Shown piece after piece: positions 1 through 53,756 of a stretch of DNA of 53,756 bases. Made by a program: the position numbers and the translations under genes. This DNA is from Clostridiales bacterium (GTDB lineage Bacteria > Bacillota > Clostridia > Christensenellales > UBA1242), in assembly GCA_015055535.1 (NCBI GenBank), contig SVIA01000008.1:1-53756 (forward strand), in the 5' to 3' direction. Numbering within the stretch: the stretch's first letter is position 1; each line of letters begins with the position of its first letter. The notes below the pieces were generated by a model. The model made no database searches. It was given only the letters and a program-made list of their open reading frames with translations, and was not told the origin of the DNA.

Positions 1-192
1 GCTGTTCCAAAGATTAAGGTTAGTAAAGCAAGGCGTAATTCCAGAAAAGCAAACTGGAAAGTTTCAACACCTTCTGTTGTAAAATGCCCACATTGTCACG
101 AATATACATTACCACATCAAGCTTGTTCTAAATGTGGTTACTATAAAGGTGAACAAATTATTGATACAACAAAAAAAGTTAAAGAAAATTAA
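1..192 (+). CDS. rpmF: Ribosomal protein L32, 5' end cut by window
   Basis: The first frame reads straight into the C-terminal 63 residues of L32, a small protein of the 50S subunit. The pattern VPKIKVSKARRNSRKANWK followed by CPHCHEYTLPHQACSKCGYY is typical, with the two CxxC pairs of the zinc ribbon form. Only the initiator codon and perhaps a residue or two are missing. A good terminator follows at once. plsX commonly lies downstream of rpmF in Bacillota, which supports the call. Confidence 0.95.
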   Translation, partial: AVPKIKVSKARRNSRKANWKVSTPSVVKCPHCHEYTLPHQACSKCGYYKGEQIIDTTKKVKEN

Positions 193-207
193 TTTTTGAG
201 AAATATT

Positions 208-236
208 AAAACTATGGCTAAAGCTGTAGTTTTTTT
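208..236 (+). terminator. Rho-independent terminator after rpmF
   Basis: AAAACTATGGC and GCTGTAGTTTT pair across a TAAA loop with two G-T wobbles and run into a T tract. It separates rpmF from the plsX promoter. Confidence 0.8.
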
Positions 237-264
237 ATTTATATATAAATTTATTTTTTTATGT

Positions 265-294
265 TTGACAAATAACAAAAAAATTGTTTATAAT
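265..294 (+). promoter_or_regulatory. plsX promoter
   Basis: TTGACA at 265-270 and TATAAT at 289-294 are separated by 18 bp. The upstream in-frame TTG at 284 lies inside this promoter, so it cannot be the plsX start. Confidence 0.85.
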
Positions 295-310
295 TTATCG
301 AGGAGATTTT

Positions 311-1321
311 ATGATAAAAATTTTATTTGATACTCTAGGAAGTGATAAGGGTTATAAACAAGTTGTGTTAGCCGGGGTTAATTCGGTTAATGAATATAAA
401 GATTTAGAAATAACATTAGTTGGAAATGAACAAGATATTTTAGAAGAATTAAAAAATTATAAATATAATGCTGAACAAATTAAAGTTATTCATGCACCAA
501 CAGAAATTTCTTGTAATGATACTCCAACTAAAGCTATTAGAGAAAAAACTGATAGTAGTTTAGTTGTGGGGTTAAATACTTTAAAAGAAGGCTATGATGC
601 ATTAATTTCTGGCGGAAGTACAGGTGCAGTTTTAACAGGTGGATTTTTAAAGGTGGGAAGAATTAAGGGAATATCTCGTCCGGCACTTTGTCCTATGCTT
701 CCAACTTTAAATGGTGGAAGAGTAATGTTAATAGACTGTGGTGCAAACGTAGATTGTAAACCAATTAATTTATGCCATTTTGCTTTAATGGGTAAAATTT
801 ATATGGAAGAAGTTATGGGTATAAAAAACCCAAGAATAGCTTTATTAAATAATGGCGTAGAAGAACACAAGGGTAATGATCTAGCAAAAACTACATATCC
901 GCTTTTAAAAGAAATGCCTATTAATTTTGTTGGTAATTTTGAAGCAAGAGAATTTTTGAGCGGCGATGCTGATGTTTTTGTATGTGATGGTTTTGCTGGG
1001 AATGTTTTATTAAAAGGAACAGAAGGCGCAATTCAAGTTGTAATGAAAAAACTTAAACAAGGAGTTAAAAAATCTTTCTCAGCTAAAATTGGCGCGCTAT
1101 TTATGAGAAAAGTGTTTAAGAGCTTAAAGAAAGAATTTAATATTGAAGGTCAAGGTGGTTCAATTTTACTTGGCTTAAAACATATATTAATAAAAGTGCA
1201 TGGTTCTAGTTCACATCTATCTTTTGAATCTGCTGTAAAACAAGCAATGCAATTAATAGAAAATAAGGTAGTAGAAAAACTAGAAAATGAATTTTCTAAA
1301 TTAAATGTGGAAGAAGATTAA
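311..1321 (+). CDS. plsX: Phosphate acyltransferase PlsX
   Basis: PlsX makes acyl-phosphate from acyl-ACP, the first committed step of phospholipid synthesis in Bacillota, and acts peripherally at the membrane. The 336-residue product has the family's usual length and motifs, including GSTGAVL, LIDCGANVDCKP and CDGFAGNVLLKGTEG. The ATG at 311 is chosen because GAGGAG lies 6 bp upstream and the longer frame begins inside the promoter. The stop overlaps the rnc start by one base, so the two are cotranscribed. Its partner plsY lies at 21758. acpP, which usually sits between plsX and rnc, is absent here. Confidence 0.97.
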   Translation: MIKILFDTLGSDKGYKQVVLAGVNSVNEYKDLEITLVGNEQDILEELKNYKYNAEQIKVIHAPTEISCNDTPTKAIREKTDSSLVVGLNTLKEGYDALISGGSTGAVLTGGFLKVGRIKGISRPALCPMLPTLNGGRVMLIDCGANVDCKPINLCHFALMGKIYMEEVMGIKNPRIALLNNGVEEHKGNDLAKTTYPLLKEMPINFVGNFEAREFLSGDADVFVCDGFAGNVLLKGTEGAIQVVMKKLKQGVKKSFSAKIGALFMRKVFKSLKKEFNIEGQGGSILLGLKHILIKVHGSSSHLSFESAVKQAMQLIENKVVEKLENEFSKLNVEED

Positions 1322-1983
1322 TGAAAAATATAGAAGAAATTATAAATTATAAATTTAATAATATTGAGCTTTTAAATACAGCTACATACCATTCCTCATT
1401 TGCTCATAAATATTCTTTGAAAAATAATGAACGTTTAGAATTTTTAGGAGATAGTGTTTTAGGCTTAATTGTAACAGAATATTTAATTAATGAATATTCG
1501 TTAAAAGAAGGAGAATTAAGTAAACTAAGAGCTAAAATTGTTAGTTGTGAAAATTTAAGTAAAAATATAACCGAAAACAAACTTGATGAGTTTATAAAAG
1601 TTTCTCCCGAATCTTTAATAAAATCTGAAGCTATAAAAGGGGATTTTTTTGAAGCGCTTTTAGGAGCGTTATATCTAGACGGCGGAGTGAGTATTTGTAA
1701 GAGTTTTGTTTACAAGTTTTTAATTAAAAACAAAGATAATATTGATAATTTAATGAATGAAACTTTAGATTACAAAACAAAACTACAAGAATTGGTTCAA
1801 GCAAAAAAAGGAAAGGTAAACTATTATACTACTGATGAAATTGGACTTGATAATGATAAAACTTTTGAAGTAAAACTTTATATAAACGATAAGTTTGCAA
1901 CAAAAGCAAAAGGTAAAACAAAACAAAAAGCTGAAAATTTATGTGCTAAAATTGCGTGCGAAAATTTAAGTAAATTTATTTGA
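1321..1983 (+). CDS. rnc: Ribonuclease III
   Basis: This endonuclease cleaves double-stranded RNA and matures rRNA precursors. The 220-residue protein has the signature ERLEFLGDSVLGL near residues 38-50, with the catalytic Glu and Asp, and the second acidic pair in KGDFFEALLGALYLDGG near residues 106-122. A C-terminal dsRNA-binding domain covers roughly residues 150-220, ending KAKGKTKQKAENLCAKIA. Translation is coupled to plsX through a TAATG overlap. Its TGA stop is shared with the -35 box of the next promoter. Confidence 0.97.
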   Translation: MKNIEEIINYKFNNIELLNTATYHSSFAHKYSLKNNERLEFLGDSVLGLIVTEYLINEYSLKEGELSKLRAKIVSCENLSKNITENKLDEFIKVSPESLIKSEAIKGDFFEALLGALYLDGGVSICKSFVYKFLIKNKDNIDNLMNETLDYKTKLQELVQAKKGKVNYYTTDEIGLDNDKTFEVKLYINDKFATKAKGKTKQKAENLCAKIACENLSKFI

Positions 1984-2008
1984 CATATAAATATATTATT
2001 AGTATAAT
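1980..2008 (+). promoter_or_regulatory. hpf promoter overlapping the rnc stop codon
   Basis: TTGACA at 1980-1985, a 17-bp spacer and TATAAT at 2003-2008 match consensus exactly. The -35 box uses the last base of the final rnc sense codon plus its TGA stop. Confidence 0.9.
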
Positions 2009-2040
2009 TATAATACAATTAAATATAAGGAGGTTCTATT

Positions 2041-2343
2041 ATGAGAGTAGAATTTACAAACGACATTAAGTCTGAAGCGCTAGAAGGTTTATGTGTTAAA
2101 AAACTAAACAAGCTAGAAAAATTTTTTAAAGGAGGAGAACCTACCGTATATGTTACATTTTCAATAGAAAATCGTGAACATAGTGTATCACTTTTAACAA
2201 ACTACAATTCTTTTGAATTAAAAGCAAAAGGCAAAAGTGATGATATGTATAAAAGTATAGATATTGCTGTTGAAAATTTAAAACAACAAATTACTAAAAA
2301 TAAATTTGATAAAAAAGAAAAAAGAGCAGTTAAAGAATTTTAA
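2041..2343 (+). CDS. hpf: Short-form ribosome hibernation promoting factor
   Basis: This is the HPF/RaiA (sigma-54 modulation) domain that binds the 30S decoding region and inactivates ribosomes under stress. The family hallmark is seen in DDMYKSIDIAVENLKQQI near residues 63-80. At 100 residues it is the short form, without the C-terminal dimerisation domain found in the long HPF typical of Bacillota. It has its own consensus promoter and a strong AAGGAGG site at 2027-2033, and it ends in a terminator. A dimerisation partner encoded elsewhere cannot be excluded. Confidence 0.88.
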   Translation: MRVEFTNDIKSEALEGLCVKKLNKLEKFFKGGEPTVYVTFSIENREHSVSLLTNYNSFELKAKGKSDDMYKSIDIAVENLKQQITKNKFDKKEKRAVKEF

Positions 2344-2348
2344 TAATT

Positions 2349-2376
2349 AAAAGCACAGCAATGTGCTTTTTTGTTT
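2349..2376 (+). terminator. hpf terminator
   Basis: AAAAGCACA and TGTGCTTTT pair perfectly around GCAA, followed by further T residues. Confidence 0.9.
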
Positions 2377-2398
2377 TTTAAATTTTTAAAATTAATGC

Positions 2399-2427
2399 TT
2401 GAAATATTATTGCGTTTATGTTATCAT
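2399..2427 (+). promoter_or_regulatory. Promoter of the gene at 2448
   Basis: TTGAAA at 2399-2404 and TATCAT at 2422-2427 are separated by 17 bp. Confidence 0.7.
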
Positions 2428-2447
2428 ATAAACATAGGGGACTAAAT

Positions 2448-2990
2448 ATGAAAAACAAAAAATTTTATTTTGGTAAAGATGAACTTGCATATAATATTAA
2501 AAAAATAATGAAAAATAAAATTTTAAGCAATGAGAAGAAGTGCGATAAAATGATTGCTGAATATAACAAATATTTTGCTAAAGAATTTATTAATGACGTT
2601 AAATTTCAAAATGCTGAATTAAATTATGAACTTTATATGAAAAAAACAGGTAAAGATGAATATAGTTACAAAACATGTTTTAGATATGAATTTGAAAATA
2701 TGGTATTTTACAATTTGTTTGAAATGTGTTTAAGATTAAATAAGTTATTTGAAAAAGGTCTAGACGTGAATAAAGTAGCTGAAGCAAATAAACCTTTTGT
2801 AAATGATGTTATGGCTTTGTATAACGAACATTTTAGTGATAAGAATTTTGATGGTGGATATTTTTATATGGATAAAGATTTTAGAAATAATTTAAAATCA
2901 GATTTAAATGACATTGTATCAAAATATTATAAAGAAGCTTATAGTCATTATGAAGATAGAAGTACAGAACCATTCCCAGAATTTAATTAA
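2448..2990 (+). CDS. Unknown Lys-rich cytoplasmic protein
   Basis: I do not recognise this 180-residue protein. It has no signal peptide or membrane segment, is rich in Lys, Asn, Tyr and Phe, and looks mostly helical. Residues around FRYEFENMVFYNLFEMCLRL form an amphipathic, aromatic-rich stretch. The ATG at 2448 is used because AGGGG lies 8 bp upstream and the longer frame starts within the -10 box. It stands alone between two terminators, directly ahead of the ribosomal gene cluster, with base composition like its neighbours. Confidence 0.75.
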   Translation: MKNKKFYFGKDELAYNIKKIMKNKILSNEKKCDKMIAEYNKYFAKEFINDVKFQNAELNYELYMKKTGKDEYSYKTCFRYEFENMVFYNLFEMCLRLNKLFEKGLDVNKVAEANKPFVNDVMALYNEHFSDKNFDGGYFYMDKDFRNNLKSDLNDIVSKYYKEAYSHYEDRSTEPFPEFN

Positions 2991-3040
2991 CCATTAATAA
3001 TGGAATACTTTAAAAGAGAATATTAAAATAAAATAATTGA

Positions 3041-3081
3041 GAACTTGTTTTAAAATTTTTGAAATAAGTTCTTATTTTTTT
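3041..3081 (+). terminator. Terminator after the gene at 2448
   Basis: GAACTTGTTT (3041-3050) pairs with AAATAAGTTC (3062-3071), one G-T wobble, followed by an eight-base T-rich tract. Confidence 0.85.
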
Positions 3082-3153
3082 GTTATAAAATTAGGTAAAA
3101 AATGGCATAAAAAATGGGATAAAAAAAATATAAAAATATTTTAAAAAAAGTGT

Positions 3154-3182
3154 TGACAATGTTTGCAAATTGTAGTAATATA
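3154..3182 (+). promoter_or_regulatory. Main promoter of the ribosomal protein cluster
   Basis: TTGACA at 3154-3159, a 17-bp spacer and TAATAT at 3177-3182 predict a start near 3189. It is the only strong promoter seen ahead of rpsJ and probably drives at least the genes to secY-map. Confidence 0.85.
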
Positions 3183-3188
3183 TCTATG

Positions 3189-3380
3189 CTGTGTAATTTA
3201 GGGATGACAATTAAGGTTACTACGTGCCTAGCCTTTAGGTAGCGACGAGAGAACTTAATTCAACCTAGTTTAGAAAAGAAACTAAACGTTTAATTCAAGC
3301 ATTTTTTTAAGTTAAAACTTATGAAACACACGGCAATATGTTAATGCTTTGAATTAATTTAAAAAGGAGATAAAAAACAA
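3189..3380 (+). ncRNA. Structured 5' leader of the rpsJ operon
   Basis: About 190 nt of untranslated RNA lie between the predicted start and rpsJ. Visible elements are CCTA/TAGG near 3228-3239, a TAGTTT/AAACTA hairpin near 3267-3286, and a long stem of 3290-3303 with 3343-3357 that ends just before the AAAAAGGAG ribosome site. TTAATTCAA occurs twice (3255-3263 and 3290-3298), and both copies can pair with TTGAATTAA at 3349-3357, so two exclusive folds are possible. Autogenous control by a product of the operon is an inference. It fills the 390-bp gap before rpsJ. Confidence 0.6.
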
Positions 3381-3689
3381 ATGGCAACACAAAAAATTAG
3401 AATTAAATTAAAATCTTATGACCATAGCTTAATCGATCAAGTTGCATTAAGAATTGTAGATGTTGCAAACAAAAATGGTTGTAAAATCAGTGGACCTATT
3501 CCACTACCAACTGACAGAGAAGTGGTAACAGTTATTCGTTCACCACACAAACACAAAGATTCTCGTGAACAGTTTGAAACAAGAACACACAAAAGGGTTA
3601 TTGATATTTTAAGCCCATCAGCTAAAACAATCAACGCTTTCATGAAGTTAGATTTACCAGCTGGCGTAGATATCAATATTAAAGTATAG
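3381..3689 (+). CDS. rpsJ: Ribosomal protein S10
   Basis: S10 is part of the 30S head and is also the NusE partner of NusB in antitermination. The 102-residue product is of standard length and carries the typical [11 protein letters not shown] start, the loop [26 protein letters not shown] and the [11 protein letters not shown] end. It is the first gene of the array and follows a strong AAAAAGGAG site and a long structured leader. rplC follows 17 bp later. Confidence 0.98.
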
Positions 3690-3706
3690 GAGAAAAGGAG
3701 AGTAAT

Positions 3707-4342
3707 ATGAAAAACGAAATTTTAGGTAAAAAACTTGGAATGACTCAAATTTTCGCAAGCAACGGTTTAGTTGTTCCTGTAACAGTTGTAGAAGCTGGCC
3801 CAGTTAGTATCCTACAAAAAAAGACAGAAGAAAACGATGGATACAAAGCATTAAAAGTAGCGTTTAAAGAAACTAGAGAAAGTTTACTAAACAAAGCTGA
3901 AATGGGTGAATTTAAAAAAGCTAATGTTTCTAGCAAAAAATATGTTAGAGAAATTGAAAGTAAAGATTACGACACATTAAATGTTGGTGATGTAATTAAT
4001 TGTGGAATTTTCGCTGAAGGTGAAAAAGTAGATGTTACTGGTTTCACACGTGGTAGAGGTTTTACAGGTGTTATCCAAAGATGGAATGCACATAGAAATA
4101 GAATGACACACGGTGTATCTCTTGTTCATAGATCAAGTGGTTCAATGGGTGCTAACAGTTTACCAAGCAGAGTTTTCAAAGGTAAAAAACTTGCTGGTCA
4201 ATACGGTAACGAAAAAGTAACAATTCAAAACTTAGAAGTTGTTAAAGTTGATACAGACAGAAACGTACTTTTAATTAAAGGTGCAGTTCCTGGTCCTAAA
4301 GGAGCTATTTTATCAATTAAAACAGCTGTTAAAGGTAAATAA
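3707..4342 (+). CDS. rplC: Ribosomal protein L3
   Basis: L3 is an early 50S assembly protein that reaches the peptidyl transferase centre. The 211-residue protein begins with EILGKKLGMTQIF and has the family loop FTRGRGFTGVIQRWN followed by GSMGANSLPSRVFKGKKLAGQYG. The length is normal. GGAG lies upstream and it sits between rpsJ and rplD in the canonical order. Confidence 0.98.
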   Translation: MKNEILGKKLGMTQIFASNGLVVPVTVVEAGPVSILQKKTEENDGYKALKVAFKETRESLLNKAEMGEFKKANVSSKKYVREIESKDYDTLNVGDVINCGIFAEGEKVDVTGFTRGRGFTGVIQRWNAHRNRMTHGVSLVHRSSGSMGANSLPSRVFKGKKLAGQYGNEKVTIQNLEVVKVDTDRNVLLIKGAVPGPKGAILSIKTAVKGK

Positions 4343-4353
4343 AGGAGTCGATT

Positions 4354-4971
4354 ATGCAAGTTAAAGTTTATAATATAAATGCTGAAGAATGCGGTAAAGT
4401 AACTTTAAGTGATGAAGTATTTAAAACACCTTATAACGAAGCTTTAATACATGAAGTTATAGTTGCTTATCTAGCAAATCAACGCCAAGGTACAAAAAGT
4501 ACTTTAACTAGAACAGAAGTTAGAGGTCATGCTAAAAAACCTTGGGCACAAAAACATACAGGTCATGCAAGACAAGGTTCTACTAAAGGTCCACAATGGA
4601 CAGGCGGTGGAGTTGTGTTTGCACCAAAACCAAGAGATTTTTCTAAAAAAGTTAATGCAAAAGCTAAAAAAGTTGCTTTCAAAAGTGCATTAAGCAAAAA
4701 ATTAGAACAAAATGAAATTACAGTTTTAGATAATATTAGCATCGAAGCTAAAACTAAAGCTATGCAAAACGTTTTAAATAATTTTAAAATGGATAAAAGC
4801 ACTGTATTAGTAATAGATGGCGCTAATGAAAATGTTTTAAGAGCAGCAAATAACATTCCAACACTTTCTGTTGTTGAAGTTAGCTTATTAAACACATATG
4901 AAGTAGTTGCAAATAAAAATGTTATTATAACTGAAAGTGCTATTAAAAAATTAGAGGAGGCTTGTAAATAA
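4354..4971 (+). CDS. rplD: Ribosomal protein L4
   Basis: L4 lines the peptide exit tunnel; in gammaproteobacteria it also represses the S10 operon through the leader. The 205-residue product keeps the tunnel extension with GTKSTLTRTEVRGHAKKPW and ARQGSTKGPQWTGGGVVFAP. Its stop overlaps the rplW start by one base (TAATG), which couples translation. Whether it binds the leader at 3189-3380 here is unknown. Confidence 0.98.
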   Translation: MQVKVYNINAEECGKVTLSDEVFKTPYNEALIHEVIVAYLANQRQGTKSTLTRTEVRGHAKKPWAQKHTGHARQGSTKGPQWTGGGVVFAPKPRDFSKKVNAKAKKVAFKSALSKKLEQNEITVLDNISIEAKTKAMQNVLNNFKMDKSTVLVIDGANENVLRAANNIPTLSVVEVSLLNTYEVVANKNVIITESAIKKLEEACK

Positions 4972-5261
4972 TGAAACAATATGATGTTATTATTAAACCT
5001 CTATTAACAGAAAAAAGTTATAGTGATGTTGCAAACAAAAAATATGCTTTTATTGTTAAGAGAGATTCTAACAAAGCTGAAATCAAAAAAGCAGTAGAAG
5101 ATATTTTCGGTGTTAAAGTAGAAAAAGTTAACACTTTAAATTATGATGGAAAATTCAAAGTTCAAGGTAGAGCTCAAGGTTATACTTCAAAATTCAAAAA
5201 AGCTTATGTTACTTTATGTAAAGACAGTAAATCTATTGAGTTTTTTGATAGCTTGAGTTAA
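4971..5261 (+). CDS. rplW: Ribosomal protein L23
   Basis: L23 sits at the tunnel exit and docks trigger factor and SRP. The 96-residue product starts YDVIIKPLLTEKSY and contains KRDSNKAEIKKAVEDIFGVKVEKVNTL patterns normal for the family, here split by its usual hairpin. It overlaps rplD by one base and is followed by an AGGAGGA site for rplB. Confidence 0.97.
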   Translation: MKQYDVIIKPLLTEKSYSDVANKKYAFIVKRDSNKAEIKKAVEDIFGVKVEKVNTLNYDGKFKVQGRAQGYTSKFKKAYVTLCKDSKSIEFFDSLS

Positions 5262-5280
5262 TTAGGAGGATAAATAAATT

Positions 5281-6108
5281 ATGGCAATTAAAACATATAA
5301 TCCAGTAACTCCATCATTAAGAGCAATGACTACTTCTGACTATTCAGAACTTTCTAAAAAAGCTCCAGAAAAAAGCTTATTAGCTAAAAAGAAAAAAACT
5401 GGTGGTAGAAACTCTTATGGTAGAATAACAGTTCGTCACATTGGTGGTGGAAACAAAGTTAAATACAGAGTTATAGATTTCAAAAGAAATAAAGATGATA
5501 TTCCTGCAAAAGTTGCAAGTATTGAATATGATCCAAACCGTTCAGCATACATTGCTTTATTAAATTATGTAGACGGAGAAAAAAGATATATTTTAGCACC
5601 TAACGGTTTAAATGTTGGTGATGTTGTAACAAGTGGCCCAAATAGCGAAATAAAAGTTGGTAACTGTTTACCACTTGAAAATATTCCAGTAGGTATCGTT
5701 GTTCATAATATTGAACTACAACCTAAAAAAGGTGGCGCAATTGCTCGTTCTGCTGGTATTGAAGCTAGAATTATGGCTAAAGAAGGAAAATACGCTACAA
5801 TTAAAATGCCTAGTGGCGAAATGAGAAAAGTTCCTTTAGCTTGCCGTGCTACAATTGGTCAAGTTGGTAACTTAGATTATGAACTTGTTAATATTGGTAA
5901 AGCAGGTAAAACAAGACACTTAGGTGTTAAACCTACTGTTCGTGGTGCTGTTATGAACCCAGTTGACCATCCACATGGTGGTGGTGAAGGTAAAAACCCA
6001 GTTGGACATAGTAATCCTAGAACTCCATGGGGTAAACCAGCTATGGGTAACAAAACTAGAAAACATAAAAAATATTCTAACAAACTTATTATTAAGCGTG
6101 TTAATTAG
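5281..6108 (+). CDS. rplB: Ribosomal protein L2
   Basis: L2 binds 23S rRNA at the subunit interface and is needed for peptidyl transfer. The 275-residue product is full length, starts [16 protein letters not shown] and retains the conserved C-terminal segment [14 protein letters not shown], whose His is implicated in catalysis. It ends [20 protein letters not shown], with normal spacing to its neighbours. Confidence 0.98.
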
Positions 6109-6120
6109 GAGTAAAAAAGT

Positions 6121-6414
6121 ATGAGTAGATCATTAAAGAAAAAACCTTTCGTAGAAGAAAGATTATTAAACAGAATTAAAAAAATGAACGAAGCAAATAC
6201 AAAACAAGTTGTTAAAACTTGGAGTAGAGCTTCTACTATTTACCCAGAATTTGTTGGTCATACTATTGCAGTTCATAATGGTAAAAAACATATTCCAGTA
6301 TATTGTACTGTAGATATGGTTGGTCACAAACTTGGTGAATTCGCTCCAACTAGAACTTTTAAAGGTCATGCGGGCGATAAGAAAACTGCAGCAGGAAAAG
6401 GCGCAAAAAAATAG
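6121..6414 (+). CDS. rpsS: Ribosomal protein S19
   Basis: S19 lies in the 30S head near the A site. The 97-residue protein begins [16 protein letters not shown] and keeps the motif [21 protein letters not shown] and [16 protein letters not shown] (given as separate short segments of one conserved core). Length is normal. The stop TAG is followed directly by the GGAGGA site for rplV. Confidence 0.97.
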
Positions 6415-6427
6415 GAGGATAATTTAA

Positions 6428-6778
6428 ATGGCAAATGTTAACAATATGGCTAGAGCTACAGCTAAATATGTTAGAATTAGTCCTAGCAAAGTAAATAGAA
6501 TATTAGCTACCATTCGTGGTAAAAAATATGTTGAAGCAGCCGCTATTTTAGAAGCTCTTCCTAATACTGCAAGTATCAGTATTTTAAAAGTTTTAAATAG
6601 CGCAGCTAGTAATGCTGAACATAATATGAATTTAAACAAAGACGATTTATTCGTTGAAACTGCTGTTGCAAACTGTGGCCCAATCATGAAAAGAATGATG
6701 CCAAGAGCAAAAGGCAGAGGAACAAGAATTTTAAAAAGAACAACTCATATAACTGTTATTTTAGGTACAGTTAATTAA
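6428..6778 (+). CDS. rplV: Ribosomal protein L22
   Basis: L22 contacts all domains of 23S rRNA and forms the tunnel constriction with L4. The 116-residue product shows ATAKYVRISPSKVNRI near the start and the tunnel-loop region GPIMKRMMPRAKGRGTRILK near the end, both typical. No insertion or deletion is seen in the loop where macrolide resistance changes arise. Confidence 0.97.
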   Translation: MANVNNMARATAKYVRISPSKVNRILATIRGKKYVEAAAILEALPNTASISILKVLNSAASNAEHNMNLNKDDLFVETAVANCGPIMKRMMPRAKGRGTRILKRTTHITVILGTVN

Positions 6779-6794
6779 TTAAAAGGAGAATTGT

Positions 6795-7460
6795 ATGGGA
6801 CAAAAAGTTAGTCCAATTGGATTAAGATTAAAAGTTAATAAAACTTGGGATTCTCAATGGTTTGGTAATAAAAAAGATATTGCTAAAAATATTTTAGAAG
6901 ATAGCAAAATTAGAGAAACCCTAATGAAAAATTATAATCAATGCAGTATTTCTAAAATTTTAATAGAACGTTCTCAAACAAGACTAACTGTTACTATTTT
7001 AACAGGTAGACCTGGTATGCTTATCGGGGTTAAAGGTGCTGGAGTTGAAGCTATTAAAAAAGAAATTGCTAAAATTAGCAGTTGTAACAATATTACAGTT
7101 AACATCAGAGAAGTTAAAAAAGTTGATACTGATGCTACTATTGTTGCAGATTCTATTGCAAAACAACTAGAAAAACGTGTTTCTTGGAGAAGATGTATGA
7201 AACAAGCTATCCAAAAAGCAATGAAAGCTGGTGCTGAAGGTATTAAAGTTATGGTTAGCGGTAGATTAGATGGCGCTGAAATTGCTAGAAGCGAATTCGA
7301 ACATGAAGGTAGCCTTCCATTACACACTATCAGAGCTGATATCGATTATGGAACTTGCGAAGCTCACACAACTTTTGGCGTTATTGGCGTTAAAGTTTGG
7401 ATTTTCAAAGGTGAAGTTTTAGGTAAAAGACCTTCTAACATAAATAAGGAGGAAAACTAA
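6795..7460 (+). CDS. rpsC: Ribosomal protein S3
   Basis: S3 forms part of the mRNA entry channel and its helicase activity. The 221-residue product has the start [18 protein letters not shown], the KH-domain loop [15 protein letters not shown] near residues 73-87, and the C-terminal [13 protein letters not shown] and [12 protein letters not shown] segments. Length and position in the operon are normal. Confidence 0.98.
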
Positions 7461-7461
7461 T

Positions 7462-7905
7462 ATGTTGATGCCTAAAAGAGTTAAAAGAAGATTACAACAC
7501 AGAGGTAGAATGACTGGTAAAGCATTAAGAGGTAACACTATTTCTTATGGTGACTTTGCTTTAGTTGCTCAAGAACCTTGCTGGATTACTTCAAATCAAA
7601 TTGAAGCAGCCCGTGTTGCAATGACTAGATTTACAAAAAGAGGTGGAAAAGTTTGGATTAAAATTTTCCCTCACAAACCAGTTACTAAAAAACCTGCTGC
7701 AACAAGAATGGGTAGCGGTAAAGGTAGCGTAGAATACTGGGTAGCTGTTGTTAAACCAGGTAGAGTTTTATTTGAAATTGGTGGAATCGCTGAAGAAACT
7801 GCTAGAGAAGCTCTAAGACTTGCTTCACACAAACTTCCTTGTAAAGTTAAAATTATAAAGAAAGAAGAAGTAACAACAGACGCTAACAAAGGTGGTGAAG
7901 AATAA
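7462..7905 (+). CDS. rplP: Ribosomal protein L16
   Basis: L16 organises the A-site side of the 50S subunit. The 147-residue product begins [17 protein letters not shown], so the start at the first ATG fits the family exactly. Conserved parts include [18 protein letters not shown] and [15 protein letters not shown]. The C terminus is a short charged tail. It begins one base after rpsC and overlaps rpmC by one base. Confidence 0.98.
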
Positions 7906-8117
7906 TGAAAACTAAAAATTTTAGAGAAATGACTACTGAAGAATTAAATTCTAAACTAAAAGATTTAAAAGTGGAATTATTTAATTTACGTTTTTCTCAC
8001 GCTACTGGTCAATTAGCTAATCCAATGAGTTTAAACACTATCAAAAAAGATATTGCTAAAGTAAAAACTATTATTAAAGAAAGAGAACTTAACAAATCTG
8101 TTAAGGGTTCTAATTAA
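7905..8117 (+). CDS. rpmC: Ribosomal protein L29
   Basis: L29 is a small helical-hairpin protein at the tunnel exit. The 70-residue product shows the family pattern REMTTEELNSKLKDLKVELF and FSHATGQLANPMSL. It overlaps the rplP stop by one base, indicating coupled translation, and is followed by rpsQ after 10 bp. Confidence 0.96.
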   Translation: MKTKNFREMTTEELNSKLKDLKVELFNLRFSHATGQLANPMSLNTIKKDIAKVKTIIKERELNKSVKGSN

Positions 8118-8127
8118 GGAGTGAGTT

Positions 8128-8391
8128 ATGGAAAATTTAGAAAGAAATGACCGTAGAAAAAGAATTGGTATTGTTGTTTCTAACAAAATGGATAAAACTA
8201 TTGTTGTTGAAGTACAAAGCCAAGTTAAACATCCACTATATAAAAAATTCGTAAAAAAGACTAAAAAATATAAAGCTCATGATGAACAAAATTCTTGTGG
8301 AATTGGTGATACAGTTGAAATTATGGAAACTAGACCACTAAGCAAAGATAAATACCACAGAGTAGTAAGAATCGTTGAAAGGGCTAAATAG
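8128..8391 (+). CDS. rpsQ: Ribosomal protein S17
   Basis: S17 is a primary 16S rRNA binding protein with an OB fold. The 87-residue product has the core [37 protein letters not shown] and [18 protein letters not shown] expected of the family. A strong AAGGAGTG site lies before its ATG. Confidence 0.97.
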
Positions 8392-8399
8392 GAGGAGTT

Positions 8400-8768
8400 A
8401 TGATACAACCACAAACAAGATTGAAAGTTGCCGATAATACTGGCGCAAAAGAAATTATGTGTATTCGTGTACTTGGCGGTTCTTTTAGAAGAAGTGGTAA
8501 CATTGGTGATGTTATCGTAGCTTCTGTTAAAACTGCTATTCCTGGTGGAGTAGTTAAAAAAGGTGATGTTGTTAAAGCTGTTATCGTAAGAAGTGCTAAA
8601 GGTTTAAGAAGACCAGATGGCTCTCATATTAAATTTGATGATAATGCTGCTGTTATTATTGATAATAACAAAGAACCTAAAGGAACACGTATATTTGGAC
8701 CTGTTGCAAGAGAATTAAGAGAAAAAAATTATATGAAAATAGTTTCACTTGCACCAGAGGTTTTATAG
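8400..8768 (+). CDS. rplN: Ribosomal protein L14
   Basis: L14 is at the subunit interface and forms bridges to 16S rRNA; it is also the RsfS silencing target. The 122-residue product starts [18 protein letters not shown] and ends [19 protein letters not shown], both hallmarks. Length is exactly the family's usual one. Confidence 0.98.
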
Positions 8769-8780
8769 GAGGAAGTTAAA

Positions 8781-9212
8781 ATGAATAGTTTAAGCGTTAA
8801 AAAAGGCGATACAGTTGTTGTTTTAGCCGGAAAAGATAAAGGCAAAACTGGTAGCGTTTTAGCAGTTTCTCCTAAAACAAACAGAGTTATCGTTTCTAAT
8901 GTTAACATTGTTAAAAAACATAAAAAAGCAAGAAATACTCAACAAAAAAGTGAAATCGTTTCTATGGAAGCACCTATCAATGCATCTAATGTTATGGTAA
9001 TGTGTGCTGCTTGTAATGATGCAACTAGAATTGCTAAAAAAGAAGTTGATGGCAAAATGGTTAGAGTATGTAAAAAATGTGGAGCTATTTTAGAAGCTAA
9101 TAAAAAAGCAGCTAAAAAAGCAACTAAAGAATCGAAAAAAGAAGTAGCTAGTGAAAAAACAACTAAAACTAAAAAAACTACAACTAAAAAAGCTACTGCA
9201 GATAAAGAGTAA
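8781..9212 (+). CDS. rplX: Ribosomal protein L24 with basic tail
   Basis: L24 starts 50S assembly. Residues 1-100 form the usual protein: a KOW motif in KKGDTVVVLAGKDKGKTGSV, then the KOW-associated domain with a four-Cys pattern (MCAAC and VCKKC) suggesting zinc. Residues from about 107 to 143 add a tail of Lys, Thr, Ala and Glu that most L24 proteins lack. The tail is of low complexity and probably disordered. Confidence 0.96.
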   Translation: MNSLSVKKGDTVVVLAGKDKGKTGSVLAVSPKTNRVIVSNVNIVKKHKKARNTQQKSEIVSMEAPINASNVMVMCAACNDATRIAKKEVDGKMVRVCKKCGAILEANKKAAKKATKESKKEVASEKTTKTKKTTTKKATADKE

Positions 9213-9226
9213 GGAGGAAATAAAAA

Positions 9227-9766
9227 ATGAATAGATTACAAGAACACTATAAAAATAATGTTATTCCTGCTCTAAAAGAAGAACTAGGTTATAAAAATAT
9301 TAATGAAGTTCCAAAAATTGAAAAAATTGTAATTAACACTTGTCTTGGCGATGTTAAAGATAATTCTAAAAGCTTTAACTTGGCTGTTGATGAAATTCAA
9401 GCTATTACTGGTCAAAAACCTGTAATTGTTAATGCAAAAAAATCAATTGCTAACTTCAAACTTCGTGAAGGAATGAAACTTGGTGCTAAAGTTACTTTAA
9501 GAGGCGAAAAAATGTATGAATTTTTAGATAAATTATTATCAATCGCTTTACCTAGAGTTAGAGATTTTAAAGGTATCAATGAAAAAGCTTTCGACGGAAG
9601 AGGTAATTATAGTTTAGGTATTAAAGAACAATTAATTTTCCCAGAAATTCAATATGATAAAATTGAGAAAGTTAGAGGTTTCGATATTGTAGTAGTTACT
9701 ACAGCAAAATCTAATGAAGAAGCTAAAGCATTATTAAAACATGTTGGCTTCCCATTTAGAGCGTAA
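9227..9766 (+). CDS. rplE: Ribosomal protein L5
   Basis: L5 binds 5S rRNA and contacts P-site tRNA. The 179-residue product contains [14 protein letters not shown], the loop [20 protein letters not shown] and [15 protein letters not shown], and ends [11 protein letters not shown]. All are typical, and the length is normal. Confidence 0.98.
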
Positions 9767-9776
9767 GGAGTAAATT

Positions 9777-9962
9777 ATGGCAAAGAAAAGTTTAAAAGTT
9801 AAACAAGCTAGAAAACAAAAATTTTCAACACGTGAATACACTCGTTGCACAATCTGCGGTAGACCACATTCAGTACTAAAAAAATATGGTATTTGTAGGG
9901 TTTGCTTTAGAGAAATGGCAAATAGAGGAGAAATTCCAGGTGTTGTAAAATCAAGCTGGTAA
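9777..9962 (+). CDS. rpsN: Ribosomal protein S14, zinc type
   Basis: S14 is needed late in 30S assembly. The 61-residue form with [20 protein letters not shown] and VCFRE carries two CxxC pairs and is the zinc-binding (type Z) form common in Bacillota. It starts [20 protein letters not shown]. No zinc-free paralogue is seen in the window. Confidence 0.97.
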
Positions 9963-9975
9963 AAGGAGAGTATGT

Positions 9976-10371
9976 ATGAAATTTGATCCAATCGCAGATA
10001 TGCTTACAAGAATTCGTAATGCTATTACTGCAAAAAAAGAAGATGTTGTTATACCATCATCTAAATTAAAAATGTCTATTGCTAACATTTTACTAGCTGA
10101 AGGTTATATCAGCCAAGTTGAAGAAACTAGCGAAGGCGTTAAAAAGAATATTAAAGTTACTTTAAAATATGGCCCTAATGGCGAAAAAGTTATTCAAGGC
10201 ATAAAAAGAATTTCTAAACCAGGTTTAAGAATTTTCTCTAATGCTGAAGATTTACCTAAAGTTATAAATGGTTTAGGTATTGCTATTATTTCTACTAACA
10301 AAGGAGTTATGACAGATAAACAAGCTAGAAGCCAAAATCTTGGTGGCGAAGTACTTGCTTATGTGTGGTAA
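9976..10371 (+). CDS. rpsH: Ribosomal protein S8
   Basis: S8 is a primary 16S rRNA binder and, in E. coli, the repressor of the spc operon. The 131-residue product has [14 protein letters not shown] at its start, [19 protein letters not shown] in the middle and [20 protein letters not shown] at the end. Length and order are normal. Confidence 0.98.
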
Positions 10372-10385
10372 GAAAGGAGAAAGAT

Positions 10386-10931
10386 ATGTCAAGAATTGGA
10401 AAAATGCCTGTTAAGATTTTAGATGGCGTAAGTGTTAATATTGATAGTAACAATTTAGTTACTGTAAATGGCCCACTTGGTACTCTATCTCAAATCGTAG
10501 ATAAAAATATTAAAGTAACTGTAGAAAACAATGAAGTAATTTTAACTAGAAATAGTGAAGCAAAAGAAATTAAAGCAAAACACGGTCTTTATAGAGCTTT
10601 AATCTTTAATATGGTTAAAGGTGTTAAAGAAGGCTTTAAAAAAGTACTTGTTATTAATGGTGTTGGTTATAGAGCAACTAAACAAGGAAATAAATTAGTG
10701 TTAAATATTGGTTATTCTAAACCTGCTGAAGTTGTTGAAGTTGAAGGTATTAAATTAAATGCACTAGATGCTAACAGAGTTGAAGTAAGTGGAATAAACA
10801 AAGAATTAGTTGGCCAAGTGGCTTCTAAAATTAGAGATATAAAACCAGTAGAACCTTATCATGCTTACGGAATTAGATATGAAAACGAAGAAGTAATCCG
10901 TAAAGAAGGTAAAAAAGCTGGTAAAAAATAA
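10386..10931 (+). CDS. rplF: Ribosomal protein L6
   Basis: L6 lies near the factor-binding centre of the 50S subunit. The 181-residue product starts MSRIGKMPVKILDGV, as usual for the family, and the ATG at 10386 is preceded by AAAGGAG; the longer upstream GTG start at 10365 sits within rpsH and before that site. The C-terminal motif VEPYHAYGIRYENEEVIRKE is a slight variant of the usual one (typically PPEPYKGKGIRY). The end is a basic GKKAGKK tail. Confidence 0.97.
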   Translation: MSRIGKMPVKILDGVSVNIDSNNLVTVNGPLGTLSQIVDKNIKVTVENNEVILTRNSEAKEIKAKHGLYRALIFNMVKGVKEGFKKVLVINGVGYRATKQGNKLVLNIGYSKPAEVVEVEGIKLNALDANRVEVSGINKELVGQVASKIRDIKPVEPYHAYGIRYENEEVIRKEGKKAGKK

Positions 10932-10943
10932 GGAGCATAAGTT

Positions 10944-11312
10944 ATGATTAAGAAAATTGATAAAAATAGCATAAGAGTTAATCGTCATAAAAAAATTAGA
11001 TTAAACTTAGCTGGTACAAGTGAACGTCCTAGACTATGCGTTTATAGAAGTAGCTCAAATATTTATGCTCAAATTATAGACGACACTAAAGGCATCACTT
11101 TAGTAAGTGCATCAAGCTTAGAAAAAGCATTAGCAGATAGCATTAAAGGAAAAACTAAAACTGAAGTTGCTACTGTTATTGGTGAAACTATTGCTAAAAG
11201 AGCATTAGACGCTAATATTAAAACTGTAGTATTTGACAGAGCTGGTTATCTTTACACTGGAAGAGTTAAAGCTATAGCAGATGCAGCTAGAAGTGCTGGC
11301 TTAGAGTTTTAG
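10944..11312 (+). CDS. rplR: Ribosomal protein L18
   Basis: L18 binds 5S rRNA with L5 and L25. The 122-residue product shows [20 protein letters not shown] and [13 protein letters not shown], then [20 protein letters not shown] and RSAGLEF at the end. Length and motifs are standard. Confidence 0.98.
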
Positions 11313-11323
11313 GAGGAAGTAAA

Positions 11324-11833
11324 ATGGCTAAAAGAGAAGAATTTAATAAAGTTAGAAAAGAAGATGAACTAGAAAGAAGACTAGTAAGTGTTCGTAGAGT
11401 TGTTAAAGTTGTTAAAGGCGGTAGAACTCTAAACTTTAGTGCTACAATGGTAGTAGGCGACAAAAAAGGTCGTGTTGGTATCGGAAGTGGTAAAGCTAGT
11501 CAAACTTCTGTTGCTGTTGAAAAAGCTTTTCAATCAGCAAAAAAGAATATGCAATATGTTAATATTGTAGGTTCAACTATTCCTCATGAAGTTGAAGGAA
11601 AATTTGCAACTTCTACTATTTTATTATTACCTGCTAAAGAAGGTACTGGTGTTATCGCCGGTGGTGCAGTTCGTGCTGTAATCGACCTTGCTGGTATTAA
11701 AGATATTGTTACAAAATCTTATGGTGGAAGAAATAAAATCAATACAGTTAAAGCAACTTTAAATGGTTTAACTAGTTTGAGAACAAGAGAACAAGTAGCT
11801 GCTCTTCGTGGTTTAAAACCAGAAGAAGTTTAA
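11324..11833 (+). CDS. rpsE: Ribosomal protein S5
   Basis: S5 affects decoding fidelity and the mRNA channel. The 169-residue product contains RRVVKVVKGGRTLNFSATMV, GDKKGRVGIGSGKA and the C-terminal KEGTGVIAGGAVRAVIDLAG and SYGGRNKINTVKATLNGL segments. The stop pair TAATAG precedes the rpmD site. Confidence 0.98.
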   Translation: MAKREEFNKVRKEDELERRLVSVRRVVKVVKGGRTLNFSATMVVGDKKGRVGIGSGKASQTSVAVEKAFQSAKKNMQYVNIVGSTIPHEVEGKFATSTILLLPAKEGTGVIAGGAVRAVIDLAGIKDIVTKSYGGRNKINTVKATLNGLTSLRTREQVAALRGLKPEEV

Positions 11834-11845
11834 TAGGAGGGTAAC

Positions 11846-12028
11846 ATGGAAGGAAAATTAAAAGTAACTTACGTAAAAAGCTCAATTGGTTTTAATAAAA
11901 ATCAAGTAAAAGTTTTAGAAAGTTTAGGTTTAAGAAAATTAAATGATGAAAATGTTTTACCTGACAACCCTGCTGTTAATGGTATGATTTTCAAAGTTAA
12001 ACATTTAGTTAAAGTAGAGAAAATTTAA
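11846..12028 (+). CDS. rpmD: Ribosomal protein L30
   Basis: This 60-residue protein of the 50S subunit has the family pattern [35 protein letters not shown] and [13 protein letters not shown]. It is of normal length and lies between rpsE and rplO as usual. AGGAGGG precedes the ATG. Confidence 0.96.
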
Positions 12029-12041
12029 GGAGAAGAAGAAT

Positions 12042-12485
12042 ATGAGAATTAACGAATTATCTCCTGCTGAAAATTCAAAAGTAGCATCTAAAAGATTAGG
12101 TCGCGGTATTGGTTCAGGACTTGGTAAAACAAGTGGTAAAGGACATAAAGGTCAAAACGCTAGAAGCGGTGGCGGAGTTCGTCCAGGCTTTGAAGGTGGC
12201 CAAATGCCTATTACTCGTAGACTTCCACAAAGAGGTTTTAACAATCAATTTAAAAAAGTATTTTCAGTAGTTAATGTTGAAGATTTAAATAGACTAGAAG
12301 ATAACACAGTAGTAACTGTTGAAGTTTTAAAACAAATGAATATCATTTCTAAAATTGAACCAGCTGGTTTAAAAGTTTTAGGATGTGGTAATTTATCAAA
12401 AGCTTTACAAGTTAAAGCTGCAAAATTTTCTAAGTCTGCTGTAGAAAAAATTGAAAAAGCAGGCGGAAGTGTTGAGGTGTTATAA
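12042..12485 (+). CDS. rplO: Ribosomal protein L15
   Basis: L15 joins late in 50S assembly. The 147-residue product has [20 protein letters not shown] and [20 protein letters not shown], the Gly-rich hallmark. Its stop overlaps the secY start by one base (TAATG), which couples translocon synthesis to ribosomal proteins. Confidence 0.98.
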
Positions 12486-13780
12486 TGTTTACAACATTAG
12501 TAAATGCATTCAAAGATAAAGGTATTCGTAAAAAAATCTTTATTACTTTGGGTTTATTGTTTATTTTTAGATTAGGATGTTGGTTACCTATTCCAGGTAT
12601 TACAACAGAAACTTTTAGGGCATCAATTAAGAGCCAAGACTTTTTAAGTTTACTTAATGGTATTGGTGGTGGTGCTCTTGCCAATGGAACATTTTTTGCG
12701 CTAGGTGTTACACCTTATATTAATGCATCAATTATTTTACAATTGTTAACTTTTGCTATACCAAAACTTCAAAGATTATCTCAAATGGGCGAAGAAGGTA
12801 GAAAGAAAATTGCAAAATATACAAAATATGCTGCATTATTTTTAGCAATTGCTCAAGCAGTTGGTATTTGTGTTGGATTTAGTAGTTCTATAGAATTAAG
12901 TTTATTTGGAACAACTCTTCCAACTTGGCTTGCTTGTACTTTTGTTGCAATTTGTTTAATTGCTGGAGCTATGCTTACTTATTGGTTAGGTGAAAAAATC
13001 ACTGAAATCGGTGTAGCTAATGGTTTATCTATTTTAATTTTTGTTGGTATTTTATCAACTGCTGGAACAGCAATATTAGCTAGTTTCAAAGATGTATTTG
13101 CAGGTAATATTGATGGACTATGGAATATTTTATTATTCTTTGGTGCTGCAATTGTTATATTTGGATTAATTGTATTTATGGACCTTGCCGAAAGAAAAGT
13201 TCAAGTACAATATGCAAAACAAATAAAAGGCAGAAAAATGTATGGTGGTCAAAGTAACTTTATTCCTATTCGTTTAATGGGAACTGGTGTACTTCCAATT
13301 ATTTTTGCAATGAGCTTTTTAAGCTTGCCACAATTAATTATGAGTATGTTTTGGCCAACAAGTAAAGCAGCAACTTGGTATGCAATGAACTTGGGAGCTG
13401 GAACATGGCCTTATACTTTAGTTATGGGCATATTAATTTTATTATTTGCTTTCTTTACATCTCAAATGATGTTTAATCCTGAAGATGTTGCAAAACAAAT
13501 TCAATCTAATGGTGGATTTATTTTAGGTATTCGTCCAGGTAAACCAACTGCAGATTATTTAAAAAGAATTAATAATAGAATTACTTTATTTGGTGCTATA
13601 TTCTTAGCATTTATAGCAATTGTTCCAACATTAATATTCACTTTTGTTGGTGGAAGTAGTTCACTAATAAATGCATTTAGTGCTACAGGTATGCTAATCG
13701 TAGTTTCAGTTGCGTTAGAATTTAATAAACAACTTGAGGCACAAATATTAACAACAAATTATAAAGGATTTCTTAAATAA
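12485..13780 (+). CDS. secY: Preprotein translocase subunit SecY
   Basis: SecY is the channel of the general secretion system in the inner membrane. The 431-residue product is full length with about ten membrane segments. Family motifs include FRLGCWLPIPGIT, GVTPYINASIILQLL, LAERKVQVQYAKQIKGRKMY and the cytoplasmic loops around GQSNFIPIRL. It is the route for the surface proteins encoded later in the window. adk starts directly after its stop. Confidence 0.98.
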   Translation: MFTTLVNAFKDKGIRKKIFITLGLLFIFRLGCWLPIPGITTETFRASIKSQDFLSLLNGIGGGALANGTFFALGVTPYINASIILQLLTFAIPKLQRLSQMGEEGRKKIAKYTKYAALFLAIAQAVGICVGFSSSIELSLFGTTLPTWLACTFVAICLIAGAMLTYWLGEKITEIGVANGLSILIFVGILSTAGTAILASFKDVFAGNIDGLWNILLFFGAAIVIFGLIVFMDLAERKVQVQYAKQIKGRKMYGGQSNFIPIRLMGTGVLPIIFAMSFLSLPQLIMSMFWPTSKAATWYAMNLGAGTWPYTLVMGILILLFAFFTSQMMFNPEDVAKQIQSNGGFILGIRPGKPTADYLKRINNRITLFGAIFLAFIAIVPTLIFTFVGGSSSLINAFSATGMLIVVSVALEFNKQLEAQILTTNYKGFLK

Positions 13781-14395
13781 ATGAATTTTGTTTTAATAGG
13801 TGCTCCACTAAGTGGAAAGGGCACTTTGGGCAAATTATTATCAGAGCATTTCAAAATTCCTCATATTTCTATGGGGGATTTATTGCGAAATGTAGCAAAT
13901 GGAAAAACTAAATATTCAACTTATATTGCTACAATCATGAAAGAAGGTAAACTTATAAATGATGATTTAGCAAAAGTTATACTTGAAGACAGACTTAGTA
14001 AATCTGATTGCAAAAAGGGATTTATCTTAGATGGTTATCCAAGAAATATGGCTCAAGCAGAAATGTTAGATACAATAGTCACTATAGATAAGGTTGTTTA
14101 CTCAACTGTAAGTGAAGTAACTTTAATTGATAGATTAGCTCATAGGTTTATATGTCCAAAATGTGGATTAAACTATAATTCTAAAGAATATAGTAAAACT
14201 TATTGTGAAAAATGTAATACAGCATTAACAAAAAGAGTTGATGATAATGAAGAAACATTGTTAAAAAGAATAAAGGCCTTTAATGAGGCAACATTTCCAG
14301 TATTAAATAAATACATGGATGAAAACAAGTTGGTTACCATTTCAAACGAGGGTGATATTAATATTGTTTTTGCCGAGTTGTTGGAGAAGCTATAA
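13781..14395 (+). CDS. adk: Adenylate kinase, zinc lid
   Basis: The enzyme converts AMP and ATP to two ADP. The 204-residue product carries the adenylate kinase signature FILDGYPRNMAQ. Its lid has two CxxC pairs (CPKCGLNYN and CEKC), a zinc site typical of Gram-positive enzymes. The P-loop reads GAPLSGKGT where GxPGAGKGT is usual, so it fits Walker A but is a variant. It follows secY without a gap and overlaps map by one base. Confidence 0.95.
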   Translation: MNFVLIGAPLSGKGTLGKLLSEHFKIPHISMGDLLRNVANGKTKYSTYIATIMKEGKLINDDLAKVILEDRLSKSDCKKGFILDGYPRNMAQAEMLDTIVTIDKVVYSTVSEVTLIDRLAHRFICPKCGLNYNSKEYSKTYCEKCNTALTKRVDDNEETLLKRIKAFNEATFPVLNKYMDENKLVTISNEGDINIVFAELLEKL

Positions 14396-15141
14396 TGATA
14401 ACAATTAAAACAGAAGAACAAATTCAAAGAATGTATATTGCAAATCAAATTGTTAAACATACATTAGAAGAAATTGAAAAGTATATAAAACCAGGGATTT
14501 CAACTAAGAAATTAGACGAAATTGCCGAAGATTTTATAAGAAAAAATAATGCTATTCCTAATTTTAAAAATTATGGTGGTTTTCCAGCTAGTATTTGTGC
14601 TAGCGTAAACGATGTTGTTGTTCATGGAATACCAAGCAACAATATAATTTTAAAAGAGGGAGATATTATAAGCATTGATTGTGGAGCTTTAAAAGGGGGC
14701 TATCATGGAGATGCTGCAAGAACTTTTGCCGTTGGTAAAATTAGTAAAGAAAAACAAAGACTTATAGATATTACTAAAGAATGTTTTTTTAAAGGTATAG
14801 AAAACATTAAAATTGGTGATAGAATAGGGACAATTGGTGCTCAAATTCAAGAGTTTGCTGAAAAAAATGGTTTTTCTGTAGTTCGAGAAATGGTGGGACA
14901 TGGAATTGGTAAAAATTTACATGAAGATCCTGAAGTTCCAAATTATGGAATAAAAAACACAGGTGAAATAATTAAAGAAGGAATGACTTTAGCTATTGAA
15001 CCTATGATTAATATGGGACGTAAGGAAATTTATATAGATTATGATGGTTGGACTTGTAGAACACAAGACGGAAAACCAAGTGCTCACTATGAAAATACTG
15101 TGGCTTTTACTAGTGACGGTATAAAAATTTTAAGTTTATAG
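14395..15141 (+). CDS. map: Methionine aminopeptidase, type I
   Basis: The enzyme removes the initiator Met from new proteins. The 248-residue product has all the metal ligands in context: SIDCGALKGGYHGDAART (two Asp), MVGHGIGKNLHEDPEVPNYG (His), LAIEPMI (Glu) and HYENTVAFT (Glu). VVVHGIP supplies the substrate His. Length is usual for the short bacterial type Ia form, and its start overlaps the adk stop. Confidence 0.98.
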   Translation: MITIKTEEQIQRMYIANQIVKHTLEEIEKYIKPGISTKKLDEIAEDFIRKNNAIPNFKNYGGFPASICASVNDVVVHGIPSNNIILKEGDIISIDCGALKGGYHGDAARTFAVGKISKEKQRLIDITKECFFKGIENIKIGDRIGTIGAQIQEFAEKNGFSVVREMVGHGIGKNLHEDPEVPNYGIKNTGEIIKEGMTLAIEPMINMGRKEIYIDYDGWTCRTQDGKPSAHYENTVAFTSDGIKILSL

Positions 15142-15149
15142 GGAAAATT

Positions 15150-15410
15150 ATGAACGAAATTATTGGTAGTCTCGCTCAGTCTTTAAAAGGAAGAGATAGC
15201 GGGAACGTGTATTTAATATATTCAGCGACCAATACACAAGTGTGGTTGGTTGATGGAGATGCACGAAAAATTAAAAATCCAAAAAAGAAAAATTTAAAAC
15301 ATATAAAATTGCTTAATGCAAAAAGTGAAAGTATTAAACAAAAAATAACTGAAAATTTAAAAGTTTTTGACTCAGAAATTTACAGTTTTATAAAAAATTT
15401 TAAAAAGTGA
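15150..15410 (+). CDS. KOW-domain RNA-binding protein (L14e-like)
   Basis: This 86-residue protein matches the family of small KOW proteins that many Clostridia encode between map and infA. The diagnostic parts are SLKGRDSGNVYLI near the start and LVDGDARKIKNPKKKNLKHI in the middle. Such proteins resemble the archaeal/eukaryotic L14e fold; their role, probably linked to the ribosome, is not established. The tail is Lys-rich. Its TGA stop lies next to the infA -35 box. Confidence 0.88.
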   Translation: MNEIIGSLAQSLKGRDSGNVYLIYSATNTQVWLVDGDARKIKNPKKKNLKHIKLLNAKSESIKQKITENLKVFDSEIYSFIKNFKK

Positions 15411-15439
15411 TTGAAATTTTTAAAATAGTATGATATACT
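15411..15439 (+). promoter_or_regulatory. Internal promoter ahead of infA
   Basis: TTGAAA at 15411-15416, a 17-bp spacer and TATACT at 15434-15439 with a TGA extended -10 element. It begins immediately after the stop of the KOW gene. Confidence 0.85.
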
Positions 15440-15462
15440 ATATTGGTTAAGGGGGAATTTTA

Positions 15463-15681
15463 ATGCCAAAAGATGATGTAATCGAAATGGAAGGCGAAGT
15501 AATTGATACTTCAAGAGACAATATTCAAGTAAAACTTTCAAATGGACATGTAATTACTGCGTATCCATCTGGAAAATTAAGAATTAACTACATTAGAATA
15601 ATGATTGGCGATAAAGTTCGCTGTGAATTATCTCCGTATGATTTAACTAAAGGAAGAATTACATGGAGAGATAAAAAATAA
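15463..15681 (+). CDS. infA: Translation initiation factor IF-1
   Basis: IF-1 is an OB-fold protein that occupies the 30S A site at initiation. The 72-residue product starts [16 protein letters not shown] and has [20 protein letters not shown] and [20 protein letters not shown], close to consensus apart from AYPSGK in place of the usual AHISGK. It has its own promoter and an AAGGGGG site, and leads the infA-rpmJ-rpsM-K-D-rpoA-rplQ segment. Confidence 0.97.
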
Positions 15682-15714
15682 CAAACAAAAGACACTTTTA
15701 AAAGGAGAAAGATT

Positions 15715-15828
15715 ATGAAAGTTAGACCATCTGTTAAACCTATGTGTGATAAATGCAAAGTTATTAAAAGAGAAGGAAAAGTTTTAGTAATTTGCAAAGA
15801 TAAAAAACATAAACAAAGACAAGGTTAA
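15715..15828 (+). CDS. rpmJ: Ribosomal protein L36
   Basis: This 37-residue protein begins [20 protein letters not shown] and ends [13 protein letters not shown]. It keeps the zinc ligands as C-x2-C, then C and H. AAAGGAG lies 6 bp before the ATG. It is in the standard position between infA and rpsM and is normal in size. Confidence 0.97.
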
Positions 15829-15870
15829 TTTTTGCTTGCCTTTTGTTTGTTTTATAAAATTGAAAACTAC

Positions 15871-15902
15871 CTGTTTGTATGCGGCTGAAATTTTACAAAC
15901 AG
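15871..15902 (+). promoter_or_regulatory. Hairpin in the rpmJ-rpsM gap
   Basis: CTGTTTGT (15871-15878) and ACAAACAG (15895-15902) form a perfect 8-bp stem around a 16-nt loop, with no T tract, 32 bases ahead of rpsM. It may be an r-protein binding site or a processing site; the sequence cannot decide. Confidence 0.4.
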
Positions 15903-15933
15903 TTTAAATAAATATTAATTTTTGGAGGAAAAT

Positions 15934-16305
15934 ATGGCTCGTATTGCTGGAATAGATTTGCCTAAAGATAAAAGAGTTGAAATCGGACTTACTTATATCT
16001 ATGGAATTGGCAGAAATCAAGCTACTAAAATTTGTAAGGAAACAGGAGTTAATCCTGATGTTAGAGTTAAAGATTTAACTGAAGACGACCAAGCAAAAAT
16101 TAGAAATTATATCGACAAAAACTTAGTTGTTGAAGGCGATTTAAGAAGAGATGTTGCTTTAAACATTAAAAGACTTACAGAAATTGGTTCTTACAGAGGC
16201 GTTCGTCACAGAAAAGGTATTACTTTAAGAGGACAAAGTACTCATAGTAATGCTAGAACTGCTAGAGGAATGAGTAAGAAAAATGCTGGAAAAAATAAAA
16301 AGTAA
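15934..16305 (+). CDS. rpsM: Ribosomal protein S13
   Basis: S13 lies in the 30S head and contacts P-site tRNA. The 123-residue product begins [20 protein letters not shown] and has [17 protein letters not shown] and the basic end [11 protein letters not shown]. The ATG at 15934 follows GGAGG by 6 bp; the upstream in-frame TTG at 15922 overlaps that site and is rejected. Confidence 0.98.
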
Positions 16306-16328
16306 TTTAAACTTTAAGGAGATAGAAA

Positions 16329-16727
16329 ATGGCAGGTGCTAATAAAAATGCTAAAACTAAAAAGAAAAAATTAACTAAAGGTATTACTAAAGGTTGTGCT
16401 CACATTCAATCTTCTAATAATAATACTATAGTTACTATTACCGATGAAAACGGTAATGCTATTAGCTGGGCTAGTGCTGGTGGACTTGGATTTAGAGGTT
16501 CAAGAAAAAATACTCCATTTGCAGCTGGTCAAGCAGCAGAAACTGCAGCTAAACAAGCAAAAGAATTAGGAATTGAAAGCGTTGAAGTATATGTTAAAGG
16601 TCCAGGTAATGGTAGAGAAAGCGCTATTAGAGCTTTACAAACAGCTGAACTTAACATTACATTAATTAAAGACGTTTCACCTATTGCTCACAATGGTTGT
16701 AGACCACCTAAAAAGAGAAGAATTTAA
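16329..16727 (+). CDS. rpsK: Ribosomal protein S11
   Basis: S11 forms the 30S platform with the Shine-Dalgarno helix. The 132-residue product has [37 protein letters not shown] and [18 protein letters not shown], all hallmarks. It ends in tandem TAATAA and is followed by AAAGGAG for rpsD. Confidence 0.98.
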
Positions 16728-16745
16728 TAAAGGAGTTATATAAAT

Positions 16746-17372
16746 ATGGCTAGATATACAGATGCCGATTGTCGTCTATGTAGAAGAGAAGGTTGTAAAC
16801 TTTTCTTAAAAGGCGATAGATGTGTTTCAAAAAAATGCGCTTTTGAAAGACGCCCAACAGTTCCTGGTGTTCACGGAAATGATAATATGAGAAAGAAAAT
16901 TTCTGAATATGGACAACAATTACGTGAAAAACAAAAAGTTAAAAGAGCTTATGGCGTACAAGAAAAACAATTTAGAAAATATTACGAAGAAGCTGAAAGA
17001 CAAAAAGGTAAAACTGGTGAAGTTATGTTATCATTACTAGAAAGAAGATTAGATAACGTTATTTACAGACTTGGTTTTGCTGCTTCTAGAGATCAAGCAA
17101 GACAAATGGTTTCTCACTCTTTATTTACTTTGAATGGTAAAAAAGCTAACATTCCTAGTATGCAAGTTAAAGTTGGTGACGTAATTTGTGTTAAAGAAAA
17201 TAAAAAAGAAAACGGTTTATTTAAAGAACTTAAAGACGTTAAACTTGTTACACCTAAATGGTTAGAAGCTGACTTAGATAAACTTACTGGTAAAGTAATA
17301 GCTAATCCAGAAAGAGATGATATTGATTTAACTATTAGAGAACACTTAATTATTGAGTTATATTCTAAGTAA
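16746..17372 (+). CDS. rpsD: Ribosomal protein S4, zinc type
   Basis: S4 nucleates 30S assembly. The 208-residue product has the Cys-containing N terminus with [12 protein letters not shown], here the zinc (C+) form, then [20 protein letters not shown] and the S4 RNA-binding domain around [20 protein letters not shown]. Length is normal. In many bacteria S4 represses the alpha operon; the hairpin before rpsM might be its target, but that is inference. Confidence 0.98.
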
Positions 17373-17398
17373 TTGTAATTTATAAGGAGTTATTTTAT

Positions 17399-18289
17399 AT
17401 GATGGAAATTGAAAAACCAAGAATTACTTGTGAAGAGTCTGATAATGGTACTTTTGCAAGATTTGTTGTTGAACCACTAGATAGAGGATTTGGTCTTACT
17501 ATTGGTAATGCTTTAAGAAGAACACTATTAGGTGGACTTCCAGGAGCTGCTCCAATAGCAATTAGAATTAATGGTGTTCAACACGAATTTTCAACAGTAG
17601 AAGGTGTTGTTGAAGATGTTATAGATATTGTTTTAAATATTAAATGCTTAGCTGTTAAAACAAATAATCTAGAAAAAGATTTCAAAACCATTTTAAGAAT
17701 TAATAAACGTGATGCTGGTGAAGTTACAGCAGCAGATATTGAACCTAATGACCAAGTTGAAATTTTAAATCCAGAACTTCATATTGCAACTTTAGATGAT
17801 GGTGCAAAATTTGAAATGGAAATTGTTATTGGTCGTGGTCGTGGTTATGTTTCTGCTGATTTAAACAAAGACGAAACAGAAGATATTGGTTATATTGCAG
17901 TTGATTCTATTTTCTCACCAGTTAAAAAAGTTAACTATAATGTTGAAAATGCTCGTATTGGTCAAAATATGAATTTTGATAAACTTACTTTAGAAGTTGA
18001 AACTAATGGTACTTTATCTGCTAGAGAAGTTGTAAGTTTAAGTGCTAAAATAATTCAAGATCATACAAATTTATTTGTTGAACTTGTTGATAGTATGAAA
18101 GATTTATCAATTTTACAAGCTAGAGAAGATGAAAAACAACATAAAGTTCTAGAAATGAGTATAGAAGATATGGATTTAAGCGTTAGAAGTTATAATTGCT
18201 TAAAGAGAGCTAATATCAACACTGTTAGTGATTTAACTAAAAAATCAAAAGATGATATGTTAAAAGTTAGAAATTTAGGTCTAAAATAA
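17399..18289 (+). CDS. rpoA: RNA polymerase alpha subunit, C-terminally interrupted
   Basis: Alpha nucleates RNA polymerase assembly and its C-terminal domain (CTD) binds UP elements and activators. The 296-residue frame contains an intact N-terminal domain (RFVVEPLDRGFGLTIGNALR, near residues 14-33) and most of the CTD (SYNCLKRANINTVSDLTKKS). It ends at NLGLK with TAATAA at 18287-18292. The family continues here with Ser-Leu-Glu-Glu and a last helix. That remainder follows in frame after the stops. The predicted protein therefore lacks the final CTD helix. Real truncation, readthrough and sequence error are all possible. Confidence 0.95.
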   Translation: MMEIEKPRITCEESDNGTFARFVVEPLDRGFGLTIGNALRRTLLGGLPGAAPIAIRINGVQHEFSTVEGVVEDVIDIVLNIKCLAVKTNNLEKDFKTILRINKRDAGEVTAADIEPNDQVEILNPELHIATLDDGAKFEMEIVIGRGRGYVSADLNKDETEDIGYIAVDSIFSPVKKVNYNVENARIGQNMNFDKLTLEVETNGTLSAREVVSLSAKIIQDHTNLFVELVDSMKDLSILQAREDEKQHKVLEMSIEDMDLSVRSYNCLKRANINTVSDLTKKSKDDMLKVRNLGLK

Positions 18290-18292
18290 TAA

Positions 18293-18352
18293 GAAGAAGT
18301 TATTAAAAAACTTGAAGATTTAGGCTTAGGTCTTCGTAACGATGAAGAATAA
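18293..18352 (+). pseudogene. Detached C-terminal end of rpoA
   Basis: In the rpoA frame, 19 codons read EEVIKKLEDLGLGLRNDEE and then TAA TAA. This matches the normal end of bacterial alpha (the helix after Gly-Lys-Lys-Ser-Leu). Replacing only the two TAA codons by two sense codons would give a full-length alpha of usual size. No ATG or usable start lies within it, so it would not be translated alone. Confidence 0.85.
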
Positions 18353-18367
18353 TAAGGAGAAAGTAAG

Positions 18368-18883
18368 ATGGCACAAATTAAAAAATTAGGACTTCCTACA
18401 AAAGAAAGAAAAGCTTTACTTAGAAATCAAGCATCTTATCTATTATGGCATGGAAAACTAGAAACTACTTTAGTTAAAGCTAAAAGTGTTGCTAGCTATA
18501 CTGAAAAAGTTTTAACTCTTGCTATCAATAGTTATGAAGATACTGTTAAAACTACTAAAACAGTAGTAAATGCTAAAGGTGAAAAAGTTAGCAAAGAAGT
18601 TATCGTAGATGGCGCTAAAAAACTTGCAGCTAGAAGAAAAATTATGAGTCTAATTTACGATATTCCTGAAACTAAACAAGAAAAAGAAAGCAAAAGTGCT
18701 TTTGTAGCAAGAACAAAAGATGTTAAACATCCATTAGTTGAAAAAATATTCAACGTTTATGCTCCTAAATTTGATGCTAGAAGCAAAGAATTAGGACAAA
18801 AAGGTGGCTATACAAGAGTTATTAAACTAGGAAAAAGATTAGGTGATAACGCTGATATGGCTAGAGTTGAATTAGTTAAATAA
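18368..18883 (+). CDS. rplQ: Ribosomal protein L17 with two insertions
   Basis: L17 is near the tunnel exit on the 50S subunit. The 171-residue product is longer than the usual 112-130. The core is clear: KLGLPTKERKALLRNQASYL near the start and GGYTRVIKLGKRLGDNADMA near the end. Extra residues are seen at roughly 54-82 (Thr/Val/Lys-rich) and 99-119. It is the last gene of the cluster, 78 bp after the rpoA stops but 15 bp after the second TAATAA. Confidence 0.95.
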   Translation: MAQIKKLGLPTKERKALLRNQASYLLWHGKLETTLVKAKSVASYTEKVLTLAINSYEDTVKTTKTVVNAKGEKVSKEVIVDGAKKLAARRKIMSLIYDIPETKQEKESKSAFVARTKDVKHPLVEKIFNVYAPKFDARSKELGQKGGYTRVIKLGKRLGDNADMARVELVK

Positions 18884-18892
18884 TTAAAAAAT

Positions 18893-18939
18893 GCACCAAT
18901 TCGGTGCTTTTTTTGTGGGTGCCTTAGGCACCTTTTTTT
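18893..18939 (+). terminator. Two terminators in tandem after rplQ
   Basis: First hairpin: GCACC/GGTGC with a T7 tract (18893-18914). Second: GGTGCC-TTA-GGCACC with a T7 tract (18918-18939). The 3' arm of the first can also pair with the second's GGCACC, so the two could compete. Confidence 0.9.
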
Positions 18940-18987
18940 ATTATGTAATGAATTTTATATTTTATTATGTAATGAATTTTATATTTT
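18940..18987. repeat. Exact 24-bp tandem duplication
   Basis: The unit starting ATTATGTAATGAATTTTATA is repeated head to tail with no mismatch at 18940-18963 and 18964-18987, followed by ATT of a third copy. It directly follows the terminators. Nothing else is visible up to the next promoter at 19094. Confidence 0.95.
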
Positions 18988-19093
18988 ATTAAAAAAATAA
19001 AACCAATTAAAAATAATTTTATACTAGGCACTTTAAAAAAATTAAAACATATACTTTAATTTTTATTTTGGTATTTATTTTATATAAATTATA

Positions 19094-19102
19094 TGATATA
19101 AT
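19094..19102 (+). promoter_or_regulatory. Extended -10 promoter of the HAD gene
   Basis: TGATATAAT at 19094-19102 lacks a good -35 box. The ATG follows 6 bases later, so transcription should start at or beside the A of the ATG, giving a leaderless mRNA. Confidence 0.65.
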
Positions 19103-19108
19103 TAAATT

Positions 19109-19624
19109 ATGAAAGATAAATTTTATATATTTTTAGATATAGATGGTGTTTTATATGATTGGGAATATATTTTAAAAAAGTCAATAAAAAAATCTGGTAC
19201 AATAAAAGATTTTAACCCACAAAGTGTTAACGCTTTAAATTTTTTAATAGAAAAATTATCTAATATTTATAATGTGGAAATTGTTATAACATCAGCTTGG
19301 CGAATTAATATGAAAAAAACTATTGAAATACTTTTAAACAATGGTTTAAATAAAACAATTAAAATAAACTGTACTGAAATATCAAACAATACGCAAAATC
19401 GAGGATTAGAAATTTTAAACTATTTAAAAAATAATTCTTGCAAAAATTTTGTTATTATTGATGACGAAATGTTTGATTTTAATGGGTATTTTAATAAAAA
19501 TAATATTATAAAAACAAATATTTTTAATTTATCTTTAAATAAAGAAATGGTAATAAAATACTTGCAAAGTTTAGATAATATAGATAATCATTTTTTTAGT
19601 TTGGTGGATGAAATGATAAAATAA
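19109..19624 (+). CDS. HAD-superfamily protein (HAD_SAK-like)
   Basis: The 171-residue protein has HAD phosphohydrolase motifs: DIDGVLYDWE (nucleophile Asp in motif I), VITSAWR (motif II Thr/Ser) and VIIDDEMFD (acidic motif III). The SAWR form is typical of the small HAD domain named from RNA-repair 'Swiss army knife' proteins. The substrate is unknown. It is a single-gene unit with no Shine-Dalgarno site and its own terminator. No neighbour suggests an RNA-repair role. Confidence 0.8.
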   Translation: MKDKFYIFLDIDGVLYDWEYILKKSIKKSGTIKDFNPQSVNALNFLIEKLSNIYNVEIVITSAWRINMKKTIEILLNNGLNKTIKINCTEISNNTQNRGLEILNYLKNNSCKNFVIIDDEMFDFNGYFNKNNIIKTNIFNLSLNKEMVIKYLQSLDNIDNHFFSLVDEMIK

Positions 19625-19650
19625 GTGTCAATATTATCACTTATTTTTTT
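19620..19650 (+). terminator. Terminator of the HAD gene
   Basis: AATAAGTG (19620-19627) pairs with CACTTATT (19638-19645), followed by T residues; the stem includes the stop codon. Confidence 0.9.
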
Positions 19651-19676
19651 TATTATTATTTTATAAAACTTTACTA

Positions 19677-19705
19677 TTGACAAAATTTACAAATAATGTT
19701 ATATT
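19677..19705 (+). promoter_or_regulatory. Promoter of the WG-repeat gene
   Basis: TTGACA at 19677-19682, 17-bp spacer, TATATT at 19700-19705, with TGT as an extended -10. Confidence 0.85.
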
Positions 19706-19723
19706 ATAAATATAGGAGATATT

Positions 19724-20323
19724 ATGAAATTATTAGCTTATAGTAGAGTATTAAATGGTGAAGAAAGATATGGTTTTATTAATGAAAATGGAAATATTGT
19801 TATAGAACCTAAATTTACTTATGCCGAAGATTTTAGCGAAAACTTAGCATTGGTTAAAACTTATGGAAGTAATAAATTAAGATTTATAAATGCTAAAGGT
19901 GAAAATGAAATTTTACTTGGTGGTTGTAGTAATGCAAAAAGTTTTAAAAATGGTTTAGCTTTATGTGAATATAATAAAAAGTGGGCATTAATTAATAAAA
20001 AAGGCGAAAATTTAACTGGTTTTGTGTTTGATAAACCAGAAGATGCAAAAGTTAATGATTTAATGGCAATGTCACATTTGATTAGAGAAAATGGAGTTAA
20101 AGCTTTAAATTGGGCATCTGATGAAATGCTTGAAGATGAGGGAAATTATAAAATTTTAAAACAATCTTTAAAATATCATTTGAAAGATTTAGTTAAAGTT
20201 ATTGATGAAAGTAAAGTTGAAAGTGAAGAACAATTTAGAGCTTTAGTTCAAAATGAATTGGATACTTTTAATAATATTAGGAAAGCTAAAGTTAAAAATA
20301 ATGATAAAGAAAAAGAATTTTAA
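19724..20323 (+). CDS. WG-repeat protein
   Basis: The 199-residue protein contains WG beta repeats, seen as RYGFINENGNIVIEPKF with YAEDFSENLALV near residues 15-43, a second unit around RFINAKGENEI with AKSFKNGLALCE, and a third around KWALINKKGENL. The C-terminal third is helical and charged. There is no signal peptide, so it is probably cytoplasmic. WG repeats usually mediate binding; no enzymatic role is visible. The gene has its own promoter, AGGAG site and terminator. Confidence 0.82.
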   Translation: MKLLAYSRVLNGEERYGFINENGNIVIEPKFTYAEDFSENLALVKTYGSNKLRFINAKGENEILLGGCSNAKSFKNGLALCEYNKKWALINKKGENLTGFVFDKPEDAKVNDLMAMSHLIRENGVKALNWASDEMLEDEGNYKILKQSLKYHLKDLVKVIDESKVESEEQFRALVQNELDTFNNIRKAKVKNNDKEKEF

Positions 20324-20326
20324 ATT

Positions 20327-20355
20327 AAAGTCTTAGAAAATTCTAAGACTTTTTT
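20327..20355 (+). terminator. Terminator of the WG-repeat gene
   Basis: AAAGTCTTAG and CTAAGACTTT form a perfect stem around AAAATT with a T tract. Confidence 0.92.
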
Positions 20356-20406
20356 GTTAATATAAAAAATATTTATATTAAATTAATTTTAAATGTTTAA
20401 AATTTG

Positions 20407-20415
20407 TGATATAAT
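20407..20415 (+). promoter_or_regulatory. Extended -10 promoter of der
   Basis: TGATATAAT at 20407-20415, no clear -35 box, 17 bases before the der ATG with AGGAG between. Confidence 0.6.
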
Positions 20416-20432
20416 AAAAAACAGGAGAAGTT

Positions 20433-21761
20433 ATGAAAAAACCTTTAGTTGCGGTAGTTGGTAGGCCAAATGTTGGCAAAAGTACATTTTTTAATAAAAT
20501 TGCCGGAAAAAGAATAAGTATAATTAAAGATGAACCAGGCGTTACTAGAGATAGAATTTATGCTGATTGTGTTTGGCTTGATAATAGTTTTACTTTAATA
20601 GATACCGGTGGAATAGATTTAAAAAATAATAGTGAAGTACAAAAAAACATTATGCTTCAAAGCGAAATCGCTATAAGTTTAGCTGATGTTATTTTGTTTT
20701 TTGTAGATGGGAAAGAAGGAATAACCACTCAAGATAGAGAAGTTGCAGATTATTTAAGAAAAACTAATAAACCTATAATTTTAGTTGTTAATAAATTAGA
20801 TAATAATGAAGTAGAAAATTCTTATGAATTTTATGAATTAAATTTGGGAACACCATTTCCTATTTCTAGCGAACAAAGTAAAGGACTTGGTGATTTATTA
20901 GATGAAGTTGTTAGCAATTTTAAAACTGCTTGTAAAGTTAATGAAAATGATGACGAGAAAATTAAAATTGCAATAGTTGGGAAACCAAATGCTGGAAAAA
21001 GTAGTTTAACAAATAAACTGCTTGGTGAAGATAGAGTAGTGGTTTCTAGCGTTGCTGGTACTACCAGGGATGCTATAGATACTCCATTTACTTACAATGG
21101 AAAAGATTATATTTTAATAGATACTGCTGGTATTAGAAGAAGACGTGGTATTGAACTTGATAGTGTTGAAGGGTATAGTGTAATTAGAAGTATGGAAGCT
21201 ATTAAAAGAGCGGACATTGTAATACTTGTTATTGATAGCAGTGAACCATTAAGCGAACAAGATGTTAGAATTGCGGGTATTATTCACGAAGAAAAAAAAC
21301 CTTCTGTAATTGTAATGAATAAGTGGGATTTGATTGAAAAAGATGACAAAACTATGAATGCTTTTAATAAAAAATTAGAAACAGACTTAAGTTTTATGAA
21401 TTATTTTGAAACACTTTATATATCTTGTAAAACTGGTCAAAGAGTAAATACAATTATGCCACTTATTAACGAAGTTTTAAGCCACAATAGTTTTAGAATT
21501 TCTACAAGTGTATTAAATGAAATTGTTCAAGATGCAGTTAGAATGACTCAACCACCAGTTTATAATGGTAAAAAATTAAAAATTTATTACGCAGTACAAA
21601 CTGGAACAAAACCACCAACATTTACCTTTAAAGTAAATGATAAAAAATATTTGCATTATTCTTATGAAAGATATTTAGAAAATGTTTTAAGAAAAAATAT
21701 AAATTTAAAAGGTACACCAATTGAATTTAAATTTAAAAATAAAAATGAAGAGGATCTATGA
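20433..21761 (+). CDS. der: GTPase Der (EngA)
   Basis: Der is a double GTPase required for 50S maturation. The 442-residue product has the first G domain with GRPNVGKS (residues 10-17), DTGG and NKLD, the second with GKPNAGKS, DTAGIRRR and NKWD, and the C-terminal KH-like domain, ending with a Lys-rich tail. Length is normal. The stop overlaps the plsY start in ATGA, so the two are coupled. Confidence 0.97.
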   Translation: MKKPLVAVVGRPNVGKSTFFNKIAGKRISIIKDEPGVTRDRIYADCVWLDNSFTLIDTGGIDLKNNSEVQKNIMLQSEIAISLADVILFFVDGKEGITTQDREVADYLRKTNKPIILVVNKLDNNEVENSYEFYELNLGTPFPISSEQSKGLGDLLDEVVSNFKTACKVNENDDEKIKIAIVGKPNAGKSSLTNKLLGEDRVVVSSVAGTTRDAIDTPFTYNGKDYILIDTAGIRRRRGIELDSVEGYSVIRSMEAIKRADIVILVIDSSEPLSEQDVRIAGIIHEEKKPSVIVMNKWDLIEKDDKTMNAFNKKLETDLSFMNYFETLYISCKTGQRVNTIMPLINEVLSHNSFRISTSVLNEIVQDAVRMTQPPVYNGKKLKIYYAVQTGTKPPTFTFKVNDKKYLHYSYERYLENVLRKNINLKGTPIEFKFKNKNEEDL

Positions 21762-22420
21762 TAATTAAAATTTTAATATTTACGGGTTTAATAATAGGAG
21801 GATACTTGCTAGGCAATATAAGTTTTGCAAGGCTTTTATCTAAATTAAAACATAGCGATATAACAAAACTTGGAAGTGGGAATCCGGGGACAATGAATAT
21901 GACAAGAAACTTTGGGTTTAGACTGGGAATTTTAACTTTAGTTCTTGATATGTTAAAAGCCATTATACCGTGTTTAATAGCTTACTTTTTAGGGTTGTAT
22001 GTTACACCAGATATACCTGTTAAAATATTAATTTTTACAACTGGACTTTCAGTTATTTTGGGACATATGTATCCGGTATTTTATAAATTTCAAGGTGGAA
22101 AAGGTATAGCTTGTGCAATGGGTGTATTTGCTGTAGCTTATCCAATTAGTTTATTAATTTTTTTAGTATTTGGATTAATTGTTTTATTAATTTCAAGAAT
22201 TGGTTCTTTAGCTTCTTTAACAGTAGTAACCGGAGCAACTATAATTGGAATTATATATTTTACAAGTTTTGTAGAAATAATTTTAATTTCTATCATATAT
22301 ATTTTATTATTAATAGCTCATATTGAAAATATTATAAGATTATTCAAAGGAACTGAAAATAAATTAGTTTTTAAAAGGAAGAAACAAGAAAATAAAGATG
22401 ATAGCAGCGAAAACGTTTAA
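21758..22420 (+). CDS. plsY: Glycerol-3-phosphate acyltransferase PlsY
   Basis: PlsY transfers the acyl group from acyl-phosphate, the PlsX product, to glycerol-3-phosphate in the membrane. The 220-residue product has the family motifs LGSGNPGTMNMTRNFG, GHMYPVFYKFQGGKGIA and several hydrophobic helices. Charged residues fill the C-terminal 20 positions, where its frame overlaps lgt by 23 bp. Confidence 0.97.
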   Translation: MIIKILIFTGLIIGGYLLGNISFARLLSKLKHSDITKLGSGNPGTMNMTRNFGFRLGILTLVLDMLKAIIPCLIAYFLGLYVTPDIPVKILIFTTGLSVILGHMYPVFYKFQGGKGIACAMGVFAVAYPISLLIFLVFGLIVLLISRIGSLASLTVVTGATIIGIIYFTSFVEIILISIIYILLLIAHIENIIRLFKGTENKLVFKRKKQENKDDSSENV

Positions 22421-23177
22421 TTTATTTGGTTTAAATATTCCGTTTTATGGCTTACTTATGGCTGTGGCTTTTTTGTTAGCGTTTTTTATTGTAAGAACTT
22501 TATTCAAAAAAAAGGGTGAATTAAATCCAGATATTACATTCGATTTGCTTTTAATAATTTTTCCTCTTTCTATAATTGGCGCTAGACTTTATTATGTAAT
22601 TTTTAGTGGAAGAGCTTGGTCTTTTGTAGAAGTTTTATCTGTGTGGGATGGAGGCCTTGCTATTTATGGCGGAATTATTGGTGGACTTTTGGGTGTTGTT
22701 ATTTATGCATTAATTAAAAAAATAAATATCTTTAAATTAACTGATACAATTGCTCCAGCACTAATATTAGGTCAAGCAATAGGCAGAATAGGATGTTATT
22801 TTTCTGGTTGCTGCTATGGTTTAGAAGTGACGAATCCAGATTTAATGTGGTTTCCATTATCTACTAATATAGATGGCGTATGGCATTTATCAACATATTT
22901 TTACGAAAGTTTTTGGTCTATTTTAGGGTTTATTTTATTAATTATTGTCTATAATAAAAATAAACAAAACGGACTAACAACAGGATTATATTTAAGTTTT
23001 TATGGCCTTGGTAGATTTTTAATTGAAGGGTTAAGAGGAGACAGCTTATACATTGGAGCATTAAAAGTTTCTCAAGTACTAAGTTTAATATTAATTTTTG
23101 TAGGAATATTTATAGTTGTTTATAGTTTTGTTTTGAAAAAAAAGGCAAAATCTAATGAACAAAAACAAATTGGTTAA
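22398..23177 (+). CDS. lgt: Prolipoprotein diacylglyceryl transferase
   Basis: Lgt attaches diacylglycerol to the lipobox Cys of prolipoproteins, such as the one encoded at 45879. The 259-residue membrane protein has PFYGLLMAVAFLLAFF near its start, GARLYYVIF, and the signature region GQAIGRIGCYFSGCCYG. The GCCYG form replaces the enterobacterial NGExYG and is common in Clostridia. Its 3' end overlaps the next gene by 23 bp, continuing the compact operon. Confidence 0.95.
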   Translation: MIAAKTFNLFGLNIPFYGLLMAVAFLLAFFIVRTLFKKKGELNPDITFDLLLIIFPLSIIGARLYYVIFSGRAWSFVEVLSVWDGGLAIYGGIIGGLLGVVIYALIKKINIFKLTDTIAPALILGQAIGRIGCYFSGCCYGLEVTNPDLMWFPLSTNIDGVWHLSTYFYESFWSILGFILLIIVYNKNKQNGLTTGLYLSFYGLGRFLIEGLRGDSLYIGALKVSQVLSLILIFVGIFIVVYSFVLKKKAKSNEQKQIG

Positions 23178-23550
23178 TTTATTATTTATAATAATTACAA
23201 CAATAATTAACGTAGTTTTAATTTTAAATAATTTTATACATTTCACTAGCCTTGATTATATCTTGGCTATTTTTCTATTTTTAATAGCGGTATATTTATT
23301 AATTAAATTTATTGTTTATTATTCTGATTCTTCACTTTTTTTGGGTACATTTTGTTTGTTTGTTAGTTTTTCTGTTTTTTTATATTCTTTTTTTAATTTT
23401 AGTATTTTATTATTAATTAATTTAATTTTTTTTGATATTTTAATATCTTTTTTAATGTTATTTTTTTATTTTAATAGTAAAGTATCATTAAAAATCTTTT
23501 TATGCGGTCTTTTGATATTTTTCCCCATTTTATTTGTATTAATATTATAA
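23155..23550 (+). CDS. Small integral membrane protein, unknown
   Basis: The 131-residue product is almost wholly hydrophobic, with four likely membrane helices and Phe-, Leu- and Ile-rich composition. I recognise no family. The start lies inside lgt, after an AAAAGG stretch, so it is probably translated by coupling. It ends the der-plsY-lgt operon, and a role linked to lipids or lipoproteins would be a guess based on neighbours only. Confidence 0.7.
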   Translation: MNKNKLVNLLFIIITTIINVVLILNNFIHFTSLDYILAIFLFLIAVYLLIKFIVYYSDSSLFLGTFCLFVSFSVFLYSFFNFSILLLINLIFFDILISFLMLFFYFNSKVSLKIFLCGLLIFFPILFVLIL

Positions 23551-23558
23551 TAACTTCT

Positions 23559-23586
23559 TTGAATTTAAAAAAGCTTATGATATAAT
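23559..23586 (+). promoter_or_regulatory. Promoter of the DivIVA-type gene
   Basis: TTGAAT at 23559-23564, 16-bp spacer, TATAAT at 23581-23586 preceded by TGA. Confidence 0.8.
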
Positions 23587-23619
23587 AAATGTTATATTTA
23601 AAACTTAAAAGGGAAAATA

Positions 23620-24450
23620 ATGAAAGAGTTTAGTTTAGAAAGAAAAGGATATTCTATTAAAGAGGTTGATGATTATTTAATTTTAGAGCAAATAGAACAT
23701 GATAGACATTTAAAAGAAAAGCAAGCTAGAATTAATGAATTAAGACAAGAGAATTTTGATTTAACAAGACAACTTAATATTTATAAACAAAAAGAAGAAA
23801 GCATTTCTTTAGCGCTAACTAATGCAAACGAAAAAGCTAAAGAAATTATTGCAAAAGCGAAACTTGAATATAGTTTAGAATTAAAAAATTTAGATGCTTT
23901 TTATGAAAAATGGAATAACTTTTTTAATGAATTAATTAAAAGATACCCTAAAATGCATGATTTTGATGATAAAAAAGTTTTAAGTAATATAAAAGAAGAT
24001 ATTAAAAATATTGTAAGTGGAACATATCAGATATCATATAAAGAAGATAATAAAAATAGTGTAAGTGTATTGTTAGATAAACTAAAAGAACATTCACAAA
24101 ATAAAGAAAGAAAAAAAGTATCTTTAAAAACTAATGAAAATGTTAATAAAGATATAATTATAAAAACTGAATGCGAACTGGAATATCAAGAACAAAACAA
24201 TAAAATTAATAATATAAAACCAATTACAAACTTAAAGCTTGATAATGAAGAAAAAGAAGAGTTTGAAAGTTTATTAGATAAATTTTTACATACTAATAAT
24301 AAAATATCAAAAGGTTATGAAAGTCGAATTTTAAATACAAACAAAAAATCTAAATATCCAAAAGCTAATAGTAGCGGTTTTGATTTTGAACAAGCTTTAA
24401 ATCCGACCGACGATTTAAGTAAAATAATGCAAGGTTTTAAACTTGATTAG
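23620..24450 (+). CDS. DivIVA/GpsB-type coiled-coil protein
   Basis: The 276-residue protein begins with the DivIVA lipid-binding pattern FSLERKGYSIKEVDDYL, followed by a coiled coil (about residues 28-90) with INELRQENFDLTRQLNIYKQ and the A-rich stretch ANEKAKEIIAKAKLE. DivIVA proteins mark curved membrane and recruit division or cell-wall partners. The C-terminal half is charged and probably disordered. Its 3' end overlaps the convergent cysteine desulfurase gene by 14 bp, with no terminator between them. Confidence 0.82.
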   Translation: MKEFSLERKGYSIKEVDDYLILEQIEHDRHLKEKQARINELRQENFDLTRQLNIYKQKEESISLALTNANEKAKEIIAKAKLEYSLELKNLDAFYEKWNNFFNELIKRYPKMHDFDDKKVLSNIKEDIKNIVSGTYQISYKEDNKNSVSVLLDKLKEHSQNKERKKVSLKTNENVNKDIIIKTECELEYQEQNNKINNIKPITNLKLDNEEKEEFESLLDKFLHTNNKISKGYESRILNTNKKSKYPKANSSGFDFEQALNPTDDLSKIMQGFKLD

Positions 24451-25582
24451 TAAATTTTTTTAAGGCATAAATTAGTTTATTTATGTCTCTTTTTTTATTA
24501 AAATAACTTAAACTAACTCTAATCATGCCAATATCTATAGTATTATAAAATTTGTGAACTAGTGGAGCGCAATGGAGTCCTGTTCTTACACAAATATTAA
24601 ATTTTTCGTTTAAGAAATTTCCAACGTCATTAGAAGAATAATTTTTAATATTAAAACTTATAACTCCACTATTAAAGTTGTTGTAAGGATATATTTTTAT
24701 TTCATCAATTTCTTTCAATTTTTCTACTAAATATTTTGTTAAGTTATAAATTTTATTGTTTATTTTTTCTTGATTTTTTTTTACAAATTTAACACCTGCA
24801 CCTAAACTTAATATACCTGTTGTATTACAAGTTCCACTTTCAAAGCCGTCGGGAAAATCTATAGGCTGAATTGGGCTATCAGATTTTGTGCCAGTTCCAC
24901 CAAATTTTATTGGCTTTAAATATTTTTTTCCAACATTACTAACAAGCAAGGCTCCAATTCCAGTTAAAGAATAAAAACCTTTATGTCCGGCAAGAGCTAA
25001 AAAATCAATATTTAAATTTTGCATATCAATTTTTTCATGGCCAGAACTTTGCGCACAGTCTACTAAAAATAATAAATTATGTTTTTTACATAATTTTCCT
25101 AATTTTTTAATTTTATTTGTGTATCCTGTAACATTTGAAGTAAATGTACAAGCTAGCATATAAGTATTAGTTTTTATACTGTTTTTTATTTTTTCAATTT
25201 CTATTTCACCATTTTTATTAGGATTAATTATTGATAATTTAATTTTGCCTTCATTTTTTAATTTAAATAGTGGTCTTAAAACAGAGTTATGTTCATAACT
25301 TGTTGTAATAACATGGCCACCATTTTGAAAACTTGATAGTATTGCCAAATTTAAACTTTCTGTACAACCACTAGTGAAAATACAATTTTCTAAATTTTCA
25401 CAATTAAAATAATCTACTAAATTTTGTCTAACAGTTAAAATTTTGTTTGCTAAATTGCTACTAATTTTATATCCGCTTCGATTTGGGTTTGCTGAATTTT
25501 TTTTTAGTGTTGATAAAAAAACCTCTTTTTTTACACAAAAAGGTTTTTTATTTGTTGTTGCTGCATTATCTAAATAAACCAT
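24437..25582 (-). CDS. Cysteine desulfurase family protein
   Basis: This PLP enzyme takes sulfur (or selenium) from cysteine. The 381-residue product has YLDNAATTNKKP at the start, TSGCTESLNLAI, YEHNS (His99), FLVDCAQSSGHEKI (Asp175, Gln178), AGHKGFYSLTGIG with the PLP Lys201, and VRTGLHCAP with the catalytic Cys338. The last motif points to the NifS-like group often found beside DUF3343 and selenium genes rather than IscS. A CAGGGAG site precedes the ATG. The frameshifted DUF3343 gene is divergent from it. Confidence 0.92.
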   Translation of the reverse strand: MVYLDNAATTNKKPFCVKKEVFLSTLKKNSANPNRSGYKISSNLANKILTVRQNLVDYFNCENLENCIFTSGCTESLNLAILSSFQNGGHVITTSYEHNSVLRPLFKLKNEGKIKLSIINPNKNGEIEIEKIKNSIKTNTYMLACTFTSNVTGYTNKIKKLGKLCKKHNLLFLVDCAQSSGHEKIDMQNLNIDFLALAGHKGFYSLTGIGALLVSNVGKKYLKPIKFGGTGTKSDSPIQPIDFPDGFESGTCNTTGILSLGAGVKFVKKNQEKINNKIYNLTKYLVEKLKEIDEIKIYPYNNFNSGVISFNIKNYSSNDVGNFLNEKFNICVRTGLHCAPLVHKFYNTIDIGMIRVSLSYFNKKRDINKLIYALKKFTNQV

Positions 25583-25606
25583 AAAACTCCCTGTAACTTT
25601 ATATTA

Positions 25607-25635
25607 ATATTATTAATAATATATTATGTAATCAA
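25607..25635 (-). promoter_or_regulatory. Promoter of the cysteine desulfurase gene
   Basis: On the minus strand TTGATT (25635-25630) and TAATAT (25612-25607) are 17 bp apart. Confidence 0.65.
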
Positions 25636-25659
25636 ATTTTTTGTTACGAAGGAGGAAAT

Positions 25660-25913
25660 ATGAATTACATTTTAGCTGTGTTTAACAATCGAACTCAAAC
25701 TATGGCTTTTATAATAGACTAAAATCTAAAAAGATACCATGTTCAATAATAAATAATCCACGCGCGACTAATATTACTTGTGGAATATGTGTTAAATTTT
25801 ATCCAAAAAATTTAAATGATGCTAGGCAAATTTTAAATAATAATACAAACGGTTTTGCCGGTTTTTATAAATATAGTGAAAGCTTAGGAAGACCAATAGT
25901 TTCGCCATTGTAA
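25660..25913 (+). pseudogene. Frameshifted DUF3343 (Se/S carrier-like) gene
   Basis: A strong AAGGAGG site (25649-25655) and ATG at 25660 open a frame that stops at 25720-25722 after 20 codons. One base back, the frame continues from about 25710 to a TAA at 25911-25913. Joined, the product would be about 84 residues, with LAVFNNRTQTMAF, then YNRLKSKKIPCSIINNPRAT and ITCGICVKF, the order and Cys motif of DUF3343. The break sits in a TTTT run, so one T seems to be lost. Apart from this gene the 406-bp gap holds only promoters. Confidence 0.85.
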
Positions 25914-25953
25914 ATTTTAGTTTATCATTTTATTATAGTTATTTTTTTATTTC

Positions 25954-25982
25954 TTGATTTTAATATTTTTTTATGTTACAAT
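25954..25982 (+). promoter_or_regulatory. hflX promoter, leaderless arrangement
   Basis: TTGATT at 25954-25959, 17-bp spacer, TACAAT at 25977-25982 with TGT before it. The ATG comes only 6 bases after the -10 box and no Shine-Dalgarno site is present. Confidence 0.75.
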
Positions 25983-25988
25983 AAAATT

Positions 25989-27077
25989 ATGGGTAAAATT
26001 TATAAAAATGAAGAAATAAAAGAAAAAGCAATAATGGTTTTAGCTTGTTTTGATAATAAGGAAGATATTGACATGACCTTAAGTGAGCTTAAAAGTTTAA
26101 TTAAGGCTAATAATATTGAAGTTCTTGGTAGTGTTGTGCAAAAAATAAAACAACCCGACCTTTCTTATTTAATTGGTAAAGGAAAACTTGATGAATTAAA
26201 AGAGTTAATTGAAAGTACTGGAGCAAACTTAGTTGTTTTTCAAAACAGTTTAAGTGGAAGTAAAATTAGTCATTTAGAAGAATATTTAAATTGCAGGGTT
26301 ATAGATAGAACTATGCTTATTTTGGATATCTTTGCCCAAAGAGCAAAATCAAATGAGGGTAAAATTCAAGTAGAACTAGCACAATTAAAATATAATCTTC
26401 CAAGATTAAACGGTATAAGCGGTTCGGCAGGGCGTTTTGGTGGAGCAGGAGCTGGTATGAGAGGGCCAGGAGAAACTAAAATAGAACTTGATAGAAGAAA
26501 AATTGAAAATCAAATAGTTCAAAAACAAAAAGAATTAAATAAATTAAAGCTAGAGCGAGATATTCGAAGAAAGCAAAGAAATAATACTTATCAAAAAACG
26601 GTTGCTTTGGTGGGTTACACAAACTCTGGTAAAAGTACTCTTATGAATACAATCAGTAAAAGTGATGTTTTTATTAAAGATATGTTGTTTGCAACATTAG
26701 ATACTACAACAAGAAAAGTGTTTTTAGATTTAAACAATACAATACTTTTAACAGATACTGTTGGTTTTGTAAGTAATCTTCCACATGAACTTGTTGACGC
26801 CTTTTCAGCGACCTTAGAAGAAAGTTTATCAGCAGATTTATTAATTCATGTAGTTGATATTTCAGACCCTGAATGTGATAACAAAGAAGAAATAACTAAA
26901 GAAGTCTTAAAAGATTTAGGGGTAGATTTAAATAAAGTTATTACTATATATAACAAAATAGATAAAATTCATAAAGTAAATACAAAAGGTTATTTAGAAA
27001 TTTCTGCTAAAAATAATATTAATATAGATAAATTAAAAAATAAAATAATTGAATATTTTAACAAAACAAATAATTAA
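25989..27077 (+). CDS. hflX: Ribosome-splitting GTPase HflX
   Basis: HflX splits stalled or hibernating 70S ribosomes. The 362-residue product has the N-terminal HflX domain with DLSYLIGKGKLDEL, the Gly-rich hinge GRFGGAGAGMRGPGETKIEL, a coiled coil, and the G domain with GYTNSGKST, LTDTVGFVSNLPHELVDAF and YNKID. Its length is close to the minimal HflX. Translation probably begins at the very 5' end of the mRNA. It could counteract the HPF encoded at 2041. Confidence 0.96.
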   Translation: MGKIYKNEEIKEKAIMVLACFDNKEDIDMTLSELKSLIKANNIEVLGSVVQKIKQPDLSYLIGKGKLDELKELIESTGANLVVFQNSLSGSKISHLEEYLNCRVIDRTMLILDIFAQRAKSNEGKIQVELAQLKYNLPRLNGISGSAGRFGGAGAGMRGPGETKIELDRRKIENQIVQKQKELNKLKLERDIRRKQRNNTYQKTVALVGYTNSGKSTLMNTISKSDVFIKDMLFATLDTTTRKVFLDLNNTILLTDTVGFVSNLPHELVDAFSATLEESLSADLLIHVVDISDPECDNKEEITKEVLKDLGVDLNKVITIYNKIDKIHKVNTKGYLEISAKNNINIDKLKNKIIEYFNKTNN

Positions 27078-27094
27078 CTTAAAAAAATATGTAC

Positions 27095-27117
27095 AAAATG
27101 GCATTTTGCCATTTTTT
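27095..27117 (+). terminator. hflX terminator
   Basis: AAAATGGC pairs with GCCATTTT around ATTTT, followed by T residues. Confidence 0.88.
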
Positions 27118-27249
27118 ATTTTGAATATATTTAAAATTTTCACACTTTTAAAAAAAATACATACTATGAAGTATAAACAGATGATAAAAACCGAAGTACA
27201 AAAGAAGAAAATACATAAGTAAAATTTTAAAAGGGGGAGGAGTACATAT

Positions 27250-27450
27250 ATGTTATTTAATGGTTTTGGCGGTGGCCACTGTAATGGTCACAACGATTGT
27301 GGCTGTGAAAATAGTAACTGCATGTGGATTTTCTTATTAATGTTATTAGGAAATTGCGGCTGTGGTATTAATGGTTGTGTAGATATTAGCACTTTAATAT
27401 TCTTATTATTAATATTAAGTATGTGTGATAACAACTGTGGCTGTAAATAG
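27250..27450 (+). CDS. Cys/Gly-rich microprotein with two hydrophobic segments
   Basis: The 66-residue product alternates Cys-rich polar parts (FGGGHCNGHNDCGCENSNC, NCGCGINGC, CDNNCGCK) with hydrophobic parts (MWIFLLMLLG, ISTLIFLLLILSMC). It has 12 Cys, mostly as CGC or NxxC. A very strong AAAGGGGGAGGAG site and a dedicated terminator indicate high expression. I do not recognise the family with certainty; some Clostridia encode similar small high-Cys proteins. Metal binding or a membrane-bound, disulfide-rich role is conceivable but unproved. Confidence 0.75.
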   Translation: MLFNGFGGGHCNGHNDCGCENSNCMWIFLLMLLGNCGCGINGCVDISTLIFLLLILSMCDNNCGCK

Positions 27451-27455
27451 CAAAT

Positions 27456-27487
27456 AAAAATTCGCTTTGATAAAAGCGAATTTTTAT
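27456..27487 (+). terminator. Terminator of the Cys-rich gene
   Basis: AAAAATTCGCTTT pairs with AAAGCGAATTTTT around a short loop; a long perfect stem ending in T residues. Confidence 0.92.
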
Positions 27488-27628
27488 ATTTTAAAACTAC
27501 ACTTTATTAAATAATATTTTTCATATTTATAAAATTTAAAAATTTTTAATTTTTTGGTATAATTTTCCAGTTTTGTTTTAAACTAACATAAATAAAATTC
27601 AAAAAGTTTAATTTATTCGTTTAATTTG

Positions 27629-27657
27629 TTGACAAAATTTTTAGATTAATATAAAAT
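27629..27657 (+). promoter_or_regulatory. Promoter of the large surface protein
   Basis: TTGACA at 27629-27634, 17-bp spacer, TAAAAT at 27652-27657. Confidence 0.75.
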
Positions 27658-27699
27658 ATCTTTGTTATTACTATAAATGAGTAAATATAAGGAGTAAAT

Positions 27700-30600
27700 A
27701 TGAAAAATTGCATTAATAAATTTACAAAAATTACATTAAAATGTTTAACCGTTTTTGCGATACTTGCAGTTGGCTTTTTAGGAATATTCTCAGCGCCACT
27801 TATGAATATTGCAAAACTTATGGCAGAAACTGACTATACTCAATTTGTTGCTGCTGGCTTAAAATTATTAAATATGCCAAAATCAGCAAAATTAAATCAA
27901 GTAGTTAAAGTTCCATTTGGTAAATCTGATAGTAGTTCAGACGTTATCAATACTAAAATTTTAAATCCAAAAGGGGAAGTTATTTTTGATAATTTTGCTC
28001 AAGATTTAACAATTTACACAAGTGTTGTTAAAAATGATACTACAAAAACTTACGATTTAACACCTAATAAAGTTGGTACTTATAAAGTACAATATTCTGT
28101 TGAAGGTGCTACTAATAGAAATTTAGCAGTTCAAGAATATAAAATTGTTGTAACAGGCGTTAAACCAGTTATTAGCTTTGAAGAAAATACTAAATATATT
28201 ATTCCTAGCGTAACTAATGGAAGTTATCAAATTGTTTTACCAAATCCACTAGCAGTAGATAGTCAAGGATATGAAGTAGCAGAAGATAAAGTTTTAGATA
28301 ATTTAGAAATTACAGTTAAAGATAGTTATACTAACACTTCTTATAATAGTGATTTAGCAATAGTAGACGATTATTTTATTAAAGTTGTAGATGGTCATTA
28401 TGCTTTCACTCCTAACGCAGAAGCAGATTGTACTTATACTGTAACTTACACTTATACAGATATTTCTACAGGATTAACTGTTTCAGAAGTATTTGAAATT
28501 AATTACGAAAAAGCTTTTGATGCAAATAGTATTGATCTTGGATTTAAATTCAATGGTTCTATGCCAGATTCTTTAGAATTAGGGGTAGAGAAAACTCTTC
28601 CAACAGTTTCTGTATATGATAATAATGATAGTGAATTAAAATTAGAAGCTTATACAGACGTTAATGTTGTGTTTGTACCAAATTCTACAAATGCTAGTAA
28701 ATATGAAAGTTTATTAGATGATGGTAAAGATTATATTACAGTTGCTACATCAAATGTAGTTACACCAATGTATCCAACAACAGATGGTACTTATAAAATC
28801 ACTTATAAAATATCTGATTTTTATAATTTATCTCAAAATAAAGTTAATAAAACTTTAGTTTATACAATTAATGATGTAAAAGATTCAACAGCTCCAAAAA
28901 CTTATGCTGTTAAAGATTATAAAGATGCAATAGTATTTGATACACAAGATACTACTAAAGTAGTAGGTGTTAAAGAAGATTATGAACCAGTAGAAGTAGA
29001 ATATATGATTCCTACTAAAGTTGCTACAGGTACAGAAGTTTATTTACCAGCAATTTTTGCAAAAGATAATTTTACAAAATATGAAAATATGCTTTCTTCT
29101 TTAAAACGTGTTATTGTTCCAGAAAGTGGAAGCAATACTACAGTAACTACTTGTTACAAAGAAGTAGAAGGCACAATGCAAAGAGTTACAGTTTCTCCTT
29201 ATGAAACAGCTTCTTATAAATTTGAAACTCCAGGAACTTATACAGTAAGATATGAAGCTAAAGATGAAGCTGGAAAATATAATTACACTGGCTTAAACTT
29301 TACAATTGTTGTAGAAGATGGTTTTGTAGATGAAGTTGCTCCTAAAATTACTATGACAGGTGTTCCTTCAACAAGTAAACCTGGTGAAGTTGTTAGCTTT
29401 AATAAACCAAAAGTTGTAGACTATATTGGTACAAGCTCAGTTGATACTGATGTTGTAGACAAAAAACTTGAAATTGGTTACTATTACTATACAGGTTCTA
29501 TGACTTTAGACACTTTAAAAGCTGAACTTAATAAAGTAAAAAATAACGAAACTTCAACATTAGTTGAAATTAAAGAAGATGAAAAAGATTCAAATAAATT
29601 ATCATTTATTGCTCCAGAAAGCAATGTAACAGTTGTAGCTGTTGCTTATGATGATTCTAACAATCAATCAATTGAACAAAGAAGTATTTCTATTGTAAAT
29701 ATTGTAGATACTACAGCACCTGTAATTTCTACAACTGATACAAGTTATGTAAATGGTCTTTTAAGTGAAAACTTAAAACAAGATGAAATTATTAATCTTC
29801 CAAGTTTAGTTGTAACAGATGGCGAAAATGCAGACTATTTAGAAGGTCATGTTACAGTAGTAGATAAAGATGGCAATAGCGTTAGTGTTATTGGTGCTAA
29901 ATATACTATAAGTAACAAAGCTCTTTCTATTAGCAATGCAAGATTTGTTGCTACAAAATCAGGAGAATATACAATTAATTATACAATTAACGATATTGGC
30001 GGTAATTATGTTGTAAAAAGTTATATTGTATCAGTTACTGATACTAAAGCTCCAACAATTGAAGTAGATAGCACAGTTACTACAGTTGAAGTTGGTGAAA
30101 CATTTACAATGCCAACTATTACTGTAAAAGATAATGGTGAAGTATTAACAAATGCTTATTCTGAAATTCGTTTCGTAGGCGATAATAACCCAAGTTATAG
30201 ATTTAATAATGGTACAAAAGAATTTACTGCTTTAGAAGCTGGTGTATTCACTTATGAATATTATGCTAAAGATGAAGCTGGTAATGAAACTATAAGTGGT
30301 CCTTATACATTTACTGCAAAAGATACTATAAATCCTACAATAGAACTTGATAGAGATTTAAATGCAGATAAACATTATCCACTTGAAAAAGAAGGAGATG
30401 TTATTAAAGCAATTTATCTTCCAGGCTTTACAGCAGAAGATGAATTAAATGGAATTAAAGAAACTAAAGTAGAAGTATTATCACCAAGTTCTAAATCATT
30501 GACAGTAAAAGCTGAAAATGATGGAACATATAGCTTTGTTCCAACTGTAGATGGTGTTTATACTATTGTTTATACAGCTATTGATAATGCAAACAATCAA

Positions 30601-31131
30601 ACAAAAGATGAGTATTTAATTAAAATTGGTGACAATACAGTTCCATCAATAGTAATTAATAATCAAGATGTTAACGCTCCTAGCGAATTAAAAATAAATA
30701 GCACTTTAGAATTAGATTTATCTGAAATATCAGTATCAGATGCTGGTACTACAAAAACAGCAGAAGATTTAACTAGTGAATATACAAACAATGGTGTTAA
30801 AATGTTTACTGTTAAAGTAACTGGTCCAGATGGTTCTACAATTTCTGTTAATGATGGTGCAGAATATGAATACACATTAAGTAAAACAGGTAAATATACA
30901 ATTACTTATACAGCAAGAGATAAAGCTGGTAATGAAGAAGTAATTAAAAAATATGTAGAAGTTTATGCTGATGATAGCAATTCAGTTATTTCATCTGAAA
31001 CTTGGGGTGTAGTTCTAATTGTTGTAAGTCTTGCAATTTTAGGTGGAGTAGTAATTTACTTTATTAAAACAAGAGATAAAAAACCAACAGCTAAAAAATT
31101 AACAGATAAAAAAGACAATAAAAACGATTAA
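27700..31131 (+). CDS. Large surface protein with Ig-like repeats and C-terminal anchor
   Basis: The 1143-residue protein has an N-terminal signal region (basic start, hydrophobic TVFAILAVGFLGIFSAPL, likely cut near LMAETD) and about eight to ten Ig/cadherin-like beta repeats. The repeats share ends such as YTVRYEAKDEAGKY, YTIVYTAIDNANNQ and YTITYTARDKAGNE, and links such as DTTAPVIS and DTKAPTIEV. A single C-terminal membrane helix (WGVVLIVVSLAILGG, about residues 1102-1121) and a Lys/Asp-rich cytoplasmic tail anchor it. There is no LPxTG motif. An adhesin or cell-surface structural role is likely; the ligand is unknown. Confidence 0.85.
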   Translation: MKNCINKFTKITLKCLTVFAILAVGFLGIFSAPLMNIAKLMAETDYTQFVAAGLKLLNMPKSAKLNQVVKVPFGKSDSSSDVINTKILNPKGEVIFDNFAQDLTIYTSVVKNDTTKTYDLTPNKVGTYKVQYSVEGATNRNLAVQEYKIVVTGVKPVISFEENTKYIIPSVTNGSYQIVLPNPLAVDSQGYEVAEDKVLDNLEITVKDSYTNTSYNSDLAIVDDYFIKVVDGHYAFTPNAEADCTYTVTYTYTDISTGLTVSEVFEINYEKAFDANSIDLGFKFNGSMPDSLELGVEKTLPTVSVYDNNDSELKLEAYTDVNVVFVPNSTNASKYESLLDDGKDYITVATSNVVTPMYPTTDGTYKITYKISDFYNLSQNKVNKTLVYTINDVKDSTAPKTYAVKDYKDAIVFDTQDTTKVVGVKEDYEPVEVEYMIPTKVATGTEVYLPAIFAKDNFTKYENMLSSLKRVIVPESGSNTTVTTCYKEVEGTMQRVTVSPYETASYKFETPGTYTVRYEAKDEAGKYNYTGLNFTIVVEDGFVDEVAPKITMTGVPSTSKPGEVVSFNKPKVVDYIGTSSVDTDVVDKKLEIGYYYYTGSMTLDTLKAELNKVKNNETSTLVEIKEDEKDSNKLSFIAPESNVTVVAVAYDDSNNQSIEQRSISIVNIVDTTAPVISTTDTSYVNGLLSENLKQDEIINLPSLVVTDGENADYLEGHVTVVDKDGNSVSVIGAKYTISNKALSISNARFVATKSGEYTINYTINDIGGNYVVKSYIVSVTDTKAPTIEVDSTVTTVEVGETFTMPTITVKDNGEVLTNAYSEIRFVGDNNPSYRFNNGTKEFTALEAGVFTYEYYAKDEAGNETISGPYTFTAKDTINPTIELDRDLNADKHYPLEKEGDVIKAIYLPGFTAEDELNGIKETKVEVLSPSSKSLTVKAENDGTYSFVPTVDGVYTIVYTAIDNANNQTKDEYLIKIGDNTVPSIVINNQDVNAPSELKINSTLELDLSEISVSDAGTTKTAEDLTSEYTNNGVKMFTVKVTGPDGSTISVNDGAEYEYTLSKTGKYTITYTARDKAGNEEVIKKYVEVYADDSNSVISSETWGVVLIVVSLAILGGVVIYFIKTRDKKPTAKKLTDKKDNKND

Positions 31132-31140
31132 TTAAATTAA

Positions 31141-31169
31141 AATAAGGGATATAAATCCCTTATTTTTTT
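31141..31169 (+). terminator. Terminator of the surface protein gene
   Basis: AATAAGGGAT and ATCCCTTATT pair around ATAA and run into seven T residues. Confidence 0.92.
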
Positions 31170-31261
31170 ATATAATGTTTTTTTAGTTAATTTGGTTATA
31201 AATTAAAATTTGGTTTTTTCTATTATTTTTTACCAGATAAAGTTTAATTTTTTTTAAAATT

Positions 31262-31651
31262 TTATAAAATATTTTGAAAATTTGGGATTATCAAATGTTG
31301 ATAAGTTTTAGAAAAATATATTAATAAGTTTAATTCAACAATTAATTCTTCTTTTTTATTAAGTAGTGACAATGTTCTCATTTTACTAATTTGTTCACCA
31401 GCTTCTTCAATATTAATGGGATTAACTATATATGATAAAAATTCTTCAGACTTTTCCCAAAATTTATAAATTTCTTCAATGTTTGATTTTATTGGTTCAG
31501 TATTTACATTTTCTTCTTTTTCAATTAAAATAAGCAATTCTTCAGATTTGTTATATAAATTTGATAAGTTTTGTCTTAAATACATTTCTTCTAAAAAACA
31601 CAATCCAATTAATGCGCTAAAAATAAATATAATTATAAAGCCTCTTTTCAT
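31262..31651 (-). CDS. DUF4363 family protein
   Basis: The 129-residue product has one N-terminal membrane segment (FIIIFIFSALIGLCFLEE) and a helical extracellular part with pairs of acidic residues and EFLSYIVNPINIEEAGEQIS. This is the DUF4363 pattern, a family nearly always encoded directly after a DUF421 (YetF-like) gene, as here. Start and DUF421 stop overlap by one base. Its function is unknown; it may be a partner of the membrane protein. Confidence 0.82.
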   Translation of the reverse strand: MKRGFIIIFIFSALIGLCFLEEMYLRQNLSNLYNKSEELLILIEKEENVNTEPIKSNIEEIYKFWEKSEEFLSYIVNPINIEEAGEQISKMRTLSLLNKKEELIVELNLLIYFSKTYQHLIIPNFQNIL

Positions 31652-32367
31652 TAGTTATTACCGCCTTCAAGTGTTGTTTTTAAGATTTTATAAGGTTTGT
31701 TTTTTGCTTGAATATACATGTTTCCATCGTTGTCTAAAGTAAACACTAAAATATCTTTAATTTTATTTTCACCTGCTCGCTTGATTTGTTTTAATATAAA
31801 ATTTTCATCTATTTTTGCAAGAACCATATTTTCTTTCACAATTTTTCCATCTGAAACAATAATCATAAAAAGTCTATTTTCGCTACAATTAATATTTAAG
31901 TCTTCCTTAGTTGCGGGAGTAATTTTTGCTTTTGGAATAGCAGTTATTTTGCCATTTGTTTCAACTATAGCGTATTCTATATCATCAAAGTTGAAATAAT
32001 TTAAATTTCTTAGACTTTCTTGTATATCGTTAAGATTTAAGTTGAGCTTTTTTAGGTTTTCATAATCAATACCATTTGGGGATATAATTATAATTGGTTT
32101 TCCACTAACCAGTTTTCTAAACCAAATACTTTTTCGCATTAAAAAAGATATAACAAAGTGTATTAATAAAAGAGTTATTAAAGGAACTATACCATGAATT
32201 AATGGAATAGATGTATCTGCCATAGGTAAAGTGGCAAGGTCAGCTACAATTAAAGTTATTACAAATTCAAATGGTTGTAATTCTCCAAGTTGTCTTTTTC
32301 CCATTAATCTAAAAACTATTAATACTACGGTATAAATTATTATACATCTAGCAATTAAAGTAAACAT
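31651..32367 (-). CDS. YetF-type (DUF421) membrane protein
   Basis: The 238-residue protein has three N-terminal membrane helices with the family motif FRLMGKRQLGELQPFEFVIT and the ADLATLPMAD loop, then the YetF domain with PIIIISPNGIDYENLKKLNL and YAIVETNGKITAIPK. YetF-like proteins are linked to spore membrane and germination biology in Bacillus, but their activity is not defined. The gene lies 28 bp behind the flippase gene and is translationally coupled to DUF4363. No clear Shine-Dalgarno site is visible. Confidence 0.88.
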   Translation of the reverse strand: MFTLIARCIIIYTVVLIVFRLMGKRQLGELQPFEFVITLIVADLATLPMADTSIPLIHGIVPLITLLLIHFVISFLMRKSIWFRKLVSGKPIIIISPNGIDYENLKKLNLNLNDIQESLRNLNYFNFDDIEYAIVETNGKITAIPKAKITPATKEDLNINCSENRLFMIIVSDGKIVKENMVLAKIDENFILKQIKRAGENKIKDILVFTLDNDGNMYIQAKNKPYKILKTTLEGGNN

Positions 32368-32395
32368 AAAATAATTATTTCTTTTTTTTATATTT

Positions 32396-33931
32396 TTAAA
32401 CTGTCTTTTTTTTGTGTTTTTTTCTTAAAATTCTTATATTTTTAAAATTAATTAATAAGCCATTTATTGTAAATATTTTAAATATTAGACAAAACGAAAC
32501 AAAAAATATAACTCCTAAAATTGAACTAATTGCAATGGAGAAAAAGGGAGTAAATATGTTAATTAAACAATTAAAACTCCATCGATTTATTAATATGGAA
32601 GGTATTAAAAATAAACACATTTTTATTAATTCTTTAAAAAATAAGTTTTTTATATTAAGTTCTTTTTTTATCATTTTAACATTAAAATAACTAGATATTA
32701 TAAGTGATGCACCCAAACCAATTGCAAGAGAATAAATGCCAAAGAAACGTGGTAAAAAAATAACACTTAAAATTAAAGCAATGCTTCCATAAACATAATG
32801 AATAAAGCTTTTTACTTCTAGTCCCATAGAATTTAAAATACTACTTGTAATATTATTAATTCCCATAGGAAGCATAATTATAGCACAATATTCAAGCATT
32901 ATTCCGCTTGTTTCATTATTATATACAAATATTCCAATTTCTTTTCCTATGCCCATAAAACAAGGGATAAATATTAGTGAAATAAAAATAGAAAAAATTA
33001 AACTAGATTTAACTTTAGAATAAAACTCATTACTATTATTTTCAGCTTTTAATTTGGCTAAATCGGGTATTAATGCGGTAGATAACGAGCCAACGAGTGT
33101 ATTGGGTAAATATAATAACGGTAGAGTCATTCCAAGTGCTATACCAAATAAAGACATGGCTTGTTCATTAGTATAACCAATACTAACTAAACTTATTGGA
33201 ATTATAACAGACATTATCATTCCACCAAAACTAGAGACTATTCTAAGTAGTGTTATAGGGAAAGATTTTTTAATTAAAGGTTTAAATTCTCCTTTTGGAT
33301 TAGATAACTTGCCTTTATGTTTAAAATAAAATAACATACTAATTAAAGTGGAAATAATACATGCTATACTTAAACTAATTGCACAGTTAATTAAGCCCTG
33401 TTCGATTGAAGGAGAGATATTAACGAGAATAATAATTAGAATAACTTTTATAAGTTGTTCAATTAAATCTACAAAACAATTTTCAAAATGTTTTTCACGT
33501 CCCCATAATGCCCCTTTAAAGCCCACATTTAATGCTGTTCCGATTAAAGCGGGTAGTAAAGCAATTAATACTGAGGCTATTAGAGATTCTTTAGAAATAA
33601 GTGTTATAATTGGTCTAAAAACAATTGTTAATATGCAAATAACAACAGCAAGTACAAAAGAAACAATGGTTGCAGCAGTAACCATTTTATTTTCTTTATT
33701 AAATTCCTTTTTTGCACGATATTCAGCAGATAACCTTGACACTGTTAAAGGAATTCCGCTTGAAATTATTGTTAGAAAAACTGAAAAAACGCTTAAGCTA
33801 ATTTGATAAATACCAATCATTTCAGCACCCAGTTCTCGGCTCATAAAAATGCGAATAACAAAACCCATTATACGCGTTAAAACTGAAAAAAAAGTTATAA
33901 TAAATACTGCTTTAAAAAGATTTTTAAACAT
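32396..33931 (-). CDS. MurJ/SpoVB-type lipid flippase
   Basis: The 511-residue product has 12-14 membrane helices and belongs to the MOP (MATE-like) superfamily, polysaccharide/lipid II flippase branch. The start FFSVLTRIMGFVIRIFMSRE with GAEMIGIYQISLSVFSV and SSGIPLTVSRLSAEY is typical of SpoVB and related proteins rather than canonical MurJ. It probably moves lipid-linked precursors for cell wall or spore cortex. The ATG lies 5 bases after a TATAAT on the minus strand (33942-33937) and has no ribosome site, so its mRNA is likely leaderless. Confidence 0.9.
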   Translation of the reverse strand: MFKNLFKAVFIITFFSVLTRIMGFVIRIFMSRELGAEMIGIYQISLSVFSVFLTIISSGIPLTVSRLSAEYRAKKEFNKENKMVTAATIVSFVLAVVICILTIVFRPIITLISKESLIASVLIALLPALIGTALNVGFKGALWGREKHFENCFVDLIEQLIKVILIIILVNISPSIEQGLINCAISLSIACIISTLISMLFYFKHKGKLSNPKGEFKPLIKKSFPITLLRIVSSFGGMIMSVIIPISLVSIGYTNEQAMSLFGIALGMTLPLLYLPNTLVGSLSTALIPDLAKLKAENNSNEFYSKVKSSLIFSIFISLIFIPCFMGIGKEIGIFVYNNETSGIMLEYCAIIMLPMGINNITSSILNSMGLEVKSFIHYVYGSIALILSVIFLPRFFGIYSLAIGLGASLIISSYFNVKMIKKELNIKNLFFKELIKMCLFLIPSILINRWSFNCLINIFTPFFSIAISSILGVIFFVSFCLIFKIFTINGLLINFKNIRILRKKHKKKTV

Positions 33932-33936
33932 ATTTA

Positions 33937-33942
33937 ATTATA
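33937..33942 (-). promoter_or_regulatory. -10 box of the flippase operon
   Basis: TATAAT on the minus strand ends 5 bases before the ATG. The -35 region is weak. The divergent LysM gene has its own TATAAT at 33961-33966, so both promoters share about 20 bp. Confidence 0.55.
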
Positions 33943-33982
33943 TTAATGAAATTTTAAAAATATAATATGATAAGGAGAAAAT

Positions 33983-34294
33983 ATGGAAATTGAAATTTTA
34001 GAAAATAAAGATTTTTTTTATAAAGTAAAAAAACAAGATACTTTAAATAGTGTTTCAAATATGTTTAAAATTAGTGAAGGACAAATAATTAAAGATAACA
34101 ATTTAAATTCAAAATTATTAGAGGAAGGTGATGTTTTATATATAAAAGAAGAAAATAATTTTTTATATTCAGTTAAGCCTTTAGATACATTACATAGCTT
34201 GTCTATAAAATTTGGTGTAAGCAAAGAATATATTATTAAAAAAAATGAGTTAACTTCAAACAATTTATTTATTGGGCAAATAATAGTTTTATAA
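33983..34294 (+). CDS. Double-LysM protein without signal peptide
   Basis: The 103-residue protein is two LysM repeats: YKVKKQDTLNSVSNMFKIS to LEEGDVLYI (about residues 13-51) and YSVKPLDTLHSLSIKFGVS to LFIGQIIVL (about 60-103). LysM binds peptidoglycan or chitin-like GlcNAc polymers. No secretion signal is present, which is odd for a wall binder; spore-coat proteins with cytoplasmic LysM domains are one precedent. It has an AAGGAG site and shares a bidirectional terminator with the next gene. Confidence 0.88.
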   Translation: MEIEILENKDFFYKVKKQDTLNSVSNMFKISEGQIIKDNNLNSKLLEEGDVLYIKEENNFLYSVKPLDTLHSLSIKFGVSKEYIIKKNELTSNNLFIGQIIVL

Positions 34295-34324
34295 AAAAGG
34301 CCTATTTTATAATAGGCCTTTTTT
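34293..34324. terminator. Bidirectional terminator
   Basis: AAAAAAGGCCTATT and AATAGGCCTTTTTT pair perfectly around TTAT. A and T tracts on both sides let it serve the LysM gene on + and the 34329-37571 gene on the minus strand. Confidence 0.93.
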
Positions 34325-34328
34325 GTTA

Positions 34329-37300
34329 TTATTTTTTATTTTTAAACTTTTTCTTAGCTTTAGCTTCTTGTTTTTCAAGTTTTAATTGTTTTCTATATGC
34401 TTTATATTCTTGAACTAACAATCTTTCTTCTTCTAAAATCATTTCAATTTCTTTTTCAATTTCTAAATATTTATTAATTAATTCATTTCTTCTAGCAATA
34501 TAGCGTTCGTGTCTTAATTGCTTAATTTTAGCTTTAGCTTCAGCTTTTAATTTTCTTGTTTCATCAACAGCTGGTTTTACTGTAATATCTTTATATTTTT
34601 CTTTAACTTTTTCTTCAATTTTTCTATTTTCTACTTTAATTTCTTCTTTTAAAGTTTTAGTGTTTTTGTATTCTTCTTTAGTAGTATCTAGTTCTTTTTG
34701 AATTTCAAGTAATTTTTCTCTTAATGCTTTTAATTTTTCTTCTCTTAAAATTAGTTGTTGTCTTCTTTCATGTTCTTTTACAATTGTTTTTGCTCTATCA
34801 TAATCTCTAACTTTTGTTTTAACAGGCAAGTGAATATTTAAACTTCTAATTAAAGCTCCAACCATAGCAATTAATAATGCTAAAGCAATAATTAGTGTAG
34901 GAATTACTAAAAAGTCGAAGTTTGTAGCGCCTGTAGTTGTTGTTGATGAATTGTTAGAATCTTCTTCAGATGTATTAGTGTCACCAATAATTAAAGTTTT
35001 ATCATCATTTTCTGTTATACTATCTTTAGCTGCAGTAAATTCAGTTTGTTCAATAGAAGAAATGCTTAAATTATCAAAGAATACATAACCTCTTGTTAAA
35101 GCATTTTCATTACCCATACTTAAATTAAATGCAATGTCTGTATCGCTTGTTGCTGAAATAAAGAAAGTATATGTTTCATAGCTAGATCCTGTAACAATTC
35201 CAGTAAAGCTTTGATTAATTCCAGTTAATTCTATTTTAGCTCCAAATGGAATAACTTCATTATTTTCATCGTATTGAGTATTTAATTCTTCTTGATTAGC
35301 ATTTAAAGTTTTAACACTTACTGTAACTTTATAATATTTTCCGCTAGTTAATTTATAAGTTTGTGTTTTTAAAGTATAATAAGCGTCTGTAATATTATGA
35401 ATAGTTAAAACATAAGGACTATTAACATAACCAACATCTAAAGTTGGGTGAGTGCTTACATTTAAAATACCAGTTTCAGCAATTCCTGTTGAAGAATTTA
35501 AATTTCCAGTAAAGTTTAAAGCTTCATAATAATAATTAGTTGTATTATCTGATTTAATATTTAAATCTACTTTAGATAGATCTGTTTTATAAGTTAAGTT
35601 GTTTAAAGTTGCGTTTGTAAATTCTGTTTCTTCAATTGTTTCTAATTTTGCATTATCGATAAATACATAACCTTTATTAGCATTTGTTTCAGTACCAAAA
35701 TTAATTGTTAAATTAGCTGTTTTTTCGTTATTAAATGTTTTTACATAAAATACTACTTCTTTCCAAGTGCTATTAGTTTCAATATTTTTAACTTGACCTA
35801 AAACTTCATTTTCTGTTGAAAGAGTTACGCTAACATTATTATTTATAATGCTTTGAGTATTTATACTAACACTTACTTTATAAAAACTTGCAGTAGAAAG
35901 TGTAAATGTTGAAGTTTTTGCAATTTGATAATCGCTTACTTTGTTTGCTAAAACTAAAACATTGTTATAACTTAATTCTGCGTTTGAGTTATTAACAGAT
36001 ACTGGGTTAACAAAAGGATAGTTTTGTTTATCAAAGTTTGTTTTATTAACATTAATTATGCCATTAAAATTATTTTCATTGTTGTTTGTAATAGTAATAT
36101 CGCTAGCAGCATAAGGGTAAGCGTCTTCAGTATTATTAATAGTAACAAAGTTGAACGCGCCATTTGCAATTGTTGGAGATTCTGTTAAGTTAGAAAAATC
36201 AACTGAATTATTGTTTGTAGTGTTTGCATTTTTATATTCATTACTAGTGATTTCTTCTAAAGTAATATTATCAAACAATGCATAACCTTGAACTAAGTTG
36301 TTTTCGCTTCCTAGTGCTAAAGTTAATTTTGCATAAGAATCTTTAAATACATTCCCGCTAATAGTAAAAGTATAAGTAATCCAATCATTTGTTAAACTAT
36401 TAGATTGTGAACTTGTACTAACAGCAGTAAAGCTTGATGTAGCAGGAGTATAAGTATTATCATTAAATGGATTTTCTTGTGTTAAATATATATTTACACC
36501 ATTAGCAGTAAATGATGATGTTTTTACATCTAAAGAAAGTTTATAATTTTTGTGTTGTTCAATTAAAATGTTATTGCTTTCAAATGCTACAAAGTCTGCT
36601 GAGTTATTGTTGATTAATAAAGCATACTTATTATTTAATCTGTTGGCGTTGCCAGGATTTGTTTCTAATTTGCTATCTTCAGTGTTAAAATAATCTCCAA
36701 TACCAACTATTTTTGCTACGTTATTAACAGTGCTAGCACCAGTTGAACTAGGTAGTTTAGTAAAGTCTGATCCAGTTTCAAAATCACCATTAATAATTCC
36801 GTTTTTAATAGAAACATCTTTACGAGTTAAAGAAATTTCTTTATGTTCTACTTTTACATTGTTTAATTGATTGTAGTATTCACTTTCACTAACAGATTTT
36901 GCACTTAAATTATCAAAGAATACACTACCAGCACTTTTGAAATTGTCTTTAGTTCCAATATATAAACTCAAGTTAACGTTTTCGTCGTTAGAAGCAGTTT
37001 TTACATAGAATCTAAATTCCTTCCAAATACCTTTTGTAGAAATATTTTCAAGTTTGCTTGTTTCAAGTGCATTTAAAGTATCATTACCTAAATATAAACT
37101 TGCAGTGCTTGAAATATCGTTATATTGAGTATAAACATAAGCAGAAATTACGTAGTGACCATTTTTAGATAATGTAAAGTTTGATGAAACATAACCAAAG
37201 CTAGAATTTAAATTTTGGTTATTAATCATTAAAACATAGTTATCTTCAGCAATTTCTGGTTTAGAAGGGTTGAACGTAAGTTTATAATTTTCACTGTTAT

Positions 37301-37571
37301 TTTCGTGAAATTTAGTTGTACTAGTATCTATAACCCCAGAAATAGTATTACCTTTAGTTCCTTCTTCGCTAAATGAATTTGGATTACCAGGTTTTGAACT
37401 ATCAAAACTTGTAAAATTAGAGTTTGATATAGTAATTTCAGTTTCTTCTGCATATAAAGGTTTATTAAAGTTTAAAAAACTAAATGCCATAAAAAAAGTA
37501 GGCATAGTAAACATTAAAACTAAAAAAGCTATAAACATTAAATTTTTAATTGTAAATTTTCTTTGTAACAT
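34329..37571 (-). CDS. Receptor-like surface protein: CBM-like repeats, TM helix, cytoplasmic coiled coil
   Basis: The 1080-residue protein starts with a long signal region (MFIAFLVLMFTMPTFFMAFS, likely cut near LYAEETE). Four units of about 200 residues follow, each ending in a jelly-roll-like strand: GSVFFDNLSAKSV, GYALFDNITLEEI, GYVFIDNAKLETI and GYVFFDNLSISSI. They resemble CBM4/9-type carbohydrate-binding folds. A Ser/Thr/Asn linker leads to one membrane helix (VIPTLIIALALLIAMVGAL, about residues 892-910). The last 169 residues are a strongly charged coiled coil that must be cytoplasmic. No kinase or enzyme motif is seen. An AAGGAAG site precedes the ATG. Confidence 0.85.
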   Translation of the reverse strand: MLQRKFTIKNLMFIAFLVLMFTMPTFFMAFSFLNFNKPLYAEETEITISNSNFTSFDSSKPGNPNSFSEEGTKGNTISGVIDTSTTKFHENNSENYKLTFNPSKPEIAEDNYVLMINNQNLNSSFGYVSSNFTLSKNGHYVISAYVYTQYNDISSTASLYLGNDTLNALETSKLENISTKGIWKEFRFYVKTASNDENVNLSLYIGTKDNFKSAGSVFFDNLSAKSVSESEYYNQLNNVKVEHKEISLTRKDVSIKNGIINGDFETGSDFTKLPSSTGASTVNNVAKIVGIGDYFNTEDSKLETNPGNANRLNNKYALLINNNSADFVAFESNNILIEQHKNYKLSLDVKTSSFTANGVNIYLTQENPFNDNTYTPATSSFTAVSTSSQSNSLTNDWITYTFTISGNVFKDSYAKLTLALGSENNLVQGYALFDNITLEEITSNEYKNANTTNNNSVDFSNLTESPTIANGAFNFVTINNTEDAYPYAASDITITNNNENNFNGIINVNKTNFDKQNYPFVNPVSVNNSNAELSYNNVLVLANKVSDYQIAKTSTFTLSTASFYKVSVSINTQSIINNNVSVTLSTENEVLGQVKNIETNSTWKEVVFYVKTFNNEKTANLTINFGTETNANKGYVFIDNAKLETIEETEFTNATLNNLTYKTDLSKVDLNIKSDNTTNYYYEALNFTGNLNSSTGIAETGILNVSTHPTLDVGYVNSPYVLTIHNITDAYYTLKTQTYKLTSGKYYKVTVSVKTLNANQEELNTQYDENNEVIPFGAKIELTGINQSFTGIVTGSSYETYTFFISATSDTDIAFNLSMGNENALTRGYVFFDNLSISSIEQTEFTAAKDSITENDDKTLIIGDTNTSEEDSNNSSTTTTGATNFDFLVIPTLIIALALLIAMVGALIRSLNIHLPVKTKVRDYDRAKTIVKEHERRQQLILREEKLKALREKLLEIQKELDTTKEEYKNTKTLKEEIKVENRKIEEKVKEKYKDITVKPAVDETRKLKAEAKAKIKQLRHERYIARRNELINKYLEIEKEIEMILEEERLLVQEYKAYRKQLKLEKQEAKAKKKFKNKK

Positions 37572-37609
37572 AATAACTTCCTTTTATTTCTATATTTATT
37601 AACTTATTA

Positions 37610-37638
37610 AGTATATTATAAATACAATTTTTTTGCAA
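37610..37638 (-). promoter_or_regulatory. Promoter of the receptor-like gene
   Basis: On the minus strand TTGCAA (37638-37633) and TATACT (37615-37610) are separated by 17 bp. Confidence 0.7.
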
Positions 37639-37692
37639 ACATTTTTTGCATAAAAAACTTATAAAATTTTATTTTTTGTTAAATATTTTTAT

Positions 37693-38067
37693 ATGCAAGC
37701 ATTTAAGTCTAAAAAGTTTAAAATAATTATAAGTTTACTTGGTGGTGTTTTTGTTGGTTTTTTAAATGGTTTTTTTGGTGGTGGAGGAGGAATGGTTGTT
37801 GTTCCGCTTTTAATATTTTTATTGGGTTTAAAAGAAAAACAAGCGCATGCAACAGCTATCTTTTGCATTTTACCATTAAGTATTACCAGTTCAATAATTT
37901 ATATAACACAAGCGAATTTGAATTTAAATAATTTACTTTTTGTATCAATAGGTGTTATTGTTGGGGGAATAATAGGTTCGCTTATTTTAAAAAAAATAAA
38001 CAACAAAGTTCTTAGAGTTATTTTTGCTTTAATAATGATTATTGCTGGCGTTAAACTAATGTTTTAG
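37693..38067 (+). CDS. TSUP (TauE/SafE) permease, N-terminal half
   Basis: The 124-residue membrane protein matches one half of the TSUP anion-exporter family: GGVFVGFLNGFFGGGGGMVV, LKEKQAHATAIFCILPLS and a last helix ending VIFALIMIIAGVKLMF. Full TSUP proteins have about 250 residues with two such repeats. The second half is the next gene, 8 bp on. Function would need both. Substrates in the family are sulfite, sulfoacetate or other organosulfur anions. No clear ribosome site precedes the ATG. Confidence 0.88.
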   Translation: MQAFKSKKFKIIISLLGGVFVGFLNGFFGGGGGMVVVPLLIFLLGLKEKQAHATAIFCILPLSITSSIIYITQANLNLNNLLFVSIGVIVGGIIGSLILKKINNKVLRVIFALIMIIAGVKLMF

Positions 38068-38075
38068 GTATTGTT

Positions 38076-38456
38076 ATGGAAATTTTTTTATTAATTTTAT
38101 TCGGATTACTTGGGGGAATTCTTGGTGGAATGGGTATGGGCGGAGGAACGTTATTAATTCCACTTCTAACTATTTTTGCTAAAATTAGTCAAATAGAAAG
38201 TCAAGCAATTAATTTAATTGCTTTTATTCCTATGGCAATAATTGCGCTAATTATTCACACTAAAAATAAACTGGTAAATTTTAAAGTGTCAATTCCACTA
38301 GTTATAACAGGTGTAATATTTTCAGTTCTTGGGTCTATGCTTGCAAACTCACTAAACGCCTTAACTTTAAAAGTTTTATTTGGAATATTTTTGGTGGCTT
38401 TGGGTTTATTTCAAATAGGAAGTTTGTTTTTTTTCAAAAAAGATGAAAAGCAATAG
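38076..38456 (+). CDS. TSUP (TauE/SafE) permease, C-terminal half
   Basis: The 126-residue membrane protein is the second TSUP repeat: GLLGGILGGMGMGGGTLLIP, SQAINLIAFIPMAIIAL and a final helix with LKVLFGIFLVALGLFQIGS. It is a paralogue of the preceding gene and presumably forms a heterodimer with it. Its 3' end overlaps the RnfC-like gene by 14 bp, so the three genes are cotranscribed. Confidence 0.88.
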   Translation: MEIFLLILFGLLGGILGGMGMGGGTLLIPLLTIFAKISQIESQAINLIAFIPMAIIALIIHTKNKLVNFKVSIPLVITGVIFSVLGSMLANSLNALTLKVLFGIFLVALGLFQIGSLFFFKKDEKQ

Positions 38457-39609
38457 ATTTTTTTATAAATATTTGCTAAAATATAATGTGATTAAATTTA
38501 AAAAGATAAAAAATGAAATTAAAGATTATAAAATAACGAAGTTTGAAAATCCAAAATCAATAAAAATTTCATCTTTAATAGTTGAAAATGAAAGGCCATT
38601 TGATATTTTGATAAAAAGTGGTGATTATGTAAAAATTAATCAACCAATTTTAGAAAATGAAGTTGGTCAAAAAATATTGTCTTCTATTAGCGGAAAAATT
38701 GTAAATGTTGGACTTGAAAATAATTTAAAAAATGAACTTACATATACAATTCAAATAGAAAATGATTTTAAAAATGAAAGTATAAAATTAAGTAAATTAA
38801 CAATTAAGAACAAATTAAATTTTATAAATATTTTAAAAGATTTTGGTTTAGTTAGTAAAGATTTTTTATTATATAAATTTTTTGAAAGCTTAACTCAAAC
38901 ATTGTATGTTAATGCATATGATGATTTTTTCATTTATAATAATTTTTCACTTCTTTTAAATTTTAAAAAAGAAATATTAATATCTTTGAATAAAATTAAA
39001 AAGTTGTTTAACATAACAAAAATTGTATTTTATACGAGTAAAAATAATGAAAAAATTGTTAAAGAAATAAAAAATAATGAAGATAAAATAAAACTAAAAA
39101 AACCTTCAAAAAACGCTATAAATTTAGAAGATTTATTAAATATTTATTATGCTTTAAAAGGTGAAAACAAACAATTTTCAATAGTTTCTGTAACAGGACA
39201 AGCATTAAATGAAAGCAAGGTTTTAATGATAAAAAGAGGAACAAACATAGAAGAAATAGTTGAATTTTTGGGTGGTTTTAAACAAAATATAGAAGAAATA
39301 GAAAACTATAAATATACTTGTATGCTTGCTTATAACGATGAATTGACACTTAAAGAAAAAATTAAAAAATGTAAGGATCAAAACGACAAAGAAAAACTTA
39401 TAAAACTATTTAGTGAAAAACAAAAAGAAGCCGAAATAAATTTATATTCTAAAAGGGAAGATTATTACAAAAAATATTTAAATTGCTTAGCTGCTTGTTT
39501 TATAAGTGAAAGCAAAATAAAATATACAATTAAAGATTTTAATAACCATATTTTGAATAATATTTATGGTATTCATATGTTAAATAATGAACAATTTAAA
39601 AAAAAATAA
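38443..39609 (+). CDS. Degenerate RnfC-like protein
   Basis: The 388-residue protein shows the outline of RnfC, the peripheral NADH-binding subunit of Rnf. Residues 50-92 match the barrel-sandwich part (RPFDILIKSGDYVKINQPIL, then SSISGKIVNVG), and 246-279 match the SLBB domain (SVTGQALNESKVLMIKRGT with EEIVEFLGGF). Missing are the Gly-rich FMN/NADH site, the GAECEP motif and the two CxxCxxC 4Fe-4S motifs. The C terminus is a charged helix. It cannot be a working RnfC as read; a structural or SLBB ligand-binding role is possible. It is coupled to the TSUP pair. Confidence 0.7.
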   Translation: MKSNRFFYKYLLKYNVIKFKKIKNEIKDYKITKFENPKSIKISSLIVENERPFDILIKSGDYVKINQPILENEVGQKILSSISGKIVNVGLENNLKNELTYTIQIENDFKNESIKLSKLTIKNKLNFINILKDFGLVSKDFLLYKFFESLTQTLYVNAYDDFFIYNNFSLLLNFKKEILISLNKIKKLFNITKIVFYTSKNNEKIVKEIKNNEDKIKLKKPSKNAINLEDLLNIYYALKGENKQFSIVSVTGQALNESKVLMIKRGTNIEEIVEFLGGFKQNIEEIENYKYTCMLAYNDELTLKEKIKKCKDQNDKEKLIKLFSEKQKEAEINLYSKREDYYKKYLNCLAACFISESKIKYTIKDFNNHILNNIYGIHMLNNEQFKKK

Positions 39610-39617
39610 AAAAAAGA

Positions 39618-39645
39618 TTGAATATTTTTTTATTTGTGATATAAT
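39618..39645 (+). promoter_or_regulatory. Promoter of the small Fe-S protein gene
   Basis: TTGAAT at 39618-39623, 16-bp spacer, TATAAT at 39640-39645 with TGA extension; the same arrangement as at 23559-23586. Confidence 0.8.
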
Positions 39646-39672
39646 ATTAAAGATTTTATGGAGAAAGGTGTT

Positions 39673-39849
39673 ATGAAAGATAAAATTGAAGAAGTAAAAT
39701 GTTTGTTGGGTGGATTTAATTGTGGAGCTTGTGGCTATGATAATTGTAAAGAATTAGCAATAGCTATTGTAAATAAAAAAGCAAGTCCAGAAGAATGTTT
39801 ACCAATAGATGAAGAGAATATTGATACTATTAAAAATTTACTAAAATAA
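39673..39849 (+). CDS. Small 4Fe-4S protein (RnfB N-terminal-like)
   Basis: The 58-residue product is little more than one Fe-S motif: VKCLLGGFNCGACGYDNCKE and a later Cys in SPEECLPID. This is the 4Fe-4S domain found after the membrane anchor of RnfB and in related redox proteins. No membrane anchor or ferredoxin domain follows. The ATG at 39673 is preferred over 39658 because GGAGAAAGG lies just before it. The product probably carries a cluster; its partner may be the RnfC-like protein upstream. Confidence 0.8.
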   Translation: MKDKIEEVKCLLGGFNCGACGYDNCKELAIAIVNKKASPEECLPIDEENIDTIKNLLK

Positions 39850-39860
39850 AAGGAAAAATT

Positions 39861-41375
39861 ATGAAAAATATTGCAATTATAGAATTAGATGTTTTAAATA
39901 TTAAACTTACAATCGCAAGTGTGGTTAAACAAAATTCAGTTGTTGTTTTAGAACAAGTAAATGAAGCTATAAATTTTGTTTCAGATATTCAAGAAGATGA
40001 AATTATTAAAACTCAAAAAATTAACGAAACAATAGAAGTTTGCCAAAGCTTTAAAAGCTTGTGTGAAAGTTATGAGGTTAGTGAAATTACATGTTTAGCT
40101 AATCGTAGTTTTTATAATGTTAAAAACGAAGTTAGTTTGTTTGAACAAGTTTATGCTAAATGTGGTTTAAAATTTAGAGAAATGACAGAAGACGAAGAAA
40201 TAAATAGTTTTTATTATTCGGTAATAAATAGTATTGATGTTTCTCGTGGATTATTATTTGTTGTTAACACAAATGACACTGTAATTTTAAATTTTAGTAA
40301 ACGTAGTATTTTTGAAAAAACAATTGTTCCTTTTGGAACTTTAAATGTTTTAGAAAAGTTAGATTTAGAAAATAAAGCACCTAGTGAAATGCTTCCAAAA
40401 GTTACTGAGTTTTTTAAAGAAGAATTAAACAAAGTAGAATGGCTAAAAGCTGTTGAACCAGAAATTTCTGTTGTTGGTATGGAAAAATACTTTTTAAGTA
40501 TTTGTAAATTAACTAGAAAGCTAACAAAATATCCTTTAGAAATAGAAAATATGTATTCACTAAGTAAGGCAGATTTTGATACTACTTATAATTTTGTTGC
40601 TGGTTTAGATATAGATAAAACTAAAAAAATTAAAGGTATTTCTCAAGATAGGGCAGATTTATTTGCTTGTTCTTTTGCTATTTATAAAGCTATATTTGAA
40701 GTTTTAAATATTTCAAATATGTTTGCTAGTAAACCAGGTTTTAGCGAAGGACAATTAAACTTTTTAGCAAATCCAAGTATGACTGATAAACCTTATCCAG
40801 ATATTTTAGGAAATTCTTTAGATTTAATTAATGAATATTATACACAAAAACCAAATAACATTGAACATGTTTATTATTTAAGTGTAATTTTATATAAGCA
40901 ATTAAAAGTTTTACACAAATTACCTAGAACATATGTTAAAGCGTTAAGAATTGCCGCAAATTTATATAATTGCGGAGCAAGAATAAATTCTTATGAAAAT
41001 AACAAGTGTGCTTATAACATTATTTTAAATTCTTATATTATGGGTGCTAGTCATAAAGATATCGTTTTAGGTGCGTTTATTATGCTATGTACAAAATTAG
41101 ATGATTTTAATTTAACTGAATGGATTAAATATAAAAATTTACTTACTGAAGAAGATATAGATGCAGTTAAAAAACTAGCAGTTATTGTAAACTTGGCAGC
41201 AAGTTTAGATAGATTTAGCAAAAAGAAAATTACAGACATTACTTGTGATATTTTGGGAGATTCTATTATAATTAAAACACAAAGCGAAGTTCCATCACCA
41301 TTAGAAATAAGAGAGGGTATGAAAAACGAACTTGACTTTAGAAAAGTATTTAAAAAGAATTTAGAACTTTTATAA
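39861..41375 (+). CDS. Ppx/GppA-HD family protein, probable pseudoenzyme
   Basis: The 504-residue product follows the Ppx/GppA layout: two actin-like ASKHA domains (about residues 1-300, with ISQDRADLFACSFAIYKAIF and FASKPGFSEGQLN in the expected places) and an HD-like helical domain (330-500). Key sites are changed. The first phosphate loop reads ELDVLNIKLTI instead of IDIGSNSxRL, the DxGGGSxE segment is NTNDT, and the HD pair is YN (369-370), with a lost His near 383. H336 and DEE (111-113) remain. A binding rather than hydrolytic role seems likely. It follows the Fe-S gene by 11 bp. Confidence 0.78.
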   Translation: MKNIAIIELDVLNIKLTIASVVKQNSVVVLEQVNEAINFVSDIQEDEIIKTQKINETIEVCQSFKSLCESYEVSEITCLANRSFYNVKNEVSLFEQVYAKCGLKFREMTEDEEINSFYYSVINSIDVSRGLLFVVNTNDTVILNFSKRSIFEKTIVPFGTLNVLEKLDLENKAPSEMLPKVTEFFKEELNKVEWLKAVEPEISVVGMEKYFLSICKLTRKLTKYPLEIENMYSLSKADFDTTYNFVAGLDIDKTKKIKGISQDRADLFACSFAIYKAIFEVLNISNMFASKPGFSEGQLNFLANPSMTDKPYPDILGNSLDLINEYYTQKPNNIEHVYYLSVILYKQLKVLHKLPRTYVKALRIAANLYNCGARINSYENNKCAYNIILNSYIMGASHKDIVLGAFIMLCTKLDDFNLTEWIKYKNLLTEEDIDAVKKLAVIVNLAASLDRFSKKKITDITCDILGDSIIIKTQSEVPSPLEIREGMKNELDFRKVFKKNLELL

Positions 41376-41381
41376 AAAATT

Positions 41382-41407
41382 AAGTGGGCATGAGCCCACT
41401 TTTTATT
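41382..41407 (+). terminator. Terminator of the Ppx/GppA-like gene
   Basis: AAGTGGGC and GCCCACTT pair around ATGA with a T tract. Confidence 0.92.
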
Positions 41408-41456
41408 TTTAAGTTTTGTTTTATTTTTTTTTGCTAATTTATAATTAAATTTGGTA

Positions 41457-41485
41457 TTGACAAAGAAGCCATTGTTTGTTATAAT
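41457..41485 (+). promoter_or_regulatory. Promoter of the paralogue pair
   Basis: TTGACA at 41457-41462, 17-bp spacer, TATAAT at 41480-41485: a perfect consensus promoter. Confidence 0.92.
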
Positions 41486-41510
41486 GCTAACTATTAAGGA
41501 GATTTTTATT

Positions 41511-41987
41511 ATGATAGATATGAATGGTATTATTAAAGTAGAAGATGTTCAAGAATTTTTAGATGCTTTGGGATATAAATGGGATAAAACAGTTCGTTTT
41601 GGTAAAAAATGTAAACCTGCAACTAAATTTTCAGATTTAGGAACCTTTTTTATCGATTTAAATATTCAAAAAGACGGCGAAAAACTTAGTTTTATAATTA
41701 ATGATGTTAATTTTGTTGTGTTGCAAGGTAAAATTACAAAACAAACAAACTATAATAGTAAATGGAAAGAATTCTTGTTTAAAAAATATGGAAAAGCTTA
41801 TTCTGAAGCTGTTTTAAACAATTGGCAAGAAGAAACAGACAAGGTTGTTGATGAATTAATTGCTGAAATAAAAGTCTTAGAAGAAATGATTGAAAAAAAG
41901 AAAAATATTATTAAAAAAACATTTGATGGCAACAAAGAAATGATAGAAACTATGAAAAAATTAGAAAAAAATGATAAAACATTTTAG
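41511..41987 (+). CDS. Unknown protein, first of a tandem paralogue pair
   Basis: I do not recognise this 158-residue cytoplasmic protein. The N-terminal part MNGIIKVEDVQEFLDALGYK with WDKT is shared with the next gene, followed by a beta-rich middle (FSDLGTFFIDLNIQ) and a charged C-terminal helix. The ATG at 41511 follows AAGGAG by 11 bp; the longer frame starts inside the promoter. It is the first gene of a two-gene operon with a perfect promoter. Confidence 0.78.
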   Translation: MIDMNGIIKVEDVQEFLDALGYKWDKTVRFGKKCKPATKFSDLGTFFIDLNIQKDGEKLSFIINDVNFVVLQGKITKQTNYNSKWKEFLFKKYGKAYSEAVLNNWQEETDKVVDELIAEIKVLEEMIEKKKNIIKKTFDGNKEMIETMKKLEKNDKTF

Positions 41988-41995
41988 GTGAAATT

Positions 41996-42526
41996 ATGAA
42001 AAAAATAGGTATGGATACTATAATTAAAGTTGAAGATGTACAAGATTTCTTGTCGCTATGTGGATATAAATGGGATAAAACTTTTGTTACTAAAAAAGGC
42101 GAAACAAAAACTGCTGAAAAGTATTCAGATGTATCAACATCATTTTCTATAAATTTAAATATTGGTAATAGTGTTACACAATCTTTTATGATTAGTGACA
42201 CCGAGTTTATAGCTATGAGTAAAGATATTAAGTCATCAAAAAATTTATCATCAAAATGGCAAAAATATTTATATAGAAAGCATGAAAAAACCTATACAAG
42301 TGCAGTTGTTGATTACTGGAATAATGCAACAGAACAATATGTAAGGGAAAAACTAGCTGAAATGGAAGAACATCCAGAAGATAAAATTTTAATAGAATTA
42401 AGAATTAAAGAAGCTTATAAAGCACAAAAAGAAATAATAGAAAGCATGAAAGAATTAGAAGAATCTGAAGATAAAAAAAATAAACCATACGTTGATGGTG
42501 ATTATAATTTTGATGTGGGAATGTAA
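41996..42526 (+). CDS. Unknown protein, second of a tandem paralogue pair
   Basis: The 176-residue product is a diverged copy of its neighbour: MDTIIKVEDVQDFLSLCGYK with WDKT, then YSDVSTSFSINLNIGNS, SSKWQKYLYRKHEKTY against the partner's SKWKEFLFKKYGKAY, and a long charged helix. This suggests an old tandem duplication. No catalytic residue pattern stands out. It starts 8 bp after the first gene, and its stop codon lies in the loop of the operon terminator. Confidence 0.78.
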   Translation: MKKIGMDTIIKVEDVQDFLSLCGYKWDKTFVTKKGETKTAEKYSDVSTSFSINLNIGNSVTQSFMISDTEFIAMSKDIKSSKNLSSKWQKYLYRKHEKTYTSAVVDYWNNATEQYVREKLAEMEEHPEDKILIELRIKEAYKAQKEIIESMKELEESEDKKNKPYVDGDYNFDVGM

Positions 42527-42539
42527 ACCCACATTTTTT
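42513..42539 (+). terminator. Terminator overlapping the end of the paralogue gene
   Basis: ATGTGGG (42513-42519) pairs with CCCACAT (42528-42534), then T residues. The 5' arm encodes the last codons and the stop is in the loop. Confidence 0.88.
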
Positions 42540-42587
42540 AATTATGTGATAATATGCTAAGGTTTTTTTAAAACTTTTTTAATTAAT

Positions 42588-42616
42588 TTGCTTTATTTTA
42601 TTATTTATTATATACT
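42588..42616 (+). promoter_or_regulatory. pnp promoter
   Basis: TTGCTT at 42588-42593, 17-bp spacer, TATACT at 42611-42616. Confidence 0.75.
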
Positions 42617-42638
42617 TATTAGGTTAAAAGGAGATTTT

Positions 42639-44726
42639 ATGGAATTAGGAAGAGAATTTAAGACTACAATAGGAAATAGAGAAGTAGTTATTCAAACAGG
42701 AAAGTATTGTGCTCAAACTAACGGTAGTTGTATTGTAAAATGTGGCGATACAATGGTTATGGTAAATGTAAATATGAGCAAAAAACCAAGAGAAGGAATG
42801 GATTTTTTTCCACTTGGCGTTGATTTTGAAGAAAAAATGTATTCAGTAGGTAAAATACCTGGTGGATTTAAAAAGAGAGAAGGAAGAGCTAGTGATAAAG
42901 CAATTTTAACATCTCGTTTAATTGATAGACCAATTAGACCATTATTCCCTAAAGGTTTTTATAATGATGTAGAAGTTGTTGCAACTTGCTTAAGCGTAGA
43001 TGTAGATATTGCTCCAGAGGTTTTAGCCATGATTGGTTCATCTGTTGCATTATCAATTAGTGATATCCCATTTGCCGGACCAACGGGAAGCGTTGTAATT
43101 GGTTACATTGACGGCGAATATGTTATTAACCCAGACCAAGAACAAAGAGAAAGAAGTTTAATGCATTTAACAGTATCTGGTACTAAAGATGCAGTTTTAA
43201 TGGTTGAAGCTGGTGCTAAAGAAGTTAGCGAAGAAGTTATGCTTGGCGGTATTATGCTTGCTCATGCTGAAATTAAAAAGATTGTTGATTTTATAAACAC
43301 AATTGTAGCTGAAATTGGTAAACCAAAAGCTGAATTTGAATATTATCACGTTCCAGAAGAAGTTGATAAACTTGTTAGAGATTATGCTTATTCTAAAGTA
43401 GAAAAAGTTATGGAAAACTTTGATAGAGATGCTCGTGATGAAGCTGAAGAAGCAATGAATGCTGAAGTTTTGGCATATTTTGCTGAAAATTATGAAGAAA
43501 TTGATGAAAAAGACATTATTAACTCATTATATTATATTAAAAAAGAAATAATGAGAGCTAAAATTATTGATAACGGCGTTAGACCAGACGGAAGAAAAAC
43601 AACTGAAATTCGTCCAATTTGGTGTGAAGCTGGTGTTCTTCCAAGAGTTCACGGTAGCGGTGTATTTACACGTGGATTAACACAAGTTATGACTACATTA
43701 ACTTTAGGCTCTATTTCTGATATGCAAAAATTAGAAGGATTAGACGAAGAAGAACAAAAAAGATATATGCATCACTATAACATGCCAGGATATTCTACTG
43801 GCGAAGCTAAACCTTTAAAAAGTCCAGGAAGAAGAGAAATTGGCCATGGAGCTCTTGCTGAAAGAGCATTAGAACCAGTACTTCCTAGTGAAGATGAGTT
43901 CCCATATGCTATTAGAACAGTTAGTGAAGTATTATCTAGTAATGGTTCAACTAGCCAAGCAAGTGTTTGTGGTTCAACATTAGCGCTTATGGATGGTGGT
44001 GTACCTATTAAAGCTCCAGTTGCTGGTATTGCAATGGGTTTAATTAAAGATGAAGCTAAAAATAAAGTAGCAATATTAAGTGATATTCAAGGCTTAGAAG
44101 ATTTCCTTGGCGACATGGACTTTAAAGTAGCTGGTACTGAAAAAGGTATTACTGCAATTCAAATGGATATGAAAATTAAAGGAATAGATGAAGCTATTTT
44201 AACAAAAGCTTTAAATCAAGCTAAAGAAGGCAGAATGCATATTTTAGGTAAAATGCTAGAAGTAATTAAAGCTCCTAGAAACGATTTAAGTAAATTTGCT
44301 CCTAAAATTATATGTTTTGATATTAATCCAGATAAAATTAAAGACGTAATTGGCTCTGGCGGAAAAATGATTAATAAAATTATTGATGAAACTGGCGTTA
44401 AAATTGATATTACAGATGAAGGAAAAGTTATGATTTGCTCACAAGATACATTCATGAACGAAAGAGCAAAAGATATGATTTTAGATATTGCAACAGAACT
44501 AGAAATGGGTAAAACTTATGAAGGTAAAGTTGTTCGTATTATGCAATTTGGAGCATTTGTTGAATGCTTAAAAGGTAAAGAAGGAATGATACACATTTCT
44601 AAACTTTCAAAAGAAAGAGTTGAAAAAGTAGAAGACGTTGTAAAAATTGGCGATAGAGTTTTAGTAGAAGTAATAAAAGTAGACGAAAAAGGTAGAGTAG
44701 ACTTAAAACTTATAGAAAAACTATAA
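42639..44726 (+). CDS. pnp: Polynucleotide phosphorylase
   Basis: PNPase degrades RNA 3' to 5' phosphorolytically. The 695-residue product has two RNase PH domains (RLIDRPIRPLFPKGFYNDVE in the first; GVLPRVHGSGVFTRGLTQVM and SNGSTSQASVCGSTLALMDG in the second), then KH (DVIGSGGKMINKIIDETGVK) and S1 (GAFVECLKGKEGMIHISKLS) domains, at normal length. The ATG at 42639 has AAAAGGAG upstream; the longer frame begins at the -35 box. rpsO is not upstream. Downstream, ylxY and mlpA follow only after the inserted cassette. Confidence 0.98.
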   Translation: MELGREFKTTIGNREVVIQTGKYCAQTNGSCIVKCGDTMVMVNVNMSKKPREGMDFFPLGVDFEEKMYSVGKIPGGFKKREGRASDKAILTSRLIDRPIRPLFPKGFYNDVEVVATCLSVDVDIAPEVLAMIGSSVALSISDIPFAGPTGSVVIGYIDGEYVINPDQEQRERSLMHLTVSGTKDAVLMVEAGAKEVSEEVMLGGIMLAHAEIKKIVDFINTIVAEIGKPKAEFEYYHVPEEVDKLVRDYAYSKVEKVMENFDRDARDEAEEAMNAEVLAYFAENYEEIDEKDIINSLYYIKKEIMRAKIIDNGVRPDGRKTTEIRPIWCEAGVLPRVHGSGVFTRGLTQVMTTLTLGSISDMQKLEGLDEEEQKRYMHHYNMPGYSTGEAKPLKSPGRREIGHGALAERALEPVLPSEDEFPYAIRTVSEVLSSNGSTSQASVCGSTLALMDGGVPIKAPVAGIAMGLIKDEAKNKVAILSDIQGLEDFLGDMDFKVAGTEKGITAIQMDMKIKGIDEAILTKALNQAKEGRMHILGKMLEVIKAPRNDLSKFAPKIICFDINPDKIKDVIGSGGKMINKIIDETGVKIDITDEGKVMICSQDTFMNERAKDMILDIATELEMGKTYEGKVVRIMQFGAFVECLKGKEGMIHISKLSKERVEKVEDVVKIGDRVLVEVIKVDEKGRVDLKLIEKL

Positions 44727-44732
44727 CAAAAA

Positions 44733-44778
44733 TAAAAAAGTCCCGTTAGTCACTGCATTTTGAAACTAGTGTAATAAT
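44733..44778 (+). repeat. Left inverted repeat of the cassette
   Basis: It begins TAAAAAAGTCCC and contains TTTTGAAACTAGT followed by GTAATAAT. The reverse complement of the right end shares TAAAAAAG, CCC and all 13 bases of TTTTGAAACTAGT, plus six of the last eight bases. Confidence 0.65.
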
Positions 44779-44779
44779 T

Positions 44780-44814
44780 AGAGAATTAGAATTAAACTTC
44801 TAGTTCTCTTTTTT
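44780..44814 (+). terminator. Terminator downstream of pnp
   Basis: AGAGAATTAGAA (44780-44791) pairs with TTCTAGTTCTCT (44798-44809), one T-G wobble, and runs into T residues. It is the first of the four hairpins. Confidence 0.85.
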
Positions 44815-44838
44815 AAAGGCTACTTTATGCCGTGAAAG

Positions 44839-44976
44839 GTACTTGACAAGAGAAGAAATGAAAACACAATTTCAAAAGGCAGAGAAACACAAAAGGCGAA
44901 GCCATAAGCACAATTATTGTTTCTCTGTCTTAACCAGCAAAAAAGAAAACTCATTTCAGAGCCTCTTGTCAAGTAC
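44839..44976. repeat. 138-bp nested palindrome
   Basis: GTACTTGACAAGAG (44839-44852) and CTCTTGTCAAGTAC (44963-44976) are perfect 14-bp arms. Inside, GAAATGA pairs with TCATTTC (44951-44957), and CAGAGAAACA (44880-44889) pairs with TGTTTCTCTG (44918-44927), with GGC-GAA-GCC in its loop. It could be a MITE-like element or a structured RNA. The 73-codon frame across it is not credible as a gene. Confidence 0.8.
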
Positions 44977-45009
44977 ACCATGGAATAAATTAGGCATTAC
45001 ATATAACAG

Positions 45010-45054
45010 CAAAAAGCGAAAGTGTGTTACGTTCACCAACACTTTCGCTTTTTG
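45010..45054. terminator. 16-bp hairpin, terminator-like
   Basis: CAAAAAGCGAAAGTGT and ACACTTTCGCTTTTTG are perfect complements around a 13-nt loop. The A/T tracts at its base would allow termination in either direction, for example of xre transcripts on the minus strand. Confidence 0.7.
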
Positions 45055-45075
45055 TCTGCTTTAATTTAGTTTATT

Positions 45076-45134
45076 GATGTGTGCTTGTCTGTTCGAGCGA
45101 AGCGAGAACACTTGTATCAAGACAAGCACACGTC
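45076..45134. repeat. Hairpin with tandem G-A mismatches at its tip
   Basis: GATGTGTGCTTGTCT pairs with AGACAAGCACACGTC (one G-T). The tip GTTCGAGCGAAGCGAGAAC folds as GTTC/GAAC, a GA/GA tandem mismatch, GC/GC and a GAA loop, which looks like a stable RNA motif. With the stretch to 45225, which holds nothing else clear, it completes the 500-bp gap after pnp. Confidence 0.7.
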
Positions 45135-45225
45135 TAAATACCATTATCAAAAATTATTGCTAATTATACTTGCTATTTTTTTGAAATTAATTAATTATAA
45201 ATTATTATCTTCCAATTCTTAAATT

Positions 45226-45432
45226 TTAAAACTCGAATAATTCGTTTGGAGTAATATCTAAAAATTTGCAAATTTCATATAATTGTTGATAATTTAATTC
45301 GAAGACACCATTTTCAAAACGACTATATTGTTGTTGTGTCATGCGAAAAACCTTGGCGACTTGTTTTTGTGTAAGCCCTTTATCTTTTCTTGCTCTTTTT
45401 ATATTTTCTCCAACTATTTTAGAATAATTCAT
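45226..45432 (-). CDS. Xre-family HTH repressor
   Basis: The 68-residue protein is one helix-turn-helix domain of the Cro/CI type: NIKRARKDKGLTQKQVAKVF (helices 1-2) and MTQQQYSRFENGVFELN (recognition helix), ending ITPNELFEF. It probably binds the TACATCATT-A-AATGATGTA palindrome in the divergent intergenic region, controlling the two genes at 45529-46385 and itself. A minus-strand -10-like AATAAT ends 5 bases before its ATG, with no ribosome site. Confidence 0.92.
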   Translation of the reverse strand: MNYSKIVGENIKRARKDKGLTQKQVAKVFRMTQQQYSRFENGVFELNYQQLYEICKFLDITPNELFEF

Positions 45433-45465
45433 ATGATATTATTACCACAAAGTGATGTAAAAAAC

Positions 45466-45494
45466 TTGACATACATCATTAAATGATGTAAGAT
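45466..45494 (+). promoter_or_regulatory. Promoter with operator in the spacer
   Basis: TTGACA at 45466-45471, 17-bp spacer, TAAGAT at 45489-45494. The 19-bp palindrome TACATCATT-A-AATGATGTA fills the spacer (45472-45490). A related half site, AGTGATGTA, lies at 45451-45459 over the divergent promoter. This is the layout of a repressor operator. Confidence 0.8.
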
Positions 45495-45528
45495 TATGTT
45501 GTAAATCAAATGAAGAAGAGGTTTTAAA

Positions 45529-45882
45529 ATGTATTGGAAAAAAATAAAGTCATTTAAAAAGGATTTTTTGAATTCAACAGAAGCTTATTTCTTTTTTGAA
45601 GAATGGGCAAAAGACAAGGGAGAATTGGCTTGGGTAGAATATGATAAAATTAAAAAAAAATTACCCATATTTCCTAATTTAGATCATGCACAAATGTTTT
45701 TTAGTAAAACATTAAAAAAGAAATATCTTGTTTATCATCCTTATTTTCCAGCAGAAATAATGAAAGAAATATTAAATCAATGGAATTTTGATAACATATA
45801 TAATATTATAATTTATAATCAAAGTTGGTATAACGAAAATACAAGCATGGTTGTTGTTGAGTTTGATGAGGTGAAATTATGA
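45529..45882 (+). CDS. Unknown protein in the xre cassette
   Basis: I do not recognise this 117-residue protein. It has no signal or membrane helix and is rich in aromatic residues (AYFFFEEWAKDKGELAW, YLVYHPYFPAEI, IYNQSWYNEN). The start follows AAGAGG. It is the first gene under the operator-controlled promoter and overlaps the lipoprotein gene by 4 bp (ATGA). A toxin, immunity or regulatory role would be guesswork. Confidence 0.72.
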   Translation: MYWKKIKSFKKDFLNSTEAYFFFEEWAKDKGELAWVEYDKIKKKLPIFPNLDHAQMFFSKTLKKKYLVYHPYFPAEIMKEILNQWNFDNIYNIIIYNQSWYNENTSMVVVEFDEVKL

Positions 45883-46385
45883 GGAAAATATCACTAATAA
45901 TGTGTAGTTTTTTAATTATTTTTATTAATTTATTTGTTTTTTCTGGCTGTTCAATAAAAGAAAACGAAATTAATTACGTAAGATATACAACTTCTACTGG
46001 TCAAAAGAAAACTCTTTATTCTACTTATGGCTATGAGGTGAAAGAAGTAATTATGAGAAATATTTCAACTAAAGATATATTAGAAAGCAAAAGAGATTCA
46101 GAACTTCCAAAATTATTTTTAAGTGGTGAAATAGTTACATCTTATTCAACTAGCACAATAAGGAATGTATTTGCGTATCTTGACGTTTTTGACTTGAGTT
46201 CTGTTGAGGCAACTTGGATGTATTCAAAAAAATATTCTTGTGAAGTTACTTTAACATTTGAACTAAGAGTAATAGAAGCCAATCCTGTTACGATTAAAAA
46301 CTCTAATGGTTTATCCACAATATATCAAGATGGATATAAAATAATAACGCTTCCTTCTTCTAGCGTTGAAATATATTATTTTTAA
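45879..46385 (+). CDS. Predicted lipoprotein in the xre cassette
   Basis: The 168-residue product has a basic start, a hydrophobic segment (IMCSFLIIFINLFVFSGC) and a lipobox FSGC with the lipid-bearing Cys at residue 24. Lgt (22398) would modify it. The mature part is beta-rich, with VRYTTSTGQKKTLYSTYGY and a late IYQDGYKIITLPSSSVEIYY. No family is recognised. It is translationally coupled to the gene before it and ends ahead of a terminator. Confidence 0.8.
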   Translation: MRKISLIMCSFLIIFINLFVFSGCSIKENEINYVRYTTSTGQKKTLYSTYGYEVKEVIMRNISTKDILESKRDSELPKLFLSGEIVTSYSTSTIRNVFAYLDVFDLSSVEATWMYSKKYSCEVTLTFELRVIEANPVTIKNSNGLSTIYQDGYKIITLPSSSVEIYYF

Positions 46386-46475
46386 CTCATTTATATTAAT
46401 TAAAAATTAATTTTATTTATAATCTAATCATTTTTATAATTTTGTATTTTGTTTCATACATTTCTTTGATAGTAC

Positions 46476-46510
46476 AAAAAAGCACAACATAATTTATATC
46501 GTGCTTTTTT
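46476..46510 (+). terminator. Terminator of the lipoprotein gene
   Basis: AAAAAAGCAC (46476-46485) pairs with GTGCTTTTTT (46501-46510) around a 15-nt loop. Confidence 0.85.
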
Positions 46511-46557
46511 ATTATAATACTAGTTTCAAAAAGGACAATCCTTAAGGGGCTTTTTTA
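46511..46557 (-). repeat. Right inverted repeat of the cassette
   Basis: Read on the minus strand it begins TAAAAAAGCCCC and contains TTTTTGAAACTAGT followed by ATTATAAT, matching the left end. A small AAGGA-CAA-TCCTT hairpin lies within it. Confidence 0.65.
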
Positions 46558-46562
46558 ATACA

Positions 46563-46588
46563 AAAAACAGCAGTTAAGCTGCTGTTTG
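46563..46588 (-). terminator. Terminator overlapping the end of the gene at 46574
   Basis: On the minus strand AAACAGCAG pairs with CTGCTGTTT and runs into T residues. The 5' arm encodes the last Gln-Thr-Ala-Ala codons. Confidence 0.85.
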
Positions 46589-47092
46589 ATTATTTTTACT
46601 GCTATTTATTTTTGTTTTATTTTGGGCCGTTTTTTTGGCTTTAACTTCAGTTTCTTTGTTTTTACTAGTACTATTTGTTTTTTTAGTAGTAGTTTTAACT
46701 TCTGGTTTTTTTTCGTTAACCTCAGGCTTTTTTTTAGCTGTTTCGGTACTTTTTATTTCTTTAACTTCTGGTTTTGTATTTTCGGTTTTATTAACTACAT
46801 TTGCGTTTTTGGTTTCTTTTTCTTTGCTTGGTTTAATAGTATTTTGAGAAGCTAAATTGTTATTTGCTTTTTTGTTAGATTCTTCTTCTATTTTTATATT
46901 ATTACTTTCTAAAAATTTTTTGGCGCTTTCTATTGTCCAGTTTTTTGTTGCCTTGTTATTATTTTGGGCATTTCTTGTGTGTAAATACCAAATTAAAGCA
47001 ATAATAAACCCGCAAAAGAATACAATAGATAAAATATAAAAAATTAGATCTGTTCTTATTAACATTAAACTTTTAAAACTATTAAGTAACAT
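46574..47092 (-). CDS. Membrane-anchored Lys/Thr/Glu-rich protein
   Basis: The 172-residue protein has one N-terminal membrane helix (FYILSIVFFCGFIIALIWYL) followed by a long cytoplasmic low-complexity tail with repeated KPEV units (KPEVKE, KPEVNEK, KPEVKT) and many Lys, Thr, Asn and Ala. No folded domain is visible beyond a short helical NWTIESAKKFLESNNIKI. The tail could bind nucleic acid or membrane partners. It has an AGGAG site and an extended -10 promoter, and lies between the cassette and ylxY. Confidence 0.75.
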   Translation of the reverse strand: MLLNSFKSLMLIRTDLIFYILSIVFFCGFIIALIWYLHTRNAQNNNKATKNWTIESAKKFLESNNIKIEEESNKKANNNLASQNTIKPSKEKETKNANVVNKTENTKPEVKEIKSTETAKKKPEVNEKKPEVKTTTKKTNSTSKNKETEVKAKKTAQNKTKINSSKNNQTAA

Positions 47093-47124
47093 ATTATTCT
47101 CCTAAATAAAGTTAATTTTATATA

Positions 47125-47152
47125 ATTATAGCAAAATAAAAGATAAATACAA
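47125..47152 (-). promoter_or_regulatory. Promoter of the gene at 46574
   Basis: On the minus strand TTGTAT (47152-47147), 16-bp spacer, TATAAT (47130-47125) preceded by TGC. Confidence 0.7.
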
Positions 47153-47193
47153 AATAAAGTAATAATTTTTTTATAAAAATCATAATTTATTTT

Positions 47194-47916
47194 ATGAAAA
47201 ATAAGTCAAAAATAAAAAAAAGTTTAGAAACGCATGTTAGTAATTTAATTTTAATAATAATTGTTTGTGGAATGTTTTTTTTAGCATTTACCTCTAATAT
47301 AAAAACTGTATTTAATGCCGAAAAAATAGAAGCTATTTATAGAGGGAACATTAATAATAATAATAAAATTAGTCTTATGATTAATGTTTATTGGGGAACA
47401 GAATTTATTGAGCCAATTCTTGAAGTTTTAAAAGAAGAAAATATAAAGGTCACATTTTTTGTTGGTGGAACATGGGTAGCTCAAAATAATGAATTATTAG
47501 AAAAAATGCATAATGAAGGGCATGAGATAGGTAATCATGGGTATTATCATAAAGATCATAAACTACTTACAAGTGAACGTAACCAAGAAGAAATTTTTAT
47601 AACACATAAGTTAGTTAAAGAAATTATAGGGGTAGATATGAAATTATTTGCCCCACCTAGTGGAAGTTATAATCAAACGACTTTACAAATTGCAAATAAT
47701 TTGGGTTATAAAACAATTATGTGGAGTAAAGATACAATAGATTGGCGAGATAAAGATAGTGAATTATGTTATAGTCGAGCTACTAAAAATGCAAAATCTG
47801 GTGAACTTATTTTAATGCATCCAACAGAGCATACATTAAAAGCATTACCGAATATTATTAATTACTATAAAGAAAATAATTTTACAATAACTACTGTAAG
47901 TGACAATATTTCATAA
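47194..47916 (+). CDS. ylxY: YlxY-like polysaccharide deacetylase, altered active site
   Basis: The 240-residue protein has an N-terminal membrane anchor and a NodB-type domain. The metal-binding HEIGNHGYYH (His115, His119) and the APPSGSYN motif are kept. The catalytic TFDD motif is replaced by NVYWGTE (64-70), as in the YlxY-type branch. It may act weakly or not at all on peptidoglycan. In Bacillus ylxY lies between pnp and mlpA; here mlpA follows. A CATAAT ends 7 bases before the ATG and no Shine-Dalgarno site is seen. Confidence 0.85.
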   Translation: MKNKSKIKKSLETHVSNLILIIIVCGMFFLAFTSNIKTVFNAEKIEAIYRGNINNNNKISLMINVYWGTEFIEPILEVLKEENIKVTFFVGGTWVAQNNELLEKMHNEGHEIGNHGYYHKDHKLLTSERNQEEIFITHKLVKEIIGVDMKLFAPPSGSYNQTTLQIANNLGYKTIMWSKDTIDWRDKDSELCYSRATKNAKSGELILMHPTEHTLKALPNIINYYKENNFTITTVSDNIS

Positions 47917-47923
47917 AAACATC

Positions 47924-47952
47924 TTGCTAAAAATTAAATAATTTGATATACT
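47924..47952 (+). promoter_or_regulatory. Promoter of the M16 peptidase gene
   Basis: TTGCTA at 47924-47929, 17-bp spacer, TATACT at 47947-47952 with TGA extension. Confidence 0.78.
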
Positions 47953-47969
47953 AAACATAGGAGAAAATT

Positions 47970-49265
47970 ATGATAAATGTTAAAGAATTAAAAAGTGGTA
48001 CAAGGCTTGCTGTTTGTAATATGCCTGGGTTTGAAGGCGTATCTTTTAAAATGTTTGTATTTTGTGGTAGCGGAAATGAAATTGATCCAAAAGATTATGG
48101 AATTAGTCATTTAATTGAACATATGTTCTTTAAAGGCACAAAAAAAAGAAACGCTTATCAAATTGTTCAAGAATTAGATAAATTGGGTATTCAATCTAAT
48201 GCTTATACATCAAGTAATACAACTTGTTATTATACATATGGAACAGGTGAAACATTGGAAAAAAGTGTTGAAATAATTAGTGATATGTTGTTTAATTCAA
48301 CCTTTGATGAAGATGAATTAGCAAGAGAAAAACTTGTTGTTTGTGAAGAAATTGATATGTATCAAGATAAACCAGACGCAGTTTGTGAAATGGCTCTATT
48401 AAATGAGTTTTTTAAAGGTACAACATTTGCTCATGATATAGCAGGAAGTAAAGAAAGTGTGTTAAATATAACAAGAGAGCAAATTTTAAAATATTACAAA
48501 AAACATTATTCACCTAAAAACATCATTTTAAGTTTTGCTGGAAATATTACAACTGAAAAAGCCGAAGAGCTTGTTAATAAATATTTTGAACCATATTTTA
48601 AAAAGCAAGAAAAATTTGAATATAAACCAATAAATGTAGATTTTTCTATTGATAAAAAACAAGTAATAACTAAAAAAACTATTAAACAAGCACAACTTAT
48701 GATTGCTTATAATGCAGCTAATCGTTATAACGATAAAGAAACTATTTTAAACGGATTAATTAGTAATATGCTTGGTGGGGGAATGAGTAGTAGACTATTT
48801 CAAGAAGTACGTGAAAAACTAGGGCTTGTTTATTCTATTTCATCATTTAACGATGTTGGAGATATTGCAAGCGTATTTTCAATTTCGCTTGGAACTAGTC
48901 CTAAAAAAGTGCCACTTGCATTAAAAACAATTAACTGCGTGATTAAAGAAGTTGTAAAAAATGGCTTTACAGAAGAAGAGTTAATGCAAGCTAAAAATAT
49001 GACAATTTCAGCATTAAAACTTCAAAGCGATAGCCCTAGTGGAATGGCAACAAGAATAGCAACAAGCCTTCAATATAAAAACAAAATTGTAACCAAAGAA
49101 GAGACTATAGAAAAAATAAATAAAGTAACTTTAAATGAAATTAATAAGCATGTTAAAAAATTATTTGATGACAAAAATTGCATACTTTCTATGGTTGCAA
49201 AAAACACAGATTTAAACCTTTTTGACTATTATAAATCTAGTGAAAATTGTGAACGTATAAAATAA
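47970..49265 (+). CDS. mlpA: M16-family zinc peptidase (MlpA/YmxG-like)
   Basis: The 431-residue protein is a pitrilysin/insulinase-type peptidase. The inverted zinc motif is HLIEH (His47, Glu50, His51), with the distal Glu in LVVCEEIDMYQDKP. The second half carries the partner-like domain with GGGMSSRLFQEVREKLGLVY. Length fits the Bacillota MlpA group, which processes small peptides in the cytoplasm. It lies after ylxY as in Bacillus and has an AGGAGA site. Confidence 0.93.
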   Translation: MINVKELKSGTRLAVCNMPGFEGVSFKMFVFCGSGNEIDPKDYGISHLIEHMFFKGTKKRNAYQIVQELDKLGIQSNAYTSSNTTCYYTYGTGETLEKSVEIISDMLFNSTFDEDELAREKLVVCEEIDMYQDKPDAVCEMALLNEFFKGTTFAHDIAGSKESVLNITREQILKYYKKHYSPKNIILSFAGNITTEKAEELVNKYFEPYFKKQEKFEYKPINVDFSIDKKQVITKKTIKQAQLMIAYNAANRYNDKETILNGLISNMLGGGMSSRLFQEVREKLGLVYSISSFNDVGDIASVFSISLGTSPKKVPLALKTINCVIKEVVKNGFTEEELMQAKNMTISALKLQSDSPSGMATRIATSLQYKNKIVTKEETIEKINKVTLNEINKHVKKLFDDKNCILSMVAKNTDLNLFDYYKSSENCERIK

Positions 49266-49292
49266 AAAAAGCACATTAAAATGTGCTTTTTA
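49265..49292 (+). terminator. Terminator of the M16 peptidase gene
   Basis: AAAAGCACATT pairs with AATGTGCTTTT around a two-base loop, followed by T residues. Confidence 0.92.
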
Positions 49293-49378
49293 TTTGTTTT
49301 AAATTGTTATTAAAACATAACAAATTTGCCAAAAATATTTTTAACTTTTTCTTATAATTTTTATTAAAAAATTAACTC

Positions 49379-49407
49379 TTGACAATTAATTAATTAATTG
49401 TTATAAT
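49379..49407 (+). promoter_or_regulatory. Consensus promoter with TTAA-repeat spacer
   Basis: TTGACA at 49379-49384, 17-bp spacer made of TTAA repeats, TATAAT at 49402-49407 with TGT extension. It matches consensus in every element. Confidence 0.92.
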
Positions 49408-49438
49408 ATTTTAAATATTTTATTTTGAGGTGAAAATA

Positions 49439-49732
49439 ATGGTTTGGTTATGGGTAACGGTAGCGGTTGTAGTTGTACTTGGTATTGGAATATCAACAAA
49501 TTTAATATTAAAACAAAGCATTAAAAAAAATGAGCAGTCAATTTTAGAAAATTCAACTAATGATCAATCTTGTGAGACGATTGCTGAACAAATTGATTCC
49601 AAATTAGATGAAAAATTTAATGATCAAAATAAAAAGCTAAAAGACGTTAAAATTAATATATATCCAAATGAAACAAAAAATAAAAAATTAAAATCTAATG
49701 CTATAGAAGATGAAAATATATTAGTTAAATAA
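49439..49732 (+). CDS. Small membrane-anchored protein, unknown
   Basis: The 97-residue product has one N-terminal membrane helix (MVWLWVTVAVVVVLGIGIS) and a charged, mostly helical tail rich in Asn, Lys and Glu. No family is recognised. The ATG at 49439 lies 8 bp after GAGG; the in-frame GTG at 49430 overlaps that site and is less likely. It stands alone behind a perfect promoter, so it may be abundant. Confidence 0.72.
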   Translation: MVWLWVTVAVVVVLGIGISTNLILKQSIKKNEQSILENSTNDQSCETIAEQIDSKLDEKFNDQNKKLKDVKINIYPNETKNKKLKSNAIEDENILVK

Positions 49733-49757
49733 AAAAATAGGCAAGGGCCTATTTTTT
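49731..49757. terminator. Bidirectional terminator
   Basis: AAATAGGC and GCCTATTT pair around a short loop with A and T tracts on either side. It serves the gene at 49439 on + and mnmG on the minus strand, overlapping the mnmG stop. Confidence 0.88.
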
Positions 49758-51608
49758 TGTTTTTAAATAAACTATTAAAACGTTAATATCGGCTGGGCTT
49801 ATTCCACTAATTCGGCTTGCTTGACCAATATTTAAAGGTTTAATTTCATTTAATTTTTGTATTGCTTCAAGCCTTAAACCTAAAATTTTAGAATAATCAA
49901 AATCTTTATCGAGTATCATATCTTCTTGCTTTTTAGCGCTTTCAATTTGTTCTTTTTGTTTTTTAATATATCCTTCATATTTTACTGTTGTGTTTACTTC
50001 TTCTATAATAGTAGGAGAGTAATTTTTAAACAAATTAAAGTATTCAGATATGTTTTGTAGTGTTACATTGTTTCTTTTAATCAAATTGTAAACACTAACA
50101 GAGCTTTCAACGTTATTTTCACCCAATTTTTCTAAAAATGGATTTAATTTGTCTGCTTTAATTAATGTGTTTAATTCCTTTGTTAAAGTTTCAATTTGTT
50201 GTTTTTTATTTGTAAAAATTTCATACCTTTCGTCTGTTACTAAACCAACATTTCTACCAATTTCAGTTAATCTTAAGTCTGCGTTATCTTGTCTTAAAAC
50301 TAGTCTATATTCAGCACGGCTTGTCATCATTCTGTATGGTTCATTTGTGCCTTTTGTAACCAAATCATCTATTAATACTCCAATATAAGCATCACTTCTA
50401 GAAAGAATTAAAGGTTCTTTATTTTTCATTTTTAAGTTTGCGTTAATTCCGGCAATCAAGCCTTGGCTAGCTGCTTCTTCATAGCCACTTGTTCCGTTAA
50501 CTTGACCAGCAAAATATAATCCTGAAACGTTTTTATACTCTAAAGTAGGAAGTAGTTGTAAACTGTTAATACAATCGTACTCAATAGCGTAAGCATCACG
50601 CATAATTTTAGCATTTTCAAAGCCTTTTAAGCTATGTAACATTTGTTCTTGTAAATAAACGGGAGCGCTGGTAGAAAAGCCCTGAATATATACTTCTTTA
50701 GTATTTAGTGATTCTGGTTCAATAAAAAGTTGGTGACGTTCCTTATCGCTAAAACGCATAATTTTAGTTTCAATAGAAGGGCAGTATCTTGGCCCAACGC
50801 CAACAATTTCACCAGAGTACATTGGGAATTTTTCTAAATTATTTCTAATTAATTCGTGTGTTGTTTCATTAGTATAAGCAAGGTAACAATCTTTTATATT
50901 ATTTGGCTTTTTACCTTCGTTTAAAAATGAAAATAATTGAATATTATCTTCGCCTTTTTGAATTTCTAAAACTGAATAATCAATACTATCAGAGTGAACA
51001 CGCATTGGAGTACCAGTTTTAAACCTGCGAATTTCTAAACCTAAATCTATTAAAGATTTTGTAAAATTATTGCTTGGTTTAAAGTTGTTTGGGCCAATAG
51101 CTTCGTTATAATCTCCAACAAAAATTCGGCTATTTAAATAAACTCCGCTGCAAACAATAATGCTTTTGCATTCAAATTCTTCACCTTGAGTTGTAATTAG
51201 ACCAACAACCTTATTATCTTTTGTTAAAATTTCCTTAGCTTCAGCTTGTTTTATATCTAAATTTTCAGTGTTCTCTAAAGTTTGTTTCATAAAAATATGA
51301 TATAAATTTTTATCAGCCTGAGCGCGTAAACTTTGAACAGCTATACCTTTGCCTCGGTTTAACATCCTTAGTTGAATTGTAGCTTTGTCGGCATTAACAC
51401 CCATTTCACCACCTAGTGCATCAATTTCACTAACAAGTTGACCCTTAGCAGTTCCACCAATAGAAGGATTGCATGCTAAAAAAGCGATGGCATCTAAACT
51501 TAATGTCAAAAGTAGTGTTTTATTATTTGTACGAGCTAAACTTAATGCGGCTTCAACACCAGCATGTCCAGCCCCTACAACTATTGCGTCATAATATTTT
51601 TTTTCCAT
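49749..51608 (-). CDS. mnmG: tRNA uridine 5-carboxymethylaminomethyl synthase MnmG
   Basis: MnmG with MnmE modifies wobble U34 in tRNAs reading split codon boxes. The 619-residue product has the FAD motif VVGAGHAGVEAALSLARTN (residues 10-28), LACNPSIGGTAKGQLVSEID, the Cys-rich loop region GPRYCPSIETKIMRF and the helical MnmE-binding C terminus with SRISGISPADINVLIVYL. Length is normal. The start follows the mnmE stop by one base. Confidence 0.97.
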   Translation of the reverse strand: MEKKYYDAIVVGAGHAGVEAALSLARTNNKTLLLTLSLDAIAFLACNPSIGGTAKGQLVSEIDALGGEMGVNADKATIQLRMLNRGKGIAVQSLRAQADKNLYHIFMKQTLENTENLDIKQAEAKEILTKDNKVVGLITTQGEEFECKSIIVCSGVYLNSRIFVGDYNEAIGPNNFKPSNNFTKSLIDLGLEIRRFKTGTPMRVHSDSIDYSVLEIQKGEDNIQLFSFLNEGKKPNNIKDCYLAYTNETTHELIRNNLEKFPMYSGEIVGVGPRYCPSIETKIMRFSDKERHQLFIEPESLNTKEVYIQGFSTSAPVYLQEQMLHSLKGFENAKIMRDAYAIEYDCINSLQLLPTLEYKNVSGLYFAGQVNGTSGYEEAASQGLIAGINANLKMKNKEPLILSRSDAYIGVLIDDLVTKGTNEPYRMMTSRAEYRLVLRQDNADLRLTEIGRNVGLVTDERYEIFTNKKQQIETLTKELNTLIKADKLNPFLEKLGENNVESSVSVYNLIKRNNVTLQNISEYFNLFKNYSPTIIEEVNTTVKYEGYIKKQKEQIESAKKQEDMILDKDFDYSKILGLRLEAIQKLNEIKPLNIGQASRISGISPADINVLIVYLKTKK

Positions 51609-51609
51609 A

Positions 51610-52941
51610 CTATTTTCCTAAGCAGAATTTTGAAAATATTCTATCAATAATATTTTCTTTATTGCTATCTCCTGTAATTTCTCCTAAAAATAAAAATGCA
51701 TTTTGTAAGTCAATTGAAAACAACTCTAAATTTTCAGTATTTTCTAGGGTTTTTAAGCTGTCTTCTAAGCTTTTTTGTGCGTTTTCTAAAGCTATTTTAT
51801 GACGTGTATTTGTTATAATAGTAGAATTTCCAATAATGTTTTTGTTTATAATTTCATCATAAATTTTTTGCTTTAATTTTTCAATATTTAAATTTTTTAG
51901 AGTGCTAATTTCAATTTGATTTTCAAAAGTAAATTCATGTTTTTTTTCATCAATTTTATTTATTACAATAACAACTTTTTTGTTTTTAATTTTATCTAAA
52001 AGTTCTTTTTCATCATCATTTAATTGTCTTGTAGAGTCTATAACAAATAAAATTAAATCGGCTGTATCTAATTTTTCTTTGGCTAAGCTAATTCCAATTT
52101 GTTCAACTTCATTATCACTTTCTCTAATTCCGGCTGTATCTATTAAATTTACTTTAATTCCGTTATATACGTAGCTTTCGGTAATAGTATCTCTCGTTGT
52201 TCCAGCAATGTTTGTTACAATTGCTCTTTTATAGCCAAGTAGGGCATTCATTAAACTACTTTTTCCAACGTTAGGAGAGCCAAGTATTGCTACATTTATA
52301 CCATTTTTAATAAGCATACCAGTTTCACTTGTATTTATAAGGTTATTAATTTTTTCTTTTAAGTTTGTTACTTTTTCAACAAATTTTTGAGTAGTGGTGT
52401 ATTCAATATCGTGTTCAGGATAATCAATACTTACTTCAACTTCGGCTAAAATATCGGTTAAAACATCTTGCATACTTTTAATATCGGTAGAAAGATTTCC
52501 GTTCATTAAACTATACGCTGCTTTTGCTTGTTCTTCGCTTTCAGCGTTAATCATATCTATAACACCTTCGGCTTTATCTAAACTAAGTTTTCCGTTTAAA
52601 AATGCCCTTTTAGTAAATTCTCCGTTTTCAGCGATTGTAGCACCATTTTTAATTAATGCTTTTAAAATTTCGTTAGTAATATAAATTCCACCATGACATT
52701 GAATTTCAATAACATCTTCACCAGTGTATGAAAAAGGTGCTTTAAAATATGCAATAATTGCATTATCACAAAAACTTTTTGTTTTTATTTTTTTAAGCAA
52801 CATTTTTCTAGGTTCTAAGTTTTCTATTTTATTTTCTAAAATTGTATTAACAATGTTTATACTTTCTTTTCCACTAAGCCTAATTACACTTATTCCACCT
52901 ACACCAATTGGGGTACTAATTGCACAAATTGTTTTTTCCAT
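51610..52941 (-). CDS. mnmE: tRNA modification GTPase MnmE
   Basis: MnmE is the GTPase partner of MnmG. The 443-residue product has the N-terminal folate-binding domain (TICAISTPIGVGGISVIRLS), helical domain, G domain with GSPNVGKSSLMNALLG, DTAGIRESDNEVE and NKID, and the C-terminal FCLGK, which supplies the conserved Cys. Minus-strand TTGACA-N18-TACAAT ends 7 bases before the ATG, and there is no ribosome site, so the mRNA is probably leaderless. Confidence 0.97.
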   Translation of the reverse strand: MEKTICAISTPIGVGGISVIRLSGKESINIVNTILENKIENLEPRKMLLKKIKTKSFCDNAIIAYFKAPFSYTGEDVIEIQCHGGIYITNEILKALIKNGATIAENGEFTKRAFLNGKLSLDKAEGVIDMINAESEEQAKAAYSLMNGNLSTDIKSMQDVLTDILAEVEVSIDYPEHDIEYTTTQKFVEKVTNLKEKINNLINTSETGMLIKNGINVAILGSPNVGKSSLMNALLGYKRAIVTNIAGTTRDTITESYVYNGIKVNLIDTAGIRESDNEVEQIGISLAKEKLDTADLILFVIDSTRQLNDDEKELLDKIKNKKVVIVINKIDEKKHEFTFENQIEISTLKNLNIEKLKQKIYDEIINKNIIGNSTIITNTRHKIALENAQKSLEDSLKTLENTENLELFSIDLQNAFLFLGEITGDSNKENIIDRIFSKFCLGK

Positions 52942-52948
52942 AAATTTA

Positions 52949-52978
52949 ATTGTATAACAAATCGAACTATTTTGTCAA
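52949..52978 (-). promoter_or_regulatory. mnmE-mnmG promoter
   Basis: On the minus strand TTGACA (52978-52973), 18-bp spacer, TACAAT (52954-52949), 7 bases before the mnmE ATG. Confidence 0.8.
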
Positions 52979-53079
52979 CAAAACATAATTCTTAAATTTT
53001 ATATATTTATAATTTGTTAAATTTTGCTATTCAAAATAAAAAATTGAAAAATATAATTAATATTTTTCTTTTATTCATT

Positions 53080-53107
53080 TTGATTTTCTATACAAATTAT
53101 ATATAAT
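53080..53107 (+). promoter_or_regulatory. Promoter of the gene at 53151
   Basis: TTGATT at 53080-53085, 16-bp spacer, TATAAT at 53102-53107. The rest of the 52942-53150 gap is plain AT-rich sequence apart from the divergent mnmE promoter. Confidence 0.6.
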
Positions 53108-53150
53108 AATTATATAAATTATAAAATTAGACAAAATAAGGATAAAGATT

Positions 53151-53756
53151 ATGAGAAAAATAGTAAATCCGTTTAAAAAATTTTTAAATAACATAGTTTT
53201 AGGCTTAATACTTTTATTAACTGTTTTTTGTGCTGTTCCAGTAGCACAAAATTTATTTAATAAAGAAGTTCACGCAGATAAAACTATTTACATAACACCA
53301 GTAGGTTATGCTTATGAAGGTTATATAAATAATAAATTAGAAATAAGATCTCTAAGTACAGGTGGAAAAGGGTCAAAAAGAAAACCATATTTTTATTATT
53401 ACATGGAAGACGATATTACCATGTATTTTGGTAATACCGACAATATAGCTAGACCTAATAAAACTTATACATTAAGTGGTTCTAGACAAGGTGGTTTTCA
53501 AAAAACTAAGAAAGGTGAGTATATTGTAGGTTATTTTACTAATTCAAGTTGTACTATAGATAGCCTTATAAATTTTGGTAGTACTTTATATGATTCTAAT
53601 AAAATTACAAACAACAGTACTGTTTATTGTTTAGTTGCTAATAATAGACACAAAGTAACAGTAAAAGCAACGCCACAACTAAGTATTGGTTCATACACTT
53701 GGCAATCTACATATGGTGGAGATTTTACAGTTAATAGTGCTAACAGTGTAGATTTA
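53151..53756 (+). CDS. Secreted protein, 3' end cut by window
   Basis: An open frame runs 202 codons from the ATG at 53151 to the window end. The start MRKIVNPFKKFLNN is basic, LGLILLLTVFCAVPVAQ is a hydrophobic signal core, and cleavage is likely near EVHADKT. The mature part is Gly-, Tyr-, Thr- and Asn-rich and beta-like (GYAYEGYINNKLEI, FGNTDNIARPNKTYTLSGS). No family is recognised. An AAGGAT site lies 8 bp upstream. It may belong with the other surface proteins at 27700 and 34329. Confidence 0.8.
   Translation, partial: MRKIVNPFKKFLNNIVLGLILLLTVFCAVPVAQNLFNKEVHADKTIYITPVGYAYEGYINNKLEIRSLSTGGKGSKRKPYFYYYMEDDITMYFGNTDNIARPNKTYTLSGSRQGGFQKTKKGEYIVGYFTNSSCTIDSLINFGSTLYDSNKITNNSTVYCLVANNRHKVTVKATPQLSIGSYTWQSTYGGDFTVNSANSVDL

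Follow-up and report, generated by a model that had tools for sequence, protein, structure and literature searches.

What does a bacterial protein do with four CBM-like domains on the outside of the cell and a long, charged coiled coil on the inside? A sequence-only reading of the window (the whole stretch of 53,756 nucleotides analysed here) described one of its gene products as receptor-like, with four such units, one membrane helix and a cytoplasmic coiled coil. That outline has held up well and the architecture is conserved. The interpretation that we favour, and to which we give a probability of about 0.5, is that this is a trans-envelope single-pass receptor or adhesin of the glycan-binding type, the representative of an undescribed order-wide family, and that its tail docks onto something inside the cell. 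The features of the gene and its surroundings are listed in Table 1; the gene is present as a single copy in its own genome of 0.94 Mb.

Table 1. Positions in the window of the receptor gene, its expression signals, its protein segments and the adjoining genes
Feature	Position	Strand	Remarks
Whole gene	34329..37571	-	1080-aa single-pass protein, ATG start; predicted type I topology
Shine-Dalgarno-like AGGAAG	37577..37582	-	5 nt before ATG; read from upstream sequence
Sigma-A-type promoter TTTGCA-N18-TATACT	37610..37639	-	similar element upstream of most homologues
Intrinsic terminator	34291..34326	+	between receptor gene and convergent LysM gene
Signal peptide	37449..37571	-	residues 1-41 (...NKPLYA|EE), predicted cleavage site; hydrophobic helix 8-32
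CBM4_9-like repeat 1	36867..37442	-	residues 44-235; profile alignment, repeat HMM, model
CBM4_9-like repeat 2	36231..36824	-	residues 250-447; model confidence lowest of the four
CBM4_9-like repeat 3	35604..36185	-	residues 463-656; model pLDDT 91.6
CBM4_9-like repeat 4	35016..35594	-	residues 660-852; ends in cap helix 842-851
Linker, disordered, S/T/E/D-rich	34914..35015	-	residues 853-886; least conserved segment, 13% identity
Transmembrane (TM) helix	34842..34913	-	residues ~887-910 (helix predicted for 889-910); family pattern W..IPS....LA...A..G...RK
Basic juxtamembrane segment with conserved Y924-D-R	34794..34841	-	residues 911-926
Tail helix 1	34587..34793	-	residues about 926-995; coiled-coil forming (predicted)
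Tail helix 2	34338..34574	-	residues 1000-1078; coiled-coil forming (predicted)
Half TauE/SafE permease, divergent neighbour	37693..38067	+	profile positions 123-237 of 237 (Pfam)
Second half TauE/SafE permease	38076..38456	+	profile positions 1-108 (Pfam)
Small two-LysM protein, convergent neighbour	33983..34294	+	present in 11/24 loci
SpoVB/MurJ-like polysaccharide flippase	32396..33931	-	downstream in 19/24 loci
DUF421 (YetF) protein	31651..32367	-	downstream in 18/24 loci

The ectodomain and the family

Taken singly, the window protein gives nothing significant in searches of Pfam (PF02018 included), NCBIfam and the PDB; its Pfam matches to Oxidored_q3 and TUG-UBL1 are sub-threshold and were discarded as chance. 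Profiles are more informative. Every pair of repeat profiles aligns at an HHalign probability of 99.2-99.9%, and the repeat HMM finds exactly four domains in the window protein (E 4e-39 to 5e-46). When a profile of 55 repeat sequences is compared with the PDB, it matches the CBM4 structure 1gui (6.8e-6) and the CBM70 structure 4d0q (1.3e-5); the xylanase 2w5f is a further, weak match. PF02018 is matched by six of the 55 repeats at E<=0.01, and the repeats of some relatives also match HpiC1-like. The AlphaFold model of repeat 3 (pLDDT 91.6), a structure prediction of the kind that the sequence-only reading proposed as a check, is a CBM-type beta-sandwich with a C-terminal cap helix. Its closest PDB structures by Foldseek are HpiC1 and CBM4-2 (1k42; E 8e-7, TM-score 0.68 by target); a viral structure library yielded generic phage tail and CBM folds only. 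On profile and model evidence, then, the four repeats are homologous beta-sandwiches of the CBM4/22/70 type. It is the fold that sequence and model establish; glycan binding is putative, and the CBM_4_9 fold is also found in enzymes (HpiC1). The repeats are 23-27% identical across 20 genera (~25% for the ectodomain) and homologues have from three to seven of them. CBM_4_9-like domains occur in the order in another setting too, fused as N-terminal domains to membrane enzymes of the protein O-mannosyltransferase type (L048:3766-7623 and L044:6057-8351, with a Pfam CBM_4_9 match, and L047:5011-8892, with a family profile match).

The same architecture does recur in relatives: full-length homologues (E<=1e-10) are found in 187 of the 297 genomes of the order and in 65 of its 126 genera, usually as one copy. 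Within the window's family almost every genome has one, and two apparent absences there are not losses (the copy in G020 is diverged, and a contig of G008 ends at the site). In a sample of about 400 genomes from the phylum no other genome matched at E<=1e-10; elsewhere in the class Clostridia single CBM domains were matched, with no full-length homologue. A literature search found no described protein of this architecture, and no papers combining DUF421, SpoVB and TauE or dealing with Christensenellales and CBMs. The family is thus apparently unnamed, undescribed and order-wide, the order being probably Christensenellales. Named records with matches to the DUF421 neighbour point to that order: most come from gut Clostridia that have not been cultured, and Gallimonas, Pumilibacter and 'Christensenella' are among them.

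UBA1242, to which the window is assigned and with which the small genomes, many genera, gut origin and Spo0A gene of its family agree, is described as genome-reduced, retaining sporulation genes and probably partner-dependent (PMC12306168). Larger-genome relatives carry the receptor as well, mostly in a lipoprotein-type form with a short tail, and the protein therefore did not arise for a partner-dependent way of life.

Membrane helix, juxtamembrane motif and tail

Most homologues have AxA-like cleavage sites at the signal peptide, and that of the window protein has no lipobox cysteine. With cleavage at about residue 41, the mature outside part comes to ~845 aa, less than the ~890 of the earlier reading, whose 169 residues on the inside agree with the ~170 found here. 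Single-pass topology with the tail inside is inferred from the signal peptide and the basic flank of the membrane helix. A comparison with surface proteins that end in a wall anchor, the premise from which the sequence-only reading set out, does not apply: the window's genome (95% complete) has no sortase match, and the protein has a long charged tail after its TM helix, with no LPXTG-type motif seen.

The TM segment is the best conserved part of the protein, with a mean identity of 0.383 across 20 genera (0.124 for shuffled sequences; shuffle maximum 0.144). A898, A902 and G905 recur in it, and just beyond it 19 of 20 homologues share Y924. Conservation of this kind suggests that the TM and juxtamembrane segments do more than a mere anchor would need.

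The tail itself is another matter. It is ~170 aa long, charged and predicted to form two long helices; a COILS-type score (scoring matrix entered by hand) exceeds P = 0.5 for 142 of 175 tail residues, compared with a mean of 88 for shuffled tails, 2% of which reach 142. Confidence in the full-length model is modest (mean pLDDT 65; about 50-70 in the tail). The 77 distinct homologues divide into 36 with long basic tails, 12 with long acidic tails, 28 with short tails of no more than 60 aa and one with a basic tail lacking a coiled-coil signal. Long basic coiled coils occur mainly in the window's family and acidic tails mainly in one other clade. Short tails are found mainly in a clade of larger genomes (30-58 aa there) whose receptors mostly have a lipobox and five or more repeats, and also in several lineages that belong to the window's family or stand close to it. 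When these classes are mapped on a FastTree tree of the homologues, tail type and tail length are seen to switch repeatedly. Between genera the tail helices are ~21% identical, which, together with the short tails of several lineages, makes it unlikely that the coiled coil has one conserved partner. The YDR motif, on the other hand, recurs in many relatives with short or acidic tails, so that the core consists of the TM helix and the motif next to it, with the coiled coil as an elaboration.

The short tails have endings of their own. Some members with short tails (L035, L080, L111, L120 and L192) finish in G-F/I-V-COOH (DKGFV, TDGFV, KDGFV, DGGIV), and many other short tails have an acidic ending, for example DEFKD or YDAFNE. 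Both kinds of ending are possible docking motifs.

Might the tail simply be passive? The receptor would then be a plain membrane-anchored glycan-capture protein that gathers oligosaccharides, its tail free to evolve. The repeated changes of tail on the tree would suit such a role, as would the larger-genome clade, most of whose receptors resemble lipoprotein surface glycan-binding proteins in their lipobox signal peptides and short tails. Yet a passive anchor is not expected to keep its TM segment at 38% identity (12% when shuffled), nor to keep the YDR motif, and standard sugar transporters are reportedly absent from UBA1242 (PMC12306168). We consider this explanation quite unlikely. A conserved TM/YDR core joined to an exchangeable tail suggests instead that the inside part is functional, as the favoured receptor-or-adhesin reading supposes.

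The locus and candidate partners

The terminator that separates the receptor gene from the convergent LysM gene implies that the receptor gene is probably a single (monocistronic) transcription unit. It is probably bidirectional, judging by the A-tract and the T-tract on its two sides, from which its function on the minus strand is deduced. An element TTTG-N-TATAMT-N-GTTA occurs in the window at 23558-23594, 37600-37639 and 42587-42626 (three found, 0.3 expected), preceding the DivIVA-like gene, the receptor gene and the PNPase gene, respectively; many homologues have a similar element upstream. Sporulation-specific expression is disfavoured because the upstream regions of homologues keep a sigma-A-like promoter, and these signals make it most likely that the receptor gene is expressed vegetatively.

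On the side of the gene start lies a TauE/SafE permease in two pieces, and in 41 of 50 loci from across the order this split pair stands upstream of the homologue, divergently and at a median distance of 136 bp. The pair (37693-38456) consists of two genes of ~125 aa, the C-terminal half coming first and the N-terminal half second, and the split is kept order-wide. The arrangement invites the thought that the receptor is a sensor working with the permease: the ectodomain would capture a sulfonated or sulfated ligand, or sense the substrate, TauE would move a related anion, and the TM helix would contact the permease. Sequence-specific conservation of the TM helix is consistent with such contact. 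So is the complete genome of G051, a member of the same family, which has lost the receptor gene together with the second TauE half and has kept SpoVB-DUF421-DUF4363; this co-loss is suggestive, but it is a single case. SpoVB and DUF421, moreover, are about equally conserved at the locus, so that adjacency to TauE may be no more than inherited gene order, and the role needs no long coiled coil. We regard a TauE-coupled sensor as an unlikely explanation.

Beyond TauE the loci differ. Window positions 38443-39849 hold remnants of an Rnf operon (a 388-aa ORF with an RnfC_N domain and a 63-aa Fe-S ORF, PF04060) where relatives in other families carry rnfCDGEAB. In several relatives the block runs on as (Rnf operon)-Ppx/GppA-MreB-MinD-SpoIVFB. 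In seven loci of the window's family mreB, usually with minD and spoIVFB, is found 2.5-4 kb beyond the gene start on the TauE side, and four further loci, from other families, also have mreB within this block. On the far side of the receptor gene, at 27700-31131, is the gene of another candidate surface protein, 1143 aa long, which carries bacterial Ig-like domains towards its C-terminal end.

The sequence-only reading offered a link to the cytoskeleton, signalling or polar scaffolding, perhaps by way of a DivIVA-type protein. The first of these finds contextual support in the mreB-bearing blocks of relatives; in the window's genome, however, mreB is on another contig, and there is no clear MreB in G001, though that genome has a coiled-coil tail. 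A link of the receptor to cell shape through the mreB-minD neighbourhood is, on this gene order, plausible. Signalling is conceivable. The DivIVA suggestion is not supported. The gene concerned (23620-24450) scores 25-27 bits, below the Pfam cut-off of 28, and lies 10 kb from the receptor gene. DivIVA does not co-occur with long tails, since G001, G010 and G011, which have them, gave no DivIVA match, and matches were found in the short-tail genomes G025, G028 and G030.

The same neighbourhood can be read another way, as that of a structural component of the bacterium's own envelope, with CBM-like domains that bind peptidoglycan or a wall polymer and a coiled coil that links the wall to machinery of the MreB/MinD type or to sporulation membranes. 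In several relatives mreB, minD and spoIVFB lie on one side of the gene, and its other side has the SpoVB-like flippase, DUF421 and LysM; the window's genome retains the Spo0A gene, and sporulation genes are reported for UBA1242 (PMC12306168). The position of mreB in the window's genome and its uncertain presence in the long-tail G001 count against this reading just as they do against a cytoskeletal link, the promoter is sigma-A-like, and the ectodomain is as variable as expected of a protein that faces outwards. It is also, in our estimation, unlikely.

A working model and its relatives among known systems

In the favoured interpretation, a glycan-binding-type receptor or adhesin that spans the envelope, the four domains would form a rod that binds a glycan, whether of host mucus, of a neighbouring cell or of the wall polymer of the cell itself. 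Pairing of TM helices would run through A898-xxx-A902-xx-G905 and would also involve the coiled coil. Tail and YDR region would dock onto a partner at the inner face of the membrane, so that a contact made outside would be anchored to the cell interior. In the family that is genome-reduced and probably dependent on partners, the tail would have been extended to form a coiled coil. Since the tail has no known signalling domain, a mechanical or clustering role fits better than enzymatic signalling. A more ambitious form of the proposal is that order-wide glycan receptors mechanically couple outside contacts to the cell-shape machinery in the manner of integrins or cytadhesins, their cytoplasmic adaptor having been remade as a coiled coil in one lineage that has a reduced genome and depends on partners. 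This we put forward as speculation, and think it decidedly doubtful in full.

What is gained in any event is the definition of an apparently unnamed order-wide family of surface proteins at a conserved locus beside genes of cell shape and envelope. For reduced-genome gut bacteria that are thought to depend on partners, the receptor is a definite candidate for the molecule that makes the contact, and its ectodomain can be assayed for binding without culture. Genetics of the locus might be possible in the cultured Pumilibacter intestinalis, which has the DUF421 neighbour, if the receptor gene is present there too.

Known systems share parts of this design. The CBM4_9, CBM22 and CBM70 modules (Rhodothermus CBM4-2, 1k42; the Thermotoga laminarinase CBM, 1gui; CBM70 of pneumococcal hyaluronate lyase, 4d0q) have the beta-sandwich in common with the repeats. 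The window protein differs from them in having no catalytic domain, a cap helix on each unit and strongly diverged repeats, at about 9-14% identity. Lipoproteins of the SGBP type likewise hold non-catalytic CBM-like arrays at the membrane, and most of the relatives with short tails carry a lipobox; the window protein has none, and has instead a C-terminal TM helix and a long cytoplasmic coiled coil.

RsgI of Clostridium thermocellum offers a similar list of parts, namely a domain of carbohydrate-binding type outside, one TM helix and an intracellular regulatory end (PMC12203970), and one might ask whether the window protein is a carbohydrate-sensing anti-sigma factor of that kind. In RsgI, however, the intracellular domain is N-terminal and the sensor C-terminal. 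The window protein runs in the reverse direction, its N-terminus is a signal peptide, and its tail contains neither an anti-sigma (RsgI) domain nor any other Pfam domain, all of which makes this a very improbable identity.

The nearest functional analogy may be the cytadhesin complex of mycoplasmas, P1/P140 with P40/P90/P110. These proteins have a large glycan-binding ectodomain, one TM helix with small-xxx-small motifs and a C-terminus inside, a layout that the predicted topology of the window protein fits, and the bacteria that carry them are reduced in genome and host-dependent. The ectodomain of the window protein is different, its cell is of the Clostridia type and its tail is a coiled coil, and the likeness is one of working, with no claim of homology. 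In the cytadhesins the TM and cytoplasmic parts are better conserved than the whole, and GxxxG motifs matter for adhesion (PMC11984735).
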